Shown here: positions 1-64,000 of the stretch, piece by piece
How the letters are laid out: each line of letters begins with the position of its first letter
Position numbering within the stretch: the first letter of the stretch is position 1
From: Opitutaceae bacterium EW11
Lineage (GTDB): Bacteria; Verrucomicrobiota; Verrucomicrobiia; Opitutales; Opitutaceae
Assembly (NCBI GenBank): GCA_003054665.1
Contig: QAYY01000008.1
Span: 47,665 to 111,664, forward strand
Direction: 5' to 3'
Length of the DNA: 64,000 nucleotides
Program-made: the position numbers and the translations under genes
The notes under the pieces: model-generated
Seen by the model: the letters and a program-made list of their open reading frames with translations, nothing else
Databases searched by the model: none
What the model was told of the DNA's origin: nothing

Positions 1-80
1 ACGGAATGTCGCGGCCAAGCTGCAGCGACCGGAATCCAGAACGCGTCTTTACCGCCGAGACGTCTGCGCCGCTGAGAAAA
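1..80. other. possible tail of an upstream gene, unassigned
   Basis: All three plus frames stay open from the window edge and stop between about position 75 and 120. None of the short translations is recognisable. This may be the last codons of a preceding gene or simply non-coding DNA. Confidence 0.2.
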
Positions 81-213
81 GGCTGAAGGGCTGAAAGGCT
101 GAAGGCTGAACGCCCAGAGGCCACCAAGGCACATGAGCGACGTCGCCCCCAGAGCAAACGGCACCTGCGAGTTGTTTTCAGCCTTTCAGTCTTTCAGCCT
201 TTCAGCCCTTCTT
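81..213. repeat. GGCTGAA-type short repeats in inverted arrangement
   Basis: Positions 81-110 hold four tandem copies of GGCTGAA with 0-1 extra base between them. Positions 175-209 hold four copies of the complementary unit (TTTCAGCC-like). The arms are about 65 bases apart, so the RNA could fold into a long imperfect hairpin ending just before the der start at 221. Seen directly; the function is unknown. It could terminate an upstream transcript or be a dispersed repeat. Confidence 0.6.
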
Positions 214-220
214 CTTCCTC

Positions 221-1675
221 ATGTCCCGTACCGTTGCCATCGTCGGCCGGCCTAATGTCGGCAAAAGTCGCCTGTTTAATCGGCTGGCGCGGAAGCGTAT
301 CTCCATCGTTCACGACCAGCCGGGCGTGACCCGCGATGTCATCTCGACCGATATCGAGGACGGGCGTTATACGCTGCTCGACACCGGTGGCATCGGCCTG
401 ACGGGCAGCGATACTCCGGCCCGCCTGATCGCGGCGTCGGAGGAGCAGGTGTCGTTCGCCATGGATACGGCGGATCTGATTCTCTTCGTCGTCGACGGAC
501 TGAGCGGCGTCACGTCGCTCGACGAACGCATCGCCGCCTCGCTCCGCAAGAGCCGGAAGCAGGTGCTGCTCGTGGTCAACAAGGCCGATTTCAACGACGA
601 AAAAATAGAACTCGCCGACGCCTACAAACTCGGACTTGGAGAACCGCTGCGCATTTCCGCCGAGCATGGTCGCGGCGAGGAGGAACTTCGCCTCGCGATC
701 GTCGAGAAACTGGGCCCGCCTCCGATAGAAGACGGGACCGTGAAGACCGCCTCCGATCCACTGTGCGTCTGCTTCCTGGGCCGGCCCAACGTCGGAAAAT
801 CGTCGCTCAGCAACCGGCTTCTCAAGAGCGATCGCCTGATCGTGAGCGAAGTGCCGGGAACGACGCGCGACGCCGTGGTGCTTCCGTTCGAGTTCAAGGG
901 GCGCGACGGAAAGATGTATCCGTTCAAGCTGATCGACACCGCGGGAATCAAGGCGGCGACAAAGCTCGCCTCGCCCGTGGAGTATTTTTCCCGGCTCCGC
1001 TCGCTCGACGCGATCAAGCAGACCGACGTCGTTTTCCTCGTGCTCGACGCGATGGACGGAGTCACACAGCAGGACAAGGCGATCGCCGGCGAGATCATCA
1101 AGGAGGGCAAGCCGATCGTGATCGTGGTCAACAAGTGGGACCTCGTTCACCAGGCGTTCAAGCAGCCCGAAGGCGTGTCCGGATACGAGAACGAGCGCGA
1201 GTTTCGCGAGAAATTCGAGAAGGCGCTCTTCGATCGGCTTTTCTTCACCCCCGGCGCCCCGGTGGTGTTTGTGTCGGCATTGAGTGGATACGAAGTCGAC
1301 CGCATGCTCAACGCCGCGGTGAAGCTCAACCGCCGGCTCGACACGAAGCTCCCGACCGCCCGGCTCAACCAGGTGCTGATGCATCTCGCCGAGCGCACGC
1401 CGCCTCCGGCGGTCGGCGGACGCCGGTTTCGGATCTATTACGCCACGCAGACCGGCAACCGACCTTTCCGCATTCGCATCTTCTGCAACCGCGAGGAAAA
1501 GCTCACCGAGGCCTACCGGCGTTACCTCGAGGCCGGCCTCGTGAAGGAGTTCGATCTGAACGGCTGCCCGATGTATTTCGACCTGGTCGGCAAGACGCGT
1601 GAAGGACGGGGCGGCGGCGGGCGGTCGCGGGAGGAAGGCTTTTCCGCGCCCGAGTCCGAGATCGCCGAAGACTAG
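221..1675 (+). CDS. der: ribosome-assembly GTPase Der (EngA)
   Basis: 484 aa, essential double GTPase that binds GTP and acts in maturation of the 50S ribosomal subunit in the cytoplasm. Two tandem G domains are visible. The first has the P-loop GRPNVGKS at residues 9-16, DTGG near 54 and NKAD near 122. The second has GRPNVGKS at about 187-194, DTAG near 240 and NKWD near 306. A KH-like C-terminal domain covers roughly 375-455. The protein ends in a glycine/arginine-rich acidic tail. Length is normal for the family (about 440-490). The ATG follows a run of short repeats and has no strong Shine-Dalgarno sequence. The next gene on the strand is fmt, 240 bp away. The double P-loop makes the assignment unambiguous. 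Confidence 0.97.
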   Translation: MSRTVAIVGRPNVGKSRLFNRLARKRISIVHDQPGVTRDVISTDIEDGRYTLLDTGGIGLTGSDTPARLIAASEEQVSFAMDTADLILFVVDGLSGVTSLDERIAASLRKSRKQVLLVVNKADFNDEKIELADAYKLGLGEPLRISAEHGRGEEELRLAIVEKLGPPPIEDGTVKTASDPLCVCFLGRPNVGKSSLSNRLLKSDRLIVSEVPGTTRDAVVLPFEFKGRDGKMYPFKLIDTAGIKAATKLASPVEYFSRLRSLDAIKQTDVVFLVLDAMDGVTQQDKAIAGEIIKEGKPIVIVVNKWDLVHQAFKQPEGVSGYENEREFREKFEKALFDRLFFTPGAPVVFVSALSGYEVDRMLNAAVKLNRRLDTKLPTARLNQVLMHLAERTPPPAVGGRRFRIYYATQTGNRPFRIRIFCNREEKLTEAYRRYLEAGLVKEFDLNGCPMYFDLVGKTREGRGGGGRSREEGFSAPESEIAED

Positions 1676-1917
1676 GAGATCAGACGCACGCCTTTGCGAC
1701 TAGAGGCGTGAGAAGCGAGTGCGCGGCTCCGTGCGCGCCTGGGCTTCGTAATCGGATCCCGCGGACAGAGGCGGGCCACAAGCAAGGCGTCGCGTCACCT
1801 GACGAACCCGGCACTCGAGCGCGCCGGCGCTGGTGAAGCAGGAGCTGCGTCGCCTTCGTCGGCCTTGCCGCCGCTTCTCCATTCGCGTTTCGTGCTTCCT
1901 CCTTCGGTTCTCCACCC

Positions 1918-2913
1918 ATGCCTCTGCGCGTCGTTTTTCTCGGCTCCGATATCATCGCCCTGCCTTTGCTCGACTGGCTGGCTGGGGAGGGCCGCGCGCT
2001 GGCGACGTTGGTCGGCGTCTTTACGCAACCCGACCGTGCGACCGGCCGCGGTCAGCAGATCGTGCCGAACGGAATCAAGACGTGGGCCGTTGCCCGGGGG
2101 CTGCCGGTTTTCCAGCCCGAGAAGCTGACGGACGAATCTCGCGAGCAACTGGCCGCGCTTCGGCCGGACCTCGCGCTCGTCATGGCCTACGGGCACCTTC
2201 TCCGAGATCCGTTCATCGAGACGCCGCGGTTCGGCACCCTGAACTTCCACGCCTCGCTTCTCCCGAACTATCGCGGCGCCTCCCCGATCCAGACCGCGGT
2301 GGCGGCGGGGGACGCCGAGACGGGCGTCTCCCTGATGCGGATCGTGCGGAAGCTCGATGCGGGGCCGGTGGCCGACGTGGAGCGCGTTTCCATCGGCTCG
2401 CGGGACACCGCCCTCGACGTCGAAGCGAAGCTCGCCGCCTCCTGCGTGCCGCTCTTGCGTCGGGCGTTGCCGAAGCTGGTGGAAGGATCCCTGGAATTCG
2501 TTCCCCAGGACGACTCGAAGGCGACGTTTTGCCGGAAGTTGGAGAAGGAGGACGGCACGCTCGATTTTCGTGTATCCGCACAGGCACTCTCGGCGCGCAT
2601 CCGCGGGCTTTTCCCGTGGCCGGCGTGTGCGTTCTCCTGGTCTGGACAGACGATCAAAGTGGGGCTGGCGGACGCCGTGGAGACGCCGGTGCGGTCCGGA
2701 AATCCAGGCGCGGTGCTCGGTGTGGACAACGAAGGCCTGCTGGTCGCAACGGGCTCGGGCACGCTACGCCTGCTCAAACTGCAGCGGCCCGGAGGCCGCA
2801 TGCTTCCGGCGTTGGAGTTCCTGCGCGGTTTTCCGGTTTCGCCGGGGACCGTGCTGCCCTCGCAGCCGATGCCCCCGCTCGTTTTCTTAGCGCCGTTTCG
2901 GAAAAACTCCTAA
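1918..2913 (+). CDS. fmt: methionyl-tRNA formyltransferase
   Basis: 331 aa cytoplasmic enzyme that transfers a formyl group from 10-formyl-tetrahydrofolate to initiator Met-tRNA. The N-terminal Rossmann-like formyltransferase domain begins with VVFLGSD. The folate/catalytic signature is clear at about residues 109-120 (N-F-H-A-S-L-L-P-x-Y-R-G), with Asn109 and His111 in the expected catalytic places. The C-terminal beta-barrel tRNA-binding domain covers roughly 215-325. Length is slightly above the usual 310-320. It lies 242 bp after der with nothing recognisable between. Start chosen at the ATG immediately before the conserved LRVVFLG strand. Confidence 0.96.
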   Translation: MPLRVVFLGSDIIALPLLDWLAGEGRALATLVGVFTQPDRATGRGQQIVPNGIKTWAVARGLPVFQPEKLTDESREQLAALRPDLALVMAYGHLLRDPFIETPRFGTLNFHASLLPNYRGASPIQTAVAAGDAETGVSLMRIVRKLDAGPVADVERVSIGSRDTALDVEAKLAASCVPLLRRALPKLVEGSLEFVPQDDSKATFCRKLEKEDGTLDFRVSAQALSARIRGLFPWPACAFSWSGQTIKVGLADAVETPVRSGNPGAVLGVDNEGLLVATGSGTLRLLKLQRPGGRMLPALEFLRGFPVSPGTVLPSQPMPPLVFLAPFRKNS

Positions 2914-2969
2914 AGCCGAAGCTACGGCTTCAGTTGACCGGTGGCGTGTTCGGCAGCTAAAGCCTGAGG

Positions 2970-3758
2970 ATGCTCGGGCTGCGAAAGGCTCCTTCCGCGC
3001 TGGTGTGGCTCCTCGTCGGAGCGTGCGGTGCGACGGCGTCCCTGCAAGCGCAGTTCACCGAGGTACCCACGACCGTTCCTATCGGGACTTGGCAAATCGA
3101 GGCGGACATCGGCTCGGTGTCGTGGGACACCCGTACTCTGCAGCGGGATGGCGTGAGCGAACGCGTTTGGAGCGTCGCTTCGACGCTGCTGAGTACGGGC
3201 GTTGGATCGCGGGTGGACGTGCAGGTCGGCTACGAACCGTATTTGCGTTACTCCTACACAGGACCGTCGGGAAAGGAGGTTTACCAGGGAAGGGGAGACA
3301 CGTACTTGCGCGGAAAGTGGAACTTCGTTGGCGACGAGACGCAGAATCTCGCGCTGGCCGTTTTGCCGTATCTGAAGCTTCCGACGAACCGAAACGGCTT
3401 TGGCAACGGCCGGGTCCAGGGCGGACTGATTGTGCCCTTCGGCATGCCGGTGGGGGAGAGGACGTCGGTTTCCGCGATGTGCTCTGTCGACTGGGTGGAC
3501 GACGGCACCGGTCACTCCGACATCCTTGCCTGTGCGAGCGGTGTGTTCTCGTGTTCGGTCGGCCAATGCTGGGGTGTCTATGGCGAGGCCGGGGCGGTCG
3601 TGAATACGGCTCACACAGGCTCGTGGTCCGGCGTCGTGGGCATCGGCGTGACCTGGGCTCAGTCGGAGAAACTCTCCTGGGATCTTGCCGGCTACACGGC
3701 GCTGACGCGCGCGGCTCCGGATTGCATGGCCGCACTCCGCATCGTGTGGATCTGGTGA
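2970..3758 (+). CDS. small outer-membrane beta-barrel protein (phenol-pathway transporter-like family)
   Basis: 262 aa. An N-terminal signal peptide (about residues 1-27, ending S-L-Q-A-Q) is followed by repeated amphipathic strands and a C-terminal aromatic residue (ends I-V-W-I-W), as in outer-membrane barrels. Motifs such as G-R-G-D-T-Y-L-R-G-K-W-N resemble the 'putative MetA-pathway of phenol degradation' barrel family (PF13557). That family name reflects one example and does not imply phenol metabolism here. It starts 56 bp after fmt. The substrate cannot be read from the sequence. Confidence 0.7.
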   Translation: MLGLRKAPSALVWLLVGACGATASLQAQFTEVPTTVPIGTWQIEADIGSVSWDTRTLQRDGVSERVWSVASTLLSTGVGSRVDVQVGYEPYLRYSYTGPSGKEVYQGRGDTYLRGKWNFVGDETQNLALAVLPYLKLPTNRNGFGNGRVQGGLIVPFGMPVGERTSVSAMCSVDWVDDGTGHSDILACASGVFSCSVGQCWGVYGEAGAVVNTAHTGSWSGVVGIGVTWAQSEKLSWDLAGYTALTRAAPDCMAALRIVWIW

Positions 3759-3896
3759 GCGGCCTTTGACGCCGCGTGGCGATCCACACGCGCTTCCCCG
3801 CAGCGTCCCGGGACTCGTATCTCCTGCAACGTTCCCATCCCCGACTCGGGAGCGGGGCCGATGGTGGACCGGCTTCGTTGGGATAAAGTGCGACCC

Positions 3897-4106
3897 ATGG
3901 AAACCACCACCGTCGATATCGAAGGTCTCGGCGCGACGAGCGCCACCGCACACATCGAAAAAGCTCTGGAGGCCGTGCCGCGCGTCGCCTCGGTGAGGAT
4001 GGACACGGGCAGCGGCAAGGCGCTGATCGAACACGACGGTGCCGACAAGCAGGCGCTGCTCAGAGCGCTGCGTTCCGTCGGCTACGACCAGGCGCACATC
4101 GAATGA
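3897..4106 (+). CDS. small HMA-fold-like protein lacking the metal-binding CxxC
   Basis: 69 aa when started at the ATG at 3897; an in-frame ATG at 3861 would add 12 residues that look non-native. The pattern T-V-D-I-E-G-L-G-A-T-S-A, then a helix, V-x-S-V-R, and a final A-L-R-S-V-G-Y matches the beta-alpha-beta-beta-alpha-beta layout of heavy-metal-associated (HMA) domains. Where the family normally has M-x-C-x-x-C there is G-A-T-S-A-T, so neither metal-binding cysteine is present. It probably cannot carry copper or similar ions in the usual way. Its stop lies 27 bp before the next gene, suggesting co-transcription. Confidence 0.65.
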   Translation: METTTVDIEGLGATSATAHIEKALEAVPRVASVRMDTGSGKALIEHDGADKQALLRALRSVGYDQAHIE

Positions 4107-4133
4107 ACGTCAAAACCGGAGGAGCTAGTTGCC

Positions 4134-4487
4134 ATGCCACGACGAGCCAGTCCGAAACGCGAACGTGAGTACAAGGAGCTGACCGGCCGCTTCAAGAAAG
4201 AGCACCGGTATCCAGGACGCGAAGACGAGGTTGCGGCCCGGATCGTCAACAAACGGCGGCAAGATTACGGGGAGACGGAGCCCGGGAAGGCAAAGGATCG
4301 CGCCGGCAAGTCGCCCGATCGCGGACTGCCGATCAACGACTACCAACATCTCACCGCCCCGCAGGTCGGCCGCGCTCTGCCGAAACTCTCCAAGGAACAG
4401 CTGCACCGGGTGAAAAGCTACGAGCAGGGCCACAAAGGCCGGAAGACCGTGCTCGAAAAGATCGATCGTCAGCTGCAGACCGCCTGA
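4134..4487 (+). CDS. small basic protein, 'plasmid stabilization protein'-like
   Basis: 117 aa, highly charged and rich in Lys, Arg and Glu. A strong Shine-Dalgarno (GGAGGAG, near 4119) fixes the start. The first 45 residues (KREREYKEL..., AARIVNKRR) resemble short proteins often labelled plasmid stabilization protein, found widely in soil bacteria. The second half (P-I-N-D-Y-x-x-L-T, L-S-K-E-Q-L, V-K-x-Y-E, K-T-V-L-E-K-I) resembles a small domain of unknown function in stress-related proteins. No enzymatic motif is visible. The neighbours (HMA-like and BON genes) suggest a stress role; this is inference, and the plasmid label is historical. Confidence 0.7.
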   Translation: MPRRASPKREREYKELTGRFKKEHRYPGREDEVAARIVNKRRQDYGETEPGKAKDRAGKSPDRGLPINDYQHLTAPQVGRALPKLSKEQLHRVKSYEQGHKGRKTVLEKIDRQLQTA

Positions 4488-4595
4488 CGACGCGGCGCGC
4501 GGGCAGATGTCGGCCGCGCCGCTCTTGGCGATGGCAGAAGCGGGAGTCCGTTAGGGAACGAACTCCGCCGCCACTCCCGGGCGCTGCGGTCTTCG

Positions 4596-5645
4596 CTATT
4601 TACCGGAGGGGCCGCCGGCGCCGACCCGCAGTTGGTTCCGTACGCTGCGGACGCCCCTTGTGTGCCGAGCGAGGTCGCCCGCCGCTTCTTTGGCCCGGGC
4701 GTCTCCCACCGAGCCGTCCAACGTTACGACGCCGTTGGCCACCTGAACGTCAGGACGGGCGGCGCGCACGCGAGGGTCGTAGCGGTACCGATCCAGGACT
4801 GCCTGCCTGATTTGCGCGTCGGTCAGAGCCGTGCCCTCGGGACCGGTCTGGGATGGATGGGTCCCGGAAACGACGCGAAGGCCGCTGCCGTCGACGTCGC
4901 GCACGCCTTCGACCCAGCCATCGGCAACGGCGAGTGTACGCTCGAGGGCGTCGCCCACCTGCCCGACGAGGTGCACGACTCCGCCGCCCACGTTCACGAT
5001 CAGCCGATCGCTTACCTGTGCGTCCGTCGCTAACCGCCGGCGGACCTCTTGCGCGATGTCGTTGTCGGGCCGTTCGGTGAACGAGATCCGCACGTCGTTT
5101 CTCACGTTGCGCACCCCGGGCACGCCCTCCGCCACCCAGCGCGCCACGTCCTTCTGCTCCCACGTTTCCGCTATGCCGGTCAGCGAAACGACCGCGTCTT
5201 TGACCTCGGCCGAGATCGTCATCGCAGCCGTGGCGGGATCGCTTTTCAACGCGGCCTGTACGTCGTGCAGGATATCGGCGTCGGGGCGTTTCGCGGGGAC
5301 GACGGCGATTTGATTCACGACAGCTTGGACGCCCGGCGCACTGCTCACGAGTTCGACGGCACGATTGGCGAGCGGCGGACTTTTCACGCTGCCTTTGAGC
5401 GTGACGACGTTGTTGAGCACCGAGACGACGATTCGGTGGCCGTGGAGATCGGGATCGTTTTCGAGTCGTTGAACGACTTCGTCGGCTGTCTTTCGGTCGT
5501 TGCCCTGGAGATTCGGATCGGTGGGATGCGCGACCATCGGAGGCAAACCTCCTGGCGATCCGTCGCTTTGCGCTCTCGCGGCGAGCGGGCCGAGGGCCAG
5601 GAGGCCAATGACTGTACGAAGGTGAGGAGAGGGATGGAGTTTCAT
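4596..5645 (-). CDS. exported protein with four BON domains
   Basis: 349 aa from the ATG at 5645, which begins a credible signal peptide (M-K-L-H-P..., hydrophobic core, A-R-A-Q). An upstream in-frame start would add 29 unlikely residues. Four successive BON modules can be delimited, roughly residues 50-115, 120-185, 190-255 and 270-340. Each shows a helix, then V-V-x-L-x-G-x-V, then a helix and a V-x-x-V-x-N/D ending. BON domains bind membranes or phospholipids in OsmY-type periplasmic proteins; four copies is more than the OsmY pair. It is convergent with 4134-4487 and divergent from the ThDP enzyme. Likely an osmotic or envelope-stress protein. Confidence 0.85.
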   Translation of the reverse strand: MKLHPSPHLRTVIGLLALGPLAARAQSDGSPGGLPPMVAHPTDPNLQGNDRKTADEVVQRLENDPDLHGHRIVVSVLNNVVTLKGSVKSPPLANRAVELVSSAPGVQAVVNQIAVVPAKRPDADILHDVQAALKSDPATAAMTISAEVKDAVVSLTGIAETWEQKDVARWVAEGVPGVRNVRNDVRISFTERPDNDIAQEVRRRLATDAQVSDRLIVNVGGGVVHLVGQVGDALERTLAVADGWVEGVRDVDGSGLRVVSGTHPSQTGPEGTALTDAQIRQAVLDRYRYDPRVRAARPDVQVANGVVTLDGSVGDARAKEAAGDLARHTRGVRSVRNQLRVGAGGPSGK

Positions 5646-6045
5646 GGGCGTCCTTGTTGGCGCAGCGTAACCGTGCGGTTCGGCCAACCATTCCCCGGGA
5701 GTCGCGTGCCCGCCATCGGGAGCGCTCCCCAATTCGTGCTCATGAGATCGGAGGAAGGCGGGCAGAAGCCAGACGGCGGAGGTAGGCGGTGGAGCTCGGA
5801 CACCGGACGTCGGAAGGGGGCAGCCGCCGATGTCCGCCGGCTAGCGGCCGGCGCTCCTCCACCTCCGGTCCGCGGCTCACCGCATCGGATTCTCCGATAC
5901 GGTCCCAGCCGCGGCTCGCCATCGAAGCATGGGGCGCAATGCCAGGCTCCAGCGAAGGCGGGCGCAGTCTTTCGCAGTGCGATGAAGACCGGGCTGCGGC
6001 CCGGTTCCGCCGAGTCCCTGGAAAACCGAAAAACCGCCACCCGCC
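5646..6045. other. 400-bp divergent intergenic region
   Basis: This lies between the minus-strand BON gene and the plus-strand ThDP enzyme, so it should hold both promoters. No gene, clear sigma-70 promoter or strong palindrome was recognised. The bases just before 6046 (ACCGCCACCCGCC) contain no Shine-Dalgarno. Confidence 0.4.
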
Positions 6046-7803
6046 ATGTCCACCACCGCCGCCGATATCCTCGTTCAAGCACTGATTCACTGGGAAGTTG
6101 AAGTCGTTTTCGGCCTGCCGGGCGACGGCATCAACGGCATCATGGAAGCCCTGCGAAAAGCCAAAGACCGCATCCGCTTTGTCCAGGTGCGCCATGAGGA
6201 GAGTGCGGCGTTCATGGCCTGCGCCTACGCCAAATACACCGGCAAGCTCGGCGTGTGTCTGGCGACCTCGGGACCTGGCGGCATTCATCTGCTCAACGGC
6301 CTCTACGACGCCAAGCTCGACGGCCAGCCGGTCCTCGCGATCACCGGGCACCACTTCCACGACCTGATCGACACGCACTCGCAGCAAGACGTGGATCTGG
6401 ACCGAGTGTACATGGACGTCGCGGTGTACAACACGCGGATCATGGGCCCGGCGCACGTGGCGAACGTCACGAATCTGGCGTGCCGGACGGCGCTGGCGCG
6501 CCGAGGCGTTGCCCATCTGAACTTCCCCACGGACACCCAGTCGATGCCGGCGTCGGCCGACGAACGATCGATGCACAACGTCAAAGGCCATGCGAATTCC
6601 GCCGCCTACGCCGAGCAGGCGGGGCTCCCGGCCGCCGCCGATCTTCGCCGTGCGGCCGAGGTGCTGAATGCAGGGAATCGGGTGGCCATCCTGGCTGGTC
6701 AAGGGGCTCTCCACGCCACGGACTCGTTGATCGACGCCGCCGAGACGCTCGGAGCCCCCATCGTCAAAGCGCTGCTCGGCAAGGCCTGCGTGCCCGACGA
6801 TTCGCCGTACACGACAGGCGGTATCGGTTTGCTGGGTACCGCGGCTTCGCAGGACGCCATCGAAAACTGCGATACCCTTTTCCTGATTGGAACGTCGTTC
6901 CCCTACATCGAGTTCTATCCGAAGCCGGGAAAGGCCCGTGCCGTGCAGATCGATCTGGATCCCGCCCGAATCGGACTGCGGTACCCGGTCGAAGTGGGAC
7001 TGGCCGGCGACGCACGCAACACCCTGAAAGTGCTCCTGCCTCTCCTGAAGCGAAAGCAGGACCGCAGCTTCCTCGAATCGGCGCAGAAAGCCATGAAGGA
7101 CTGGCGCGAGCTGATGGACGAGCGCGCCAGCCGTGAAGACAAGCCGATGAAACCCCAGGTGGTTGCGTGGGAGATCGGAAAGCGACTGCGCGACGATGCG
7201 ATCGTGAGCAGCGACAGCGGCACGATCTCGACCTGGTTCGCCCGCCATATCCCGGTGAAGCGGGGGCAGATGCACTCGCTCTCCGGAACGCTGGCGACGA
7301 TGGCGAACGGCCTACCCTACACCATCGCGGCGCAGATAGCGTATCCGCAACGTCAATGCGTCGCGTTCGTGGGCGACGGCGGCCTCACGATGCTGATGGG
7401 CGAGTTGGCGACCGCTGTGAGATACCGGCTTCCGATCAAGATCTTCGTCGTGAAGAACAACACGCTCGGGCAGATCAAGTGGGAGCAGATGGTCTTCCTC
7501 GGAAATCCCGAGTTCGAATGCGCCCTGCAGCCCATCGATTTTGCCGCGGTGGCGGAGGCCTGCGGCGCAAAAGGGCTCCGTATCGAAGATCCGAAAGACT
7601 GCGGCCGGATCGTGGAGGAGGCGTTGAGCACGGACGGCCCCGTGGTCGTCGAAGCGGTCGTCGATCCCAACGAGCCGCCGATGCCGCCGAAGATCAAGGC
7701 CAAGCAGGCGCTGCACTTCGCCGAATCGATGGCGAAGGGCACGCCCGACCGGATGAAAATCGCCACGACCATCGCCGAGGACCGTGTCCGAGAGTTGGTG
7801 TGA
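6046..7803 (+). CDS. thiamine-diphosphate-dependent enzyme, pyruvate oxidase/dehydrogenase (quinone)-like
   Basis: 585 aa with the three-domain layout of the acetolactate synthase/pyruvate oxidase superfamily. The N-terminal pyrimidine-binding domain carries the activating Glu in V-R-H-E-E-S-A-A-F (near residue 50). The middle domain covers about 195-330. The C-terminal pyrophosphate-binding domain has G-D-G-G-L at about 445 and a closing K-N-N near 470. Length is close to PoxB (572 aa). PoxB-type enzymes decarboxylate pyruvate to acetate and pass electrons via FAD to quinone; related proteins have other 2-oxo-acid substrates, so the substrate is uncertain. The stop overlaps a GTG codon of the next gene by four bases, implying translational coupling. 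Confidence 0.85.
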   Translation: MSTTAADILVQALIHWEVEVVFGLPGDGINGIMEALRKAKDRIRFVQVRHEESAAFMACAYAKYTGKLGVCLATSGPGGIHLLNGLYDAKLDGQPVLAITGHHFHDLIDTHSQQDVDLDRVYMDVAVYNTRIMGPAHVANVTNLACRTALARRGVAHLNFPTDTQSMPASADERSMHNVKGHANSAAYAEQAGLPAAADLRRAAEVLNAGNRVAILAGQGALHATDSLIDAAETLGAPIVKALLGKACVPDDSPYTTGGIGLLGTAASQDAIENCDTLFLIGTSFPYIEFYPKPGKARAVQIDLDPARIGLRYPVEVGLAGDARNTLKVLLPLLKRKQDRSFLESAQKAMKDWRELMDERASREDKPMKPQVVAWEIGKRLRDDAIVSSDSGTISTWFARHIPVKRGQMHSLSGTLATMANGLPYTIAAQIAYPQRQCVAFVGDGGLTMLMGELATAVRYRLPIKIFVVKNNTLGQIKWEQMVFLGNPEFECALQPIDFAAVAEACGAKGLRIEDPKDCGRIVEEALSTDGPVVVEAVVDPNEPPMPPKIKAKQALHFAESMAKGTPDRMKIATTIAEDRVRELV

Positions 7804-8972
7804 ACGACCTGTGCGGACGGCGCGTCGAGCACAGCCGCGCTGGATCCCTGAGCAGCCTCTTCTTGAAAACACGACGAGCATCGGAACCTCGGATTGAGAA
7901 CGTGAAGGTCGGGGCATTTCGTATCCCGACCGAAACGCCGGAGTCGGACGGCACGCTGCAGTGGTCGAGCACGACGCTCGTCGTCGTGGAGTTGGCGGCG
8001 GCGGATCTGCGCGGGATTGGTTTCACCTACGCCGAGGCGGCGGTTGGCACGTTGATTCGCGACGCGCTTGCGCCGGTGGCGATCGGCCGCAGCGCGTGGG
8101 ACATCGCGGCGCTCGGCGAGGCGATGGCCGCGCGACTGCGAAACGGCGGGCGTGAGGGCGCGTCGGCGATGGCAGTTTCCGCGATGGACGTCGCCCTTTG
8201 GGATCTGAAGGCGAAGTCGCTCGATCTTCCGCTGGCGCGGCTCTTCGGCCAAGTGCGAGACGCTTTGCCGGCGTACGGCAGCGGAGGTTTCACCTCGTAT
8301 TCGGACGAACAGCTGGAACGGCAGTTCTCGGAGTGGACGAGCTTGGGCTTCACCCGGTTCAAAATGAAGTTCGGCCGAGAACCCGGGCGCGATCCTCAGC
8401 GGTTTGCTGCGGCGCGCAGGGCCGTCGGAGCGGGCGCCGAACTGTTTGCCGATGCAAACAGCGCCTTCGGCCGCCGCGAGGCGCTGCAATGGGCGGAGAG
8501 GCTCGCGGCAAACTGGGGCGTGACGTGGTTCGAGCAACCGCTGGTGCCGTACGACTTGGACGGCCTGCTCTTCCTGCGAGACCGCAGCCCGGCCTCGCTT
8601 GAGATCGCCGACGGGGAATACGGATACACAGGCGACTATTTCAGGCGGCTTCTCGAGGCGGGGGCGGTGGACGTCGTCATGGCGGACGCGACGCGCTGCG
8701 GTGGATTCACCGGTTTTCTGAAGGCTGCCGCGCTGTGCGAAGTCTGGGCGATGCCGTTGTCGTCGCACTGTGCGCCCGCGCTACATCTGGCCGTGGGTTG
8801 CGCGGCGAAGCCGATGCGCCATGCCGAGTATTTTTTCGACCACGCGCGGATCGAACGGCTGTTGTTCGACGGCTGTGCGATCCCGGAAGGCGGAGTGTTG
8901 CGGCCGGACCTGTCCCGTCCCGGGCTCGGCCTGGAATTCAAGTGGGCGGACGCGGAGCGTTACCAGGCCTGA
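7800..8972 (+). CDS. enolase-superfamily enzyme, mandelate racemase/sugar-acid dehydratase type
   Basis: About 390 aa if started at the GTG at 7800. A later start near 7863 or 7900 would fit the family N-terminus better, because homology begins at R-I-E-N-V-K-V-G-A-F. Superfamily residues are visible: a K-M-K catalytic pair, metal ligands in A-D-A-N-S and W-F-E-Q-P, an acidic residue in A-D-G-E-Y-G, and the Asp/His dyad of the mandelate-racemase group in M-A-D-A-T-R-C-G-G and S-S-H-C-A-P. It should abstract the alpha-proton of a carboxylate, leading to racemisation or dehydration of a sugar acid. The substrate is unknown. It sits between a ThDP enzyme and an FAD/Fe-S dehydrogenase, which suggests a short acid-oxidation pathway. 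Confidence 0.82.
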   Translation: MNDLCGRRVEHSRAGSLSSLFLKTRRASEPRIENVKVGAFRIPTETPESDGTLQWSSTTLVVVELAAADLRGIGFTYAEAAVGTLIRDALAPVAIGRSAWDIAALGEAMAARLRNGGREGASAMAVSAMDVALWDLKAKSLDLPLARLFGQVRDALPAYGSGGFTSYSDEQLERQFSEWTSLGFTRFKMKFGREPGRDPQRFAAARRAVGAGAELFADANSAFGRREALQWAERLAANWGVTWFEQPLVPYDLDGLLFLRDRSPASLEIADGEYGYTGDYFRRLLEAGAVDVVMADATRCGGFTGFLKAAALCEVWAMPLSSHCAPALHLAVGCAAKPMRHAEYFFDHARIERLLFDGCAIPEGGVLRPDLSRPGLGLEFKWADAERYQA

Positions 8973-9015
8973 CGTTTTGCGGAAAAGAGGGCGGCCGGAA
9001 GAGGAGAAAACGACG

Positions 9016-12000
9016 ATGTTGGCGACGACAGAAACGAGAATGCCCGAGACAAAACGACGGCGGGATCGGCCAGACGAGAGCCTGCGCCGGAAACTGGATG
9101 TGCCGGCTCTCGCGGAAAGGTTGGCCCGGTCGACCACCGCGGAGGTGCGATTCGACGACGGCAGCCGGGCCTTATACGCGACGGATGCCTCGAACTACCG
9201 GATGGCGCCGATCGGCGTCGTGCTTCCGCGGTCGCGGCGCGACATCGTGGAGACCGTCCGGATCTGCCGAGAATTCGGCGCGCCGATCCTCTCCCGTGGC
9301 GGCGGCACGAGCCTTGCCGGCCAGTGCTGCAACGTCGCGGTCGTGATGGATCTCTCGAAGTACTACAACCGCGTGTTGTCCGTGAATCCGGAGAAGCTGC
9401 TCGTGACGGTGGAGCCGGGAATCGTGCTCGACGAAATGCAGAAGGCCGCCGCGCCGCACGGGCTGATCTTCGGCCCCAACCCGGCCACGCACAACCACTG
9501 CACCCTCGGAGGAATGCTCGGAAACAACTCGTGCGGCATCAACTCGATGCTTGCCGCGCTGCACGGCAACGGCCTCCGCACCTCCGACAATGTGGAGCGG
9601 CTCGAGGTGTTGACCTACGACGGGACGATCCTCGACCTCGGTCCGACGACGGATGCGGAGCTCGAGGCCGCCATCGCTGCGGGGGGCAGGACGGGAGAAA
9701 TCTACTCCGGGCTGAAGGCCATTCGCGACCGCTATGGCGATCTTGTCCGCGCAAGATTTCCGAAGATTCCCCGTCGAGTCTCCGGATACAACCTCGACGA
9801 CCTGCTGCCGGAGAACGGTGCGAATCTGGCTCGAGCGGTTGTCGGCTCGGAAGGAACCTGTGTCGTCATTTTGTCGGCGACGCTCCGGCTCGTGCCGAAG
9901 CCGAAGGCTCGTGCCCTGCTGGTCCTCGGCTATCCGGATGCGTTCCAGGCGGCGGATCACGTGGTCGACCTCTTTCCCTTCCGGCCCATCGGTCTAGAAG
10001 GCATCGACCGGCGGCTGGTGGAGAACATGCGGAATCACCACATCCACGCCGATGCGCTCCAACTCCTGCCGGACGGGCACGGCTGGCTTCTCGCCGAGTT
10101 TGGCGGGGACTCGAAGGAGGAGTGCGACCGGACGGCGCGAAACGTGATGGAGACGCTTCGTCGCAAGCCCGACGTGCCCGCGATGAAACTCTACGACGAT
10201 CCGCACGAGGCGGAGAAAGTCTGGCAAGCCCGCGAGGCGGGGCTCGGAGCGACGGCGTTTGTGCAAGGTGAACCCGACACCTGGCCGGGCTGGGAGGACT
10301 CGTCGGTGGCGCCTGAGCAGAGCGGGGCGTACCTGCGGGATCTCCGAAAGGTATTCAACAAATACGGCTACGACCCGGCGCTCTACGGACACTTCGGGCA
10401 GGGATGCATCCATTGCCGGGTGAGTTTCGATCTCGTCACCGAGCGGGAACTCCTGAACTACCGGGCGTTTCTCGACGAGGCTTCGGACCTCATCGTCCGC
10501 TACCGCGGCTCGTATTCGGGGGAGCATGGGGACGGGCAATCCCGTGCCGAATTGCTGCCGAAGCTTTTCGGCCCCGACTTGGTTCAGGCCTTTCGCGAAT
10601 TCAAATCGCTCTGGGATCCGGACTGGAAAATGAATCCCGGCAAGGTGGTGAATCCGAATCCGATCCTCTCGAATCTCCGACTCGGCACCGACTACAACCC
10701 ATGGCGACCGAAAACCGCCTTCCGCTATCGCGACGACGCCGGAGATTTCAGCCGCGCCGTGCTGCGCTGTGTCGGTGTGGGCGAGTGCCGGCGCCACGAA
10801 GGCGGCACGATGTGCCCGAGCTACCGAGCGACCCGGGAGGAAAAACACTCGACCCGCGGTCGCGCGCACCTGCTTTTCGAGATGCTGCAAGGGGACTTGA
10901 TCAAGGACGGCTTCCGCAGTGAAGCCGTGAAGGAGTCGCTCGATCTCTGCCTGGCGTGCAAGGGCTGCAAAGGCGATTGCCCGGTGCATGTCGATGTCGC
11001 GACTTACAAGGCGGAGTTCCTCTCGAAATACTACGAAGGGCGGCTCAGGCCGCGCCACGCCTACGCGTTCGGACTGATTTCGGTGTGGGCGCGGTTGGCT
11101 TCGCGGGTACCACGGCTGGCGAATTTCGTGCAGCGCGCGCCGGTCTTTCGCTTGGCCGTGAAGTCGATCGTCGGAATCGCTCCGGAGCGGGAGATTCCGC
11201 GCTTCGCCGGGCGCACGTTCAAGGACTGGTTCTTCGCCCGGCCGCGCCGCAACTCCGGCGGGCCCCGGGTGATCCTCTGGGCGGATACGTTCAACAATCA
11301 TTTCCATCCCGACGTCGTCCGGGCTGCCACGCGTTTCCTCGAACGCGCCGGCTGGCAGGTGGACGTTCCGCGCCGGCATCTCTGCTGCGGGAGGCCGCTC
11401 TACGACTATGGAATGTTGGATACGGCCAAGCGCTGGATGCGCGAAAACCTGGAGGTCCTTCGCGAGGACATCCGGGCGGGGATTCCGGTCGTGGTTCTGG
11501 AACCGAGCTGCGCCGCGACGTTTCGCGACGAGCTCACGAACCTCTGGCCCGACGACGAAGATGCCCGGCGGCTGTCGGAGCAGACGTTCCTTCTCAGCGA
11601 GTTCGTCGATTCCGCGATGAAAGACTACCCGCTTCCGACTCTGCAGCGGGACGCTGTGGTGCACGGGCATTGTCACCAAAAGGCGATCATGAAAATGGGG
11701 TCCGAGGAGCGGGTGCTGCAGCGCCTCGGGGTGAAGGCTCGCGTGCTGGATTCCGGTTGCTGCGGCATGGCCGGGGCTTTCGGCTTCGAGGCCGGGGAGC
11801 ATTACCGAGTCTCCATCGCCTGCGGAGAGGAAAAACTCCTTCCGGAAGTGCGCCGCGCCGCTCCCGATACGGTGATCGTCGCGAGCGGCTTCAGCTGCCG
11901 CGAGCAGATCGCGCAGACGACCTCGCGCAAGGCGATGCACCTGGCGCACGTGCTCGAGATGGCGGAGCGCGAGCGGGACCGAACGCCGCAGGCGTACCCG

Positions 12001-12165
12001 GAACGTCGCTACATTCCGGCGGATCCTCCGGACCCGTCCGCTACCGCGTCGCTTCTGGTGCTAGGGCTCGGCGCAGCCGTCCTCGGCGGAGCGATCTGGT
12101 GGTTTGTGCGGCGCAGACGGCGTTTGCGAGCGAGGCGAGGGCCCGCAATCGCAACCCGAAGGTAG
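9016..12165 (+). CDS. FAD-linked oxidase fused to 4Fe-4S/CCG domains (D-lactate/glycolate dehydrogenase type) with C-terminal membrane anchor
   Basis: 1049 aa. The start follows GAGGAGAAAA, a good Shine-Dalgarno. Order of parts: FAD_binding_4 domain (about 60-220, with R-G-G-G-T-S-L-A-G), FAD-oxidase C-terminal domain (to about 545), two ferredoxin-like clusters (C-V-G-V-G-E-C near 585 and C-L-A-C-K-G-C-K-G-D-C near 643), then two cysteine-rich CCG modules (C-C-G near 790 and 914). This is the layout of large D-lactate/D-2-hydroxyacid dehydrogenases that give electrons to quinone. Unusually, residues about 1010-1030 form a hydrophobic helix followed by a run of Arg residues. This should anchor the C-terminus in the membrane with the arginines in the cytoplasm. 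Confidence 0.9.
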   Translation: MLATTETRMPETKRRRDRPDESLRRKLDVPALAERLARSTTAEVRFDDGSRALYATDASNYRMAPIGVVLPRSRRDIVETVRICREFGAPILSRGGGTSLAGQCCNVAVVMDLSKYYNRVLSVNPEKLLVTVEPGIVLDEMQKAAAPHGLIFGPNPATHNHCTLGGMLGNNSCGINSMLAALHGNGLRTSDNVERLEVLTYDGTILDLGPTTDAELEAAIAAGGRTGEIYSGLKAIRDRYGDLVRARFPKIPRRVSGYNLDDLLPENGANLARAVVGSEGTCVVILSATLRLVPKPKARALLVLGYPDAFQAADHVVDLFPFRPIGLEGIDRRLVENMRNHHIHADALQLLPDGHGWLLAEFGGDSKEECDRTARNVMETLRRKPDVPAMKLYDDPHEAEKVWQAREAGLGATAFVQGEPDTWPGWEDSSVAPEQSGAYLRDLRKVFNKYGYDPALYGHFGQGCIHCRVSFDLVTERELLNYRAFLDEASDLIVRYRGSYSGEHGDGQSRAELLPKLFGPDLVQAFREFKSLWDPDWKMNPGKVVNPNPILSNLRLGTDYNPWRPKTAFRYRDDAGDFSRAVLRCVGVGECRRHEGGTMCPSYRATREEKHSTRGRAHLLFEMLQGDLIKDGFRSEAVKESLDLCLACKGCKGDCPVHVDVATYKAEFLSKYYEGRLRPRHAYAFGLISVWARLASRVPRLANFVQRAPVFRLAVKSIVGIAPEREIPRFAGRTFKDWFFARPRRNSGGPRVILWADTFNNHFHPDVVRAATRFLERAGWQVDVPRRHLCCGRPLYDYGMLDTAKRWMRENLEVLREDIRAGIPVVVLEPSCAATFRDELTNLWPDDEDARRLSEQTFLLSEFVDSAMKDYPLPTLQRDAVVHGHCHQKAIMKMGSEERVLQRLGVKARVLDSGCCGMAGAFGFEAGEHYRVSIACGEEKLLPEVRRAAPDTVIVASGFSCREQIAQTTSRKAMHLAHVLEMAERERDRTPQAYPERRYIPADPPDPSATASLLVLGLGAAVLGGAIWWFVRRRRRLRARRGPAIATRR

Positions 12166-12231
12166 CGGACGTGGAACGCGTCGAGGTTTTCATTGCCGCT
12201 GCGCAGGGTTCGGATTGTGGGGCCACACCCT

Positions 12232-12348
12232 TGCGGGTGGCGCGACGCGTCCCTGCGGCGCGCGAGAACGCGGGCCTGTGTTGGGCGTGAAACCCGAGCT
12301 ATACGCAGGCCGGGCAAAGGGGCCGGCGCAGGGACGCGCCGACCCACC
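12232..12348. repeat. dispersed palindromic element, copy 1
   Basis: A 117-bp element between the convergent FAD/Fe-S and molybdenum-hydroxylase genes. It begins TGCGGGTGGCGCGACGCGTC and ends CGCAGGGACGCGCCGACCC(ACC), so the ends are inverted repeats. An inner stem pairs GGCCTGTG with TACGCAGGCC. A second copy with the same ends and inner stem lies at 61663-61786. No open frame is carried, so it is a REP- or MITE-like non-coding element. Confidence 0.75.
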
Positions 12349-12374
12349 TACAAACCGGCGGGCGTTGGCTCCCG

Positions 12375-14588
12375 TCAGGTCCAGCTGAGATCGGCTTTGG
12401 AGAACGGCAACTCGCGGATTCGCTTTCCGGTGGCGGCGAAAATCGCGTTGCACACGGCCGGGGCGAGAGGCGGCAGCGCCGGTTCGCCGAGTCCGGTGAC
12501 GGGATTGTCCGTTTTCAGGAAATGCGCTTCGACCGGGGGGGCGTCCGAAATGCGGAGGAGCAGGTACTGGTCGAAGTTCGACTGCACCATCCGGCCGTTT
12601 TCGTAGGTGAGCTGCTGCAGCCAGGCGGCGCTCAGACCGTCGATCACCGAACCCTGCACCTGGTTTTCGGCGCCGCTCAGGTTGATGATCTGCGAGCCGA
12701 CGTCGACCGCCGCCGTGACGCGGTTGACCTTGAGGGTGCCGTCCTGGGTGACCGTCACGTCCGCGACTTCGGCGACGTAGCCGCGATGGCTGAAGTAAGC
12801 GGCAATGCCCAGGCCTTGGCCCTTGGGGAGCTTTTTACCCCAGCCGGCTTTTTCCGCGGCGAGTTGGAGTACGCCCTTCATGCGTTTGGAGCTGAACGGG
12901 ACGCCGCGGCCGTTGGCCGGAGCGGGGAACTCCTTGTCGCCGAGCAGATCGAGCTGGAACTGCAGCGGGTCCTTGCCGGCGGCGTAGGCCAACTCGTCCA
13001 GAAAACTCTGATACACCCAGGCGAGGCTGCAGCTCCCCGGCGCGCGCCACCAGCCCATCGGGACATTGCAGGTGACGACGGTTTGCTCCGAGAGATAGTC
13101 CGCCACGTAACGGCCCGGAAATTCGTCCGCCCCCAGACCCGCGCCGTTGCCGGGCTTATCGGGCGTGTTTCCGAACGTGACGAAATGGCTGTGCCAGGCC
13201 GAGAGCTTGCCGTTGGAATCGACGCCGGCTTTCAGACGGTGATAGCCGCCCGGCCGATAGTGGTCGTGCTGGAGATCGTCGGTGCGATCCCAGACGACTT
13301 TGACCGGAGCGCCGACCTTCTGCGACACGATCGCGGCTTCCGCCATGTAGTCGTTGTCGAGCCGCCGGCCAAAGCCGCCGCCGATGCGGGTCACGTTGAC
13401 CTTGATGCCGTCGCGCGGGAGCCCGGTGACGGTCGAGATGAGATTGCGGCCTTCGTCGGCATTCTGGCTGGGAGCCCAGATCTCGGCGGTATTGCCCTGC
13501 ACCCACGCGGTGCAGTTCTGCGGCTCGAGATTGGCGTGCGAGATGAATGGATACACGTATTCTGCCTCGACGACCTTGGCTGCCTTCCCGAGGGCGGCTT
13601 CCGCATCGCCGTCCTTCCGCACGGCCTTGCCGGAACCCTTGGCGAGTTCTACCGCTTTCTCGACGAACGCCGTCCAGCTCTCGTTCGCGGCCTCGCCTTC
13701 GTCCCACGTGACGTTGAGCTGCTTGCGGGCGCTGAAGGCGGCCCAGGTCGAGTCGGCGACAATCGCCACGCCCGGCATGAGGCCGTTGAGGTCACGCGTG
13801 CCGGCGACGATGAACGCGTCCTTCACATGCGGCAGGCGTTTGATCTGGTCGAGGTTGGCTTTGACGGCGCGCCCTCCGAAAACCGGGCACTTCACGTACA
13901 CGGCGTAGAGCATGCCGGGAAGTTTCTGGTCGATGCCGAAAAGAGGCAGGCCGGAGACGAGCTTCGGATTGTCGACTCCGCCGATGCGCGTGCCGATGAG
14001 TTTGAAATCTTTCGGATCCTTGAGCTTCACCGACTTTGCGTCGGGGACGGGGAGTGCCGCGGCTTTCGCGACGAGTTCGCCGTAGGGCAGCGAGCGTTGG
14101 GTGCTGTCGTGGAAAACGCGTCCCTTGTCCGCGCGGCATTGGTCGGCGGGCACTCCCCAGGTTTGGGCGGCCGCCTCGATGAGCAGCACGCGGGCTGTGG
14201 CACCGGCTTGTCGAAGCTGGTGATAACTTCCCGGCGTCGAGGTGCTGCCGCCGGCCCCCTGCCAGCCGTAGACGGCCTGGTCGAGAGGAGCGCTGACGAT
14301 CTTGACCGAACTCCATTCCACCTCGAGTTCCTCGGCCACGATCATGGGCAGCGACGTGCGGATGCCTTGTCCGATTTCGGGCTTATGGGCGAGAATCGTG
14401 ACGCTGCCGTCCTTGCCGATCCTGAGATAGGCGTTGGTGAATTCGGTGGAACCGGAAGAGGACTGGGCGGCGTTGACGACCTCGGCGGCTTCGGCCGTGC
14501 GCCCGAGCGAGAAACCGAGCACGAGACCGCCGCCGGCGAGAGCGGTGGTGCGGAGAAAAGAGCGACGATCCATCGGAGCGGTGTTCAT
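12375..14588 (-). CDS. molybdenum hydroxylase large subunit (isoquinoline 1-oxidoreductase beta-like), Tat-exported
   Basis: 737 aa from the ATG at 14588, which overlaps the stop of the partner gene (ATGA). The N-terminus has a Tat signal (M-D-R-R-S-F-L-R-T, then a hydrophobic stretch and A-E-A-A). The rest matches the molybdopterin-cytosine-dinucleotide subunit of xanthine-dehydrogenase-family enzymes: R-I-G-G-G-F-G-R-R near 400, Q-G-A/G-rich motifs, and the catalytic Glu in the closing G-L-G-E-P-A-L-P-P. There is no FAD subunit gene beside it, as in IorAB-type enzymes that pass electrons to cytochromes or other periplasmic acceptors. It hydroxylates an aldehyde or N-heterocycle; the substrate is not predictable. 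Confidence 0.9.
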
Positions 14589-15064
14589 TTGGCGGCCTCC
14601 GTGTGAGCGGCTGCGATTTCGGCGGCGCGGTGAATGCCGGCGCGAATGCGCAGGTAGGTCGCGCAGCGGCAGAGATTCCCGGTCATGGCGGCGTCGATGT
14701 CGGCGTCGCTCGGCTTCGGATTGCTCGCGAGAAGAGCGGCGGCGCTCATGATCTGGCCGGATTGGCAGTAGCCGCATTGCGGTACGTCGAGTTCCACCCA
14801 CGCCTTCTGGAGCGGATGCGAGGCGTCGGCCGAGAGACCTTCGATGGTGACGATCTTCTGCCCGGCGACGGCCGAGACGGGCATCTGGCAGGAACGCACG
14901 GCCTGGCCGTTGAGGTGCACAGTGCACGCGCCGCACATGCCTGCGCCGCAGCCGAATTTCGTGCCGACGAGATTGAGGTGGTCCCGCAGGACCCAGAGCA
15001 GGGGAGTGTCCGGGGCGACGTCGACGGTGTGCGTCTGCCCGTTAACCGAGAGTTTGAACGTCAT
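14585..15064 (-). CDS. [2Fe-2S]-binding subunit of the molybdenum hydroxylase (IorA-like)
   Basis: 159 aa from the ATG at 15064; earlier codons in frame do not look native. The plant-type [2Fe-2S] ligands are Cys39, Cys44, Cys47 and Cys59. The second, family-specific cluster uses Cys97, Cys100, Cys132 and Cys134 (C-G-Y-C and L-C-R-C). It carries electrons from the molybdenum site to an acceptor. It has no signal peptide of its own, so it is probably exported folded together with the Tat-tagged large subunit, with which it overlaps by 4 bp. Confidence 0.92.
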
Positions 15065-15124
15065 AAATTGGAGGCGCCGGCCAAAAGCGGGGGGCAACGA
15101 ACGATATCCAGGAACTGGGCGGGT

Positions 15125-15141
15125 CAACCGGAGGTTCGGTT
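15125..15141. repeat. 17-bp hairpin motif, copy 1
   Basis: CAACCGGAGGTTCGGTT, which folds as AACCG/CGGTT around a six-base loop. The identical 17 bases recur at 28027-28043. Here it lies about 60 bp upstream of the [2Fe-2S] gene start. Function unknown. Confidence 0.5.
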
Positions 15142-15262
15142 GAGAGCTGTGCAAACGTTAGGGTCGGAGCAAAACTGCGCGGTCATCGGCGCCTTGATCG
15201 AGCGAAAAAACTCCGCGGCGAACTGGGCGCGCGGAACGGGATCGCAGGCGGCGAAAAGCAGG

Positions 15263-15289
15263 AAAGGCGCGGCGTAGGACCGCGCCTTT
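15263..15289 (-). terminator. probable rho-independent terminator
   Basis: A perfect 10-bp stem AAAGGCGCGG/CCGCGCCTTT with a 7-base loop lies just downstream of the minus-strand gene ending at 15317. The minus-strand tail is only moderately T-rich (TTTCCTGCTTTT). Confidence 0.65.
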
Positions 15290-15316
15290 CTTGATCTTGG
15301 AACACCGCCGGAAGGA

Positions 15317-15850
15317 TTATCCCTTCGAGGCGGCGCTGCGCTTGACGACCCAGTCGATGATCGCGGCGTCGTTGGACTCGTTTCGCCAGACCAGGGTTAG
15401 AAACTCCGAAGGGTGAATGTCGTGGGTCTTGAAGAATCGCCGGTCGCCTCCGCAGCAGTACATCAGCGACTCGGGCAGCTCGCCGCGCAGCTTGGCCTTC
15501 GCCTTCGGGATGATGCGGGGAAGCCATTCGATACCTTTCACGGCGTCGGTTTTTGCCGGCATTTTGGCCTCATCCAGGCGCGCCGTCGAAGCCGTGCCGT
15601 GCTGCGCGTTCAGGAAGTAGTCGCGGCGGACCAGCTCGATCGCCAGCGCGAGATCGTACCCGGGTTCGCCGTAGTTGTTCTGGTCCTCGGCGTAGTCGTA
15701 CAGGTGCTGGGCCGTGATGCCGTTGGCCGCCAAAAACGCCGTCTCCTCGGTCGAGAAGAAGGTGTTGGCGCCGCGCTGTCCCTTGGCGTACAGGCCCGCC
15801 GCCTTGTCGTAGATTTCGCGAAACGTTTTCTGGAATTCGTAGTGCTTCAT
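15317..15850 (-). CDS. DUF5069-family protein
   Basis: 177 aa, soluble, no signal peptide. The C-terminal half (L-P-R-I-I-P-K-A-K-A-K, G-D-R-R-F-F-K, F-L-T-L-V-W, I-I-D-W-V) resembles DUF5069, a family common in Verrucomicrobia and Planctomycetes with no known biochemical role. The N-terminal part (residues 1-75) is helical and unassigned. It is flanked by a terminator downstream and lies 119 bp beyond the end of rnr, so it is probably transcribed alone. Confidence 0.75.
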   Translation of the reverse strand: MKHYEFQKTFREIYDKAAGLYAKGQRGANTFFSTEETAFLAANGITAQHLYDYAEDQNNYGEPGYDLALAIELVRRDYFLNAQHGTASTARLDEAKMPAKTDAVKGIEWLPRIIPKAKAKLRGELPESLMYCCGGDRRFFKTHDIHPSEFLTLVWRNESNDAAIIDWVVKRSAASKG

Positions 15851-15969
15851 CGGAGAAGCGACCGATGTTCAGAAGTCGGAAAAAGGCAAAGCCGGAGGCC
15901 GATCGGCGAGGTTTGGAGCGAACCGACGTCTCCCGACCGGGGATGCGGACCGAAATGAACCGACCGCGT

Positions 15970-18210
15970 TTAGCCGAGCCGGAAATCGATCAGGCGTTTG
16001 AAGCGGTCCACCTTGTCGACCACGACCTGGATATGACCGCCGAGGTCGTACCGTTTCTTCGAGCGGCGGCCGACCAGCGAGGTGCCGTCGTTGGTGAGCG
16101 CGAAGTAATCGTCGCCCATCGACGACGTCGGGACGAATCCGAACGCCATCGACTCGGTGAGCTCCACGAACAGGCCGTGCTGGCGGACATCGGTGATGAC
16201 GGCCTCGTACCGCGTCTTCTGCTTCTTCTTCAACTCGCGCTCGAAGTACTCGAGCAGCTTGATCTTCACGCTCTCGCGCTCGGCCTCCTGGCTGTTCGTC
16301 TCGGTGAGGCTCAGGTGCTCGCCCATGCTTTCCATCTTGGCCGCATTGTAGGCGAACTGGTAGCCGGCCGGGGCGGGGTGGCCGGCGTGTTTGATCAGGT
16401 AGTAGTCGAGCACGCGATGGACCACCAGGTCCGAGTAGCGCCGGATCGGCGACGTGAAGTGGGTGTAATCGCGCTTGTGCAAACCGTAGTGCCCATCCGG
16501 CGACGAGCGGTAGGCGGCTTTCTTCAGGCTGCGGAGAAGCTGCGTGCGGAGGGTGTAGCCCTGCGGATGCGTGCGAAGACGCTCCATCAGCTTCATCAGC
16601 TCCTGGCGTTTGGTGAGGTCGCCGGTCTGGATGCCGAACGGCACGAGGTATCCGCGGAATTCGACGAGCTTGTCCTCGTCGGGCTCGTCGTGGACGCGGT
16701 AGAGCGAAGGGATCTGGCTCGTGCGGGTGAGCCGCGCGACGGCTTCGTTGGCCGCGAGCATGAACTCCTCGATCAGCTGGTGGCTCTCGTCGTGCTCGAT
16801 CCGCTCGAGGCGATCGGCGTAGCCCTGCTCGTCGACGAAGACCTTCGTCTCCGGCATGTCGAGGTCGAGGCTGCCGTGCGCCATCCGGTCGTCGCGGAGC
16901 TTGGAGGCGATCACCCAGAGCTTCCGTATCCAGCTTTGCAGGTCGACCAGCTCGAGATTGCTCAGGGCGTGCAGCGCGCGGCCGGTGGAGCCCGTCTGGT
17001 GTTTCGGGGGCAGCGGGAGAGCGCGGACCTTCTCCAGGTTGTTTTCGAAAAGAAGCGCGTAAGCCTGCCGGTATGTCAGCCGCTTCCGGCTGCGAATGAC
17101 GGTGTTGTTGAAGGTGGTTTCGCGGAGCCGGCCTTTGCGGTCGAAAACGAGGAAGACGGCTTTGCAGAGGCGGTCCTGGCCTTCGACGAGGGAGCACAGG
17201 CCGTTGGACAATTTCTCCGGCAGCATCGGCACGACGGTGCCGACGAGATAGGTCGAGTTGCCCCGGCGCTGCGCTTCGCGGTCGAGCGCGGTTCCCGGTT
17301 TCACGTAGGCGCTCACGTCGGCGATGTGAACGCCGACCCGCACCTCGCCGGCATCGAGGGTCTCAATTGAAAGCGCGTCGTCGAAATCCTTGGCGTCGTC
17401 GGGATCGATGGTGAACGTCGGCACCTCGCGATAGTCGAGGCGGCCCAGGAGTTCCTTCGGCCTGACCTGGTCCGGCAGCGCCGCGACTTCACGCTCCACC
17501 TCGACCGGGAACGACGTATCCAGTCCGTACTTGTGGTAGATGCCCGCGAGTTCGGCCCGGGGTTCGAAGGTCTTCCCGAGCCGTTCCACGATGACGCCCT
17601 CGAGTTTCTGGTGGCGGGCGGTCCACTCCGCGAGTTTCACGACGATCTTGTCGCCGACCGCGGGCACCGGCTTGATGCCGCAGGCCGCCGGATCGTCAAC
17701 GTACACTTCGTGCACGAAGCGCGGATCGTCCGGCGTGAGGTAGAAGGTCTGCCGTATCCGCTGGAGCTGCCCGACAACGGTGTCCCGGGTGCGCTCGACC
17801 ACGCGGACGACGCGTCCGGTCTGCTCCGTGCCCCGGCCGTCGCGGCGGCGCTGCAAGCGTGTATCCACTTTTACCGCCACACGATCTCCGTGGAGCCCCA
17901 CGCCCGTGTCGTCTGGCGCGACCTGGATCGCCTCCATCCGGATTCCCGGGGCGGAGTCGGGAATGACAAAGGCCGAGCCGCCCGCTCGAAACTGCAGACG
18001 CCCGACGACGAGCTCCTCGTCCTTCGGCAGGGCCAGACGGTCGCCTTTCACGGTGACGAGTTCGCCCTTCGAAAGCATCAGACGGACCTCATGGGCGAGG
18101 CTGCGTTTGGCCCGCGGCTCCAACTGAAGGGCGCGCGCCAGACCGCGTTGGTCGAGCGGCGAATAGTCGGGGCGGCGGAGGACGGAAAGGATACGTTCGC
18201 GGAGTTTCAT
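15970..18210 (-). CDS. rnr: ribonuclease R (RNase II/R family exoribonuclease)
   Basis: 746 aa processive 3'-5' exoribonuclease, able to degrade structured RNA. Order: winged-helix/OB N-terminal region (1-70 with M-K-L-R-E-R-I-L), cold-shock domains (about 80-230), the RNB catalytic domain beginning near 260 with the metal-binding acidic signature D-P-D-D-A-K-D-F-D-D-A (about 268-278), and a C-terminal S1 domain (about 660-740). Conserved RNB sequences H-I-A-D-V-S, Y-L-V-G-T-V-V-P-M and H-F-T-S-P-I-R-R-Y-S-D are all present. Length is typical of RNase R without the long basic tail. It is divergent from glgA, with 76 bp between the starts. Confidence 0.95.
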   Translation of the reverse strand: MKLRERILSVLRRPDYSPLDQRGLARALQLEPRAKRSLAHEVRLMLSKGELVTVKGDRLALPKDEELVVGRLQFRAGGSAFVIPDSAPGIRMEAIQVAPDDTGVGLHGDRVAVKVDTRLQRRRDGRGTEQTGRVVRVVERTRDTVVGQLQRIRQTFYLTPDDPRFVHEVYVDDPAACGIKPVPAVGDKIVVKLAEWTARHQKLEGVIVERLGKTFEPRAELAGIYHKYGLDTSFPVEVEREVAALPDQVRPKELLGRLDYREVPTFTIDPDDAKDFDDALSIETLDAGEVRVGVHIADVSAYVKPGTALDREAQRRGNSTYLVGTVVPMLPEKLSNGLCSLVEGQDRLCKAVFLVFDRKGRLRETTFNNTVIRSRKRLTYRQAYALLFENNLEKVRALPLPPKHQTGSTGRALHALSNLELVDLQSWIRKLWVIASKLRDDRMAHGSLDLDMPETKVFVDEQGYADRLERIEHDESHQLIEEFMLAANEAVARLTRTSQIPSLYRVHDEPDEDKLVEFRGYLVPFGIQTGDLTKRQELMKLMERLRTHPQGYTLRTQLLRSLKKAAYRSSPDGHYGLHKRDYTHFTSPIRRYSDLVVHRVLDYYLIKHAGHPAPAGYQFAYNAAKMESMGEHLSLTETNSQEAERESVKIKLLEYFERELKKKQKTRYEAVITDVRQHGLFVELTESMAFGFVPTSSMGDDYFALTNDGTSLVGRRSKKRYDLGGHIQVVVDKVDRFKRLIDFRLG

Positions 18211-18286
18211 GCAGCCGTGCGGCGCCAGGTTGGGCGCGGCGGGTTTGAGATTGGAATGACGAAAAGTTGTAGCCTAACGTAAGGTA

Positions 18287-19729
18287 ATGAAGATCGTCCA
18301 CGTAGCGAGTGAACTGTTCCCGTATGTGAAGACCGGCGGCCTGGCTGACGCGGTGGGATCACTTGCCGCGACGCTCGCCGACCACGGTCATGAGGTTTCG
18401 GTCTTCGTCCCCGGCTACCGTGCGATTCTGGACCACAAGGACGCCGCCGCAGCGGAGCGCGTGCTCCGGTTGAACATCGAGATGGGCGATGTGTTTGTCA
18501 CGGGCGATGTCCGGGTTTTTTCTCCGCGCACCAACCTCCGCGTCTACCTTATTTGCCGGGAGGAGTATTTCGATCGGCGCGGAATCTACGGAAACGGCGA
18601 GCGCGACTATGAGGACAACCACGTCCGCTATATTTTCTTCTGCAAGGGCGTGATCGAGACCCTGCGCATGAGCGAGATCAACGCCGACATCGTGCACTCC
18701 CACGATTGGCAGGCCGCACTGGTGCCGCTGCTCCTGCGTTATGCCGAGCGTCGCAGCGGCACGACGCTGGCGATGAAAACCGTATTCACGATCCACAACA
18801 TCGCGTTCCAGGGCGTCTTTCCGATGCGGTCGTTTTTCCGCACGAACCTGCCGTCGGAGTTCATGAGCATCGACGGCCTCGAATACTACGGCCAGATGAG
18901 CTACATGAAGGCCGGTATCCTGTTTGCGGATCGGGTGACGACCGTAAGCCCGCGTTACGCGAAGGAAATCCAAACGCCGGAATTCGGCTGCGGTCTCGAC
19001 GGCGTCGTGCAGACGCGCATGGAGGACCTCTCCGGTCTGATCAACGGTATCGACCCCGAAGTCTGGAATCCCGTCAGCGACCAGCACCTGCCGGCGCGCT
19101 ACTCGGCCGGCAACATGGCCGGGAAGGCCGTCTGCAGGACCGAACTCCTCAAACGCGCCGAATTGCCCGCGCTGAACAACGGTCCGGTCTTCGGCATGGT
19201 CTGCCGCCTGACGGAGCAGAAGGGCGTTCAGCTCCTGATCGCGAACGGCGACTTCTTCGTGAAAAACGACTGCCGCCTCGTCGTGCTTGGCACGGGAGAC
19301 CGGCGCCTGGAGAAGGCTCTGCGCGATCTCGCTGCATCCGCTCCCGGAAAAGTCTGCGTTCTGGCGCGGCTGGACGAGGCGATGAGCCACCTCGTCGAAG
19401 CCGGAAGCGACTTTTTTGTCATGCCGTCGCTCTTCGAGCCCTGCGGTCTGAACCAGATGTATTCGCAGGCGTACGGCACGGTCCCGCTCGTCAGCCAGGT
19501 GGGCGGCCTTGCCGACACGGTGACCGACATCGCCGAAAAACCGCAGGACGGCACCGGTATCAGTTTCCCGGCGACAGCGGCCGGACTCCTCCGAGGCCTG
19601 GAGCGCGCGCTGGCGCTCTACGCCGACAAGAAGCTTTACGCCGAAGTTCAGGCGCGCGGGATGTCCCGCGACTTCAGCTGGGGCAAGGCGGCGCTCGCGT
19701 ACGAGCATCTCTACGATTCGGCGCTGTAA
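18287..19729 (+). CDS. glgA: glycogen synthase (ADP-glucose type, GT5)
   Basis: 480 aa GT-B glycosyltransferase that extends alpha-1,4-glucan chains from ADP-glucose. The N-terminal K-T-G-G-L-A-D motif (about 15-21) binds ADP-glucose. H-D-W-Q near 144 and the F-E-P-C-G-L-N-Q loop near 384-391 are both family-specific. Length matches bacterial GlgA (about 477). A short GTAAGG precedes the ATG at 18287. No other glycogen gene lies beside it, but a GH13 enzyme is encoded at 58292-60334. Confidence 0.96.
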   Translation: MKIVHVASELFPYVKTGGLADAVGSLAATLADHGHEVSVFVPGYRAILDHKDAAAAERVLRLNIEMGDVFVTGDVRVFSPRTNLRVYLICREEYFDRRGIYGNGERDYEDNHVRYIFFCKGVIETLRMSEINADIVHSHDWQAALVPLLLRYAERRSGTTLAMKTVFTIHNIAFQGVFPMRSFFRTNLPSEFMSIDGLEYYGQMSYMKAGILFADRVTTVSPRYAKEIQTPEFGCGLDGVVQTRMEDLSGLINGIDPEVWNPVSDQHLPARYSAGNMAGKAVCRTELLKRAELPALNNGPVFGMVCRLTEQKGVQLLIANGDFFVKNDCRLVVLGTGDRRLEKALRDLAASAPGKVCVLARLDEAMSHLVEAGSDFFVMPSLFEPCGLNQMYSQAYGTVPLVSQVGGLADTVTDIAEKPQDGTGISFPATAAGLLRGLERALALYADKKLYAEVQARGMSRDFSWGKAALAYEHLYDSAL

Positions 19730-19970
19730 CCGGACCGTATCGTTCTGCGACGCGCCCGGGCTCGCCGCTTGCGGGCGGAAAACGACATCCCGGTACGACG
19801 AACCTCGAGCCGGTGCCTGGGCGGGGCAGGCACACTCCCGCCATCCGGGTTCTGGCGTGGGGAAGCGAACTGGCGCCGGTTGAGTCGAAGGCGGAACGCG
19901 CCTCCGTGGATTGGGCCGTCAGCAAGGGGGCGCGCTTGCGGAAAGGACCTCTCCGGCGCTTTGTGCAGGC

Positions 19971-21419
19971 GTGCCCCGTTCGACAAGCATCCTCTGGTTT
20001 CGGCAGGACCTGCGCCTTTCGGACAATCCGGCGCTTCAGGCTGCCGTGCGACGCGGCGGTGCGGTCGTGCCGGTGTTCATCTGGGACGAGGAAGGCGAGG
20101 GGCGCTGGGTGCCCGGAGGGGCCTCGCGTTGGTGGCTGCACCACTCCCTTCAGGCCCTGGCGGAGCGGCTGCGGGGCGTCGGCTCGCGACTGATTCTGCG
20201 CCGCGGGCGGAGCGAGGACGTGCTGCGCGACCTCCTGCGGGAGACGGCCGGGAGTGCCGTGTATTGGAACCGCCGGTACGAGCCTGCGGCGATCGAGCGC
20301 GACGCGCGGATCGAGGCCGCGCTTCGCTCCGACAGGGTGGAGGCGGAGAGCGCGAACGGCGCCCTGCTTTTCGAGCCGTCGGCGATCAAAAACCGGCAGG
20401 GAGGCCCGTTTCAGGTTTTCACGCCGTTTTGGCGTACGTGCCTGGCGAAAGGCGTGGAGGCTCCGGCGGTTTGCGTTGAGCGTTTGCCCGGGCCTGCCGT
20501 CTGGCCGAAGACGCTGAGGGTCGAGGAGCTGCCGCTGTTGCCGGCGATTCGCTGGGATGCCGGTCTGGCGGAGCGCTGGCAGCCGGGAGAGCTGGCGGCG
20601 GCAAAACGCCTGGACGCATTCCTGCGCGGTGCGGTGGGACGCTACGCCGAGAAACGCGATTTTCCCGCCCTGAACCTTTCGTCCGAACTGTCGCCGCACC
20701 TGCACTTCGGGGAGCTTGGTCCCAGGCAGGTTTGGGCGGGCGTGCAGAGACTCTCGGAGGACACCGGGGTGTTTCCCGTTCATGCCGGCGCGCAGAAGTT
20801 CCTGAGCGAACTCGGCTGGCGGGAGTTCGCGTACCACCTGCTCCTTCACTTTCCCACGACGGCTGAGCGTCCGTTGCGCGCGGAGTTCGAGCGTTTTCCC
20901 TGGGCGGAGGACCCGCAAGATCGCAGTCTCCGCGTTTGGCAGCAGGGGCGCACGGGCTATCCGATCGTGGACGCGGGCATGCGTCAGCTTTGGGCGACCG
21001 GATGGATGCCGAACCGCGTGCGGATGATCGCTGGATCGTTTCTGGTGAAACACCTGAGACTCCCGTGGCAGCGCGGAGCGGAGTGGTTTTGGGATACGCT
21101 GGTCGATGCGGATCTCGCCAGCAACACCCTGGGTTGGCAGTGGGTCGCCGGGTGCGGCGCCGACGCCGCCCCGTATTTCCGGATCTTCGCCCCTGTGCTT
21201 CAATCGCGGAAGTTCGACCCGGACGGCGCCTACCTGCGGCGGTGGCTGCCGGAACTGGCGTCGTTGCCCGACGCCTGGATTCACGCTCCTTGGGAGGCGC
21301 CGGCCGACGTTTGCACCGCGGCCGGCGTCACGCTCGGCAGGACCTACCCGTATCCGATTGTCGATCACGCCAAGGCGAGGGAAACGGCGCTCGCGGCCTA
21401 TCGAAGCCTGAGAAGCTGA
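19971..21419 (+). CDS. phrB: deoxyribodipyrimidine photolyase (class I CPD type)
   Basis: 482 aa from the GTG at 19971 (V-P-R-S-T-S-I-L-W-F-R-Q-D-L). The frame is open further upstream but that sequence does not resemble the family. The N-terminal antenna-binding Rossmann domain covers about 1-130. The FAD-binding helical domain shows F-L-S-E-L-G-W-R-E-F, G-Y-P-I-V-D-A-G-M-R-Q-L, the M-P-N-R-V-R-M segment and A-S-N-T-L-G-W-Q-W. It uses blue light to split cyclobutane pyrimidine dimers. A cryptochrome function cannot be excluded from sequence alone. The next gene begins 129 bp downstream on the same strand. Confidence 0.92.
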   Translation: MPRSTSILWFRQDLRLSDNPALQAAVRRGGAVVPVFIWDEEGEGRWVPGGASRWWLHHSLQALAERLRGVGSRLILRRGRSEDVLRDLLRETAGSAVYWNRRYEPAAIERDARIEAALRSDRVEAESANGALLFEPSAIKNRQGGPFQVFTPFWRTCLAKGVEAPAVCVERLPGPAVWPKTLRVEELPLLPAIRWDAGLAERWQPGELAAAKRLDAFLRGAVGRYAEKRDFPALNLSSELSPHLHFGELGPRQVWAGVQRLSEDTGVFPVHAGAQKFLSELGWREFAYHLLLHFPTTAERPLRAEFERFPWAEDPQDRSLRVWQQGRTGYPIVDAGMRQLWATGWMPNRVRMIAGSFLVKHLRLPWQRGAEWFWDTLVDADLASNTLGWQWVAGCGADAAPYFRIFAPVLQSRKFDPDGAYLRRWLPELASLPDAWIHAPWEAPADVCTAAGVTLGRTYPYPIVDHAKARETALAAYRSLRS

Positions 21420-21548
21420 GTCGCCAATCGGCGTGTTCGGGTTATCTTGTCGTGGCTGAGCCGAGATGCGGGCGGCCGAGTGAAGTGTTGCCCCGCACAG
21501 TTGTCCTCCTTCATCGTCGTCCCTTTGCAGAACTCGCTGCCGAATCCG

Positions 21549-22994
21549 ATGGGTTCCTCCAACTTCCATATCGAATCGCCGATGCCGCGTCCTGCGGGGG
21601 ATGTCTTCCGCTGGCACGAAAAGCCGGGCGTCCTCGAACGGCTCACGCCGCCGTGGGAGAAGATCGAGATTTTGCGGGAAGCCCAGGGCCTCTCTAACGG
21701 CCAGCGGGTGCTTTTGCGGCAGAAAGTCGGGCCATTCCGAGTCACCTGGGAGGTCGAACACCAGGGCTACGACGAGAGCCGGGCGTTTCGGGACGTGGCG
21801 ATCCGGTGCCCCTTTGCGACCTGGGAACACCAGCATCGCTTCGTCAGCGACGGTGCGGCGAGTTCGACGTTGATCGACGACATCGTGTACCGCCTGCCGG
21901 GCGGCGGTCTCGGCGAACTCCTGGCGGGAAGCTGGGTGCGCCGGAAACTGGAGCGCCTTTTCGAATTCCGGCACGAGCGGACCCTGCAGGATCTCAAGGC
22001 GACCGCGCGATATGGCGCGGTGCGGCCGATGCGTTTTCTGATTTCCGGCGCTTCGGGGCTGGTCGGCCGCGCGCTGGTGCCGTTTCTCCGTTCGCAGGGC
22101 CACGAGGTCGTCTGTCTGGTCCGGCGGCCTTCCGGCGGCGAGCACGAGGTCGCGTGGGATCCGTCGACCGGCGAACTCGACTATCATCAGCTGAAGGGCA
22201 TCGACGCCGTCATCCATCTGGCGGGCGCTCCGATCGCGGAGCGGCGCTGGAGCAAGGCGGTGCGCGACGAGATCTGGAACAGCCGTATTCAGGGCGCGCG
22301 TACGCTGATCGCGGCGTTGGACAAGATGCGCCACCGCCCCTTCGTTTTCGTGAGCGCGTCCGGCACCGGCATCTACGGCAGCCGGGGCGGCGATACCCTC
22401 GACGAATCCAGCGAGCGCGGCACGGGCTTCCTCGCCGACGTCTGCGCCGGCTGGGAGCGCGAGGCCGAAGCGGTCGAGGCGCTGGGGATTCGCCCCGTCA
22501 GCCTTCGCACCGGCATGGTCTTGAGCCCGGCGGGGGGCGCGTTGGCCCGGCTTCTGCCCCTGTACCGCCTTGGATTGGGCGGCCGACTGGGCGGCGGAGG
22601 GCAGTGGATGAGCTGGATCGGAATCGACGACCTGGTCGGCGCCTATTACCATGCGGTGCTCGATCAGCGCTGCATCCACGCGGTCAACGCCGTTGCTCCG
22701 TTCCCGGTGACCAACCGCGACTTTGCCGAGACGCTGGCGCGCGTGCTGCGTCGCCCGACGCTGCTCCCCGTTCCTCCTCCTGTGCTGCGGCTCAGCCTCG
22801 GCCACATGGCGGACGAACTCCTGCTCTCGTCGGCCCGCGTCACGCCGCGGATTCTGCAGGACTCGGGCTATCGCTTCCGACACTCGAAACTCGAGGACGC
22901 GCTGCGCTTCGTGCTCGGCGCCAAGGCCGCTCGCACGACCGAGGAAGCCGAGGCGCCGGAAAGCGAAGCCCGGCCCGCGGGACGCGCGTCTTGA
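21549..22994 (+). CDS. SRPBCC domain fused to TIGR01777-family SDR (nucleoside-sugar epimerase-like)
   Basis: 481 aa from the ATG at 21549; the 34 codons upstream look spurious. Residues about 5-150 form an SRPBCC/START-like ligand-binding domain (F-R-W-H-E-K-P-G-V-L-E-R-L-T-P-P-W). Residues about 160-460 form an extended SDR of the TIGR01777/YfcH type with the NAD(P) motif G-A-S-G-L-V-G and S-G-T-G-I-Y-G. The fusion is known from other bacteria; stand-alone versions (YfcH) are more common. No substrate is established. It sits between photolyase and cysK on the same strand; photolyase-TIGR01777 neighbourhoods recur, which may reflect a light-stress role (inference). Confidence 0.85.
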   Translation: MGSSNFHIESPMPRPAGDVFRWHEKPGVLERLTPPWEKIEILREAQGLSNGQRVLLRQKVGPFRVTWEVEHQGYDESRAFRDVAIRCPFATWEHQHRFVSDGAASSTLIDDIVYRLPGGGLGELLAGSWVRRKLERLFEFRHERTLQDLKATARYGAVRPMRFLISGASGLVGRALVPFLRSQGHEVVCLVRRPSGGEHEVAWDPSTGELDYHQLKGIDAVIHLAGAPIAERRWSKAVRDEIWNSRIQGARTLIAALDKMRHRPFVFVSASGTGIYGSRGGDTLDESSERGTGFLADVCAGWEREAEAVEALGIRPVSLRTGMVLSPAGGALARLLPLYRLGLGGRLGGGGQWMSWIGIDDLVGAYYHAVLDQRCIHAVNAVAPFPVTNRDFAETLARVLRRPTLLPVPPPVLRLSLGHMADELLLSSARVTPRILQDSGYRFRHSKLEDALRFVLGAKAARTTEEAEAPESEARPAGRAS

Positions 22995-23024
22995 CTCGGG
23001 TGCGGCGGGGACTGAGGTGATGCC

Positions 23025-23975
23025 ATGCCCTCGCTCGTTTGCCCCAACATCGTCGCGGCGGTCGGCAACACGCCGTTGATCAAGCTCAACCGGATCGCGG
23101 CGGGAATCCCCGCGACCGTGCTGCTCAAGGCCGAGTATTTCAATCCGCTCTCGAGCGTGAAGGATCGGATCGGACTCGCGATGATCGAGGCGGCCGAGAA
23201 GGCGGGCAAGATCCGCCCCGACACCGTCGTCGTGGAGCCCACCTCGGGAAACACGGGCATCGCGCTCGCTTTCGTGTGTGCGCAGCGCGGATACAAGCTG
23301 ACGCTCACGATGCCGGAGAGCATGTCCATCGAGCGGCGCGTGCTCCTGCGCCTCCTCGGCGCGGAGCTGGTGCTCACGCCCGCAGTGGACGGGATGCCGG
23401 GGGCGATCCGGCGCGCCGGCGAGCTGCTGGAGGGACTCGGACCCAGAGGCTTCATGCCGCAGCAGTTCGAGAATCCCGCCAATCCGGAGATCCATCGGCG
23501 CACCACCGCGGAGGAGATCTGGGCCGCCACCGAGGGAAAGATCGACGCGTTTGTCGCGGGCGTCGGAACCGGGGGGACGATCACCGGAGTTTCCGAAGTC
23601 ATCAAAGGACGCCGTGCGATCAAGACCGTGGCGGTCGAGCCCGCCGCCAGTCCCGTGCTCTCCGGAGGAAAACCGGGCCGGCATGGAATCCAGGGCATCG
23701 GCGCCGGGTTCATTCCGAAGAACTGCAACACATCGATCATCGACGAAGTGACCGCCGTGACGGACGAGGATGCTCTCGAGACCGCCAGGTTGCTGGCCTT
23801 GCAGGAGGGGATTCTTGCCGGGATTTCGACGGGTGCGAACGTCTGGGCCGCGCTGCGCCTGGCCACCCGGCCCGAGTTCGCAGGCAAGGTGATCGTGACC
23901 GTCGGCTGCAGCTCAGGGGAGCGCTACCTGAGCACGGCGTTGGCCGATCGGGCCAGGTCCGAAGTGACGGTGTAG
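23025..23975 (+). CDS. cysK: cysteine synthase A (O-acetylserine sulfhydrylase)
   Basis: 316 aa PLP enzyme that makes cysteine from O-acetylserine and sulfide. The PLP lysine is Lys46 in S-S-V-K-D-R-I-G. The phosphate/substrate loop T-S-G-N-T is near 75-79 and the glycine-rich PLP-phosphate loop G-V-G-T-G-G-T near 178-184. Length is typical for CysK (about 310-320). It begins 30 bp after the previous stop, with a GGTGATGCC leader. CysM or cystathionine beta-synthase are less likely given the motifs. Confidence 0.94.
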
Positions 23976-24110
23976 CTGAAACTCCACTACGGAGGCGGGG
24001 CGGGATGGGAGCGCCCGATCGGAACCGGTGCGCCGCGTTCGGTTGGAGCAGTCTCCGCGCGCTGTTGCCGCGGAACGCCTTGCACCGGCATCTGTCCGGC
24101 TGGGTGGAAA

Positions 24111-24132
24111 TACCCACGACCGTAGGTATAGT
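24111..24132 (+). promoter_or_regulatory. imperfect 18-bp inverted repeat overlapping a -10-like box
   Basis: TACCCACGACCGTAGGTA at 24111-24128 is an imperfect palindrome whose half-sites (TACCCACGA and TACCTACGG) agree at 7 of 9 positions. It overlaps TATAGT (24127-24132), which is close to a sigma-70 -10 box, and a second small inverted repeat GGTA-TAG-TACC. It lies about 108 bp before the peptidase-like gene at 24240. A regulator-dependent promoter is likely but unproven. Confidence 0.4.
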
Positions 24133-24239
24133 ACCTCACGTCCATAGGGTTTCTGGCCCGAAGAGTTGAGCGAAGGTTCTTGGGGGTATGAGGAGGGCAC
24201 TCAATGGGCGGCGGATCGTGCAAGCGATATGCTCGAATC

Positions 24240-24746
24240 ATGACAGTGAGTTCGCTCTATCACCGCATCCTGACCCTCACCGCTGGACTGTTCCTGGCAG
24301 CGGCTGGTCACGGCGCGGTGGTGGAGCGGCCTGTTTCGACGGTTCCCCTGGCGACAACGCTGAGCGATGCGCACCAAGTTGCCTCTCGCCACGGAGGGAT
24401 GCAGGTCCTCCGGATTTCGGGCACGTCGATGCTTCCCTTTTTCGGAGACGGCTCGGTTGTGATCGTGAAGAAGATCGAAGCTGCCCAACTCCGTGCTGGC
24501 ATGGTGGTCGTGTATCAAAACCGGTTCGGCGAGACGGTCGCACACCGGCTCGTCGCGCCGGCGATCGAAGGCTGGCTGGCTCAGGGCTACAACAACCCCG
24601 TTGCCGACAGCACGCTGGTCAACGACTTCAACCTCGTCGGCGTCGTTTACGCGACGTTCCACTCGAACGGACGCTCCGATGCGCTGCCGGGCCTGACCGC
24701 GCTGGCCGCCTGCACGACCGTCGCTCTCGCCGCTCCGGCGCGCTGA
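24240..24746 (+). CDS. signal-peptidase-I-like (S26) domain protein with Ser/His dyad
   Basis: 168 aa from the ATG at 24240. A hydrophobic N-terminal segment (about 8-24) precedes an S26-type domain. The serine motif S-G-T-S-M-L-P has Ser63 as nucleophile, followed by V-V-I-V-K-K and G-M-V-V-V-Y. The usual catalytic Lys of bacterial signal peptidases is replaced by A-H-R-L-V, with His102, as in Sec11/archaeal enzymes. A final box N-N-P-V-A-D-S near 119-124 fits the family. The C-terminus is again hydrophobic (about 149-165). It is smaller than LepB and may process particular exported proteins; substrate unknown. The neighbours cysK and ndk are housekeeping genes and give no clue. Confidence 0.72.
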   Translation: MTVSSLYHRILTLTAGLFLAAAGHGAVVERPVSTVPLATTLSDAHQVASRHGGMQVLRISGTSMLPFFGDGSVVIVKKIEAAQLRAGMVVVYQNRFGETVAHRLVAPAIEGWLAQGYNNPVADSTLVNDFNLVGVVYATFHSNGRSDALPGLTALAACTTVALAAPAR

Positions 24747-24941
24747 GCGCTTCCGGAGGAGGGCACGGGTCGCGGATTACGCGATGCCCGGACGGCTCGG
24801 GGGATGCTTCGCAACCCGCCGTGCGGCCTCTCTCGCGCGAAAAACGTTCCCGCTGCGCCTTCCTTGGACGGCCTTCGCGGCGGGGGCTTGAACAACACGC
24901 GTATTGACAGCCTGCGCGTTCGTGGCGAGACACGGACCTTT

Positions 24942-25358
24942 ATGCAGAAAACTCTTATCATCTATAAGCCGGATTGCATGGAGAAGAAACACGTCGGCGC
25001 GGTCGTCGACCGTTTCGAGAAAGCCGGATTCTCCATCATCGGCTGCAAAATGATTCGCCTGACGCCGGCGTTGCTCCGCGAGCACTACGCCCACGTCGCC
25101 GACAAGCCGTTCTATCCGAGCATCGAGCAGTTCATGAGCTCGCGCCCGGTGATCGTCATGGCTCTCCAGGGCGACAATGTCGTGGCGAAGGTCCGCGATC
25201 TGCTCGGGCCCACCGATTCAAAGAAGGCCGCCAAGGGCACGATCCGCGGCGACTTCGGCACGGACATGATGGTGAACGTCGTGCATGCCTCGGACAGCGA
25301 GGAAAACGGCAAGATCGAGATCGCCCGCTTCTTCAAGGCGGACGAGGTCTTCGCCTGA
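24942..25358 (+). CDS. ndk: nucleoside diphosphate kinase
   Basis: 138 aa, cytoplasmic; moves the gamma-phosphate of ATP to nucleoside diphosphates via a phosphohistidine. Start at the ATG giving M-Q-K-T-L-I-I-Y-K-P-D. The active-site His115 lies in N-V-V-H-A-S-D-S, and the family motif R-G-D-F-G precedes it. Length is typical (about 140). A strong terminator follows at 25386-25412, so this is the end of a transcription unit. Confidence 0.96.
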   Translation: MQKTLIIYKPDCMEKKHVGAVVDRFEKAGFSIIGCKMIRLTPALLREHYAHVADKPFYPSIEQFMSSRPVIVMALQGDNVVAKVRDLLGPTDSKKAAKGTIRGDFGTDMMVNVVHASDSEENGKIEIARFFKADEVFA

Positions 25359-25385
25359 TCCGGCAACGGTTCTCCGACTTTCCAG

Positions 25386-25412
25386 GCGGCACCGCACGGT
25401 GCCGCTTTTTTT
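25386..25412 (+). terminator. rho-independent terminator of ndk
   Basis: Perfect 8-bp stem GCGGCACC/GGTGCCGC with a 4-base loop GCAC, followed directly by seven T residues, 27 bp after the ndk stop. Confidence 0.92.
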
Positions 25413-25506
25413 GTGCCGGGCATCCGCCGCGTGCCTCAGAAAACGAGCGTTGCAGCGTGCGCCGACCCGTGACGCGATGGGGCTCGATTCCTGTTCTTCC
25501 ACCATC

Positions 25507-27999
25507 ATGCGCTTTGGCCCCTGTGTGTCGTTTCCCGTTGCCCTGATGCTCTCCGCGATTTCCTGCCGCGCGGCCGATGCCTGCTCGATCCGGATCGACC
25601 CGCCGCCGCCGATCCCGGAGGAGACGTTTCACATGGGCGCGACGACCGCGCCGTCGGGCTCCACGATCGGGCTCAACGCGCGGTCCCTGCTTCGCGACGG
25701 AAAACCGTGGGTTCCGGTGATGGGCGAGTTTCACTATTCACGGTATCCCGAAGCGGAGTGGCGCGAGGAGCTCCTGAAAATGAAGGCGGGCGGTATCGAC
25801 ATTGTGGCGACGTACGTCTTCTGGATTCACCACGAGGAGATCGAGGGCCGGTGGGACTGGTCAGGGGATCGCAATCTGCGCCGGTTCCTCGAGCTCTGCC
25901 GGGAGACGGGCATGCTCGCGGCCGTGCGCTGCGGGCCTTGGTGCCACGGCGAGGTGCGCAATGGTGGGCTGCCCGACTGGCTGCTTTCGAAAGGCTTCAA
26001 GGTCCGCAGCGATGATTCCGCTTACCTCGAGCGGGTGAAAGAACTCTACGCCCAGATCGGCGAGCAACTGAAGGGACTGCTTTGGAAGGACGGCGGACCG
26101 GTCGTCGCCGTTCAGGTGGAAAACGAATACTCCGGACCTGCGGAGCATCTCCTGACGTTGAAGAAGATGGCCCGCGACGCCGGGCTCGATGTTCCGCTCT
26201 ACACGCGCACCGGTTGGCCGGCTCTGCGCACCCCCATGCCGTTCGGGGAACTTGCTCCGCTGTTCGGCGCCTATGCCGAAGGGTTCTGGGACCGCGTGCT
26301 CACCTCGATGCCGGGGCGGTATTGGGCGGCGTTTCAGTTCCTGCCGGTTCGCACCGACGCCGCGATCGCGACCGAGCAACTCGGCGAACGCGAGGCGCGC
26401 GACGAGGCGGATGCCGCCCGTTATCCCTATCTCACCTGCGAGCTCGGCGGCGGCATGATCAGCAGCTATCACCGCCGCATCCGGATCGATCCGGCGGACA
26501 TCGACACCGTTTCCCTGGTCAAGATCGGGTCGGGCGGAAACATGCCCGGCTACTACATGTATCACGGCGGGACCAACCCGACGGGAAGGCAAACGACGTT
26601 GATGGAGGCGCAGGACACGCCGATCACCAACTGGAACGACATGCCGACGAAGAGCTACGACTTCTACGCGCCCATCGGCGGATACGGCCAGCTTCGCCCG
26701 CAGTACCACAGCCTCCGGCGTCTGCACCTCTGGGCCCGCGACTTTGGCGGCGAACTCGCGACGATGACCCCGACGTTCCCGTCGGTTCGGCCCGCCGGGC
26801 CGCAGGACACCACGACGCTACGTTGGGCGGTGCGCTCCAACGGCGATGCGGGTTACGTCTTTGTCAGCAATCATCAACGGGGCCTGGCTCTCACGGAGAA
26901 AGAGAACGTCCGCTTCTCGATGGACTTTCCGGATCACGGCGCGCCGCTGCCCAGCCATCCCGTGATCGTTCCGGGCGACGCGCGGTTCATCTGGCCCTTC
27001 AACCTCGACCTTGGCTACGGGATTCGCCTGCGCCACGCCACCGCTCAGCTCATCTGCAAGGTGGAAGATGGCCCCGTCCGGTGGATCTTCTTCTCTGAAA
27101 CGCCCGGAACGTCGGCGGAGTTTTTCGTCGCGGGAGGCGAGCTGAAGGAAAACGGCGGCGCAACCGTCGATTCGCTGAAGAACGGCGTCGTCCTCGGCAA
27201 AATGCCCCCGGGACACACCGAGGCGTTTCGTCTCAAGGGGCGTGGCGGAGAAGTCCGCGTCGTACTGCTGTCGGATGCCGATTCGCTCGCGCTTTGGAAG
27301 GGCGACTGGCTTGGCCGGGAGCGGGTCATCCTCAGCTCGGACGGAGTCGTTTTCGACGGAGACAAGCTCCGTGTCACGAGTGCCAACGGGTCTGCCGTGC
27401 GGTTTGGCGTGTTTCCCGCCGTCGATGGGGTGATAGCCAACGGAGGCGTCATCGCCACCACGGCTCACGACGGAATCTTCCAAACGATCGAACTAGCCAT
27501 GCCGTCGGAGCCACAGCGGAAAGCCACGGTGCAATCGATCAAACCGGCCGGACCCGCCCGCGAGATTCCGCTGGGAAAAAGTCCGAGCCCGGTCGCCGCG
27601 GCTCCGAAAGACGCTGACTTTGAAGCTGCTGGAGTGTGGGTCGTAAAACTGCCCGAGGGCGCGGTGAACGGACGCAGGACGATCCTGAGGCTGTCCTATC
27701 GCGGCGACGTCGCCCGTGTGAAGATCGGCGATACGCTGATCACCGACGATTTCTACAACGGACGGCCTCTCGAAATCGGGCTCTGGCGCCACGCCGAGAC
27801 GCTGGCGGCCTCGCGCGAACTCCGTGTGGAAATCCTGCCGCTGCGCCGGGACGCGCCGATCTTCATGCCCGCAGACGCGTGGCCCAACAACGCCGACGGC
27901 GCGCCGGTTGCCGAGCTGGCCAAAGCCGAACTCGTACCGTACTCAACGGTGGAGTTCACGGCCGAGGCGCCGAAGGCCGCGAACCCAGCGACTCGCTGA
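25507..27999 (+). CDS. glycoside hydrolase family 35 beta-galactosidase, exported
   Basis: 830 aa from the ATG at 25507, which starts a signal peptide ending near A-I-S-C-R-A-A-D; an ATG ten codons earlier is possible. The catalytic (beta/alpha)8 domain covers about 55-380. It has the acid/base Glu207 in Q-V-E-N-E-Y and the nucleophile Glu312 in T-C-E-L-G-G-G, both as expected for GH35 (G-E-F-H-Y-S-R and W-C-H-G-E are also present). Beta-rich C-terminal domains follow to the end. It should remove terminal beta-galactose from plant galactans, xyloglucan or similar. It is convergent with the xylan genes and is probably a separate transcription unit. Confidence 0.93.
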   Translation: MRFGPCVSFPVALMLSAISCRAADACSIRIDPPPPIPEETFHMGATTAPSGSTIGLNARSLLRDGKPWVPVMGEFHYSRYPEAEWREELLKMKAGGIDIVATYVFWIHHEEIEGRWDWSGDRNLRRFLELCRETGMLAAVRCGPWCHGEVRNGGLPDWLLSKGFKVRSDDSAYLERVKELYAQIGEQLKGLLWKDGGPVVAVQVENEYSGPAEHLLTLKKMARDAGLDVPLYTRTGWPALRTPMPFGELAPLFGAYAEGFWDRVLTSMPGRYWAAFQFLPVRTDAAIATEQLGEREARDEADAARYPYLTCELGGGMISSYHRRIRIDPADIDTVSLVKIGSGGNMPGYYMYHGGTNPTGRQTTLMEAQDTPITNWNDMPTKSYDFYAPIGGYGQLRPQYHSLRRLHLWARDFGGELATMTPTFPSVRPAGPQDTTTLRWAVRSNGDAGYVFVSNHQRGLALTEKENVRFSMDFPDHGAPLPSHPVIVPGDARFIWPFNLDLGYGIRLRHATAQLICKVEDGPVRWIFFSETPGTSAEFFVAGGELKENGGATVDSLKNGVVLGKMPPGHTEAFRLKGRGGEVRVVLLSDADSLALWKGDWLGRERVILSSDGVVFDGDKLRVTSANGSAVRFGVFPAVDGVIANGGVIATTAHDGIFQTIELAMPSEPQRKATVQSIKPAGPAREIPLGKSPSPVAAAPKDADFEAAGVWVVKLPEGAVNGRRTILRLSYRGDVARVKIGDTLITDDFYNGRPLEIGLWRHAETLAASRELRVEILPLRRDAPIFMPADAWPNNADGAPVAELAKAELVPYSTVEFTAEAPKAANPATR

Positions 28000-28026
28000 A
28001 CTCCGGAGCGTCTCGTCCAGGGGGCG

Positions 28027-28043
28027 CAACCGGAGGTTCGGTT
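28027..28043. repeat. 17-bp hairpin motif, copy 2
   Basis: CAACCGGAGGTTCGGTT, identical to 15125-15141, here in the 65-bp gap between the convergent GH35 and GH43 stops. It forms a short hairpin but has no T-run, so a terminator role is uncertain. Confidence 0.5.
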
Positions 28044-28064
28044 TGGCGGCGGAACGCCGACGGG

Positions 28065-29753
28065 TCATTTCTTCCCGTCGAGGCGCACGTAGGGACCGAC
28101 GTGGCTGCCGACAAAGCCGCCGGCCACCGAAGTGCTGAGGATCGTGCCGTCTTCGTCGGCTTTCAGCGTCTTCCATCCCTCGTCGCCTGCGTCGTAGGAG
28201 AACGAATACTTCGCGCCGTTGCCGGAGATCTTGAGCACCGCGCTCTCAATGCCGTCCGGAAGCGAGGCTGCGGCGACTTGCTCGGGTTCGCCTGGCTTGT
28301 CCGACGCCATGCGTTCGAGGAAAACCTCGGCGCCGGAGCCTTGGCGGCGCAGTCCCAGGAAAAAGTGATGCGTTTCGTTCTGGAAGGCGGCGATTCCGGC
28401 GGAGGCGCCGTTGCTCGGAAGATGGACCTTGAGCGAGGCGTCGAACGCGGCGTGCTGCTGGCGGTGGCCGAGGAAAGACGGGTTGCCGGTTCCGTTGAGG
28501 GTCTCGGCTCGTGCCTCAAGGACGAGCGAGCCCGGAATGAGATGGAAGTCCCACCAGGGTCGGGCGGGCGTGCGGATGAGATTCCAGACGGGATTCAGGC
28601 TCCTCGAGTCGAACTGGTCCCGCCAGGTGAAGTTGCCGGTGAGCGACATGCCGGACGAATTGCGCGCATGGAAGGACGGCAGCTGGGGGCGCATCGGCAG
28701 GACGGTTTTGGGGTCGAGAATGGTCGGCCAATCGTCGTGCCATGTGACAGGGAGAAGAAAGGTTTCGCGGCCCGTGTTGTAGAGATCGCCCTGATACGGG
28801 CGGCAGCCGAGAAAGACGGCCCACCAGGTTCCGTCGAGTCCCTCCAAGAAATCCGCGTGCCCGGTGCAGGTGACGGGATTCTGCCGGTCCGGCGGCAGCG
28901 TGCGCTGCGTGATGACCGGGTTCTTTTCCCACGGAGTGTACGGACCCATGGGCGAGTGGCTGCGGAAGATGACCTGCGAGTGTTCCGGTCCGGTGCCGCC
29001 TTCGGCGCAGGTCAGGTAATACCAGTTCTTCCGCTTGAAGATATGGGGGCCCTCGATCCACACCGGCTTTGCCGCGAGGTTGACGCCGCCGTTCACGATG
29101 ATCTTGCGCGGCCCGACGAGCTTCTGGGTGTCGATGTCGAACTGCTGGATCCAGATGGCGCGATGGCCGGAGTAGAGCGGTTTGTTCCCGGGCGGGGGAC
29201 CGTTGTTGATCACGTACGCCTTGCCGTCCTCGTCGAAGAAGAAAGACGGATCGATGCCGTCGATCTCCGGCAGCCAGACCGGATCGCTCCATGGACCGGC
29301 GGGATTGTTTGCCGTGACGAAGAAGTTTCCTCCTCCGTCCACGAGCGTGGTGATGACGTAATATTTCCCGTGGTAGAAGCGGATCGTGGGCGCGAAGATG
29401 CCGCGGGAGACGCCGAGTCCGTCGAGTTTCAACTGACCGGGCCGATCCAGCACGTGGCCGATCTGTCGCCATTGCACAAGATCGCGGCTGTGAAAGATCG
29501 GGACGCCGGGGAAGAACGCGAAGCTCGAATTGACGAGGTAGAAATCGTCGCCGACGCGGCAGACGCTCGGGTCGGGATAAAACCCGGCCAGGATGGGATT
29601 CTGATAGGTGTTCGGTGCGAGCGGCGCCTGGAAGACCGCGTCGCGACCGGTGTATTCAAACCAATCGAACGCGGCGGAAGGCGCCGTCGGTTCGACGGCC
29701 GAGGCAAACCAGGGACACAGCAGGGCGATCCCGAGGAACAGGAAGCGTTTCAT
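28065..29753 (-). CDS. glycoside hydrolase family 43 beta-xylosidase/arabinofuranosidase, exported
   Basis: 562 aa from the ATG at 29753, with a signal peptide (residues 1-19, ending F-A-S-A-V). The five-bladed propeller catalytic domain begins N-P-I-L-A-G-F-Y-P-D-P-S. The base Asp61, the pKa-modulating Asp168 (D-G-I-D-P-S) and the acid Glu234 (W-I-E-G-P-H) are all visible. A C-terminal concanavalin-like beta-sandwich (about 375-560) is the one usual for xylosidases of this family. It is the last gene of the minus-strand xylan set. Xylosidase and arabinofuranosidase activities cannot be told apart from sequence; the context favours xylo-oligosaccharides. Confidence 0.9.
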   Translation of the reverse strand: MKRFLFLGIALLCPWFASAVEPTAPSAAFDWFEYTGRDAVFQAPLAPNTYQNPILAGFYPDPSVCRVGDDFYLVNSSFAFFPGVPIFHSRDLVQWRQIGHVLDRPGQLKLDGLGVSRGIFAPTIRFYHGKYYVITTLVDGGGNFFVTANNPAGPWSDPVWLPEIDGIDPSFFFDEDGKAYVINNGPPPGNKPLYSGHRAIWIQQFDIDTQKLVGPRKIIVNGGVNLAAKPVWIEGPHIFKRKNWYYLTCAEGGTGPEHSQVIFRSHSPMGPYTPWEKNPVITQRTLPPDRQNPVTCTGHADFLEGLDGTWWAVFLGCRPYQGDLYNTGRETFLLPVTWHDDWPTILDPKTVLPMRPQLPSFHARNSSGMSLTGNFTWRDQFDSRSLNPVWNLIRTPARPWWDFHLIPGSLVLEARAETLNGTGNPSFLGHRQQHAAFDASLKVHLPSNGASAGIAAFQNETHHFFLGLRRQGSGAEVFLERMASDKPGEPEQVAAASLPDGIESAVLKISGNGAKYSFSYDAGDEGWKTLKADEDGTILSTSVAGGFVGSHVGPYVRLDGKK

Positions 29754-29869
29754 CGTCGGAGTGTTTGGGGTGACTGGGGTGCCGGAAAACCCCCGCGGCG
29801 GGCAGGCTCCGCGCTTCCGGAGAAAAGTGCGAGCTTTTGAGAGGAAACTTCGACGAAACCGACTCCGCT

Positions 29870-32023
29870 TCACTGGCCGGTGCCGGGGACGTCCGGGCGC
29901 TTGACCGCTTCGTAGAAGTCCAGCGAGTGCTCGGCCGGCTCGACCCCCGTCGGGATCGGCCGCTTCGAGAATGTCTGGAAATAGAGGATACACGAATCGC
30001 GCCACTCCCGCGCGTCCCGTTCCTGATGGCGGAGGAGCGCCTGGACGTGGAGGAACCGTGCCGGATCGACCTTGGGCTCGAGCGTGTCCCAGGCCTTTTG
30101 GAAGCTGCGCACGGAATCGACGCCGTGCTGGTAACGCAGGCAGAGTTCGTCCCAGAGCGTTCGCCCCGACTTCATCCGGTAGTCCCAGGAAACGTGGTGA
30201 AACCAGAGCAGCAGGGCCTCGGGACAGGTGGGCAGATTCTCCCACTCGTCGCGAACGGGAGGCGCGTATTGATCCAGAGCTTTCGAACCGGTGGAACTGC
30301 GGTCGAAGCCGATCCCGGCCGCGTCGGCCCGGTGATAATACGGCGCCGTCCAGTCGGCTCTGCCGCCGTCGACCCACGGCCCCGGGCCGTAGTGGTGGTC
30401 CCGCGCCATGAGGTGGTGCAGGCCGAGCGGCATCGAATAGTCCACGGCCGCCTCGCGGGATTCCAGAAGGACCGGCTTCAGCGTGGAAAGGAGGGTGGGA
30501 TCGTTGGAGAACGTCATCCGTATCCACTCGTCGGCGATCGCGTCCGGCGTCGCTTCGTGATCCCACGCCAGTCGTCCGAAGGCGTACCAGTTGGCGGCCG
30601 CGATCGGGTGCCCGGTCCAGTTGCGTTCGTTGCCGGTGTTGGCCACGCCTGCGATCACGCTGAGCGCGTGGCGATCGAGCGAGCCGTCGACGACGCGGGC
30701 GACCGTCGAGCCCGGTCCCTCGGCGTGGGTGTCGGCCGCGAGCGCTTCCTTGAAAAGCGTGCCGAGGTAGACGAGGTGGATGGAGGCGCCGAGGTATTCC
30801 TGCGTGATCTGCAGTTCCAGGCCGAGCGGCGTTTTGGGCATCGCGCCGAAGAGCGGGTGAAACGGCTCGCGCGGCATGAAATCGATCGGCCCGTTCTTGA
30901 TCTGCACGACGACGTTGTCTCGGAACTGGCCGTCGAGCGGCTTGAACTCGGTGTAAGCCTGTTTGGCGCGGTCGTCGGGGACGTTCTGATCGTAGACAAA
31001 CGCGCGCCACATCACGATTCCGCCGTGCGGCGCAAGGGCGTCGGCGAGCAGGTTCGCGCCGTCGGCGTGATTCCTGCCGTAGGCCTGCGGCCCCGGTTGG
31101 CCCTCGGAATTCGCCTTCACGAGAAAACCGCCGAAATCTGGAATAGCGCGATAGATCTCCGCGACTTTGTCCTTCCACCAGGCGCGCACGGAGGGATCGA
31201 GGGGATCCGCGGTCTTGAGCCCGCCGAGTTCGACCGGGGCACTGAAACGGGCTGTCAGGTAAACACGGATACCGTAGGGCCGAAGCGTGCCGGCGAGCGC
31301 CGCGACCTTGTCGAGGAAAGGCGGCGTGAGCACCTGGGCGTTCGCATTCACGTTGGTCAACACCGCGCCATTGATCCCGATCGAGGCGTTGGCCCGGGCG
31401 TAGTCGCGGATGCGGGGCGAGACGTAGTCGGGGAGATTGAACCAGTCCCAAAGCGAGAGGCCCGCATAGCCGCGTTCGACCCAGCGGTTGAGGTTGTCCC
31501 AATGATTGAGCAGCCGGCGCTGAATCTTCGGCGCGGAGAGGAGATTCAGACCATCGAGCGGCTCATTCGTCTGCAGGTGACGGAGAAGGGCGAACACTCC
31601 GTAGAGGGCGCCGACGTCGCTGTTGGCCGCGACAACGATGCGTCGCCGGCCGGCGACCTTCGTGTCCCGGAGCAGAAAACCCTCGTTGCCGAGCGGTTTC
31701 AGCGCGTCTCCAAGGTTCAGCTCCTGCAGTTCGGGCAGAGATTCCGGCGTGCCGACAAGCAGTGCGGAAGAGGCGTTTCCTGCCATGTCCGCGAACGCGG
31801 GGCTGGCGTCGAGCAGGCTGGGAAGCGCGAGCTGCAATTCGTCGCGCGCCGCCTGAAGCGTGGGACTCGACGCAGGGCAGACGACCGTGCCCAGGGCTTC
31901 GGCGGCCGAGTGGCGGAGCGCCGGATTGGAGATCGGCTCGTACCGGAGCCAGAGTCGGTATCCATCTTCGCCCCGGAGGACGGCGACCGCGAAAAGGAGG
32001 AGAGTCAGGAGGGAAGCGCGCAT
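29870..32023 (-). CDS. aguA: alpha-glucuronidase, family GH67, exported
   Basis: 717 aa from the ATG at 32023, which gives a clean signal peptide (M-R-A-S-L-L-T..., cleavage near R-G-E-D); more upstream codons are open but unlikely. GH67 removes 4-O-methylglucuronic acid from the non-reducing end of aldouronic acids derived from glucuronoxylan. The catalytic residues are in place: acid Glu307 (K-A-N-S-E-G-Q-P-G-P), Asp364 (K-P-L-D-G-Q-F) and Glu386 (P-R-E-P-F-H-P). The length is normal. It is 116 bp upstream of the GH43 gene and 144 bp after GH8 on the same strand. Confidence 0.95.
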   Translation of the reverse strand: MRASLLTLLLFAVAVLRGEDGYRLWLRYEPISNPALRHSAAEALGTVVCPASSPTLQAARDELQLALPSLLDASPAFADMAGNASSALLVGTPESLPELQELNLGDALKPLGNEGFLLRDTKVAGRRRIVVAANSDVGALYGVFALLRHLQTNEPLDGLNLLSAPKIQRRLLNHWDNLNRWVERGYAGLSLWDWFNLPDYVSPRIRDYARANASIGINGAVLTNVNANAQVLTPPFLDKVAALAGTLRPYGIRVYLTARFSAPVELGGLKTADPLDPSVRAWWKDKVAEIYRAIPDFGGFLVKANSEGQPGPQAYGRNHADGANLLADALAPHGGIVMWRAFVYDQNVPDDRAKQAYTEFKPLDGQFRDNVVVQIKNGPIDFMPREPFHPLFGAMPKTPLGLELQITQEYLGASIHLVYLGTLFKEALAADTHAEGPGSTVARVVDGSLDRHALSVIAGVANTGNERNWTGHPIAAANWYAFGRLAWDHEATPDAIADEWIRMTFSNDPTLLSTLKPVLLESREAAVDYSMPLGLHHLMARDHHYGPGPWVDGGRADWTAPYYHRADAAGIGFDRSSTGSKALDQYAPPVRDEWENLPTCPEALLLWFHHVSWDYRMKSGRTLWDELCLRYQHGVDSVRSFQKAWDTLEPKVDPARFLHVQALLRHQERDAREWRDSCILYFQTFSKRPIPTGVEPAEHSLDFYEAVKRPDVPGTGQ

Positions 32024-32167
32024 GGCGAAGGGAAAAGATACCAGTTGGGGAAAGGTGAGGCGGCGCGGCCCGTCGACGAGCCGTCCGTTACGAAGAGCGA
32101 TCCACGCCGCGCGTCGAACGAGCAGCGGGCTCCGCAGCCAAGACAAGAATGTGTCTTGTCGGAAGAA

Positions 32168-33373
32168 CTACTTCGCCGCCGGCTCGTGGATCCGGAAGCG
32201 TCCGCTCACCTCGAGCAAACCGAAAAAGTAGAGCAGACCGTCGTAATACCGGTATTTGCCGGTCGGCGGTTCCAGTTCCCAAAGCCGTTGCACGAACGGC
32301 TGAGCCACGTCGCGGTCGGCCGCGAGCCCGGCGGCGGCGGCCATCGCGTAGAGCCCGACCGACGTTTCCGCTCCCAGCGGTTTTCCGTCGAGGCTGTACT
32401 GGTTGGAAAAATCAGGACCCTGGGAAACGAAGAAACGGAGGATGCGGTTCGACTGCTCCTTCTGCCACGGGTCCGTCCTCCACCACGCATAGTCGAGCGC
32501 GACATTGTGCAGGATGCGGAAGGCGTCGTAACGAAACGCGCCGGGATAGCCGGGGCGCGGCGTGCCGTCGTAGTTGGCGTACTCCGGCATCAGGCCCGTC
32601 TTCTTGTGCGCGGCTTTGCGGAAGAATTCACGGCTGATCTTCGTGGCTTCAGACCAGAAGGCACGGTCCGTGTCCGACCACTGCGCCCAGAGTTCGTAAA
32701 ATGCCGGGAGGTGATACGACGGATCGGTGAACTGGCTGCCGGGGCCCGACGGCACAAACGTCACCTGTTTTTCCTTCAGGTTGAAAATGCTTCCGACGCC
32801 CTCGCCGCGACGATCGGTCAGCACGGCTTTGAGAAGCGCCTGTGCCTCGGCTCGGTAGTTGAAAATCCCCTGACCGTCTCCCCAACGATTGGAGGCAAAC
32901 AGCAGCGCCATGATGAACCACTCTTCGCCGTCGCTGGCGGACCCCTGGTCGATCTGCGTGCCGTCGTACCGGCAGTGCCAGGCGAAGTACCCTTTGCGGG
33001 GCCCCTCGGCGTGATACATGTGCGTCCGGGCCCACTTCCAGAGCCGGTCGAACTCCGCTTTGTGGTCCGTTTGCACGGCCAGCATCATCCCGTAGCTCAT
33101 CCCCTCGGTGCGCACGTCCTCGTTGCCGGTGTCGGCGATGTAGGCCATGTCGTCGCTGACGGGGAAATACAGGCGCTGGTACTGCGGTTCGCCCTGGAAA
33201 AAGTGTTTCCAGGCCCCATTGATCTTGGCGTCGATCTCCAGCTGCGACTTGCCCAGCCAGTCCGCGAACAAGTTCGGATACCGGTCGGGCGGTGGCGTGC
33301 CGGCGCCGAAAACGAAGGCTGCGGCCAGGGGGAGAATCGCCGCGGCGAGGAGGGCGCGTCCCGGGAAAACCAT
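32168..33373 (-). CDS. reducing-end xylose-releasing exo-oligoxylanase (GH8), exported
   Basis: 401 aa with a signal peptide (residues 1-24, ending F-V-F-G-A-G). The (alpha/alpha)6 GH8 domain carries the acid Glu90 in D-V-R-T-E-G-M-S-Y-G-M-M and the base Asp283 in A-F-R-Y-D-A-F-R, the arrangement of Rex-type enzymes. These trim xylose from the reducing end of xylo-oligosaccharides, complementing GH67, GH43 and GH52, which act on other ends or branches. It starts 6 bp after the transporter stop, so they are almost certainly co-transcribed. An endo-xylanase role is possible but less likely at this length and context. Confidence 0.9.
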   Translation of the reverse strand: MVFPGRALLAAAILPLAAAFVFGAGTPPPDRYPNLFADWLGKSQLEIDAKINGAWKHFFQGEPQYQRLYFPVSDDMAYIADTGNEDVRTEGMSYGMMLAVQTDHKAEFDRLWKWARTHMYHAEGPRKGYFAWHCRYDGTQIDQGSASDGEEWFIMALLFASNRWGDGQGIFNYRAEAQALLKAVLTDRRGEGVGSIFNLKEKQVTFVPSGPGSQFTDPSYHLPAFYELWAQWSDTDRAFWSEATKISREFFRKAAHKKTGLMPEYANYDGTPRPGYPGAFRYDAFRILHNVALDYAWWRTDPWQKEQSNRILRFFVSQGPDFSNQYSLDGKPLGAETSVGLYAMAAAAGLAADRDVAQPFVQRLWELEPPTGKYRYYDGLLYFFGLLEVSGRFRIHEPAAK

Positions 33374-33379
33374 GATGCC

Positions 33380-34876
33380 TCAGGCGTTGGTCGCGGCGTA
33401 TTTCTTCCGCCGTTCCTGCAGTTCGTCGCGAATCCGGAGCGCCAGGGCGTTGGTGATCGGGTAGGCGAAGAGGACGAGGACGGCGAGGAGGAATGGGATG
33501 GCGGCGTACACCGTAGCGGCGAGACGAATACCGAGCATCGAATGCTGCGTCTGGGCGGTGTTGGCCACATAGCCGTAGCCGGCGAGAATCCAGCCGCCGA
33601 GCGCGCCGCCGAGACCGAGGCCCGCCTTGAGGGCGAAGACGACGCCGGCGAAGGCGAAGCCCGTGGCGCGGCGGGAGTTCTTCCATTCCGAATAGTCGGG
33701 AACGTCGGCGATCATCGACCAGAGCAGCGGAATCGTGGGACCGTAGGCGGCGCCCCAGAGCGCGCTGAGGAAAAACACGGTTCCGATCGAAGTCGGCGGG
33801 ACGAAGAAAAAGACCGCGGTGACGATCGTGGTGAGCCCGAGCCCGACGATAAACACGGTCTTCTTGCCGAAGCGATCGGACAGCGTGGTGGAGAAGAAAA
33901 TGCCGACGATCTGAAGCAGCGTGCCGGTGACGTTGAACAGGCTGAAGCCGACGCTGGCGGCGTTGGAACCGTCGGGTCGCACGAGCAGGCCGAAGAGGTT
34001 GAGGACAGACTTCCACCAGGAGGGCTCACCGCCGGAAATGGACGCCAGACCGATGGCGTTCACGAAATCGGCGACCTTCTGCTGCTCGAGGTAGTAGCTG
34101 AAGTAGTAGTTCAGGGAGCCGCCGCGGAGGGCGAGCGTCGTGAAGACGAAGAGCGTGACGAAAAACATCACCACCCAGGGGCGGCAGGTGAAGACGTCGA
34201 CGAGGTCGCTCTTGAACGAGGTCTTCTGCTGGGGATTGGGCTGAACGCGCTCCTTCGTGACCGCGAAGGTGACGACGTTGAACACCACGATGGCGCTGGC
34301 GAAGATGGCGATGGTGAGCGACCAACCCTTGCCGGAGTCTCCCTGGCCGAACTTGTCGACGAGCGGAAGGGCGAGCGTGGTGATGACCAGCTGGCCGATG
34401 ATTCCGAGGCAGAGGCGGTAGCTGGAAATGCTGGTGCGCTCGCGCGGCTCCGACGTCATTACACCGGTGAGAGCGGCGTACGGCGTATTGTTCGCCGAGT
34501 ACGCCATCATGAGGAGCAGGTACGTCGTGGCGGCGTAGATCATCTTTCCGCTCGAGCCCAGATTGGGAACGCTGTACGCGGCCCAGAAAAGGAGGCCGAA
34601 CGGCACGCCGGTGAACAACACCCAGGGCCGGAACTTGCCCCAGCGCGTCTGGGTGCGATCGGAAAGCGCGCCGACGATCGGATCGAAAACCGCGTCGACC
34701 AGCCGGACCAGGATGAAGAGCCAACCTACCGCGGAGGCGGTGAGTCCAACAGTGTCGGTGTAGAACCGCTGTTGGTACAGGATCATCGAGAGGAAGAAGA
34801 AATTCGTGGCCGCGTCGCCGAGGCCGTAGCCGAACTTCTCGCGGAAGGAGAGCTTGCCGGAGTGATCTCTGGTCAT
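33380..34876 (-). CDS. GPH-family sugar:cation symporter, probably for xylo-oligosaccharides
   Basis: 498 aa, about 12 transmembrane helices, inner membrane. The family signature is present near the N-terminus (F-G-Y-G-L-G-D-A-A-T-N, then D-A-V-F-D-P-I-V-G and D-R-T-Q-T-R-W-G-K-F-R-P-W), as in MelB/XynT-type glycoside-pentoside-hexuronide transporters. It is sandwiched between GH8 (6 bp away) and GH52 (43 bp away), so it probably imports xylose oligomers or xylose with H+ or Na+. Substrate inferred from context only. There is an enlarged segment around 285-310 (loop with S-G-G-E-P-S-W-W). Confidence 0.9.
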   Translation of the reverse strand: MTRDHSGKLSFREKFGYGLGDAATNFFFLSMILYQQRFYTDTVGLTASAVGWLFILVRLVDAVFDPIVGALSDRTQTRWGKFRPWVLFTGVPFGLLFWAAYSVPNLGSSGKMIYAATTYLLLMMAYSANNTPYAALTGVMTSEPRERTSISSYRLCLGIIGQLVITTLALPLVDKFGQGDSGKGWSLTIAIFASAIVVFNVVTFAVTKERVQPNPQQKTSFKSDLVDVFTCRPWVVMFFVTLFVFTTLALRGGSLNYYFSYYLEQQKVADFVNAIGLASISGGEPSWWKSVLNLFGLLVRPDGSNAASVGFSLFNVTGTLLQIVGIFFSTTLSDRFGKKTVFIVGLGLTTIVTAVFFFVPPTSIGTVFFLSALWGAAYGPTIPLLWSMIADVPDYSEWKNSRRATGFAFAGVVFALKAGLGLGGALGGWILAGYGYVANTAQTQHSMLGIRLAATVYAAIPFLLAVLVLFAYPITNALALRIRDELQERRKKYAATNA

Positions 34877-34919
34877 GGAGGGGTGAGCTGGGGGGGACTA
34901 AGAAGTGGGGGCCGCGGGA

Positions 34920-37001
34920 CTACTCCTGCAGCCAGAGGAAGGCGGTCACGCCACGGGGGTAGTAGCGGCTGCCGCAGGCTTCGCCGGTGTCGCTGTGGAT
35001 CTGATCGCACATGGCATTGGCGCCGCAGCCGGGAGTCCGCTGCCAGTTAGCATGAACCCGATCGGCCGCGCGGGCTTCGTCGTTCAGTGTATCCGGGAAC
35101 AGGCGACGCACGACGTGCTGCGCGAGGGCGATCTTGCTGAACCAGGTGTTTTTGCTCGTGCTGCTCATCTTCCAGCCGCCGCTCGTTTCGTCGAGGCAGA
35201 CGCCGCGCTGGAACGCGCCCTTGAGGTGCCGCCGCAGGCAGGCGAACAGCGGAGCGAACTGCTTCAGGCTGTCCTCCATCCCGAGATACAGCGGATAGAC
35301 GAAGCCCTCTACCGCGGGAAGGATCCGCGAGCGGTTGCCCTTCTCGAACACCGCCGGGAAGAACCCGGTGTCGTTCTCGAAGCGGCCGACAATCGTCTTC
35401 TGCAGGCGCTCGATGGCCTGCTGCGACCGCGCGGCGAGCGCCGTGTCGTTGAGTTTGGAATACGTGCGCTCCAGGAGCAGCCAGGCGCCGAGCGCCTTGA
35501 CCGCGAGATAGAGATTGTTGCGGGCCTGCCCGAGGCTGACGTCAAGGCTGTCGTAGGTGGTGATCTCCGAGCCCTTGCCGCAGCGGTCGGAATCGCACTT
35601 CAGCACGCCGTCGCGCTTCGCCGGCTCGGGGTGGTCGCGGAGCTCCATGCTTTCGAGGCAGCGCTGGAGGACGGTGCGGTGCTTCTGCAGCCAGGCCCAG
35701 TCGCCGGTGCGCCAGACGTACGTCAGGGCGGTGAGGACCCAATTCAGCAGCTGCTCCATGGTCATGTGGCTGAAGCAACCGGTGAGGTTGTCGCACTCGT
35801 AGCTGGAGCGGCCGGGCAGCGTGAAATGGTTGGTCACGCCCATGTCGTGCGTGAAAGAGAGTCCGCCCGGGACCAGCTGGCCCTCCGGCGTGCGGATCCG
35901 GTCGGTGTAGCTGTAGCGTTCGACGAAAAAGTCGAGGGCGTTGCGAACCGCCCACGGGTGCCATTCCAGCTCGAAAAACAGGTGGTCCACCGTGAGGTCG
36001 AACGTGTTGATCATCCGGTATTCGCCCTCGTTGACGTTCCAGAGCAGCCCCTCGCGGCGGCGGAGGAGCTGCGAGCTTCCGAGGTAACTGTGCGTCGCCT
36101 GGGCAAGGAGGAATTTCTGATCGGCGTTGAGTTTGCTCGCGGCCAGCTCGCGGTCGCGCTCGGCGGCGAGAGAGAGGTATTTGCCGTGGTTCGCGAGACC
36201 GAAACGCAGGACCTCCTCGAGCGAGGAGAACCATTCGGTAAACGCGTACTTCGCTTCGATCCCGGTGGTGATCACGCCGGGCTGATAAAACCCGAGCACG
36301 AGCGGGTAATCGCGTTTTGCTCCCGCCGGCACGGTGAACACCAGCGCGCATTCGGAGCCCAGCACGTGCAGCCCGCGGAAGTCCGCCGGATTTTCTTCGA
36401 ACACGCCGAAACTCTGGCGGAACGAAAGTTCGTTGGACGGCGCCGTGGCGAAACCCCAGCTGTTGCCGCCGGCAAAACCGTTAAGGTCCGCGTGCGTCTC
36501 CTGCAGCGGGCGCACCTGCAGATCCGGCTCGGAGAGGCCGAAAACAACCTGGACGGGCTCTTTGCCGGTCGAGTTGTCGAAGCCGATCGAGCCGCAGACT
36601 AGGGGAGCGAAATGGAAACGCGCCTGCTCTGCGGGAAGCGCGGCGGCGTCGGGGATGCGTGCGAAGGGACTGCTCAGCGCGAAGTGCAGTTGGTCGAATG
36701 TCCACTCATCCGTCGCCCAATTGAGAGTGCGACGATACTCGTTCGCGCGCAGCGCGTGCGTCTTTTTTCCAAAGCCGTCCGGCTTGGCTTCGCCGGTGAA
36801 TGTTCCGATTGCCGACGCGACCGGCTTGAAGAACGGGAGGAGCTGCCACGGCGCGGAGCCGCGCTTGAAACCGACGTAGACGTTCTGTTTGGCCGGCCCC
36901 CTCAACGCTTGTCCGAAACCTCCCGGAGAATCGACCAAGCCAACCGTGAAGCTGGCGAATGCACCAAATGGCGAGTGTTGCGTGTGGTAGCTCTCGTTCA
37001 T
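34920..37001 (-). CDS. beta-xylosidase, family GH52, cytoplasmic
   Basis: 693 aa without a signal peptide. The start M-N-E-S-Y-H and F-G-A-F-A-S-F-T-x-G, G-G-F-G and K-K-T-H-A-L-R-A-N-E-Y are diagnostic of GH52. The nucleophile region is N-E-G-E-Y-R-M (325 or 327) and the acid/base lies in Y-D-S-L-D-V-S-L-G-Q-A-R-N-N (484 or 487). It releases xylose from the non-reducing end of xylo-oligosaccharides. It is the first gene of the minus-strand xylan set, with its stop 43 bp before the transporter. Lacking a signal, it should act after import, unlike the GH8, GH67 and GH43 enzymes. Confidence 0.94.
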   Translation of the reverse strand: MNESYHTQHSPFGAFASFTVGLVDSPGGFGQALRGPAKQNVYVGFKRGSAPWQLLPFFKPVASAIGTFTGEAKPDGFGKKTHALRANEYRRTLNWATDEWTFDQLHFALSSPFARIPDAAALPAEQARFHFAPLVCGSIGFDNSTGKEPVQVVFGLSEPDLQVRPLQETHADLNGFAGGNSWGFATAPSNELSFRQSFGVFEENPADFRGLHVLGSECALVFTVPAGAKRDYPLVLGFYQPGVITTGIEAKYAFTEWFSSLEEVLRFGLANHGKYLSLAAERDRELAASKLNADQKFLLAQATHSYLGSSQLLRRREGLLWNVNEGEYRMINTFDLTVDHLFFELEWHPWAVRNALDFFVERYSYTDRIRTPEGQLVPGGLSFTHDMGVTNHFTLPGRSSYECDNLTGCFSHMTMEQLLNWVLTALTYVWRTGDWAWLQKHRTVLQRCLESMELRDHPEPAKRDGVLKCDSDRCGKGSEITTYDSLDVSLGQARNNLYLAVKALGAWLLLERTYSKLNDTALAARSQQAIERLQKTIVGRFENDTGFFPAVFEKGNRSRILPAVEGFVYPLYLGMEDSLKQFAPLFACLRRHLKGAFQRGVCLDETSGGWKMSSTSKNTWFSKIALAQHVVRRLFPDTLNDEARAADRVHANWQRTPGCGANAMCDQIHSDTGEACGSRYYPRGVTAFLWLQE

Positions 37002-37103
37002 GAGTCAAACGGGTGCTCGGACCGGACTGGGGGAGTGTGGCGGGGCGGCCGAGGTAGACAATCAGTAGCTGCCAGCGAAGATGCCCACTCAAAACCGCCT
37101 GCA

Positions 37104-37117
37104 GTCTAACATTAGAC
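37104..37117. promoter_or_regulatory. perfect 14-bp inverted repeat, candidate operator of the xylan genes
   Basis: GTCTAACATTAGAC: six-base arms GTCTAA/TTAGAC around CA. It lies 103 bp upstream of the GH52 start (minus) and 180 bp upstream of the plus-strand gene at 37297. In this GC-rich DNA an AT-rich perfect palindrome is notable. No regulator gene of a matching kind lies next to it, and no second copy was spotted near GH35. Confidence 0.45.
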
Positions 37118-37296
37118 GGTTCGCATTCCTGCGTGCATCTCGGCACCGCCGAACGCGAGCGGGCGGCCATGAATCCATCATCTGGTGACAGGGCGCGCCG
37201 TGCTCGACGCGCGCCGGAAACGGCGAATTTTCGGCTGCCTGCAGGAATGTTTCGGCCGCCGGGTTCATCGCGGCGCGGCCGTGCCGATGCTGAATC

Positions 37297-38277
37297 ATGG
37301 AGTCTGCGTCGCCATCGCTTTCGCTCGCCGTATCGGCGAATCGGACGACGCGGTGTCGGTCCCTCATCGACCTTCTGCGCTTCGTCGCGGTGCTGGGGTT
37401 CGCTCTGTGCGGAGCTGCTCGCGGCACGGCCGACGGCGCGAGGTGGATTCCCCTGCATCGCGACCACGCCCATGAGAGCCGAAGCCGGTTCGAGCGCGAA
37501 CTGCCGCTCACCGTGCAGGCGGATCATCCGGCCATCGTGCCGCTCGTCGCGGCGATCCGGAGAGTGAGCTCCGATCCGCTCGAACAGCTCGTGATCGTCA
37601 ACGACGTGACGCACCTGCTGGTCGACTACGACGAAGACGAACGGGTGTATGGCCAGATAGAATACCACGCCACGCTCGACGAAATGCTGGAGCGGAGGCG
37701 GTCCGCCGGATGGCTTTACCTGCGCGACGACTGCGACGGCCGGGCGGTTTTTGCCGCACACCTGCTCGCCGGACTCGGGATTCCCTGGAAACTGAGGACG
37801 TCGTACTGGAAGCGCCACGCCTGGATTGTCGCCCGGGTCGGCGGAGTGGAGTACGACCTGCTCGATCTCAGGAAAGACTCGCCCGAACTCGCCCGCGAAT
37901 CCTACCGCCTCTTCGGCCACTGGTTTGTGCATCCGAGCCGTCCACCTCCGTATTTCCAATGGCGCCGGGCGTGGCTCGACCGAACGCATGGCGACGTCGC
38001 CATCGGACTTCGCCTCGGGTTGCTGGAGATGGGCTCCACGGCCGCCTCGTGGCGCGAACGATTTTCCACCGATTGGACGCGCGTGCATCCCGACGGAACG
38101 ATGTCTCCTTGGGACGAGCGGACGCTGACCGCGGCCTGCGCCGGGTTTCCTTACGGCGAAGCGCTGCATCCAGGGGCGCTGGCAAGCAGGACGGAGCAAG
38201 AGACGCCGATCGCATCGACGTCCAGCGCATCCGTGGCGGCAAATGCCCCGCTGGCCGCCCCGACGTCGGCACGTTAA
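37297..38277 (+). CDS. exported transglutaminase-like cysteine protein
   Basis: 326 aa. An N-terminal hydrophobic stretch (about 24-44) looks like a signal peptide, with a long n-region or a later true start. The core shows a Cys-His-Asp pattern of the transglutaminase fold: Cys146 in D-D-C-D-G-R-A, His174 in K-R-H-A-W-I-V and Asp187/Asp190 in E-Y-D-L-L-D. The closest kind is the bacterial transglutaminase-like cysteine protease group, though overall similarity is hard to judge by eye. The C-terminal 40 residues are low-complexity (Ala, Ser, Thr). Partners and substrate unknown; it is divergent from the xylan operon. Confidence 0.55.
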   Translation: MESASPSLSLAVSANRTTRCRSLIDLLRFVAVLGFALCGAARGTADGARWIPLHRDHAHESRSRFERELPLTVQADHPAIVPLVAAIRRVSSDPLEQLVIVNDVTHLLVDYDEDERVYGQIEYHATLDEMLERRRSAGWLYLRDDCDGRAVFAAHLLAGLGIPWKLRTSYWKRHAWIVARVGGVEYDLLDLRKDSPELARESYRLFGHWFVHPSRPPPYFQWRRAWLDRTHGDVAIGLRLGLLEMGSTAASWRERFSTDWTRVHPDGTMSPWDERTLTAACAGFPYGEALHPGALASRTEQETPIASTSSASVAANAPLAAPTSAR

Positions 38278-38636
38278 CCCGGCGATGTCTGGAGGGCGCG
38301 CCGCCAGGCGCGCCTAGCCGACACGAGGCGCAGCTGACGATACTCTTTGCGTCGACCTACACGCTCGCGGATGGGCCGGCGCGTCCCTGCGTCGACCGTA
38401 TCTCACCGGCATCGGATTCCGATGCCGAGGCGCGGACAGCGCCGAGTCCTCCATGGGGAGCCGGCGAGGCAGTGTCGTTTTTCTCATAAGAATGAGCGGA
38501 TTTTTGAAAGACGGTAACCGCCGAATCTGGTACGCTTTTGGCGAGTTCAGGAACGAATCGCCCCATGCCGGTGGTCCCCTGCCGGCCTGATTTGCCCCAG
38601 GGCTCGAGCACGGTTCCTGACACCCCCATACCCGCT
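38278..38636. other. 359-bp intergenic region with hairpins and a repeat fragment
   Basis: After the stop at 38277 there is a GC-rich hairpin (GGGCGCGCC, 4-base loop, GGCGCGCCT, near 38297-38317). The 21 bases at 38371-38391 (ATGGGCCGGCGCGTCCCTGCG) closely match one end of the dispersed palindromic element at 12.2 and 61.7 kb. CTCATAAGAATGAG near 38483 is a small hairpin. No gene is seen, and no convincing promoter was found ahead of 38637. Confidence 0.4.
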
Positions 38637-39674
38637 ATGCCAAGACCCGTTACCCTGTTTACCGGCCAATGGGCGGACATGCCCCTGGTCAAGCTGGCCC
38701 CGCTCGTCAAAAAGATGGGCTACGACGGCGTCGAACTCGCCTGTTGGGGCGATCACTTCGACGTCGACGCTGCCGCGAGCGACAAGAAATACGTCCAGGA
38801 AAAATGGCAGCTGCTGGCCGATCACGAGCTGACGTGTTGCGCCATTTCCAACCACCTCGTGGGCCAGGCAGTCTGTGATCGGATCGACGAGCGTCACAAG
38901 GCCATCCTCCCGCCCGACGTGTGGGGCGACGGCGACGCCGAGGGCGTGCGGCGGCGGGCGGCCGACAAACTCGTCACCACGGCCAAGGCGGCGCGGGAAT
39001 TCTTTGACGCGAAGCCGGGGCGGAAGGGACAGGACGATTTTCCCGCGGTGGTAAACGGTTTCACCGGATCCTCCATCTGGCACTCGATCTACGCCTTCCC
39101 GCCGACTTCGCAGGAATACTGGGAAGCGGGCTTCGCCGATTTCGGCCGCCGCTTCGGCCCGATCCTCGAGGCGTATGAGAAGCTCAACGTCAACTTCGGT
39201 CTCGAGGTGCACCCGACGGAGATCGCCTTCGACATCGCTTCGGCCGAACGCGCGGTGCAGGCGGTCAAAGGCCACCGCCGGTTTGGCTTCAACTACGACC
39301 CGTCGCACCTCGGGTATCAGGGCGTCGACTACGTGAAGTTCATCCGCACGTTTGCGAAGCGGATTTACCACGTTCACATGAAGGACGTCTGGTGGGGGCA
39401 CGGCGACGGCACGGCGGGTGTTTTCGGCGGCCACACAACCTTCGGCGACGCGCGCCGCCACTGGGATTTTCGTTCGCTCGGCCACGGCGACATTCTCTTC
39501 GAAGACATCATCGTCGCCCTGAACGACATTGGCTACCGCGGTCCGCTCTCGGTGGAGTGGGAGGATATCCGCATGGATCGCGTCCATGGAGCGACCGAGG
39601 CCGCCGCATTTGTGCGCAAGGTCGATTTCCCCCCGAGCGCGCAGGCGTTCGACGCGGCATTCGAGAAGAAATAG
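38637..39674 (+). CDS. sugar phosphate isomerase/epimerase-like TIM-barrel protein, cytoplasmic
   Basis: 345 aa from the ATG at 38637, with no signal peptide. A xylose-isomerase-like (AP endonuclease 2) barrel with the four metal-ligand regions visible: F-G-L-E-V-H-P, N-Y-D-P-S-H-L, Y-H-V-H-M-K-D and S-V-E-W-E-D. Such proteins act as isomerases, epimerases, dehydratases or lyases on sugars and inosose-type keto compounds. The next gene, 34 bp downstream, is a Gfo/Idh/MocA oxidoreductase, a pairing typical of sugar or inositol oxidation routes. The exact substrate cannot be told. Confidence 0.86.
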
Positions 39675-39708
39675 GCGAGTTGTCGGCGACAGGCGTTTTT
39701 CACCTCTC

Positions 39709-40866
39709 ATGAAACGTAAACTTCGTTTTGGCATGATTGGAGGCGGGCGAGGCGCGTTCATCGGCGCCGTCCATCGCATCGCGGCCATCATGGATGGTCA
39801 GGCGCAGCTCGTGGCGGGAGCGTTTTCGTCGGATCCGCAGCGGTCCAAGGACTCCGGCGCCGACCTCATGCTGCCGGCCGACCGCGTCTACGCCAGCTAC
39901 GAGGAGATGGCGAAGGCCGAGGCCGTGCGCCCGGCGAACGACCGGCTCGATTTCGTCGTGATCGTCACGCCGAACCACCAGCACTTCCCTCCGGCCAAAC
40001 TGTTTCTCGAGAGCGGCTTTAACGTCGTCTGCGACAAGCCCGTGACGTTCGACCGCAAGCAGGCGGAGACCCTGCGGAAGATCGTTGCGAAGACGAAGAA
40101 GGTCTTCGTCCTGACCCACAACTACACCGGAAACCCGATGGTCAAGGAGGCCCGGGAGATGGTGCGGACCGGCAAGCTCGGCGAGATCCGCAAGGTCGTG
40201 GTCGAGTACCCGCAGGGCTGGCTTTCCGCTCGTCTTGAAGACACGGGGCAGAAACAGGCGTCGTGGCGCGTCGACCCGAAACGCAGCGGTGCGGCGGGAG
40301 CGATGGGCGATATCGGCACCCACGCCGAGAATCTGGCGCGCTACATCACCGGCTTGGAGATCGACGAGCTGTGCGCCGACCTGACGACGTTCGTGAAGGG
40401 GCGGAAGCTCGACGACGACGGCAACGTGCTGCTCCGGTTCAAGGGCGGCGCCAAGGGAGTGTTGCACGCGTCGCAGATCTCCGTCGGCGAGGAGAACAAC
40501 CTCAACATCCGAGTCTACGGCGAGAAGGGCGGCCTCGAGTGGCACCAGGAGAATCCGAACGAGCTGATCGTGAAATATCCGGATCGACCGAGCGAACTCT
40601 GGCGCCGCGGCAATGGGTACGTTTCGGACGTGGCGAAAAAGTTCACCCGCACGCCTTCGGGCCATCCCGAGGGCTACCTGGAAGCCTTCGCCAACATCTA
40701 CGCCGAGGCGTTCCGGGCGATCCGCGCGGAGGTCGGCGGCGAGCCGCTTCCCGAGGATCTCGATTTTCCCACGATCGACGACGGAGTCTACGGCATGGCG
40801 TTCATCGAGACGGTGGTGAAGAGCTCGAAGCTCGGCGCCAAGTGGGTGAAATTCCCGAAGACGTAA
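39709..40866 (+). CDS. Gfo/Idh/MocA-family oxidoreductase, cytoplasmic
   Basis: 385 aa from the ATG at 39709; longer in-frame starts run into the previous gene. Rossmann motif I-G-G-G-R-G-A-F near the N-terminus, the family K in C-D-K-P (E-K-P in most members) and G-D-I-G-T-H in the second domain. It oxidises or reduces a hydroxyl of a sugar or cyclitol with NAD(P). It lacks a Tat signal, unlike the four paralogues at 46.8-58.2 kb, so it probably works with the TIM-barrel protein just upstream on an imported compound. Confidence 0.88.
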
Positions 40867-40938
40867 GGAAGCTGGCACTACGTCGGGGGGCGCGGCGAGC
40901 CGCCGCCCCAGGCAGGGTGAGCCCCGGCCCACCCGCCC

Positions 40939-41745
40939 ATGCCGAGCCCGGCGCTTGCGCAACGCCGTCGATTCTGCGCCACTGGCCGAGGTTCTGTTGC
41001 TCCCGTGCTTCCCTCGCTCCACCTGGTCGTGCCGGCGTTCAATCCCGGGCCTAGTCTCGACGCGTTCCTGCCGGAACTGCTGGGAGCGCTGGCGGAGACG
41101 GGAAGCCCTCACCGCGTGCAGATCGTGGACGACGGCTCCCGGTCGGCGGAGCGTCACCGGATTTCGGAGACGTCGGTCCGGCTGTCGGACCGGTTCTCGA
41201 ACCTCGCGCCGGTTCTGGTCCTGGCGGAGAATCGCGGAAAAGGCGCAGCCGTTCGCGCCGGTTGGGAATCGGCCGCGGACGCAGCGTGGCTGGGGTTCGT
41301 CGATGCCGACGGATCGGTTCCCGCTTCCGAGGTGGTGCGATTGTGGGGCGTGTCCGCCTCCGCCAAGGGATGCACCTGTTTGTTGGGCTCCCGACGGCGC
41401 GTGCCGGAGCGCACGGTCCAACGGCGGTGGCACCGCCACGTGCTCGGCCGGATTTTCGCTTACTTCGTGTGGCGGACGCTGGAGCTTCCCGTCCATGACA
41501 CGCAGTGCGGGCTCAAACTTTTTCCCGGGTGGTGCTACCGAACGATCGCCGCGAGTCTGCGCGAGGAGCGGTTTGCGTTCGATGTGGAGCTTCTCTGCCG
41601 GCTGCGAGCCGTCGGGTGCATCCTTGTCGAAGAGCCGATCGACTGGGCTGACCGAGGAAAAAGCACGTTGCGGCTGTGTACCGACGGACCGCAGATGCTG
41701 ACCGCCCTCGGCAGGATCCGGCGGAGGCTGAAGGGAAACGGATAG
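40939..41745 (+). CDS. family 2 glycosyltransferase (polyprenyl-phosphate glucosyltransferase-like)
   Basis: 268 aa GT-A enzyme. After a short basic N-terminus, the core shows L-H-L-V-V-P-A-F-N, V-D-D-G-S, N-R-G-K-G-A-A-V-R-A-G and the metal-binding D-A-D-G-S, as in dolichyl/undecaprenyl-phosphate beta-glucosyltransferases. No transmembrane helices are seen, so it probably acts at the cytoplasmic membrane face on a lipid-linked acceptor. The real start may lie some 20 codons in, since homology begins at L-P-S-L-H-L. It is convergent with apbE. Confidence 0.84.
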   Translation: MPSPALAQRRRFCATGRGSVAPVLPSLHLVVPAFNPGPSLDAFLPELLGALAETGSPHRVQIVDDGSRSAERHRISETSVRLSDRFSNLAPVLVLAENRGKGAAVRAGWESAADAAWLGFVDADGSVPASEVVRLWGVSASAKGCTCLLGSRRRVPERTVQRRWHRHVLGRIFAYFVWRTLELPVHDTQCGLKLFPGWCYRTIAASLREERFAFDVELLCRLRAVGCILVEEPIDWADRGKSTLRLCTDGPQMLTALGRIRRRLKGNG

Positions 41746-41802
41746 GCGCTGAGCGGCTCGCCCGGTATTGGGCTCCCCTCCGACTCCGAGATTCACCTTC
41801 CC

Positions 41803-42756
41803 TCAGGTCCGCCGAACAGCGGCAGGATTGAGAGAGGGCGCTTGCGTGCTCCGCACGAACTGGTGCGTGACGCCGAGCGCCTTGCCGAATCGAACGAGCT
41901 CCTCGGACGCAGCGTCCGGTTGCAGGATGGCGCCGACTTCCGGACGCTGGTCGCAGAGGGCGGCGATTTCGTCGCGCGAAAGGACCATGAAGGCGGTCGA
42001 CAGCGCGTCGGAGACGGCGGCATTTGCCGCGAGCGCCCACGCGCGGGCCGGGGTCTGCGCGGGCGTCCCGGTGCGTGGATCGAGAATGTGGCTGCCTTTC
42101 ACGGCGAGTCCGGAGCAACCCACGGAACCGCGCATGAGCCTCACCGAGCTGTCGGAAGTGAGCGTAACCTCCCACGGGTGAGCGGCGGACCTGGAAGCTG
42201 CGGTCACCGCCTCGCCGGCGTTCCCAGATGCGTTGCCGACCGCGAGGATGGAGCTGCCACCACCCACGAGCAGGCACGGGCCGAGGTCCCACTCGGCGAG
42301 CAACTCCGCCGCCAGATCCAGGGCGAAACCTTTTCCGATTGCGCCCAGATCGAGCGAGACCGGAGCGGCGTCGCAGGTCACCGAGCGGCCGGAGGGGTCG
42401 AGCAACAACCGCCCGCGCACCGGAAGCTCGGTATCCAGGGAGCCACTTCGCTGCCGATCCACCGCGGCACCGAGCGCCGGATCGAACGCGCCGCCGGTGA
42501 GTTCGGCCATCTCAAGGGCGAGTTCGAGGCAGCGGAAGGTGTCGGCGTGAAGCACGAGGCTCTCTCCCGGCGCGAGCTGACCGATCGCACAGACCTCGCT
42601 CGTTTCCCGGTAGCGGCTGAGCAGCTCCTCCAAACGGTCGATGAGCCGGAAGGCTTCGCCGAACGCCTGCTGCACGTACTTGATTTCCCCTTCCGCCGCG
42701 CGGAATTCGAACCAGGTCGCCATGGCGTGGTGCCGGTGATGGAGCGGGGAAGACAT
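41803..42756 (-). CDS. apbE: FAD:protein FMN transferase (ApbE family)
   Basis: 317 aa from the ATG at 42756 (M-S-S-P-L-H-H-R-H-H-A-M-A-T-W-F-E-F), the usual place of the family's M-A-T-x-F-E-motif. Conserved S-L-D-L-G-A-I-G-K-G-F-A, G-G-G-S-S and H-I-L-D-P-R-T-G-T-P, and the Mg-site segment D-A-L-S-T-A are present. ApbE enzymes attach FMN covalently to Ser/Thr of exported or membrane redox proteins. No recognised FMN-acceptor motif was found in the neighbours. It lies 148 bp after the MFS transporter and may or may not belong to that transcription unit. No clear signal peptide is seen. Confidence 0.88.
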   Translation of the reverse strand: MSSPLHHRHHAMATWFEFRAAEGEIKYVQQAFGEAFRLIDRLEELLSRYRETSEVCAIGQLAPGESLVLHADTFRCLELALEMAELTGGAFDPALGAAVDRQRSGSLDTELPVRGRLLLDPSGRSVTCDAAPVSLDLGAIGKGFALDLAAELLAEWDLGPCLLVGGGSSILAVGNASGNAGEAVTAASRSAAHPWEVTLTSDSSVRLMRGSVGCSGLAVKGSHILDPRTGTPAQTPARAWALAANAAVSDALSTAFMVLSRDEIAALCDQRPEVGAILQPDAASEELVRFGKALGVTHQFVRSTQAPSLNPAAVRRT

Positions 42757-42904
42757 GAGGGCGGGCTGGCCGCCGCGCCCGGAAGGCGCGGCGGAGAAGT
42801 TGGAATTTCGAAGTTGGCAATTCGTCGCCGGGGCGTGGGCGGCATGTCCGAGCTGGCGCGGCGTACGCCGCGTTGCCACTTAGGGCCACCGCCCACGAGC
42901 CAGA

Positions 42905-44494
42905 CTACTCCGCCTTCTGATTTGTATGTTGCAGCACGACGGGTCGGTAGCCGCCGCGGCTCTTGAAGTAGAAGAAGAGCACGACGAAGCAGGCGAAAAC
43001 GAAGGCGGGGAACCGGGCCATCTTCGCCAGGGCGTCGAACTGGCCGGCGAGGTTGGCGGAGGCCACCGCCTGGGCGCCGGCGGTGTCGGTGACGAGCTGC
43101 GCCTTCTCCGGATCGATGGCCTGGTATTGGCCGAGCAAGTACGATTTGTGGACCAGGACCGTCTGCGCGACGGCCGGCGCTTCCGCGGTGAGGTGCTGGC
43201 TTGCGGTGCGTTCCTGGAGCGCGCCGATCAGCGGGAAACCGATCACGCCGACGGCGATCATGCCGATGCCGCCCATGGCGTTCAGGGTGAGCGCCCCGCC
43301 GCGAGGGCTCTGCTCCGCGGTCACGCCGAGCATCGTCGGCCAGAAAAACGTCTTCGCGACGCCGTAGAGCGTGGCGGCGCCGAAGATGCCGATGAGCGGC
43401 GCGTGGGCGCAGCGGGAAAGGAGGAAAAGCCCCAGGACGGCGAGGGCGGCGCAGCACATCAGGAGGCCGATGGGCGAAAGCTTGTGCACGATCGGGCCGG
43501 CGACGAAGCGCAGGACCATCATGATCGCCGAGGTGTAGACGAGGACCCATCCCGGGTGGAAACCGGCGTCTGCCAGCGGGCGCTCCATCAAGCTGCTGAT
43601 CCAGCCATCGGTGCCGAGTTCGGTGATGGCCAGGGGCATCATGATGATGATCAGGAAAGCCAGAATGCCGCGGCCGAGGCTGCGGGTGTAGGCGCCGAAG
43701 ACGGCGGCGACGAGCAGCGTGAGGGTCCAGACGACCGTATGGCTCCAGCCGAAAACCTGGCCGAGCTGGCCGAAAATCAGGCCGAAGCCGACGAGCGCGC
43801 CGAAGACGCCGAATTCGCTCAGCATCTCGCGGTACGAAACGCCGGCCTGTTCGCGTTCGCTGACGGGGTATTTGGCGCCGATCAGGAGGAAGAAAAAGAT
43901 GACCGCGGGCACGGCGATCAGTCCGAGCACGAGCCGCCAGTCGCCGGTGCGGGCCGTGTTGGCCATCGCGATCGTGATCAAACCGCCGAAAACAAGACCG
44001 CCGGGCCAGCCGGCGTGCAGGCGGTTCAGCCACTTCGTCTTGTCGTGCCGGAAGATCGTCGCGACGAGCGGATTTGCGAACGCCTCCACCGTGCCGTTGC
44101 CCAGCGCGAGGATGATGCTGCCCCAGTAGAGCAGACCGTAACCGCGTTGCTGCGCGGCGTGAAGGGCCTCGCCGGTGACTCCGTGAACCGCGCTGTAGGC
44201 CATCGACGCCATCGTCAGGTACACGGCGTAACAGACGAAGGAGAAGATCATCGCCACGCGGTAGCCGACGCGGTCGATGATGAGGGCGAACAGGATGATC
44301 GAGATCGCGAAGGGCCAGACGCCTGCGCCCTGGAGTTCGCCCAGCGCGACTTTATCCAGCGCGAAGTCCTGCTGGAACCGTCCCAGCAGGAGCATGCGGG
44401 TGATAAAACCGAAGGAGGTTGCGATGAGGGCGATGAAGCAGCCCCAGAACAGGGGCATGTTGGGTTTGGTGGAACCGGGGTCGTTGGAATCCAT
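42905..44494 (-). CDS. MFS transporter, probable sugar or sugar-derivative permease
   Basis: 529 aa from the ATG at 44494, with about 12 membrane helices. The major-facilitator pattern (D-R-V-G-Y-R after helix 2, R-L-H-A-G-W) resembles sugar MFS permeases of the FucP-like group. Between the last two helices there is a long loop of about 70 residues (roughly 435-500). Gene order, 41 bp below the GT-C gene and in the same direction as the oxidoreductase genes, suggests it imports products of that system. The substrate is inferred only. Confidence 0.82.
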   Translation of the reverse strand: MDSNDPGSTKPNMPLFWGCFIALIATSFGFITRMLLLGRFQQDFALDKVALGELQGAGVWPFAISIILFALIIDRVGYRVAMIFSFVCYAVYLTMASMAYSAVHGVTGEALHAAQQRGYGLLYWGSIILALGNGTVEAFANPLVATIFRHDKTKWLNRLHAGWPGGLVFGGLITIAMANTARTGDWRLVLGLIAVPAVIFFFLLIGAKYPVSEREQAGVSYREMLSEFGVFGALVGFGLIFGQLGQVFGWSHTVVWTLTLLVAAVFGAYTRSLGRGILAFLIIIMMPLAITELGTDGWISSLMERPLADAGFHPGWVLVYTSAIMMVLRFVAGPIVHKLSPIGLLMCCAALAVLGLFLLSRCAHAPLIGIFGAATLYGVAKTFFWPTMLGVTAEQSPRGGALTLNAMGGIGMIAVGVIGFPLIGALQERTASQHLTAEAPAVAQTVLVHKSYLLGQYQAIDPEKAQLVTDTAGAQAVASANLAGQFDALAKMARFPAFVFACFVVLFFYFKSRGGYRPVVLQHTNQKAE

Positions 44495-44535
44495 GGGATC
44501 GGGGTGTTGTAGCTGAATCCTGACTACGAAAACGT

Positions 44536-46092
44536 TCAGGTGGCCGGCGGATCCTTCCGCAGGAAAACGAAGACTCCGGGCCGGATCGAATACGGCTCGA
44601 ACTTCGCCGAGCCGCCCGACAGGTGGCCGACGAACTCCGGTCCGCTCAGAACGATGCCGGGCGCCAGGTGCGCGGGCGGCTCCGTCCAGTAACCGGTCCG
44701 AGGGTACTTGCGAAGCGTCCAGGGCAGCGGCCAGTAGTCCTGCGCGATCACCTGCACGACCACCTCGTTCCGCCCGCCGTTCTGCCGCGCAGCGAGGGCG
44801 TCGACGTCTTTTTCGAGGCGGGCGAGATCGGGACTGGAGGGAGAATAGGCGAGGGAGTTTTCCGGATCGACGGCGTGCACCTGGCAGCGCTCCCAGGTTT
44901 CGCGGCCGAGCAGCACAAGCGCCGTCGCGGCGACGACGAGGCTCCACGCGCGGCGCGTTTGCCAGAGGGCAGACCAGCCCAGGCCGGCGAGCACGGAGAG
45001 CGGCAGCAGCCAGGCCAGCATGAGCCAGGGCGTCTTGTACGGAAGGGCGGAGAAAAAGAGGAAGAGCAGGAGAGCCCAAAGCGTCAGGGCGAGGCCGAGC
45101 GGGTGCCGGCGTTCCGCCCAGAGGCCGGCGAACGCCAGCACGGGGAGAAGCCAGCCGCTCCACGGGATGCCCGCGCCGGTGGGCCGGCAGAGCCACGCGA
45201 GGTACGTCCAGGCCGGATACGCGTGCTCCGAGCCCGTGCCGCGGCTGAGCTGCGGGCCGATGGCATAGAAAAGCCCAAACGCCTGATCGGGGTGCCGGCC
45301 GAAGCCGGTGAAAACCAGGAGCACGACGGCGAAAGCCGTGAAGAGCAGGATCCCTGCTGCGGCGGCGAGAGCCAGCAGGGCGGCCGGGGTGTCGCCCGCG
45401 CCGGCCGGAGATGGCCCGAACGCGGGAGCGCTCGCGGGTTTCGACGTTGCGGTCGGCGACCGACGGATCCAACGCGCGGCGAGCACGGAGAAGATCGCGA
45501 GAAAAAGAATCGGCGCGGCGGTTTCCTTCGTCGCGAGCATCAGGCCTGCGAGCACGCCGGAGAGCACCGCGTGTTTCCAGAAGGAGCGTCCCTGCGTCCA
45601 GCATGCTTTGGTCAGGCGCAAGAAGGACCCGAAGAACAGCAGCAGGAGGAGCATCAAGAGCAGCTCGTGGATGAAGATGCCGCTGTAGTAGACGAACGGG
45701 GCGCCGATCCCGAGAGCGACGGCGGCCGCCACGCGCGCCGAGAGCGGCGCGTCGAGTAAGGCCCAGAAAACGGACGCGGCGAGCAACGCACCGAAGACGG
45801 CGGTGAAGCCGCGCAGCATCCACGGTTCCATCTGGGCGGGATGCCGGATGCCGAGCGGACCGAGCACGGCGGCGGCGATCTGGTAGAGGGTCGGACCGTG
45901 GTGGTCGTGAGTCCGGTAGTGGTATCCGGACTCAAATACCTCATCGAGGATGAAGGCGTTTACCGCCTCGTCGGTGTGAAACGGCCGGGACTGCAGCCCC
46001 GGCAGACGAAGCAAAAACGCTCCCAGGGCGACCAGGAGCGCGAGCGCCGGCGTGCGCCAGGCAGGGACAGTTATTGCGCGGGAAGTCCCCAC
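44536..46092 (-). CDS. GT-C-like multipass membrane protein, TIGR03663/Agl23-like
   Basis: 518 aa, about 10-12 membrane helices, starting at a GTG (46092) that overlaps the end of the preceding gene by 22 bp. The periplasmic loop after helix 1 has F-H-T-D-E-A-V-N-A and H-D-H-H-G-P, a pattern of glycosyltransferase-39/TIGR03663 proteins that use polyprenyl-phosphate sugars. A final soluble domain (about 415-518) follows the last helix. Known relatives help attach sugars to exported proteins or lipids. Its place inside an oxidoreductase operon is unusual, and the role here is unknown. Confidence 0.75.
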   Translation of the reverse strand: MGTSRAITVPAWRTPALALLVALGAFLLRLPGLQSRPFHTDEAVNAFILDEVFESGYHYRTHDHHGPTLYQIAAAVLGPLGIRHPAQMEPWMLRGFTAVFGALLAASVFWALLDAPLSARVAAAVALGIGAPFVYYSGIFIHELLLMLLLLLFFGSFLRLTKACWTQGRSFWKHAVLSGVLAGLMLATKETAAPILFLAIFSVLAARWIRRSPTATSKPASAPAFGPSPAGAGDTPAALLALAAAAGILLFTAFAVVLLVFTGFGRHPDQAFGLFYAIGPQLSRGTGSEHAYPAWTYLAWLCRPTGAGIPWSGWLLPVLAFAGLWAERRHPLGLALTLWALLLFLFFSALPYKTPWLMLAWLLPLSVLAGLGWSALWQTRRAWSLVVAATALVLLGRETWERCQVHAVDPENSLAYSPSSPDLARLEKDVDALAARQNGGRNEVVVQVIAQDYWPLPWTLRKYPRTGYWTEPPAHLAPGIVLSGPEFVGHLSGGSAKFEPYSIRPGVFVFLRKDPPAT

Positions 46093-46745
46093 ACTTCCAC
46101 CTCGATGTAGTGGTTCATGTCCGAGGTGGTGTTACCGTTGCTGTAGAGCCGCACATAGCGCGCCTTCGTGCCCTTGGCGTCGATAATCCGACCTTCGTTC
46201 GTCTCGATGTACGTGGGATCCTTGCCTTCTCCGAGGCCGTTTACGTTGCGGTCGTCGTTGTTGTAGACCGTGACCACGTCCTTGATGAAATCCGGGTCGT
46301 CGGACAGCTGGGCGACCACGGCTTTGTAGACGCGGGCCTGTGAGTGGTAGTGCCAGACGACGATGGCGTAGATGGGCGAGGCGGCGCCGAGATCGACCTG
46401 AACCCACTGCTTGCCCTTGCCGAACTCTACGTAATTGCCCTCGTCGCCGGCCTTCTCGCCGTCGGTGATTTGGGCCAGGTCGCCGAGCACGGGCTCCATG
46501 TCGCTGCTCGTGACGGTTTTGTTCAGCGCGAGATTCACCACGCCTTTCGGCACCATGAAATCCGGTCGGCGTCCGCTGGCGCGCGGCGTCTCGAGGTTCG
46601 GGAGCTTCACCGGGACCGGCGTGCCGACGAACATCGGCTTGGGAAGCTGGAGTTTGAGCGGCACCTTCTCCTCGGCGCGTGCGAACGGCAGCAGCGCGGC
46701 GGCTGCGAGGAGGAGGAACGATGAGCGAAGGGCGAGGTGGTTCAT
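46071..46745 (-). CDS. exported discoidin-like (F5/8 type C) domain protein
   Basis: 224 aa from the ATG at 46745. A signal peptide (residues 1-25, ending F-A-R-A-E) is followed by about 40 linker residues. A beta-sandwich then resembles galactose-binding/discoidin domains (L-N-K-T-V-T-S-S-D, W-V-Q-V-D-L-G, Y-V-R-L-Y-S-N-G, I-E-V-E-V-W-G). It has no catalytic motif. Such domains bind sugars or cell-surface glycans. It lies between an oxidoreductase gene (64 bp) and the GT-C gene, in the same direction. Confidence 0.8.
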   Translation of the reverse strand: MNHLALRSSFLLLAAAALLPFARAEEKVPLKLQLPKPMFVGTPVPVKLPNLETPRASGRRPDFMVPKGVVNLALNKTVTSSDMEPVLGDLAQITDGEKAGDEGNYVEFGKGKQWVQVDLGAASPIYAIVVWHYHSQARVYKAVVAQLSDDPDFIKDVVTVYNNDDRNVNGLGEGKDPTYIETNEGRIIDAKGTKARYVRLYSNGNTTSDMNHYIEVEVWGLPAQ

Positions 46746-46809
46746 GAGAGGGATGCGCTTGAGGTTCGGGGGATGTCCGCCTTCCAACAAAGGCGCTTCC
46801 CTCGCCGGT

Positions 46810-48189
46810 TCAAACCGCGAAATCCTCCGGCGTGCAGGTGATGAGCGTTTTCTTTTCCACGGCTTCGATCGCCTTGAAGACGGTCATCTCGCTCTTGAAC
46901 GCCTCGTCGGCGGGGCAGTTGAGCTTGGCCGTGCCGCGGATGGCGTTGAAGAAGTTCTCCAGATGCGGCTGGTGGATCGCCTTGTTGAGGACGACCGGCA
47001 ACCGGTACGAGGCGAGCTCGGCCGTTTCGCGGGCGTCGACTTTTTCGCTTGAAGCTTCGGTGGTGTCCGCCGCGGAGGCGGGGGCGGTCGGGGCGGCGAG
47101 CCAGTGGCGCCGGATCCACTCATCCCAGGCGGGCGCAGCGGCCTCGCGAAAGATGGACGTGTATTTGGGATTCTCCGACATCTTGAGCGTGCCGTTCACG
47201 CCCATGAACTGCTCGTAGTAGCCGCCGCCGGCGCTTGTGGTGGTCTGCACCTGGTAGAACGCCCGCGCCACGCCTTCCGGCAAGTGGTACTCGTAGATCA
47301 CCATCGCGTTGTCCATCCACTCGTGGTTCGGGTAATAGTCGCGTCCGCCGTTGCCGATCACGGTGGTCGGCGTGGTGTCGAAGAACCAGTTGAAGATGTC
47401 GATCTGGTGGGCGCCGAGGTCGGAGAGCGGTCCGCCGCCGTATTTTTTGTACCAGCGCCAGTTCCTGAACTGGTGCATGTCCTCGAAGCCGTATTTCTCG
47501 AGGAGCGCCTTGGACATGGCGGCGCGGTTGGGCCAGCCGAGGTCGTCGCTCGCGGCGCGATTCCACTGCGCGTTGGCCGCGGTGATGCGCCCGAGGAGCT
47601 TGGCGTCGCGGATGAGCCGGTCGCGGGCCACGAGATAACGCGGATTGCTGCGGCGCTGGTGGCCGATCTGCAGGAGCTTCCCCGTTTCGCGCATCGTCTT
47701 CACCATGGAGCGGGCGCCCTCGATGGTGTTGGACATCATCTTTTCGCAGTAGACGTGGAGGCCGGCGCGGAGGCAGTCGTTGGTGACCGGGGCGTGCCAG
47801 AAGTCGGGCGTGGCCACGAGGACCGCCTGGATATCCTTCTCCTTGGCGAGCATGTCGTGGTGGTTCTCATACGCGCGGACTTCGAAGCCGCTCTTTTTCA
47901 GGTAACGCTGGCCGTAGGTCCGGGCGTACTCCCAGATATCGCAGACGGCGACGATGCGCACGGTCGGGATCTTGAGAACCGCATCCATCAGCACGCGGCC
48001 CTGCGCACCTACGCCGACCAGCGCGATGTTCAAGATCGAATTGGGCGAGACGGAGCCGTCGGCCTTCGCCTGAGCCCAGGCGGGCGTCGCGCGGGTGAGC
48101 GCGAGGCCGAGCCCTGCGGCCGAGACGGTTTTGAGAAAGGCGCGCCGGTCGAGACCCGCCGGTTCGTTCGCAGGCAGCGGTGAACTCAT
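46810..48189 (-). CDS. Gfo/Idh/MocA oxidoreductase with Tat signal (copy 1)
   Basis: 459 aa. A Tat signal (D-R-R-A-F-L-K-T-V, then a hydrophobic stretch) leads into an NAD(P)-binding domain (L-V-G-V-G-A-Q-G) and the family C-terminal domain with L-G-A-H-Q-I-D. The lysine motif reads C-E-K-M-M rather than E-K-P. A long insert (about 365-400) is low-complexity. Tat export of a folded, cofactor-loaded oxidoreductase places it in the periplasm. Its ATG overlaps the DoxX stop by 4 bp, so the two are translationally coupled. Expected to oxidise a sugar hydroxyl to a keto group. Confidence 0.88.
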   Translation of the reverse strand: MSSPLPANEPAGLDRRAFLKTVSAAGLGLALTRATPAWAQAKADGSVSPNSILNIALVGVGAQGRVLMDAVLKIPTVRIVAVCDIWEYARTYGQRYLKKSGFEVRAYENHHDMLAKEKDIQAVLVATPDFWHAPVTNDCLRAGLHVYCEKMMSNTIEGARSMVKTMRETGKLLQIGHQRRSNPRYLVARDRLIRDAKLLGRITAANAQWNRAASDDLGWPNRAAMSKALLEKYGFEDMHQFRNWRWYKKYGGGPLSDLGAHQIDIFNWFFDTTPTTVIGNGGRDYYPNHEWMDNAMVIYEYHLPEGVARAFYQVQTTTSAGGGYYEQFMGVNGTLKMSENPKYTSIFREAAAPAWDEWIRRHWLAAPTAPASAADTTEASSEKVDARETAELASYRLPVVLNKAIHQPHLENFFNAIRGTAKLNCPADEAFKSEMTVFKAIEAVEKKTLITCTPEDFAV

Positions 48190-48704
48190 GAGCGGGTGAG
48201 CGCGAAGCGGTTGTGCTTCGAAAGCTGGAGCGCGTACGCGATCAGCGCGATATGGATGGCGAGCCAGGCCACGCCGGCGTCCTGCTTGATGAGGATGAGG
48301 CCGACCGTGAGCGCAACGTAGATGGCGCCCATCACGGCCAGGCTAATGCGCGTCCAGAGGCCGAGCAGCAGCGTGATGCCGAGGAGGATCAGCGCCCAGC
48401 CGAGGGCGGCGTAAAACGGCGAGGTGAGGAACGACGGGAGCAACGGCTCCTGCGCGAACTTGTCGCGCAGGGCGTCGGGAATCGCGCGGTAACTGTGGAA
48501 GGAATAGAACTTCTGCTGGATCTCCACCACGGCGCCGCTCGGGTCGGGCTTGCCCGCCTCGTCGAGGAGCGGCTGTTGCACGGTCCGCACGTCGGAGAAT
48601 TTCTCGATGCCGGTGACCAGGGCCCGGATGCCGAGCCAGGCGCGGAGGACGAGGAAGCCGAGGGTGCTGCCGCAGTCTTGTTGAGTGGAGGTGGAGTCGC
48701 TCAT
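48186..48704 (-). CDS. DoxX-like inner-membrane protein
   Basis: 172 aa from the ATG at 48704, with four predicted membrane helices (about 15-33, 90-110, 115-135, 145-165) and a longer polar loop between the first two. It resembles the DoxX/DoxD family, whose best-known members are subunits of quinone reductases. It sits between the TIM-DUF1080 lipoprotein gene and a Tat-exported oxidoreductase, overlapping the latter by 4 bp. A role linking periplasmic redox enzymes to the quinone pool is attractive but unproven; DoxX proteins without known function are common. Confidence 0.78.
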   Translation of the reverse strand: MSDSTSTQQDCGSTLGFLVLRAWLGIRALVTGIEKFSDVRTVQQPLLDEAGKPDPSGAVVEIQQKFYSFHSYRAIPDALRDKFAQEPLLPSFLTSPFYAALGWALILLGITLLLGLWTRISLAVMGAIYVALTVGLILIKQDAGVAWLAIHIALIAYALQLSKHNRFALTRS

Positions 48705-48741
48705 GAGGGTCGTTTCAAAGTTGGTGGCCCGGGAGGCAGAT

Positions 48742-50268
48742 TCAAAGCCGCTCGACCAGAAGGTTCCGGAAGGCGATGGGAGTGCCGTGGTATTGCAGAC
48801 CGATGCGGCCGCTCCGGGGCATGTCCTTGTACGGGGTGTTGAACTTGTTCGGAGAGCCGTCCGGGTTCTTGTGCGCCTCGGTCCACTGGTCGAGCTTGGC
48901 GTCGGTGAGCGGTTCACCGTTGAGCGAAACCTGGATGCGGTTGCCCTTCGCCACGATCACGAAGCGGTACCATTCGCCGGGCTCGATCGCAATCTGGCGC
49001 GTTGGAGCGAGGACGTCGAAAATCGCGCCGACGAGGTGTTTTCCGTCCGGTTCGTCTCCCTGTCGGATCTGCACTTCGATGGAGGTCTGGAGCCATTCGG
49101 CGGGATCTGCACAGCGGAGAAACACGCCGCTGTTGCTGTCCGCCGCACACCGGAATTCCAGCGAGAGCGCGAAATCGCCGTAGCTTTCTTTCGTCCAGAG
49201 ATCGCCGCCGCCTTTGGCGACCAGGACGCCGTTTTCCCACGCCCAGGAGCCGGGCTTGAACTCCGCGTTGCTCAGATCGGCGGCGAGCAGCGGTGTCGGG
49301 GAGGGCCAGAGCGCGGAGTTTTTCCCGCGACCCCCGGAGAAGACGTCGTCGACCTTGCCCGTCTGCTGCGGCGGCACGACGGCATTGCGGGCGAGTTCGT
49401 CCTCCGAGGCGGCGACGGCCCGGCGGAAGTACTCGGCGCAGCGCCCCACGTCCGATTCGAGCGAAGGCGTGTTGTGTTCGTATTCGACAAACAGGTACCC
49501 GGAGAAGCCCTGCCGGCGCAGCTCGAGAAGCTGTCCCGAGGCGTTCGAAGCGCCGAGGCCCCACGGAACGTCATGGGCCTCCTTCACGCCGCGTTCGTTG
49601 AGGTCCTTGAAATGAAGCTGAATGATCCGGCCCTTGGCCTTGCGCAGGCTCTCAATCGGATCGTAGCCGGAGCGGACCCAGTGGCCGGTGTCGGCGCAGA
49701 GTCCGACGTTTTCGCCGTAGGGTTGGACGGTCGAGAGCGCAAATTCGGGATCGTGATAGATCGACGGCGTCGGGTGATTATGGAGCGCGACGCGAATCCC
49801 GGTCTCCTTGGACAACTGCGCCACGAGCGGCATGGTGTCGGGCGGAGGCTCCGTGGCGATCTCCTCCATGCCCATGGCTTTGGCGAAGTCGAAGATCTGG
49901 CGCCACTCGGTCTCGTCTTTCCCGATCACCACGCCGTAGCTGACGAGGTGCAGCCCGCGCTCTTTCACCAGCGCGAGCACCTTGGTCCGGGTGGCGGCGT
50001 CCATCTCGTGGCCGAACTGGCCGTCGAGCCCGCCGCCAAGCGTCTGCCCCCGGTAAGCTTGCAGGTAAGGAATTCCGGCCGCCTTGGCCTTGTCGAGGGC
50101 CTGGGCGAAGGTGAAATCGCGGAAGGTGTAGGTCTGGAGCCCCAGCTTGAGCTGCGGCTTCTCTGCGGCGGTCTTGCCGGCGGCGGAGGGGGCGGAGGAC
50201 GACTGGCAGCCGGCCAGGACGGCGAGGAGAGCCGCGGCGAACGCGCCGAAAAGTGCGGTGAGTTTCAT
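48742..50268 (-). CDS. lipoprotein fusing a sugar-isomerase TIM barrel to a DUF1080 domain
   Basis: 508 aa. Lipobox L-A-G-C, with Cys21 as the lipidated residue. Residues about 40-290 form a xylose-isomerase-like barrel with metal ligands Glu140, His163/165, Asp193 (C-A-D-T-G-H), His196, His219 (Q-L-H-F-K) and Glu262 (F-V-E-Y). Residues about 325-508 form a DUF1080 beta-sandwich (W-A-W-E-N-G-V-L, N-S-G-V-F-L-R, G-E-W-Y-R, I-G-L-Q-Y-H-G). DUF1080 members act on 3-keto-glycosides, and related TIM barrels catalyse 3-keto-glycoside elimination. A single polypeptide could thus cleave a keto-sugar by elimination plus hydration. It lies 37 bp before doxX and 31 bp after an oxidoreductase gene, tightly within the operon. 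Confidence 0.86.
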   Translation of the reverse strand: MKLTALFGAFAAALLAVLAGCQSSSAPSAAGKTAAEKPQLKLGLQTYTFRDFTFAQALDKAKAAGIPYLQAYRGQTLGGGLDGQFGHEMDAATRTKVLALVKERGLHLVSYGVVIGKDETEWRQIFDFAKAMGMEEIATEPPPDTMPLVAQLSKETGIRVALHNHPTPSIYHDPEFALSTVQPYGENVGLCADTGHWVRSGYDPIESLRKAKGRIIQLHFKDLNERGVKEAHDVPWGLGASNASGQLLELRRQGFSGYLFVEYEHNTPSLESDVGRCAEYFRRAVAASEDELARNAVVPPQQTGKVDDVFSGGRGKNSALWPSPTPLLAADLSNAEFKPGSWAWENGVLVAKGGGDLWTKESYGDFALSLEFRCAADSNSGVFLRCADPAEWLQTSIEVQIRQGDEPDGKHLVGAIFDVLAPTRQIAIEPGEWYRFVIVAKGNRIQVSLNGEPLTDAKLDQWTEAHKNPDGSPNKFNTPYKDMPRSGRIGLQYHGTPIAFRNLLVERL

Positions 50269-50299
50269 GGCAGTGCGGTATCCGGGTTGGAGTTACGGC

Positions 50300-51643
50300 T
50301 CAGAACAACCGGTACGACTTGTGGAGGAAACGATCCGCCTCGGGTTGACCCACGCAGACGCCCTTGACCGGATCCCATTCGATCGGCTTGCCCATGCGAA
50401 TGGCGACGTTGCCGAGCGAGACCATCTCGGTGAGATCCGCCGAGTGGTCGACGATGTTGGAACCGGGAGCCGGGCCGACGCCTTTGCAGGCCGCGATCCA
50501 CTCCAGGTACGGATTCGATTTCGGCACGCGGGGAATCCGCTTCGGCGGGCGGTGTTTGAACTCCTGCATCCTCGATTCGGGGATGAGGCGCGGCGACTCG
50601 CCGTAGTCGCCCTGGGAAAGGATCGCGCCCTTGTCGCCGCGGTAGAGCGTGCCGCCGGGCGGAAGCGTGGCTCCGGGGCCGAGTTCCTCTGGCACCGGCG
50701 GTTTCTTTCTGCCGTCCCACCAAGTCAGTTTCACCGGCGGCAAGGAGCCGCGAGCGGGGAACTCGTAGGTGACGACGGACCATTTCGGAGCGGTGACTTC
50801 GCTGTTGCCCTCGCTCTCGGCGGAGACCTTTACCGGACCGCGGAGATCGAGCGCCCAGAATGGAGCGTCCATCGCGTGGCAACCCATGTCGCCGAGCGCG
50901 CCGCATCCATAATCCCAATACCCGCGCCAGTTGAACGGAGCGATTGCCGGGCTGTATTCGCGCTCGGGCGCGACGCCGAGCCAGAGATTCCAATCGATCG
51001 TCGGGGGCGTGCCGTGCGCGGGCTGGGGAAGATGCATGCCCTGCGGCCAGATCGGCCGGTCGGTCCAGCAGTGCACTTCGCGCACGTCGCCGATCACGCC
51101 GGCCTCGATCCATTCCTTCACCAGGCGGGTGCCTTCGTTGGCGTGGCCCTGGTTGCCCATCTGCGTGACCACGCCGGCTTTCGCCGCGGCCTTCTTCAGC
51201 TCGCGAGCCTCGCCGATCACGTGAGTCAACGGTTTCTGGACGTAGACGTGTTTGCCCCGCTCGAGCGCCATCATGGCAATCGGGAAGTGCATGTGGTCCG
51301 GCGTCGAGATCGTGACCGCGTCGATCCGGTCGTGCATCTCGTCCAGCATCCGCCGGAAGTCGCGGTACCGCGGCACCTGTGGAAACTCGAAGAAGGCGCG
51401 TTCGGCGCTGACGAAATCGACGTCGCAGAGGGCGACGATGTCTTCTCCCGCCACGCTCATCACGTCGATGAAGCCTTTCCCTCCGCAGCCGATGCCGGCT
51501 ACTCGGAGTTTTCTGCCACTGCGGACGACATTGCGGAAACGGGAGTCGGTGGTCGCGCCGGCCAGCGCGGCAGGCAACCCGGCGGCGGCGAGCGCCGCGA
51601 GCGAGGTCGCCTGGAGAAAACGACGACGAGTGATGGTGGCCAT
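50300..51643 (-). CDS. Gfo/Idh/MocA oxidoreductase with Tat signal (copy 2)
   Basis: 447 aa from the ATG at 51643. The Tat signal is T-R-R-R-F-L-Q-A-T plus an alanine-rich core. The Rossmann motif is G-I-G-C-G-G-K-G. The lysine motif is V-Q-K-P-L, with Gln in place of the usual Glu. The C-terminal domain has G-D-M-G-C-H-A-M-D. It starts 10 bp after the ThuA-HEAT stop and ends 31 bp before the TIM-DUF1080 gene. Probably a periplasmic sugar oxidoreductase; the substrate specificity probably differs from the other copies. Confidence 0.88.
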   Translation of the reverse strand: MATITRRRFLQATSLAALAAAGLPAALAGATTDSRFRNVVRSGRKLRVAGIGCGGKGFIDVMSVAGEDIVALCDVDFVSAERAFFEFPQVPRYRDFRRMLDEMHDRIDAVTISTPDHMHFPIAMMALERGKHVYVQKPLTHVIGEARELKKAAAKAGVVTQMGNQGHANEGTRLVKEWIEAGVIGDVREVHCWTDRPIWPQGMHLPQPAHGTPPTIDWNLWLGVAPEREYSPAIAPFNWRGYWDYGCGALGDMGCHAMDAPFWALDLRGPVKVSAESEGNSEVTAPKWSVVTYEFPARGSLPPVKLTWWDGRKKPPVPEELGPGATLPPGGTLYRGDKGAILSQGDYGESPRLIPESRMQEFKHRPPKRIPRVPKSNPYLEWIAACKGVGPAPGSNIVDHSADLTEMVSLGNVAIRMGKPIEWDPVKGVCVGQPEADRFLHKSYRLF

Positions 51644-51653
51644 GACGAAAAGA

Positions 51654-54473
51654 CTACGGGGTCCGGGCGGCGGTGCGGTTGGCGGCGGTGCGCTGTTCCC
51701 GGAGCTCCCGGGCGGCCTTGCGCCCGTCGAGCGACTCCACCTGGTCCATCGCGGCGATGATCGCGTCGCGTTCTTCATCGCGTTGCGCGGCTTTCCAGGC
51801 GCGGCGGTAGGCCTCGATCTTCTCCGCCGGCCGGGGCTCGGTCATCGCGACGTAGCTGTCGACGAACCCGCGCAGCGCGAGGATGCGCTCCGTTTCGTCG
51901 CTACCGGTCTCGGCAACGCCGATCAGGTGTTTCGCGGCGCGCGCGTTCCGGGCGCTCGAGAGGGCGCGGATCACTTCCTTGCGGCGTTCGACCGAAGAAT
52001 CGCGGAGGAGGCGGTCGATCGCGGCGTCGGCCTGATCGCCGTCGATCACCGACAGGGCGGCGATGAAGACGAGCCGGTTCTCCGGGCTGGCCTTCGCCAG
52101 CTGCTGGTCCAGCAGCTCCGCGACCGGTCCGGCATCCGAACGGAAGCGGACCGCGTTCATCACGGCGTCGGACCACGCGCGGCGTTCCGCCGCGGTTTTG
52201 ACCTGGGACTGAAGCTTGAACAGAAGCGGGAGGTCTTCTCCTTGGACGAGGACACGCACGGCCTTGAACGCGGCTTGGCGAAGCTCGCGGTCCTGGGTGC
52301 CGGCACAGTTCACGGCGAACGTCATCGAGGCGCGATCGATGCGGTTGCCCGCAATCTCGAGCAGCGCGGCCTGGACGGCCGGTGCGCTTTTCGACTGCAG
52401 CGAACGAAGATGGTCGTCGATGCCGGCGGCGCGCAGCCGCGATAGGGCGTCGACCGCGGACGGGCGGTCGTCCTTCGATTCCAGTCCGGCGATTAGCGGC
52501 TCGGCGTCGGCGACGGAGGCTCCGCAGGCTCCGAGAGCGGAAATCGCCGCAAGCCGGACGTCGCGGTCCGGGGATTTGAGTCCTTGCTGGGCAAGGGGGA
52601 CGAGCGGCTTTTGTGCGATCTGCGTTGCGGCGAAGAGCAGGACGCCTTGAACGCGCGGCGGCAGGGCGGAGAAGCCGCCCGTCAACGAGGCCAGCGGCCC
52701 GTGATCGGAGGTGTCGCCAGCGACCGCGGCGCGGAGCCAGGCCGAGCCGAGCACGGAGCCCATTTCGGCCGAGGTGAGCAGCGGCTGCGTGTCCTTGAGG
52801 CCGGCGGCTCCGGTCGTGCGGATCAGTTCTTCGGCGGCCGCTCGTTTCTGGGCGAAGGTCGGGGCCGAAGCGATTGCGGCGCGCAGCTCGGCGGCTCCCG
52901 TGGCGTCGCCGTCGGCGGCGCGAAGGGCGGCGGCGCGAATGAGCGCCCAGCCGCGGCGGTCGACCAGCGTCTTCGGTGCGGAGAACGATTTCAGCGCTGC
53001 GAGCGCGTCGGGCGAGCCGATGCGCGCCAGGCAATCGAGCGCGGCTCCCGCGAGCGCTGGATCTTCCGATTTCAGCAGCGGCGTCACGGCCGAGACCGCT
53101 TTGGCGGGGCGCCTCAGCGAGAGTCCGCTCAATACTGCGGGCTTCACCGCGTCGGGGGCGGTGCGGAGCAGCGCGGCGAGGGCGGCGTCGGCTTCGTCGC
53201 CCGGAATCTCGGTCAGGGCGCGGATGGCTGGATCCGCCGTTTCGGCCGATTCGGACCACTGGGCGAGGAGCGAAACGGATTTGGCGGTGCCGATGCGGCT
53301 GAGCCAGTTGGAGATTTCTTTCTTCGCGCCGGGACTGAGGGTGGGGCGCGATCCAACCTGGATCAGATCGTCTTCGAAGCGCGCACGGCCCGCGGCATCG
53401 CTCTGGCGCAGACCGGAGTCGACCATCTTCAAGAGGAAGGTGTCGTCTCCCTCGCGGTAGGCGGCGATCTTCGCCAGCGTGTCGGAGTTGTGAATACGCT
53501 CGGCGTCGTGGCGTTCGAGCAGGGCGACGGGCTGCTCCGGCGCGAGCGCCGGCTGGGGCGCGGGACTGAGGCCGGCCGAAGGCGCATCGGGCGCATCGAG
53601 ATCGCCGAGGGCGTACTGGATTCCGTCGAGGTACTGCTGGAGGACCTCGGGCGTCCAGAACGTCTGATCGTTGTGTCCGAGCGAGCTGTAGAACACGCGG
53701 CCGGAACCTTCGGGCTTGATCCAGCCGATGGGAAAATCCCGGTCGGCCCGCACGAGCATTTTGGCCGGCCTCTGGTTGTTCGGCTTGCTCATGTCCAGGC
53801 TGGTGAGCACGCGCTGTTTCTCGCGGCTGTATGGTCCGACGATCTGGTAGATCTCCTCGGGAATCCAGAAACCGTGGCCCCCAAACGCGCGGTTCAAGAC
53901 GTGATCCGGCTCGTCGAGCTTCACTGCGACGGTGTCCGCCGCCACCCACGGATGGCTGTGAAAGACGCCGCCCATCAAAGCCTGGCCCTCGAGCCAGGTG
54001 GGAAAGTTGTCCGATGCGGCGTGGATGCCGATGAGACCTTTTCCGGAGCGAACGAAGTCGATCAGCGCCTGCCGGTGGGCCGGGTTTTGGAACTTCAGCT
54101 GGGTGGTATTGAGAAAGAGGATTCCGTCGAACCGTTTCAGATTCTCCGGCGCGAACGCGCCCATCTCGTTGTTCACCTCGACGCGATAGGCGCCGGTCTG
54201 CTCGCCCATCCGTTTCAACGCGTACAGGCCGGTCGGAATGGAGGTGTGGAAAAATCCTTCCGTGCGCGCGCAGACCAGGATGAGGCGCGGCTTTTTGGGA
54301 GTCGCGAGCGCCTTGGCGGGGAGCGCGGCGTCCACCTTGGCGGCGTTCTCCGGCTTGATGTCCGGGATCGCGCGATTGGGCGCGTCGACGGGAGCCGCCG
54401 ACTGCGCGACGAGGGAGCCTGCACCGGCTGCCAGAAGGGTCAGGGCAAGAGGAACGAAGCGAAGCGGTTTCAT
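51654..54473 (-). CDS. exported ThuA-like domain joined to HEAT repeats
   Basis: 939 aa with a signal peptide (1-23, ending L-V-A-Q-S). Residues about 60-290 form a ThuA-like, glutamine-amidotransferase-like domain (F-F-H-T-S-I-P, G-I-H-A-A-S-D, F-Y-S-S-L-G-H). ThuA/ThuB of rhizobia take part in 3-keto-disaccharide metabolism. Residues about 320-900 are an alpha-helical solenoid of HEAT-type repeats (for example A-A-L-D-C-L-A-R-I-G and A-A-I-S-A-L-G-A-C-G), probably a protein-binding scaffold. The ATG overlaps the stop of the upstream oxidoreductase by 4 bp, so the pair is translationally coupled. Confidence 0.85.
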   Translation of the reverse strand: MKPLRFVPLALTLLAAGAGSLVAQSAAPVDAPNRAIPDIKPENAAKVDAALPAKALATPKKPRLILVCARTEGFFHTSIPTGLYALKRMGEQTGAYRVEVNNEMGAFAPENLKRFDGILFLNTTQLKFQNPAHRQALIDFVRSGKGLIGIHAASDNFPTWLEGQALMGGVFHSHPWVAADTVAVKLDEPDHVLNRAFGGHGFWIPEEIYQIVGPYSREKQRVLTSLDMSKPNNQRPAKMLVRADRDFPIGWIKPEGSGRVFYSSLGHNDQTFWTPEVLQQYLDGIQYALGDLDAPDAPSAGLSPAPQPALAPEQPVALLERHDAERIHNSDTLAKIAAYREGDDTFLLKMVDSGLRQSDAAGRARFEDDLIQVGSRPTLSPGAKKEISNWLSRIGTAKSVSLLAQWSESAETADPAIRALTEIPGDEADAALAALLRTAPDAVKPAVLSGLSLRRPAKAVSAVTPLLKSEDPALAGAALDCLARIGSPDALAALKSFSAPKTLVDRRGWALIRAAALRAADGDATGAAELRAAIASAPTFAQKRAAAEELIRTTGAAGLKDTQPLLTSAEMGSVLGSAWLRAAVAGDTSDHGPLASLTGGFSALPPRVQGVLLFAATQIAQKPLVPLAQQGLKSPDRDVRLAAISALGACGASVADAEPLIAGLESKDDRPSAVDALSRLRAAGIDDHLRSLQSKSAPAVQAALLEIAGNRIDRASMTFAVNCAGTQDRELRQAAFKAVRVLVQGEDLPLLFKLQSQVKTAAERRAWSDAVMNAVRFRSDAGPVAELLDQQLAKASPENRLVFIAALSVIDGDQADAAIDRLLRDSSVERRKEVIRALSSARNARAAKHLIGVAETGSDETERILALRGFVDSYVAMTEPRPAEKIEAYRRAWKAAQRDEERDAIIAAMDQVESLDGRKAARELREQRTAANRTAARTP

Positions 54474-55783
54474 GCGGGCAGGTGCCAGGGCGAGCGATAA
54501 TTGCAGACGAGAAAACGTTCGGCGTCGGGCGCGTTCACCACGCGCTGCGCGGCGGGATCCCAGCGGATCTCGGAAAGGCCTGCGCGCATCGCGGCGTTGG
54601 CGAGGTGCGCGGCCATCGCGGTGGTGTGGGCCTGGGCGATGGGAGAGCGGGGCGTGCCGCGCGTGGCCACGCAGTCGAAGAAGTTCTTCCGGTGGGCGAC
54701 GGCGCCGCCACCCATCGAAAACCCCTGCGTCGGGAGCGGCATGGCGCGCAGGGCGGGCGAACTGTGCTCGATCACGCCGCGATCGACGTAAACCCAGCCG
54801 TCTTCGCCCTCGATCCGCACGCCCATCGGATTGCCCGACGAGACTTCGATCAATTGGCCGCCCGCGAAATGCGCCTCCAGCGAATAGCGGATCGCGGTGT
54901 TATAGATGGGATGGTGGTGGAATTCCGCGGAGATGTTCTTGATGGCGACCGGCACCTCCTCGTTCACGCCCAACGCGAGCTGCGCGATGTCGTAGTGGTG
55001 ATTGATCCAGTCGGTGAGCTGGCCGCCCGCGAACTCATAACGCCAGCGCCAGTTCCAATCGAGGCGCTCCTTGAGGTAGGGGAGGTAAGGCGATGGTCCG
55101 ATCCACCGGTCGTAATCGAGCTCGGGTGGAATCGGCTGCGGTTCCGGCGAAACGAAGTCGGGGATGCCGCCGCCCGGGGGAAGGCCGACCACCACGCGCT
55201 TGATTCGACCGAGAGCGCCGTTGCGCGCGAGAGCGATCGCACGCTGGAACTCGCCGCTGGAGCGCTGCTGGCTTCCGATCTGGCAGACGATGCCGGAACG
55301 CCGAACGGCCTCGACCATCGCGACTCCTTCCGCCGGCGTCCGCGAGAGCGGCTTCTCGCTGTAGATATCCTTGCCGGCGTCCGCCGCGGCGGTGAGCACG
55401 AGGGCGTGCCAATGATCCGGCGTGCAGTTGAAGATGATGTCGACGTCCGGGTCGGCCATCACCTCGCGGAATTCGCCGGTGTGTTTGATGCCCTTGAAGG
55501 TCGGTTCGCCGCGGCTGTCCGCGTACCGCTTCTCGGCCATCGCGACGGTGTTGGCCGCGACGTGTTTGTTCACGTCGCAGACCCAGCGTAGTTGCAGGTC
55601 GGGCTCGCCGAGCACATACTGCATGTGCCCGTGGCTGATGCCTCCCGCGCCGATGAAGCCGACATTCAACTTGCCGGAGGGCGCTTTCCCGCCGCGGCCA
55701 AGGGTCTGAGCTTTGATGATAGTTGGAGCGACCGAAACGGCGGCTGCGCCACCGAGCAGACGGAGAAAACTTCTGCGCTTCAT
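54470..55783 (-). CDS. Gfo/Idh/MocA oxidoreductase with Tat signal (copy 3)
   Basis: 437 aa from the ATG at 55783. Tat signal K-R-R-S-F-L-R-L-L. Rossmann motif F-I-G-A-G-G-I, the standard E-K-P (S-E-K-P-L-S) and W-I-N-H-H-Y-D in the second domain. It is the first gene of the long unit behind the promoter near 55850. It overlaps the ThuA-HEAT gene by 4 bp. Its C-terminus (F-L-V-C-N-Y-R-S-P-W) is unlike the other copies. Expected to work in the periplasm on a sugar or glycoside. Confidence 0.88.
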   Translation of the reverse strand: MKRRSFLRLLGGAAAVSVAPTIIKAQTLGRGGKAPSGKLNVGFIGAGGISHGHMQYVLGEPDLQLRWVCDVNKHVAANTVAMAEKRYADSRGEPTFKGIKHTGEFREVMADPDVDIIFNCTPDHWHALVLTAAADAGKDIYSEKPLSRTPAEGVAMVEAVRRSGIVCQIGSQQRSSGEFQRAIALARNGALGRIKRVVVGLPPGGGIPDFVSPEPQPIPPELDYDRWIGPSPYLPYLKERLDWNWRWRYEFAGGQLTDWINHHYDIAQLALGVNEEVPVAIKNISAEFHHHPIYNTAIRYSLEAHFAGGQLIEVSSGNPMGVRIEGEDGWVYVDRGVIEHSSPALRAMPLPTQGFSMGGGAVAHRKNFFDCVATRGTPRSPIAQAHTTAMAAHLANAAMRAGLSEIRWDPAAQRVVNAPDAERFLVCNYRSPWHLPA

Positions 55784-55841
55784 GAAATGGCGACGCGCCG
55801 GGGCGCCGCGACAAGGGGTTTCAGGATAACGGGCGGGCCGG

Positions 55842-55864
55842 ATTATACACACGACCCCTGGTCG
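55842..55864 (-). promoter_or_regulatory. TATAAT promoter with adjacent CGACC-GGTCG palindrome
   Basis: On the minus strand, CGACCAGGGGTCG (55852-55864) is a perfect 5-bp inverted repeat with a 3-base loop, and TATAAT (55842-55847) follows four bases later. No good -35 box lies at the expected distance, which suits a regulator-dependent promoter. It is 59 bp upstream of the oxidoreductase start at 55783 and just downstream of the AraC-PAS gene, the obvious candidate regulator. Confidence 0.6.
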
Positions 55865-55974
55865 ATTCTTTGAAAAAACCGGCTGATTTTAGGAGGAAAA
55901 CGACAAGGCGGCGGAATCGGCCTGGAGCGTGTCTGTGTTTTCGGCCCGCCCGGAGGCGTCTTGGAAATGCGCGT

Positions 55975-56814
55975 TCAGGAAGCCGGCGACCGGTTCGCGG
56001 AGCGGTATTTTCTCGGGCTCATGCCGAAGTGCCGCGTGAACTGCGCCGTCATATGGCTCTGGTCGTAGAAACCGCACTCGTCGGCGATGAGCGACAGCGC
56101 CTTGTTCGTGTGTATCAGAGAATGCCGTACGGCTTGCAGCCGGACGCGATTGAGGTACCGGAGCGGCGTGGTGTTGAAGGTCCGCAGAAAGTTGCGTTCC
56201 AACGAGCGCACCGAGAGGCCGGCGTCGCCCGCGAGCTTGGCGACGCTCACACGCTCCCGGTACCGCTGGCCGATGGTGTGCAGCACCTTGAACATGCTCT
56301 CGCCGTAGGGGGAGGGCGCGCTGTGGATGGAGAGTTTCGACGTGATGCCGGCGAGGCCGATGATCGCCCCGTCTCGGTTGCGCAGTGGCACCTTGTTCAC
56401 CGCCCACCAACTGAAGGTGAGGTCGTCGTCCGGAACCGGCTCGATGAGGTCGCGAAGGGGGACGCCGGAGGACATGACTTGGCGGTCGTCGCTGACGTAT
56501 TTCCGCGCCAGGTCTTTTGGGAAAAAATCGAAATCGGTCCTCCCAAGGACTTCCTCCCGGTGTTTGCAGCCGAGCATCGCGACGAAGCCGTCGTCCATCA
56601 GCACAAACTGGCCTGCGCGGTTTTTTGCGAAGTAGTTCGTGTCGCGAAGGCAGCCGATCAGCTGCTCGAAATGCGCGCCCGGCTCGATCTGGTCCAGAAA
56701 GTCCCGGATATCCGACTCGCTCAGCGGGGAAGGAGCCCGCCGCGCCCGCTCGGAGGCGTCGGCGTGAGGCGCGCGGGCGATCAGGACGGAGTTCGGCATC
56801 GGCAACCGGGGCAT
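55975..56814 (-). CDS. AraC-family regulator with N-terminal PAS sensor
   Basis: 279 aa from the ATG at 56814 (a second ATG at 56799 is also plausible). Residues about 45-150 form a PAS domain (Y-F-A-K-N-R-A-G-Q-F, G-R-T-D-F-D-F-F-P, L-R-N-R-D-G-A-I-I-G). Residues about 180-275 form the two helix-turn-helix motifs of AraC (V-A-K-L-A-G-D-A-G-L-S-V-R and I-A-D-E-C-G-F-Y-D-Q-S-H). It begins 7 bp after the stop of oxidoreductase copy 4, in the same direction, and precedes the promoter for copy 3 and the following genes. Likely local regulator; the PAS ligand is unknown. Confidence 0.88.
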   Translation of the reverse strand: MPRLPMPNSVLIARAPHADASERARRAPSPLSESDIRDFLDQIEPGAHFEQLIGCLRDTNYFAKNRAGQFVLMDDGFVAMLGCKHREEVLGRTDFDFFPKDLARKYVSDDRQVMSSGVPLRDLIEPVPDDDLTFSWWAVNKVPLRNRDGAIIGLAGITSKLSIHSAPSPYGESMFKVLHTIGQRYRERVSVAKLAGDAGLSVRSLERNFLRTFNTTPLRYLNRVRLQAVRHSLIHTNKALSLIADECGFYDQSHMTAQFTRHFGMSPRKYRSANRSPAS

Positions 56815-56821
56815 CGCCGAA

Positions 56822-58171
56822 TCAGAGGTGAAACACCTTGCCGCCCGCAAGCACCTCTTGGCGTTCTTCGTCGAACGTGACTTTTTCGCCCGTGCGGGCC
56901 GCGGCGTTGGCCATGATCGTGGCGATCGAGTGCTGGTACCCGACGAGGACCGGAGCGTGGGGCGTCTGCCGCGAGCGGAGGCACTCCATCCAGTTTCTCA
57001 TGTGGGCGCTCGTCATCGGATCGGCGCCGGTGTTGGCGCTCGTGACCGCCGGACCGGTCTCCTCGAGCTTCAAAGGCGCGAGCAGATTCGGCGGCATTCC
57101 CATCTGCGCCGCCATTTTGGCGTCGAGTCCGCCGGTCGGCGTCACCTGGTTGGTGTCGAGGTTCAGTTCGCCGCCGTTTGAATAATAGATCTCTTTCACG
57201 CCGCCGGCGGAATTGGTGAAGCGGGACGTGTACACCACCTGGAAGCCCTTGCTGAGATCCTGGAGCGGTCCGTAGTCGAACACCGCGGTCAGGGTGTCGA
57301 AATTCCTGCGGCCGTCTTTCCACAGATAGATTCCCCCGTTGGCGCTCACGCTGCGGGGATGGGGAAGCCCGGTGAACCAGTGCACGGTGTCGATCTGATG
57401 GCACATCCATTGGCCGGGAATGCCCGAGGAGTACGGCCAGAACAGCCGGTACTCGACGTACTTTCGCGGATCCCACGGCTCGGCCGGACGGTTCATCTGG
57501 AATCGTCCCCAATCGGTGTCGCTTTCCCGGATGGAGGAAACCAGTTCGGGACGGCGCCAGCGGCCCGGCTGATTGACGTTCCAGCTCATCTCCACGGCCA
57601 CGATCGGACCGAATTTTCCGGAGTTCAGGTAGTCGTAGGCGGCGCGATAGTTCCGGGCGCTCCGGCGCTGCGAGCCGATCTGCACGATGCGGTCGGACGC
57701 GCGGACGGTCTGCAGAGCGAGCCGGGCGTCGGCCATCGTCTCGGCAAACGGTTTCTCCACGTAGGCGTCGCAGCCCGCCTTCACGGCCTCGACCGCGTGC
57801 AGGGCGTGCTGAAAGTCGGCCGTGGCGACGATCACCGCGTCGACGTTGCCCTTCGCGTAGAGCTCCTCGTTGTTCCGGTAGGCGGCGACCGGTTGCTGGT
57901 AGTGCTGCTGAAAATACGCTACGGCCTCTTCGCGGCGGCGGTTCCAGATGTCCGAAACGGCCACGATCTCGCAATCGAGCTCCTTGGCGTGGGCCTGAAA
58001 GCACGGGATCAGGGTGTCGCGGGCGCGGTCGGCGAAGCCCACGAGCCCGACGCGGATTCGGGAATTCGCACCGGGGACGCGGGCTTGGGCTTTGGCGGAG
58101 AGGGCGATCGAGCCGGCAGCAAGGCCGGCGGTTCCAACGGAGAGGTCGCGGAGAAAGGCGCGTCGGTTCAT
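56822..58171 (-). CDS. Gfo/Idh/MocA oxidoreductase with Tat signal (copy 4)
   Basis: 449 aa. Tat signal N-R-R-A-F-L-R-D-L at the extreme N-terminus. The Rossmann motif G-L-V-G-F-A-D-R-A is atypical (Asp-Arg-Ala instead of Gly-rich). Standard V-E-K-P-F follows, then Q-W-M-C-H-Q-I-D in the catalytic domain. It is transcribed just ahead of the AraC-PAS gene with a 7-bp gap. Periplasmic sugar oxidoreductase by analogy with the paralogues; substrate unknown. Confidence 0.88.
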   Translation of the reverse strand: MNRRAFLRDLSVGTAGLAAGSIALSAKAQARVPGANSRIRVGLVGFADRARDTLIPCFQAHAKELDCEIVAVSDIWNRRREEAVAYFQQHYQQPVAAYRNNEELYAKGNVDAVIVATADFQHALHAVEAVKAGCDAYVEKPFAETMADARLALQTVRASDRIVQIGSQRRSARNYRAAYDYLNSGKFGPIVAVEMSWNVNQPGRWRRPELVSSIRESDTDWGRFQMNRPAEPWDPRKYVEYRLFWPYSSGIPGQWMCHQIDTVHWFTGLPHPRSVSANGGIYLWKDGRRNFDTLTAVFDYGPLQDLSKGFQVVYTSRFTNSAGGVKEIYYSNGGELNLDTNQVTPTGGLDAKMAAQMGMPPNLLAPLKLEETGPAVTSANTGADPMTSAHMRNWMECLRSRQTPHAPVLVGYQHSIATIMANAAARTGEKVTFDEERQEVLAGGKVFHL

Positions 58172-58291
58172 GGCGGGGGAAAACGCGCCGGGACACTGCT
58201 CCTCAATGCGCCGGCCCGCAAGTCGGCGAACGTCTCCGGCCTCCGAGAACGGGGCCGGCTGTTTTCTCGAGGGGGAAGGCGCCGGTGGCGC

Positions 58292-60334
58292 TCAGACTAT
58301 CGCCTCGGTCCGGTAGATCTTGGCTTCCCAGGGGAAGAGCGGTTCGCGGCCGGCCCACTCGCTCGGGACATACCGGTCCTGGGTGATCTCGCGCCAGCGG
58401 CGGCCGGGAGGAGTCCGGGGCCAGTTGGCCACGACGTATTCAGCGCGCGGATTCCCGGGATCCTGCGTGCCCCAGTCGGAGAAGTTGGCCACCACCACGA
58501 CCGGATCCTGCGTCCCGCCTCTCCGCCAGGCCAGCACCTGCCGGCCGGGAGTGGTGTCGACGTGGATGAACTCCGTGTCGTTGACCGCGAGCGACAACGA
58601 CTCGGTGCGCAGCCGCACGAGGCGGCTCACGTACTTGAACAGCTGGTTGCGCCAGGGCTCCGTCACCCGGTCGAAGTTCACCGCGTCCATCTGCTTTGTC
58701 GGATGCTTCACCTGCAGGTCGCTGTGCTCGGCGAATTCGTCGCCGGCCAGAATCATCGGAATGCCCACCGCGGTGAGCAGGCAGGCGAAGCCGAGCTGGA
58801 TGCGCTGCTGTGTCTCGATCACGCCGTTGTTCTGCAGAAAATCGAACAGCCGCTCGTTGCGGTAGCCTTCGGTGTCGTGGGAGCCGAGGTAGTTCACCAC
58901 CTGGGCGCCGTCGCCGAATCCGACGTTGCGGCAGTCGATCGCCTTGCGAAGCGTCCATTCGAAACTGGGTTCGTCGGGCGCCTTCTGTCCGAGGACGACA
59001 TACCGCATCAGCTCCATGAACTTGGTGTTCCAGACGCCGTCGACGCGATTATCCCACACGAGGCCCTTCTCCATTTCGTGGTCGAGGACTTCCGCTACGA
59101 CCACGAAGCGCTCGTCGGCTCCGGCGGCGGCCGCCGAGGCGTGCCGGTAGCGGTCGCGCCACACGGCTCGGGCGTGGTCGCGGAAATCGCGGACGAAGTC
59201 CCAGCTTCTCACCGTCTTGATGCTGTCCATCCGCACGCCGTCGATGTGGTAGAAACGAAGCCAGTGCTCCACCTGCGTCAGCATGTAGCGCCGCGCCGGG
59301 TGGATGGGTTGCTGGCTCCCGCCGACGGGATCGTAACCAGCAACCGAATACTCGTACTTGAACAGTTGACCGCCCCAGTTCTCCCGGCTGTCCTTCTCCG
59401 GATCGATCTCGGCGGGGTTGTCGGTCTCCTCCACGTGGAAATCCAGAAAGTTGGTGTTTTCCAGCGGGCAGTGGTTGGCGAAGCCCATCGCCATGTCGAC
59501 GATCACGCGGATGCCGCGCGAGTGGCAGGCCGAAACGAGGCGGCCGAGATCCGTCGTGGCGGTCGAGGAGGTGTTGCCCGCCGGTCGGCCGAGGTCGTAA
59601 TCCGCGGCGAGATAGTTGCTCGTCGAGTAGCCCCATTGACGGTCCACCCAGCTGTCGGCCAGAGGCAGGAACTCCATCGCGTTCACCCCCAGTTCCTCGA
59701 TGTGCGAGCGTCCGACGAGGGCCGGGGAGCCGACGAAGTTCGCCGGTTCCGCATCCTTGTCGACGAGAGCGAGGACGTCGCGGAAGGACCCGACGTCGAT
59801 CTCGATCCCGTTGCGCTCGCCCTTGCGCGACCAGGAGGTCGGCAGCTCATAGACGACGATGCGGTTGTTGGCCGGCAGGTGAACGGGAGGAACGAGATCC
59901 CACTCCTCGGGCAGTTCCTCGCCCCCCGCGTCGCAGGGGGACAGAAATCCGTCGCGCAGCATCACGACCGAGGCGGGATCGCGGTCGCCATCGCCGTAGT
60001 CTTTTCCTGGAGACGGCGCCATCAGGCGCCAGTCGACGGTCCAGGCGTGCGGATCCGTGCAGCGGATCGGCATGGGATCGAGTTTGTACGGCGAGCTGTC
60101 GGCGACCTCGAAAAAGTAGTGATAGACGCCGTCCGGCAGGTTCAGGTCGGATGCGCGGAGGGACCAGATCTCCGGCTGCGCCGGATCCTGTTCCAACTCG
60201 CGCACCGCGAGTTCGTCGAGGGTGGAGGGATTGCCGGCGCGAAACGTGCCGATCACGAGTCTCGGGGCCGGATGCACGATGCGCGGCCTCCATAGGACGA
60301 AATGGCTCTGCTTCAGCTGTGCGAGTGTGCTCAT
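58292..60334 (-). CDS. GH13-family alpha-glucan-active enzyme
   Basis: 680 aa, no signal peptide. An N-terminal beta-domain (about 1-110) with glycogen-binding features precedes the (beta/alpha)8 barrel. The three catalytic acids are visible: Asp370 (I-D-G-V-R-M-D), Glu415 (V-V-A-E-V-L) and Asp487 (L-G-S-H-D-T-E). The His in N-H-C-P near 288 also fits. A C-terminal beta-domain follows (about 590-680). It hydrolyses or transfers alpha-1,4/1,6 glucan; amylase, pullulanase-like or branching activity cannot be separated. It is divergent from the PEP-CTERM gene and 120 bp ahead of the Gfo copy 4 start. Confidence 0.88.
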   Translation of the reverse strand: MSTLAQLKQSHFVLWRPRIVHPAPRLVIGTFRAGNPSTLDELAVRELEQDPAQPEIWSLRASDLNLPDGVYHYFFEVADSSPYKLDPMPIRCTDPHAWTVDWRLMAPSPGKDYGDGDRDPASVVMLRDGFLSPCDAGGEELPEEWDLVPPVHLPANNRIVVYELPTSWSRKGERNGIEIDVGSFRDVLALVDKDAEPANFVGSPALVGRSHIEELGVNAMEFLPLADSWVDRQWGYSTSNYLAADYDLGRPAGNTSSTATTDLGRLVSACHSRGIRVIVDMAMGFANHCPLENTNFLDFHVEETDNPAEIDPEKDSRENWGGQLFKYEYSVAGYDPVGGSQQPIHPARRYMLTQVEHWLRFYHIDGVRMDSIKTVRSWDFVRDFRDHARAVWRDRYRHASAAAAGADERFVVVAEVLDHEMEKGLVWDNRVDGVWNTKFMELMRYVVLGQKAPDEPSFEWTLRKAIDCRNVGFGDGAQVVNYLGSHDTEGYRNERLFDFLQNNGVIETQQRIQLGFACLLTAVGIPMILAGDEFAEHSDLQVKHPTKQMDAVNFDRVTEPWRNQLFKYVSRLVRLRTESLSLAVNDTEFIHVDTTPGRQVLAWRRGGTQDPVVVVANFSDWGTQDPGNPRAEYVVANWPRTPPGRRWREITQDRYVPSEWAGREPLFPWEAKIYRTEAIV

Positions 60335-60896
60335 GCGACGAATTCACTCTGAGTTTCGTTGATCCCGAATCCCCCCACGATGCGGCCCGCGCCCAACCAA
60401 CGCCTGGACGTCGGCTCTGTCCAGCGCGGTGCTCACCTTCGATTAAGTAGCAGTTGGTGCCGCAGAGCGTCTGCCCGTCCCCCGTTCGACGGGACGATGA
60501 CGGCCCGGCTCTAGTCCGCGGCTTCCCGCGAGTCGGCAGACCCGGTGCTTGCGAGAGAGCTGAACACAGATCTGGGGGAAACGACCGCGGAACGGCGGGC
60601 CAGGGCGTGTCCGCCACCGGCCCGACTCGCGTTAGTCCAGCTCCCCGGCCGAGTGCTGCCGAGGGCTCTCCGGAAGCACAGCGATTCAAGGTGCAGTGCG
60701 GTTCTTTCGCTCGAACGCTTCGGTGCGCATCGACGGACCGCGAGCACCCGCGCAAACCGCCGTGATAAGAGAAAGGCGTGTTTGGGAAGCTGATTGTTGT
60801 AAAGAAATGGCGAAAGATAGGGGAAAGCCCGATGCCGGCGGCATACGTTCCTGCATATACGATGCAATAGTCGGCTGCTAAGCTGTCGATACGCCC
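60335..60896. other. 562-bp divergent intergenic region
   Basis: It separates the GH13 gene (minus) from the first PEP-CTERM gene (plus). Short open frames exist but none is recognisable, and no tRNA or known RNA was seen. Near the right edge are two small inverted repeats, ATGCCG-G-CGGCAT (60832-60844) and TGCAT-N5-ATGCA (60852-60866), about 30-65 bp before the start at 60897. They may be regulator sites. The rest shows nothing clear. Confidence 0.4.
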
Positions 60897-61538
60897 ATGA
60901 AACTCTCCTCTTTCCTCACAGTTGCGTTAGCGCTCGCTTCGGCGGCGGCCGTGAATGCACAGATCGTCACACACACGGGTGGCACGGTGGCCGCGCAGGG
61001 CGTGGCCGTTACTCCGGCGTTCGATACCCTCGTGGCCGGTGGGGTGGTGGGGACGAGCCTGATTGGCTACGGCGTGGACTATTCGTTCGGAGGCACGGAA
61101 GCCCTCTTCAATGATCCGCCCTACGCGATCGGCGGCGTCTCGAATAGCGGCACGGTCGACCTCCTGACTGGAGTCGACGGTCGCATCGTGGTGCTCGACT
61201 CCCTGGCTCAGGGCCTGACCGATTACGTCAGCGTTATCGCTGGCTTCGCCGATCCGGGAACCCTTCGCCTTTCCGCTTACGATTCCGCGCACAACCTCAT
61301 CGCCTCCGTGTTCAGCGGCGAGGACCTCGACCCGATCACGATCGATCTGCACGGCGTGTTCGACATCGCGTATTTCTCCGTCACGACTCCCGGCCAGGAC
61401 ACTTTTGGCGTCCGTAGCGTCAGCATCAATACGCCGATCGCCGCCAACGTGCCTGTTCCGGAGCCGTCGACGTACGCGTTGCTCGGCTCGCTGGTGCTCG
61501 GCGTGGCGGTCTGGGCTCGCCGCCGCGCGGTGCGCTGA
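60897..61538 (+). CDS. PEP-CTERM sorting-signal protein
   Basis: 213 aa. Signal peptide (1-21, ending A-A-A-V-N-A-Q), then a beta-rich region with no assigned domain. The C-terminal tail has V-P-E-P-S-T-Y-A-L-L, a hydrophobic helix and R-R-R. The PEP-CTERM tail is recognised by an exosortase, which is not encoded in this window. The mature protein should be released or attached at the cell surface. A strong terminator follows at 61574-61607, so it is transcribed alone. Confidence 0.85.
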   Translation: MKLSSFLTVALALASAAAVNAQIVTHTGGTVAAQGVAVTPAFDTLVAGGVVGTSLIGYGVDYSFGGTEALFNDPPYAIGGVSNSGTVDLLTGVDGRIVVLDSLAQGLTDYVSVIAGFADPGTLRLSAYDSAHNLIASVFSGEDLDPITIDLHGVFDIAYFSVTTPGQDTFGVRSVSINTPIAANVPVPEPSTYALLGSLVLGVAVWARRRAVR

Positions 61539-61573
61539 CCCGTCCGCGCGACCCACTTTTGCTTCGAATCGCG

Positions 61574-61607
61574 AAGCCCCTCCCATCCAGCGTGGAGGGG
61601 CTTTTTT
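61574..61607 (+). terminator. rho-independent terminator of the PEP-CTERM gene
   Basis: Stem AAGCCCCTCC/GGAGGGGCTT (10 bp) with a 10-base loop, followed by a run of T residues at 61602-61607. Confidence 0.9.
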
Positions 61608-61662
61608 GTGCCTGTCGAAATCGGACGCGAGCGCCAACCCTCTTCAGTCACAGCGCACTCGC

Positions 61663-61786
61663 CTGCGGGTGGCGCGACACGTCCCTGCGGCGCGAAAAAA
61701 CATGAGCCTGCGTTGGGCGCGAAACCGAAGGCTCACGCAGGCGGAGCGAAGGTGTCGTCGCAGGGACGCGCCGACCCACCCGCAAG
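61663..61786. repeat. dispersed palindromic element, copy 2
   Basis: About 124 bp. The left end GCGGGTGGCGCGACACGTCC and right end (ending GACCCACCCGC) are inverted repeats of about 25 bp. The inner stem pairs GAGCCTGCG with ACGCAGGC. Same organisation as 12232-12348. It lies between two PEP-CTERM genes, each of which has its own terminator. No coding content. Confidence 0.75.
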
Positions 61787-61851
61787 CGTGGATTCACGAA
61801 GCTCGGCATGACGGCGCAATTCGCTCTTCTCGCGGCCCCGTCGCAGCCCGC

Positions 61852-61884
61852 AAAAAAAGAACGCGCCCGGCGGAGGGCGCGTTC
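61852..61884 (-). terminator. rho-independent terminator of the NIDO/PEP-CTERM gene
   Basis: On the minus strand a 10-bp stem GAACGCGCCC/GGGCGCGTTC with a 6-base loop precedes seven T residues, 24 bp beyond the stop at 61908. Confidence 0.92.
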
Positions 61885-61907
61885 CGTATCGATGCCGATT
61901 CGTCGGC

Positions 61908-62726
61908 TCAACGGCGTCGCGAGAAGCGAAGGCGACGGGCGGCGGCGAGAGCGGCGAGCAGCGTACCGGCTGCGAGCGCGTAGCTGGACGGCTCCGGGAC
62001 CGGAACCGCCATGCCGTTTCGCACCGCGAAGTCCACGCCCGGATTCGAATAGCGGAGTCCGGTGAAGAGATTCGAGTCGAGCAGCGCTCCGTTCACGCCC
62101 GAGCCGGGAAGCTCGAGGGTGTGGGCGTCGGTGCCGTCGGAGAGCCCGACGCGTGCGGCGATTCCGCCGAGCCCAAATTCGTCGCTTCCGGTCGCTTGGC
62201 CGCCTTCCCAGGCAATCGAGCCGTAGTTGAACGAAATGTCGAAGTTGCCCGCGCCGGTATCCGAGCGATCGACCAGGATCATTTGAAACGAGTTGAACAC
62301 GGGCAGCTCGAAGAAGGGCTCGACGTTGAACCAGTTCGCTGCGAAAGCCGCGCGGCCTCCGAGCAGACCGGTGCCGAAGGTGACCAGGCCCGACTCCGGC
62401 GCGGTGGTGTCCACGTCGGAGAAAAACGGCGCGACGATCACCCGGCCTAGCGAGGATAGTCCGGTCGGAACGAACGAGGTCAGCGGATCGTCGAAGGCAC
62501 CGTCGAAGGTGACGTTTCCGTTGTTGTTCACCCACACCTGGGAGTAGTGGTGGCCCCAGAGCGTGGCCGTGAACCCGAGCGAAACCGGATCCGAGGAGCT
62601 GTCGTCCGCCGGGCCGAGCGTGTACGCATCGTATCCGGAAAACGACTGCAGTTGGGCCTTGAGGCCCGTGGCGAGAAGCAGGGAAGCGGCGCAGAACGCG
62701 CCGAGCAATCGAGAGGAGAGTTTCAT
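61908..62726 (-). CDS. exported PEP-CTERM protein with NIDO-like domain
   Basis: 272 aa from the ATG at 62726. Signal peptide 1-24 (ending L-K-A-Q). Residues about 55-190 resemble a NIDO (nidogen-like) domain: V-W-V-N-N-N-G-N-V-T-F, V-I-V-A-P-F-F-S-D-V-D, S-F-Q-M-I-L-V-D-R and G-S-I-A-W-E-G-G. The tail V-P-E-P-S-S-Y-A-L plus a hydrophobic helix and R-R-R marks PEP-CTERM. NIDO domains are known from secreted adhesion proteins. It is 34 bp below the PL4 gene, same strand; co-transcription is likely. Confidence 0.83.
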   Translation of the reverse strand: MKLSSRLLGAFCAASLLLATGLKAQLQSFSGYDAYTLGPADDSSSDPVSLGFTATLWGHHYSQVWVNNNGNVTFDGAFDDPLTSFVPTGLSSLGRVIVAPFFSDVDTTAPESGLVTFGTGLLGGRAAFAANWFNVEPFFELPVFNSFQMILVDRSDTGAGNFDISFNYGSIAWEGGQATGSDEFGLGGIAARVGLSDGTDAHTLELPGSGVNGALLDSNLFTGLRYSNPGVDFAVRNGMAVPVPEPSSYALAAGTLLAALAAARRLRFSRRR

Positions 62727-62760
62727 GGAAAGATCGCCCGGCGAACCCGGGCGCAAGGGC

Positions 62761-64000
62761 TCATTGGTCGAGTTCGATGGCGTCGAAAACGTAGTTGGGA
62801 CTGAGGAACGCGGAGCCGGCGGTGCCGCTGATGGCGGTGATCCGGATGATATTCGTGCCTGCGACAAAGGCGCTCGCCGGGATCGCGACGGAAAACGTCT
62901 GGTTGATGCCGCGGTAGGTGCCGCGGGTGACGCCGCGCGAGTTGATCTTGGTCGGCGCCGGAGGATTCGGGCCGTTCCAGGCGTTGGCGGTGCCGGGGTT
63001 GACCGAGACCTGGGGCCGGCCGCCGTTGAAGCTGCTCGTGATGCCGATGCGCAGCGTGTGGTTCGCCACCTGTTCGGGAGTGAGCTCAAACTGGATCAGC
63101 AGGGGATTGTTCACGTCCTTGAACTGCGCCATCGGGAACGCCCCGACGTCGGAGGAGCCCACGACGAACGGTCCGCTCTGCGCCCACGGGCTCATGCGGG
63201 CGTCGGACGGATGCATACGCTCGATCTTGTCGGCATTGAGAAAACCGGCCGGAGTGCCGTCCCAATCGCCGATGCGCCAGAGCGCCGCCGGCACGACTTC
63301 GGTCGAGGCGAGATCCTGCGTCACCGAGCCGTTTGCCGGGATCGTCACGGTCGTCGACGCGACGGCGAGTTCGTATTTGTAGAGCGTCATCGTGTACGTG
63401 CCAGGGATCATCTGTCCGCGTTTGTAGACGCCCGACGTGGGATTCGCGTACGCCCAGTACTGCGCAGTGCCGTTGGCGAAACCGAGCACCGCGGGAAAGC
63501 CTGAGGGGATGCCGGTCACCTTGCCGTGGATCATGCCGCGCCCGTTCACCGGGACATAGCCGGTCAGCCCTAGATTCTTCACGAAGTTCATGTCCAGCGA
63601 GGCGCTCGGCGCCGGACCGTCGTTGATGCAGAGCGCATACGGACCGTGCAGTCCCATCCGGTACGCCTCGGTCTGGAGGTGGCCGGAGTTCATGTAGAAA
63701 TAGACCTCCTGCTGCGTGCCGCCCTGGTTGTCGATATCGCGGAAGAACGGCCCGCCGGAGCTCGCCTCGTAGCCATTGCCCGGGATGACCATGTATGCGC
63801 CGACGCCGTCGCCCGTCACGCCGTGCACCTGATCCTCGATGAAGGGCACCGAAGAGTAGAACTTCGAGCGCGTCTCCGTCCCGACGAGGAAAACGTCACT
63901 CCCCTCGATCGCGGTGCCGCCGAGAATGTCGGATTCGCGCGGTCCGTTCGGAAGATTGGCGCGATTGAGCCGCGCGATGTAGCGCAGCTCGCCGACGGTC
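62761..64000 (-). CDS. rhamnogalacturonan lyase (PL4-like), C-terminal part, cut by window edge
   Basis: About 412 residues are visible; the 5' end lies beyond 64000. The frame reads straight to the window edge, including G-E-L-R-Y-I-A-R-L-N, G-G-T-A-I-E-G-S-D-V-F and E-T-R-S-K-F-Y-S-S, which are typical of PL4 rhamnogalacturonan endolyases. Next come a fibronectin-like middle domain (G-R-G-M-I-H-G-K-V-T-G) and a C-terminal CBM-like sandwich (W-R-I-G-D-W-D-G-T-P, F-D-A-I-E-L-D-Q). These enzymes cut the pectin RG-I backbone by beta-elimination. Catalytic residues and the signal peptide should lie in the missing part. Confidence 0.85.
   Translation of the reverse strand, partial: TVGELRYIARLNRANLPNGPRESDILGGTAIEGSDVFLVGTETRSKFYSSVPFIEDQVHGVTGDGVGAYMVIPGNGYEASSGGPFFRDIDNQGGTQQEVYFYMNSGHLQTEAYRMGLHGPYALCINDGPAPSASLDMNFVKNLGLTGYVPVNGRGMIHGKVTGIPSGFPAVLGFANGTAQYWAYANPTSGVYKRGQMIPGTYTMTLYKYELAVASTTVTIPANGSVTQDLASTEVVPAALWRIGDWDGTPAGFLNADKIERMHPSDARMSPWAQSGPFVVGSSDVGAFPMAQFKDVNNPLLIQFELTPEQVANHTLRIGITSSFNGGRPQVSVNPGTANAWNGPNPPAPTKINSRGVTRGTYRGINQTFSVAIPASAFVAGTNIIRITAISGTAGSAFLSPNYVFDAIELDQ

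Follow-up and report, generated by a model that had tools for sequence, protein, structure and literature searches.

A conserved fusion of a xylose-isomerase-like barrel with a DUF1080 domain in Opitutaceae, a candidate enzyme of stepwise glycoside cleavage

What is gained by carrying a xylose-isomerase-like TIM barrel and a DUF1080 domain on one polypeptide, and which half does what, are the questions raised by a gene of Opitutaceae bacterium EW11 (contig QAYY01000008.1; genome of 6.4 Mb), located in the 64,000-nucleotide stretch of DNA analysed here, referred to as the window. The open reading frame (48742-50268, minus strand; Table 1) starts with ATG, is free of internal stops and encodes 508 residues laid out as a lipobox with C21, a barrel (about 38-292), a linker modelled with low confidence and a DUF1080 domain (about 325-508). 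Both domains pass their Pfam gathering cut-offs, AP_endonuc_2 (PF01261) with 64.6 bits over residues 58-269 (cut-off 31.1) and 3keto-disac_hyd (DUF1080, PF06439) with 127.8 bits over residues 339-505 (cut-off 26.8), and L18-A-G-C21 is present behind an N-terminal hydrophobic stretch, which bears out a previous sequence-only reading that had placed a lipobox and both domains on one chain. The fusion has no name of its own in Pfam and NCBIfam, the top NCBIfam match of the whole protein being myo-inosose-2 dehydratase, at 39.5 bits against a cut-off of 290 and over part of the barrel. The chemistry of myo-inosose-2 dehydratase is also a beta-elimination on a keto sugar.

Table 1. Features of the fused gene and its neighbours in the window (residue numbers refer to the 508-aa protein)
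Feature	Position	Strand	Basis
Fused lipoprotein CDS, 508 aa + stop	48742..50268	(-)	ORF, translation, Pfam
Signal peptide and lipobox LAGC, putative lipidation at Cys21	50206..50268	(-)	sequence
Xylose-isomerase-like TIM barrel, residues 38-292	49393..50157	(-)	Pfam PF01261; model; 3p6l
Interdomain linker, residues about 287-324	49297..49410	(-)	model; parts of it persist in relatives of both split forms
DUF1080 / 3-keto-disaccharide hydrolase domain, residues about 325-508	48745..49296	(-)	Pfam PF06439; nearest 3s5q and 3imm
HNH motif: H163 (AtOGE H132, metal ligand) and H165 (AtOGE H134, base)	49774..49782	(-)	alignment
D193, pairs with AtOGE metal ligand D163	49690..49692	(-)	alignment
H219, pairs with AtOGE metal ligand H189	49612..49614	(-)	alignment
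E262, invariant in the barrel rows examined	49483..49485	(-)	conservation
Gfo/Idh/MocA protein with Tat signal, BT_2158_fam-like glycoside 3-dehydrogenase	50300..51643	(-)	Pfam, NCBIfam
ThuA domain and HEAT repeats	51654..54473	(-)	Pfam
Second Gfo/Idh/MocA protein	54470..55852	(-)	Pfam, NCBIfam
DoxX/MauE-like protein, under both Pfam cut-offs	48186..48704	(-)	Pfam
Third Gfo/Idh/MocA protein, Tat signal	46810..48189	(-)	Pfam, NCBIfam
F5/8 type C (galactose-binding-like) domain protein, start by eye	46071..46745	(-)	Pfam

The gene is overlapped by other reading frames, one of which, with 560 aa on the plus strand (48685-50367), is longer than the gene and covers it entirely, and another, with 216 aa (48914-49564), lies in a different minus-strand frame. 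Because neither of them matches a Pfam family at E <= 0.01, the coding strand is beyond doubt, and the 560-aa antisense frame most probably arose from base composition. The same two-domain chain is found again in other genomes at 40-66% identity, which rules out a misassembly and a chance reading frame alike, possibilities against which the Pfam-silent antisense frame also speaks. A recent fusion in a single genome is excluded by the fused relatives in the family and by the DUF1080 tree described below. The protein is a conserved, genuine fusion of two domains of kinds that Bacteroides thetaiotaomicron makes apart, and the kind of pathway to which they belong is already known.

In the 252 genomes of the window's family, matches were counted at E <= 1e-60, and 31 genomes (the window's own included) hold 33 of them: 21 have both domains, one is a barrel with linker (genome G834), and up to 11 consist of DUF1080 with part of the linker; the class of the G809 match is uncertain, since it starts at contig base 2. 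Fused relatives also occur in further families of the class and of the phylum. Outside Verrucomicrobiota the spread rests on five loci, and the single fused one among them, L031, lies on a contig named as a Caldisericaceae MAG; its barrel resembles, by eye, those of Hydrogenedentota loci, so that misbinning or gene transfer may be involved. With its linker almost absent, L031 may also be a separate fusion. It adjoins a reading frame with two DUF1080 stretches. Viral contigs, scanned once by pattern, yielded a single candidate and no relative. The barrel is found in other arrangements as well: it is joined to two DUF1080 stretches in L100 (410-2560) and L098 (7287-9707; the first stretch weak), combined with F5/8C and DUF1080 in L099 (1561-3696; F5/8C at 24.4 bits) and combined with F5/8C in L101 (410-1840; 27.1 bits), both F5/8C scores lying just under the cut-off of 28.2.

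The fusion is embedded in a minus-strand series of genes in the order Gfo/Idh/MocA, ThuA-HEAT, Gfo/Idh/MocA, fusion, DoxX/MauE-like, Gfo/Idh/MocA and F5/8C, being separated by 31 bases from the dehydrogenase gene upstream and by 37 bases from the gene downstream. The start of this upstream dehydrogenase was moved to M46 of the listed reading frame, and its Tat signal is weak but above the cut-off. Its match to NF058561 (BT_2158_fam, 'glycoside 3-dehydrogenase') spans profile positions 1-423 of 487 and scores 410 bits, short of the 750 bits set for an equivalog, and therefore the substrate of BT2158 cannot be assumed for it. For comparison across genomes, a tree set was assembled from the 41 loci besides the window in which a barrel or a DUF1080 domain adjoins a dehydrogenase match, of which 25 are fused, 12 DUF1080-only and 4 barrel-only. 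In 40 of these 41 loci, which were picked for holding it, the dehydrogenase is the gene immediately upstream, in the same orientation and at most 477 nt from the first matched base; in L091 it lies directly downstream. Adjacency was also seen in 25 of the 27 fused loci available with wide flanks (the 25 of the tree plus L031 and L100). The tree leaves aside loci in which the dehydrogenase is elsewhere or absent from the stretch covered, namely the fused L031 and L100, the DUF1080-only L108 and the barrel-only L034, L035, L036, L037 and L103, as well as L032 and L033, which are copies of L145 and L146. Many further barrel-only and DUF1080-only matches among L005-L030 and L045-L088 have flanks of about 1.5 kb, and the neighbourhoods covered are those of the ones that recur among L089-L108 or L131-L154.

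The relatives that have one half preserve pieces of the linker, whose consensus is, by eye, roughly DLxxGxVxPxGFSxDVxxxWAxGRGKDSxRWP. DUF1080-only proteins retain its right part behind a signal-like stretch, and one of them, L105, retains nearly the whole linker including the barrel-side DLAAGRV; among barrel-only proteins, L144 retains all of it including GRGKDSLRWP, and L101, L106 and L107 retain the left part. The dehydrogenase tree requires 11 changes between the labels (fused, DUF1080-only, barrel-only), the minimum being 2, and shuffles were equally low in 2 of 200 cases. With 3s5q and 3imm as the root, the DUF1080 tree has the fused rows at its base and requires 7 changes for the DUF1080-only state, of which the starred branches imply at least 5. 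These observations point to the fusion having come first in most of the set, with one half lost repeatedly. Since many inner branches of both trees are weak, long branches meet in them and gene transfer could inflate the number of changes, it is repeated loss that is claimed, not the exact count.

The genomes of the split forms were also searched for the other half. In 12 genomes with a DUF1080-only locus (G809, of uncertain class, included), the search at E <= 1e-8 found no barrel in G807, G126 and G757, whose completeness is 94, 99 and 90%, and found barrels elsewhere in the other nine, mostly at 26-41% identity (a fragment in G780 at 50%; G256 at 47%). On the barrel-only side, a DUF1080 match in G834 (C2:10584-11168) immediately precedes the dehydrogenase, G101 and G059 have 39 and 38 DUF1080 matches, and G494 (L101) has one elsewhere, and therefore all 4 genomes behind the barrel-only tree rows hold a DUF1080 domain. 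G074 and G066, which carry other barrel-only loci, have 42 and 32 matches. G101, G059, G074 and G066 belong to one family of the class, and their 32-42 DUF1080 matches each compare with 10 in the window genome.

It had been proposed from the sequence that the two active sites channel an unstable enone between them, and this proposal finds no support in the model. The full protein, predicted by AlphaFold2 from a 67-row alignment, has a mean pLDDT of 89.6 and a pTM of 0.68, with pLDDT below 50 at residues 1-12, 20-24 and 305-315, the last of these within the linker; the barrel modelled alone from 42 rows reaches a pLDDT of 97.7 and a pTM of 0.93. Of 25 fused proteins measured, 24 have 20-46 residues between the domain matches, and the remaining one, with an inserted domain, has 212. 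Given this variable linker and the relatives in which the halves occur apart in the same slot, a fixed face-to-face channel need not exist. Co-localising a reactive intermediate may be useful even without a channel, and the fusion would hold both activities in one place and in equal number, which is as far as the claim goes.

Concerning the barrel, its phmmer alignment to AtOGE of Agrobacterium tumefaciens (8bvk), at E-values of only 0.0046 and 0.0011, pairs H163 with H132, H165 with H134, D193 with D163 and H219 with H189. According to excerpts of the AtOGE study, the subunit taken as active binds its metal on H132, D163 and H189 and uses H134 as base, the H134A variant is devoid of activity and H189A retains less than 0.1% (PMC10628242); each of these three ligands and the base thus has its counterpart in the window barrel. 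In the other subunit of AtOGE, the metal sits 5 A off, on H132, H66, E39 and E161 (PMC10628242, likewise in excerpt), and E161 pairs with Cys191 of the barrel, so that the AtOGE site is only partly common to both. H163, H165, D193, H196, H219, D222 and E262 are kept in all 26 fused barrels (window included) and in 4/4 barrel-only rows, and E140 in 25/26 and 4/4, respectively. In the 67-row alignment, H163, D193, H219 and E262 are each present in 51/51 covering rows, E140 in 50/51 and H165 in 51/52. The sequence-only reading had counted six metal ligands in the barrel, naming His219 and Glu262, with E140, H163, H165 and D193 as the probable other four; the near-invariance of all six upholds the residues, whereas metal binding by every one of them is presumptive.

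The overall fold is less telling. The nearest solved barrel is 3p6l (BDI_1903 of Parabacteroides distasonis; Z 37.1, rmsd 1.4, 250 aligned residues, 38% identity), DgpB-type eliminases and D-tagatose/D-psicose 3-epimerases tie at Z about 24-25, and the isomerase Art22 stands above both at Z 27.6; therefore, fold scores cannot tell eliminases from epimerases. The probable hydratase AtHYD (8ro4) is an XI-type barrel as well. The phmmer search also returned the barrels 8tcd, 8tcr and 8tcs, at E 0.13-0.15. These three structures may belong to a 2024 Nature study on the gut pathway.

For the DUF1080 domain, the nearest solved relatives are 3s5q (BDI_2473) and 3imm, also from P. distasonis, with 36% and 35% identity and Z of 30.4 and 30.0. 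Like 3p6l, they are single-domain proteins, and the titles of these entries say no more than isomerase/epimerase or putative glycosyl hydrolase. Among the Foldseek matches listed, the DUF1080 relatives include 8v31 (AL2) and 8tda (BT2), titled '3-Keto-2-hydroxy-glucal-hydratase', and 8rr2 and 9fbe, titled '3-keto-glycoside eliminase/hydratase'; all four share Pfam family and fold with the window domain at about 20% identity by structural alignment, but the window domain is shorter and has Q403 where BT2157 has Asp. E398, Q400 and D418 are common to BT2157 (3osd) and the window. Leaving out L098, whose match is below 140 bits, E398 is kept in 25/25 fused and 12/12 DUF1080-only rows, D418 in 24/25 and 11/12, and Q400 in 24/25 and 12/12, 3s5q itself having Gly at position 418. 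H494, kept in 18/25 fused and 12/12 DUF1080-only rows, is a lead only. By markers of our own choosing, for which there is no published definition (the HPDAKLG stretch and the Asp of LDN), the domain is not of the BT2157 type: the stretch is absent and the Asp is Q403. Other activities are on record for the family, since excerpts of PMC5673643 and PMC10881899 describe a DUF1080 protein as a hydrolytic endo-xanthanase.

The same set of a barrel-type isomerase, a DUF1080 protein and a Gfo/Idh/MocA dehydrogenase exists in B. thetaiotaomicron as BT2156-BT2157-BT2158 (-BT2159), whose first three members are tabled, in excerpts among PMC5352709, PMC11032199 and PMC10434189, as a sugar phosphate isomerase/epimerase, a DUF1080 protein and a Gfo/Idh/MocA oxidoreductase; BT2156 is likened to the window barrel by this description. 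In that organism barrel (BT2156) and DUF1080 (BT2157) are separate proteins, whereas the window has one chain, a dehydrogenase under the BT_2158_fam cut-off and a DUF1080 domain without HPDAKLG. Excerpts of the respective papers present BT2158 as a periplasmic glycoside 3-dehydrogenase (PMC11300592), name BT2157 a 3-ketotrehalose hydrolase and propose a DUF1080 protein with LacABC for lactose use (both PMC9007349), and report no growth defect of the BT2157 and BT2158 single deletions on raffinose-family sugars (PMC11501099). According to part of a review, BT2158 with either BT2156 or BT2157 converts glucosinolates in vitro, and in B. fragilis BT2157 and BT2158 alone fail on glucosinolates, BT2156 or BT2159 also being needed (PMC12385236). 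AtOGE and AtHYD resemble the window barrel as XI-type barrels of the 3-keto-glycoside pathway, AtOGE in ligands and base and AtHYD by fold. Both were formerly annotated as putative sugar phosphate isomerases/epimerases; AtOGE eliminates, and for AtHYD preliminary evidence indicates hydration (PMC10628242, in excerpt). They are separate proteins, and the excerpted text mentions no DUF1080 partner, whereas the window barrel is fused to one. The DUF1080 literature found, in excerpt and mostly outside subscription papers, does not mention the barrel-DUF1080 fusion.

Our preferred reading, for which the balance is about even, is that the barrel may carry out elimination and the DUF1080 domain hydration (perhaps also elimination), in an exported two-domain enzyme of stepwise glycoside cleavage. 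We infer each reaction, and their order, within a pathway of oxidation, elimination, hydration and reduction. The Tat-type dehydrogenase encoded just upstream would oxidise C3 of the glycoside. The barrel, with its metal on H163, D193 and H219, would then, with H165 as base, abstract the proton at C2 and release the aglycone, giving a 2-hydroxy-3-keto-glycal. The DUF1080 domain would add water to yield the 3-keto sugar, and may itself eliminate too. One of the Gfo/Idh/MocA proteins of the operon would finally reduce the 3-keto sugar, the lipid anchor holding this copy of the enzyme in the cell envelope. The sequence-only reading had assigned the two steps in a similar manner; the AtOGE-like site, the hydratase or eliminase/hydratase titles and the adjoining glycoside-3-dehydrogenase-like gene agree with the assignment, but the BT2156-or-BT2157 result and the two structures titled eliminase/hydratase indicate that the split may be too clean.

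The main rival is redundancy of cleavage, in which the DUF1080 domain would both eliminate and hydrate, the barrel would add a further eliminase and so broaden the aglycones or linkages accepted, and either half would be dispensable. The titles of 8rr2 and 9fbe, the sufficiency of BT2158 with either partner in vitro, the recurrence of DUF1080-only loci beside the dehydrogenase and the genomes G126, G757 and G807 without a barrel at E <= 1e-8 all fit it. We nevertheless regard it as unlikely: BT2157 and BT2158 were insufficient in B. fragilis in the reviewed work (PMC12385236, in part), the window domain resembles BT2157 less than it does 3s5q and 3imm, which are uncharacterised, and hence may lack the double activity, and barrel-free genomes may fill the missing step with an unrelated enzyme. 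The roles could also be reversed, the DUF1080 domain cleaving the 3-keto-glycoside and the barrel being an AtHYD-like hydratase, or an epimerase or isomerase, of the 3-keto sugar. XI-type hydratases, isomerases and epimerases score equal or higher by fold, and a 3-ketotrehalose hydrolase is the name given to BT2157 in the excerpt of PMC9007349, but every fused barrel examined retains H163-x-H165, the pair aligned to an AtOGE ligand and base, and this reversal seems to us quite improbable.

It is unlikely that DUF1080 is non-catalytic here, the outcome that would undo the sequence-only reading, and its role as a mere sugar-binding module positioning the barrel is highly improbable. The His aligned with the QDH of BT2157 is lost in 7/25 fused and 0/12 DUF1080-only rows, which would suit such a role, although the rows are related and this is a lead only; against it, nearly every row retains E398, Q400 and D418, DUF1080 stands beside the dehydrogenase without a barrel in 12 loci, and solved relatives are titled as enzymes. 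A tentative and rather doubtful further reading is that the fusion could be a self-contained eliminase-hydratase of the envelope, turning a 3-keto-glycoside into aglycone and 3-keto sugar with the enone not released to the medium, and that each half could also cleave; its lineage would then be a natural experiment in which one half is repeatedly discarded and the dehydrogenase gene stays next to the other. The chemistry itself is unsurprising; the value of the fusion is as a handle on which half does which step. It ties, by nature's own construction, two downstream enzyme kinds of stepwise glycoside cleavage to one job. Relatives of all three forms (fused, DUF1080-only and barrel-only), accompanied by one kind of dehydrogenase gene, make the division of labour testable. 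This could sharpen the names of Verrucomicrobiota proteins whose present annotation stops at sugar phosphate isomerase or DUF1080.

As for its location, the window protein is probably exported and lipidated, as judged from its N-terminus, and the membrane tethering read from the sequence alone suits this copy (LAGC, C21). It does not extend to the fused proteins in general: a simple lipobox pattern is found in 5/13 of the others (L031 and L089-L100, with starts chosen by eye), which excludes conserved lipidation across them. L095 is doubtful among the five matches, and L092 has a Cys outside the accepted pattern.

Following the operon, the gene at 44536-46092 (minus strand) matches TIGR03663 (flippase activity-associated Agl23) with 128.3 bits against a cut-off of 126.25, and a relative is present in 13 of the 41 tree loci, many of the stretches ending before that point. 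The F5/8C gene, the Tat-type Gfo/Idh/MocA gene and the DoxX-like gene (46071-46745, 46810-48189 and 48186-48704, all on the minus strand) recur together in relatives as a block, which is also found away from the fusion or beside split forms, e.g., in L105 and L144.
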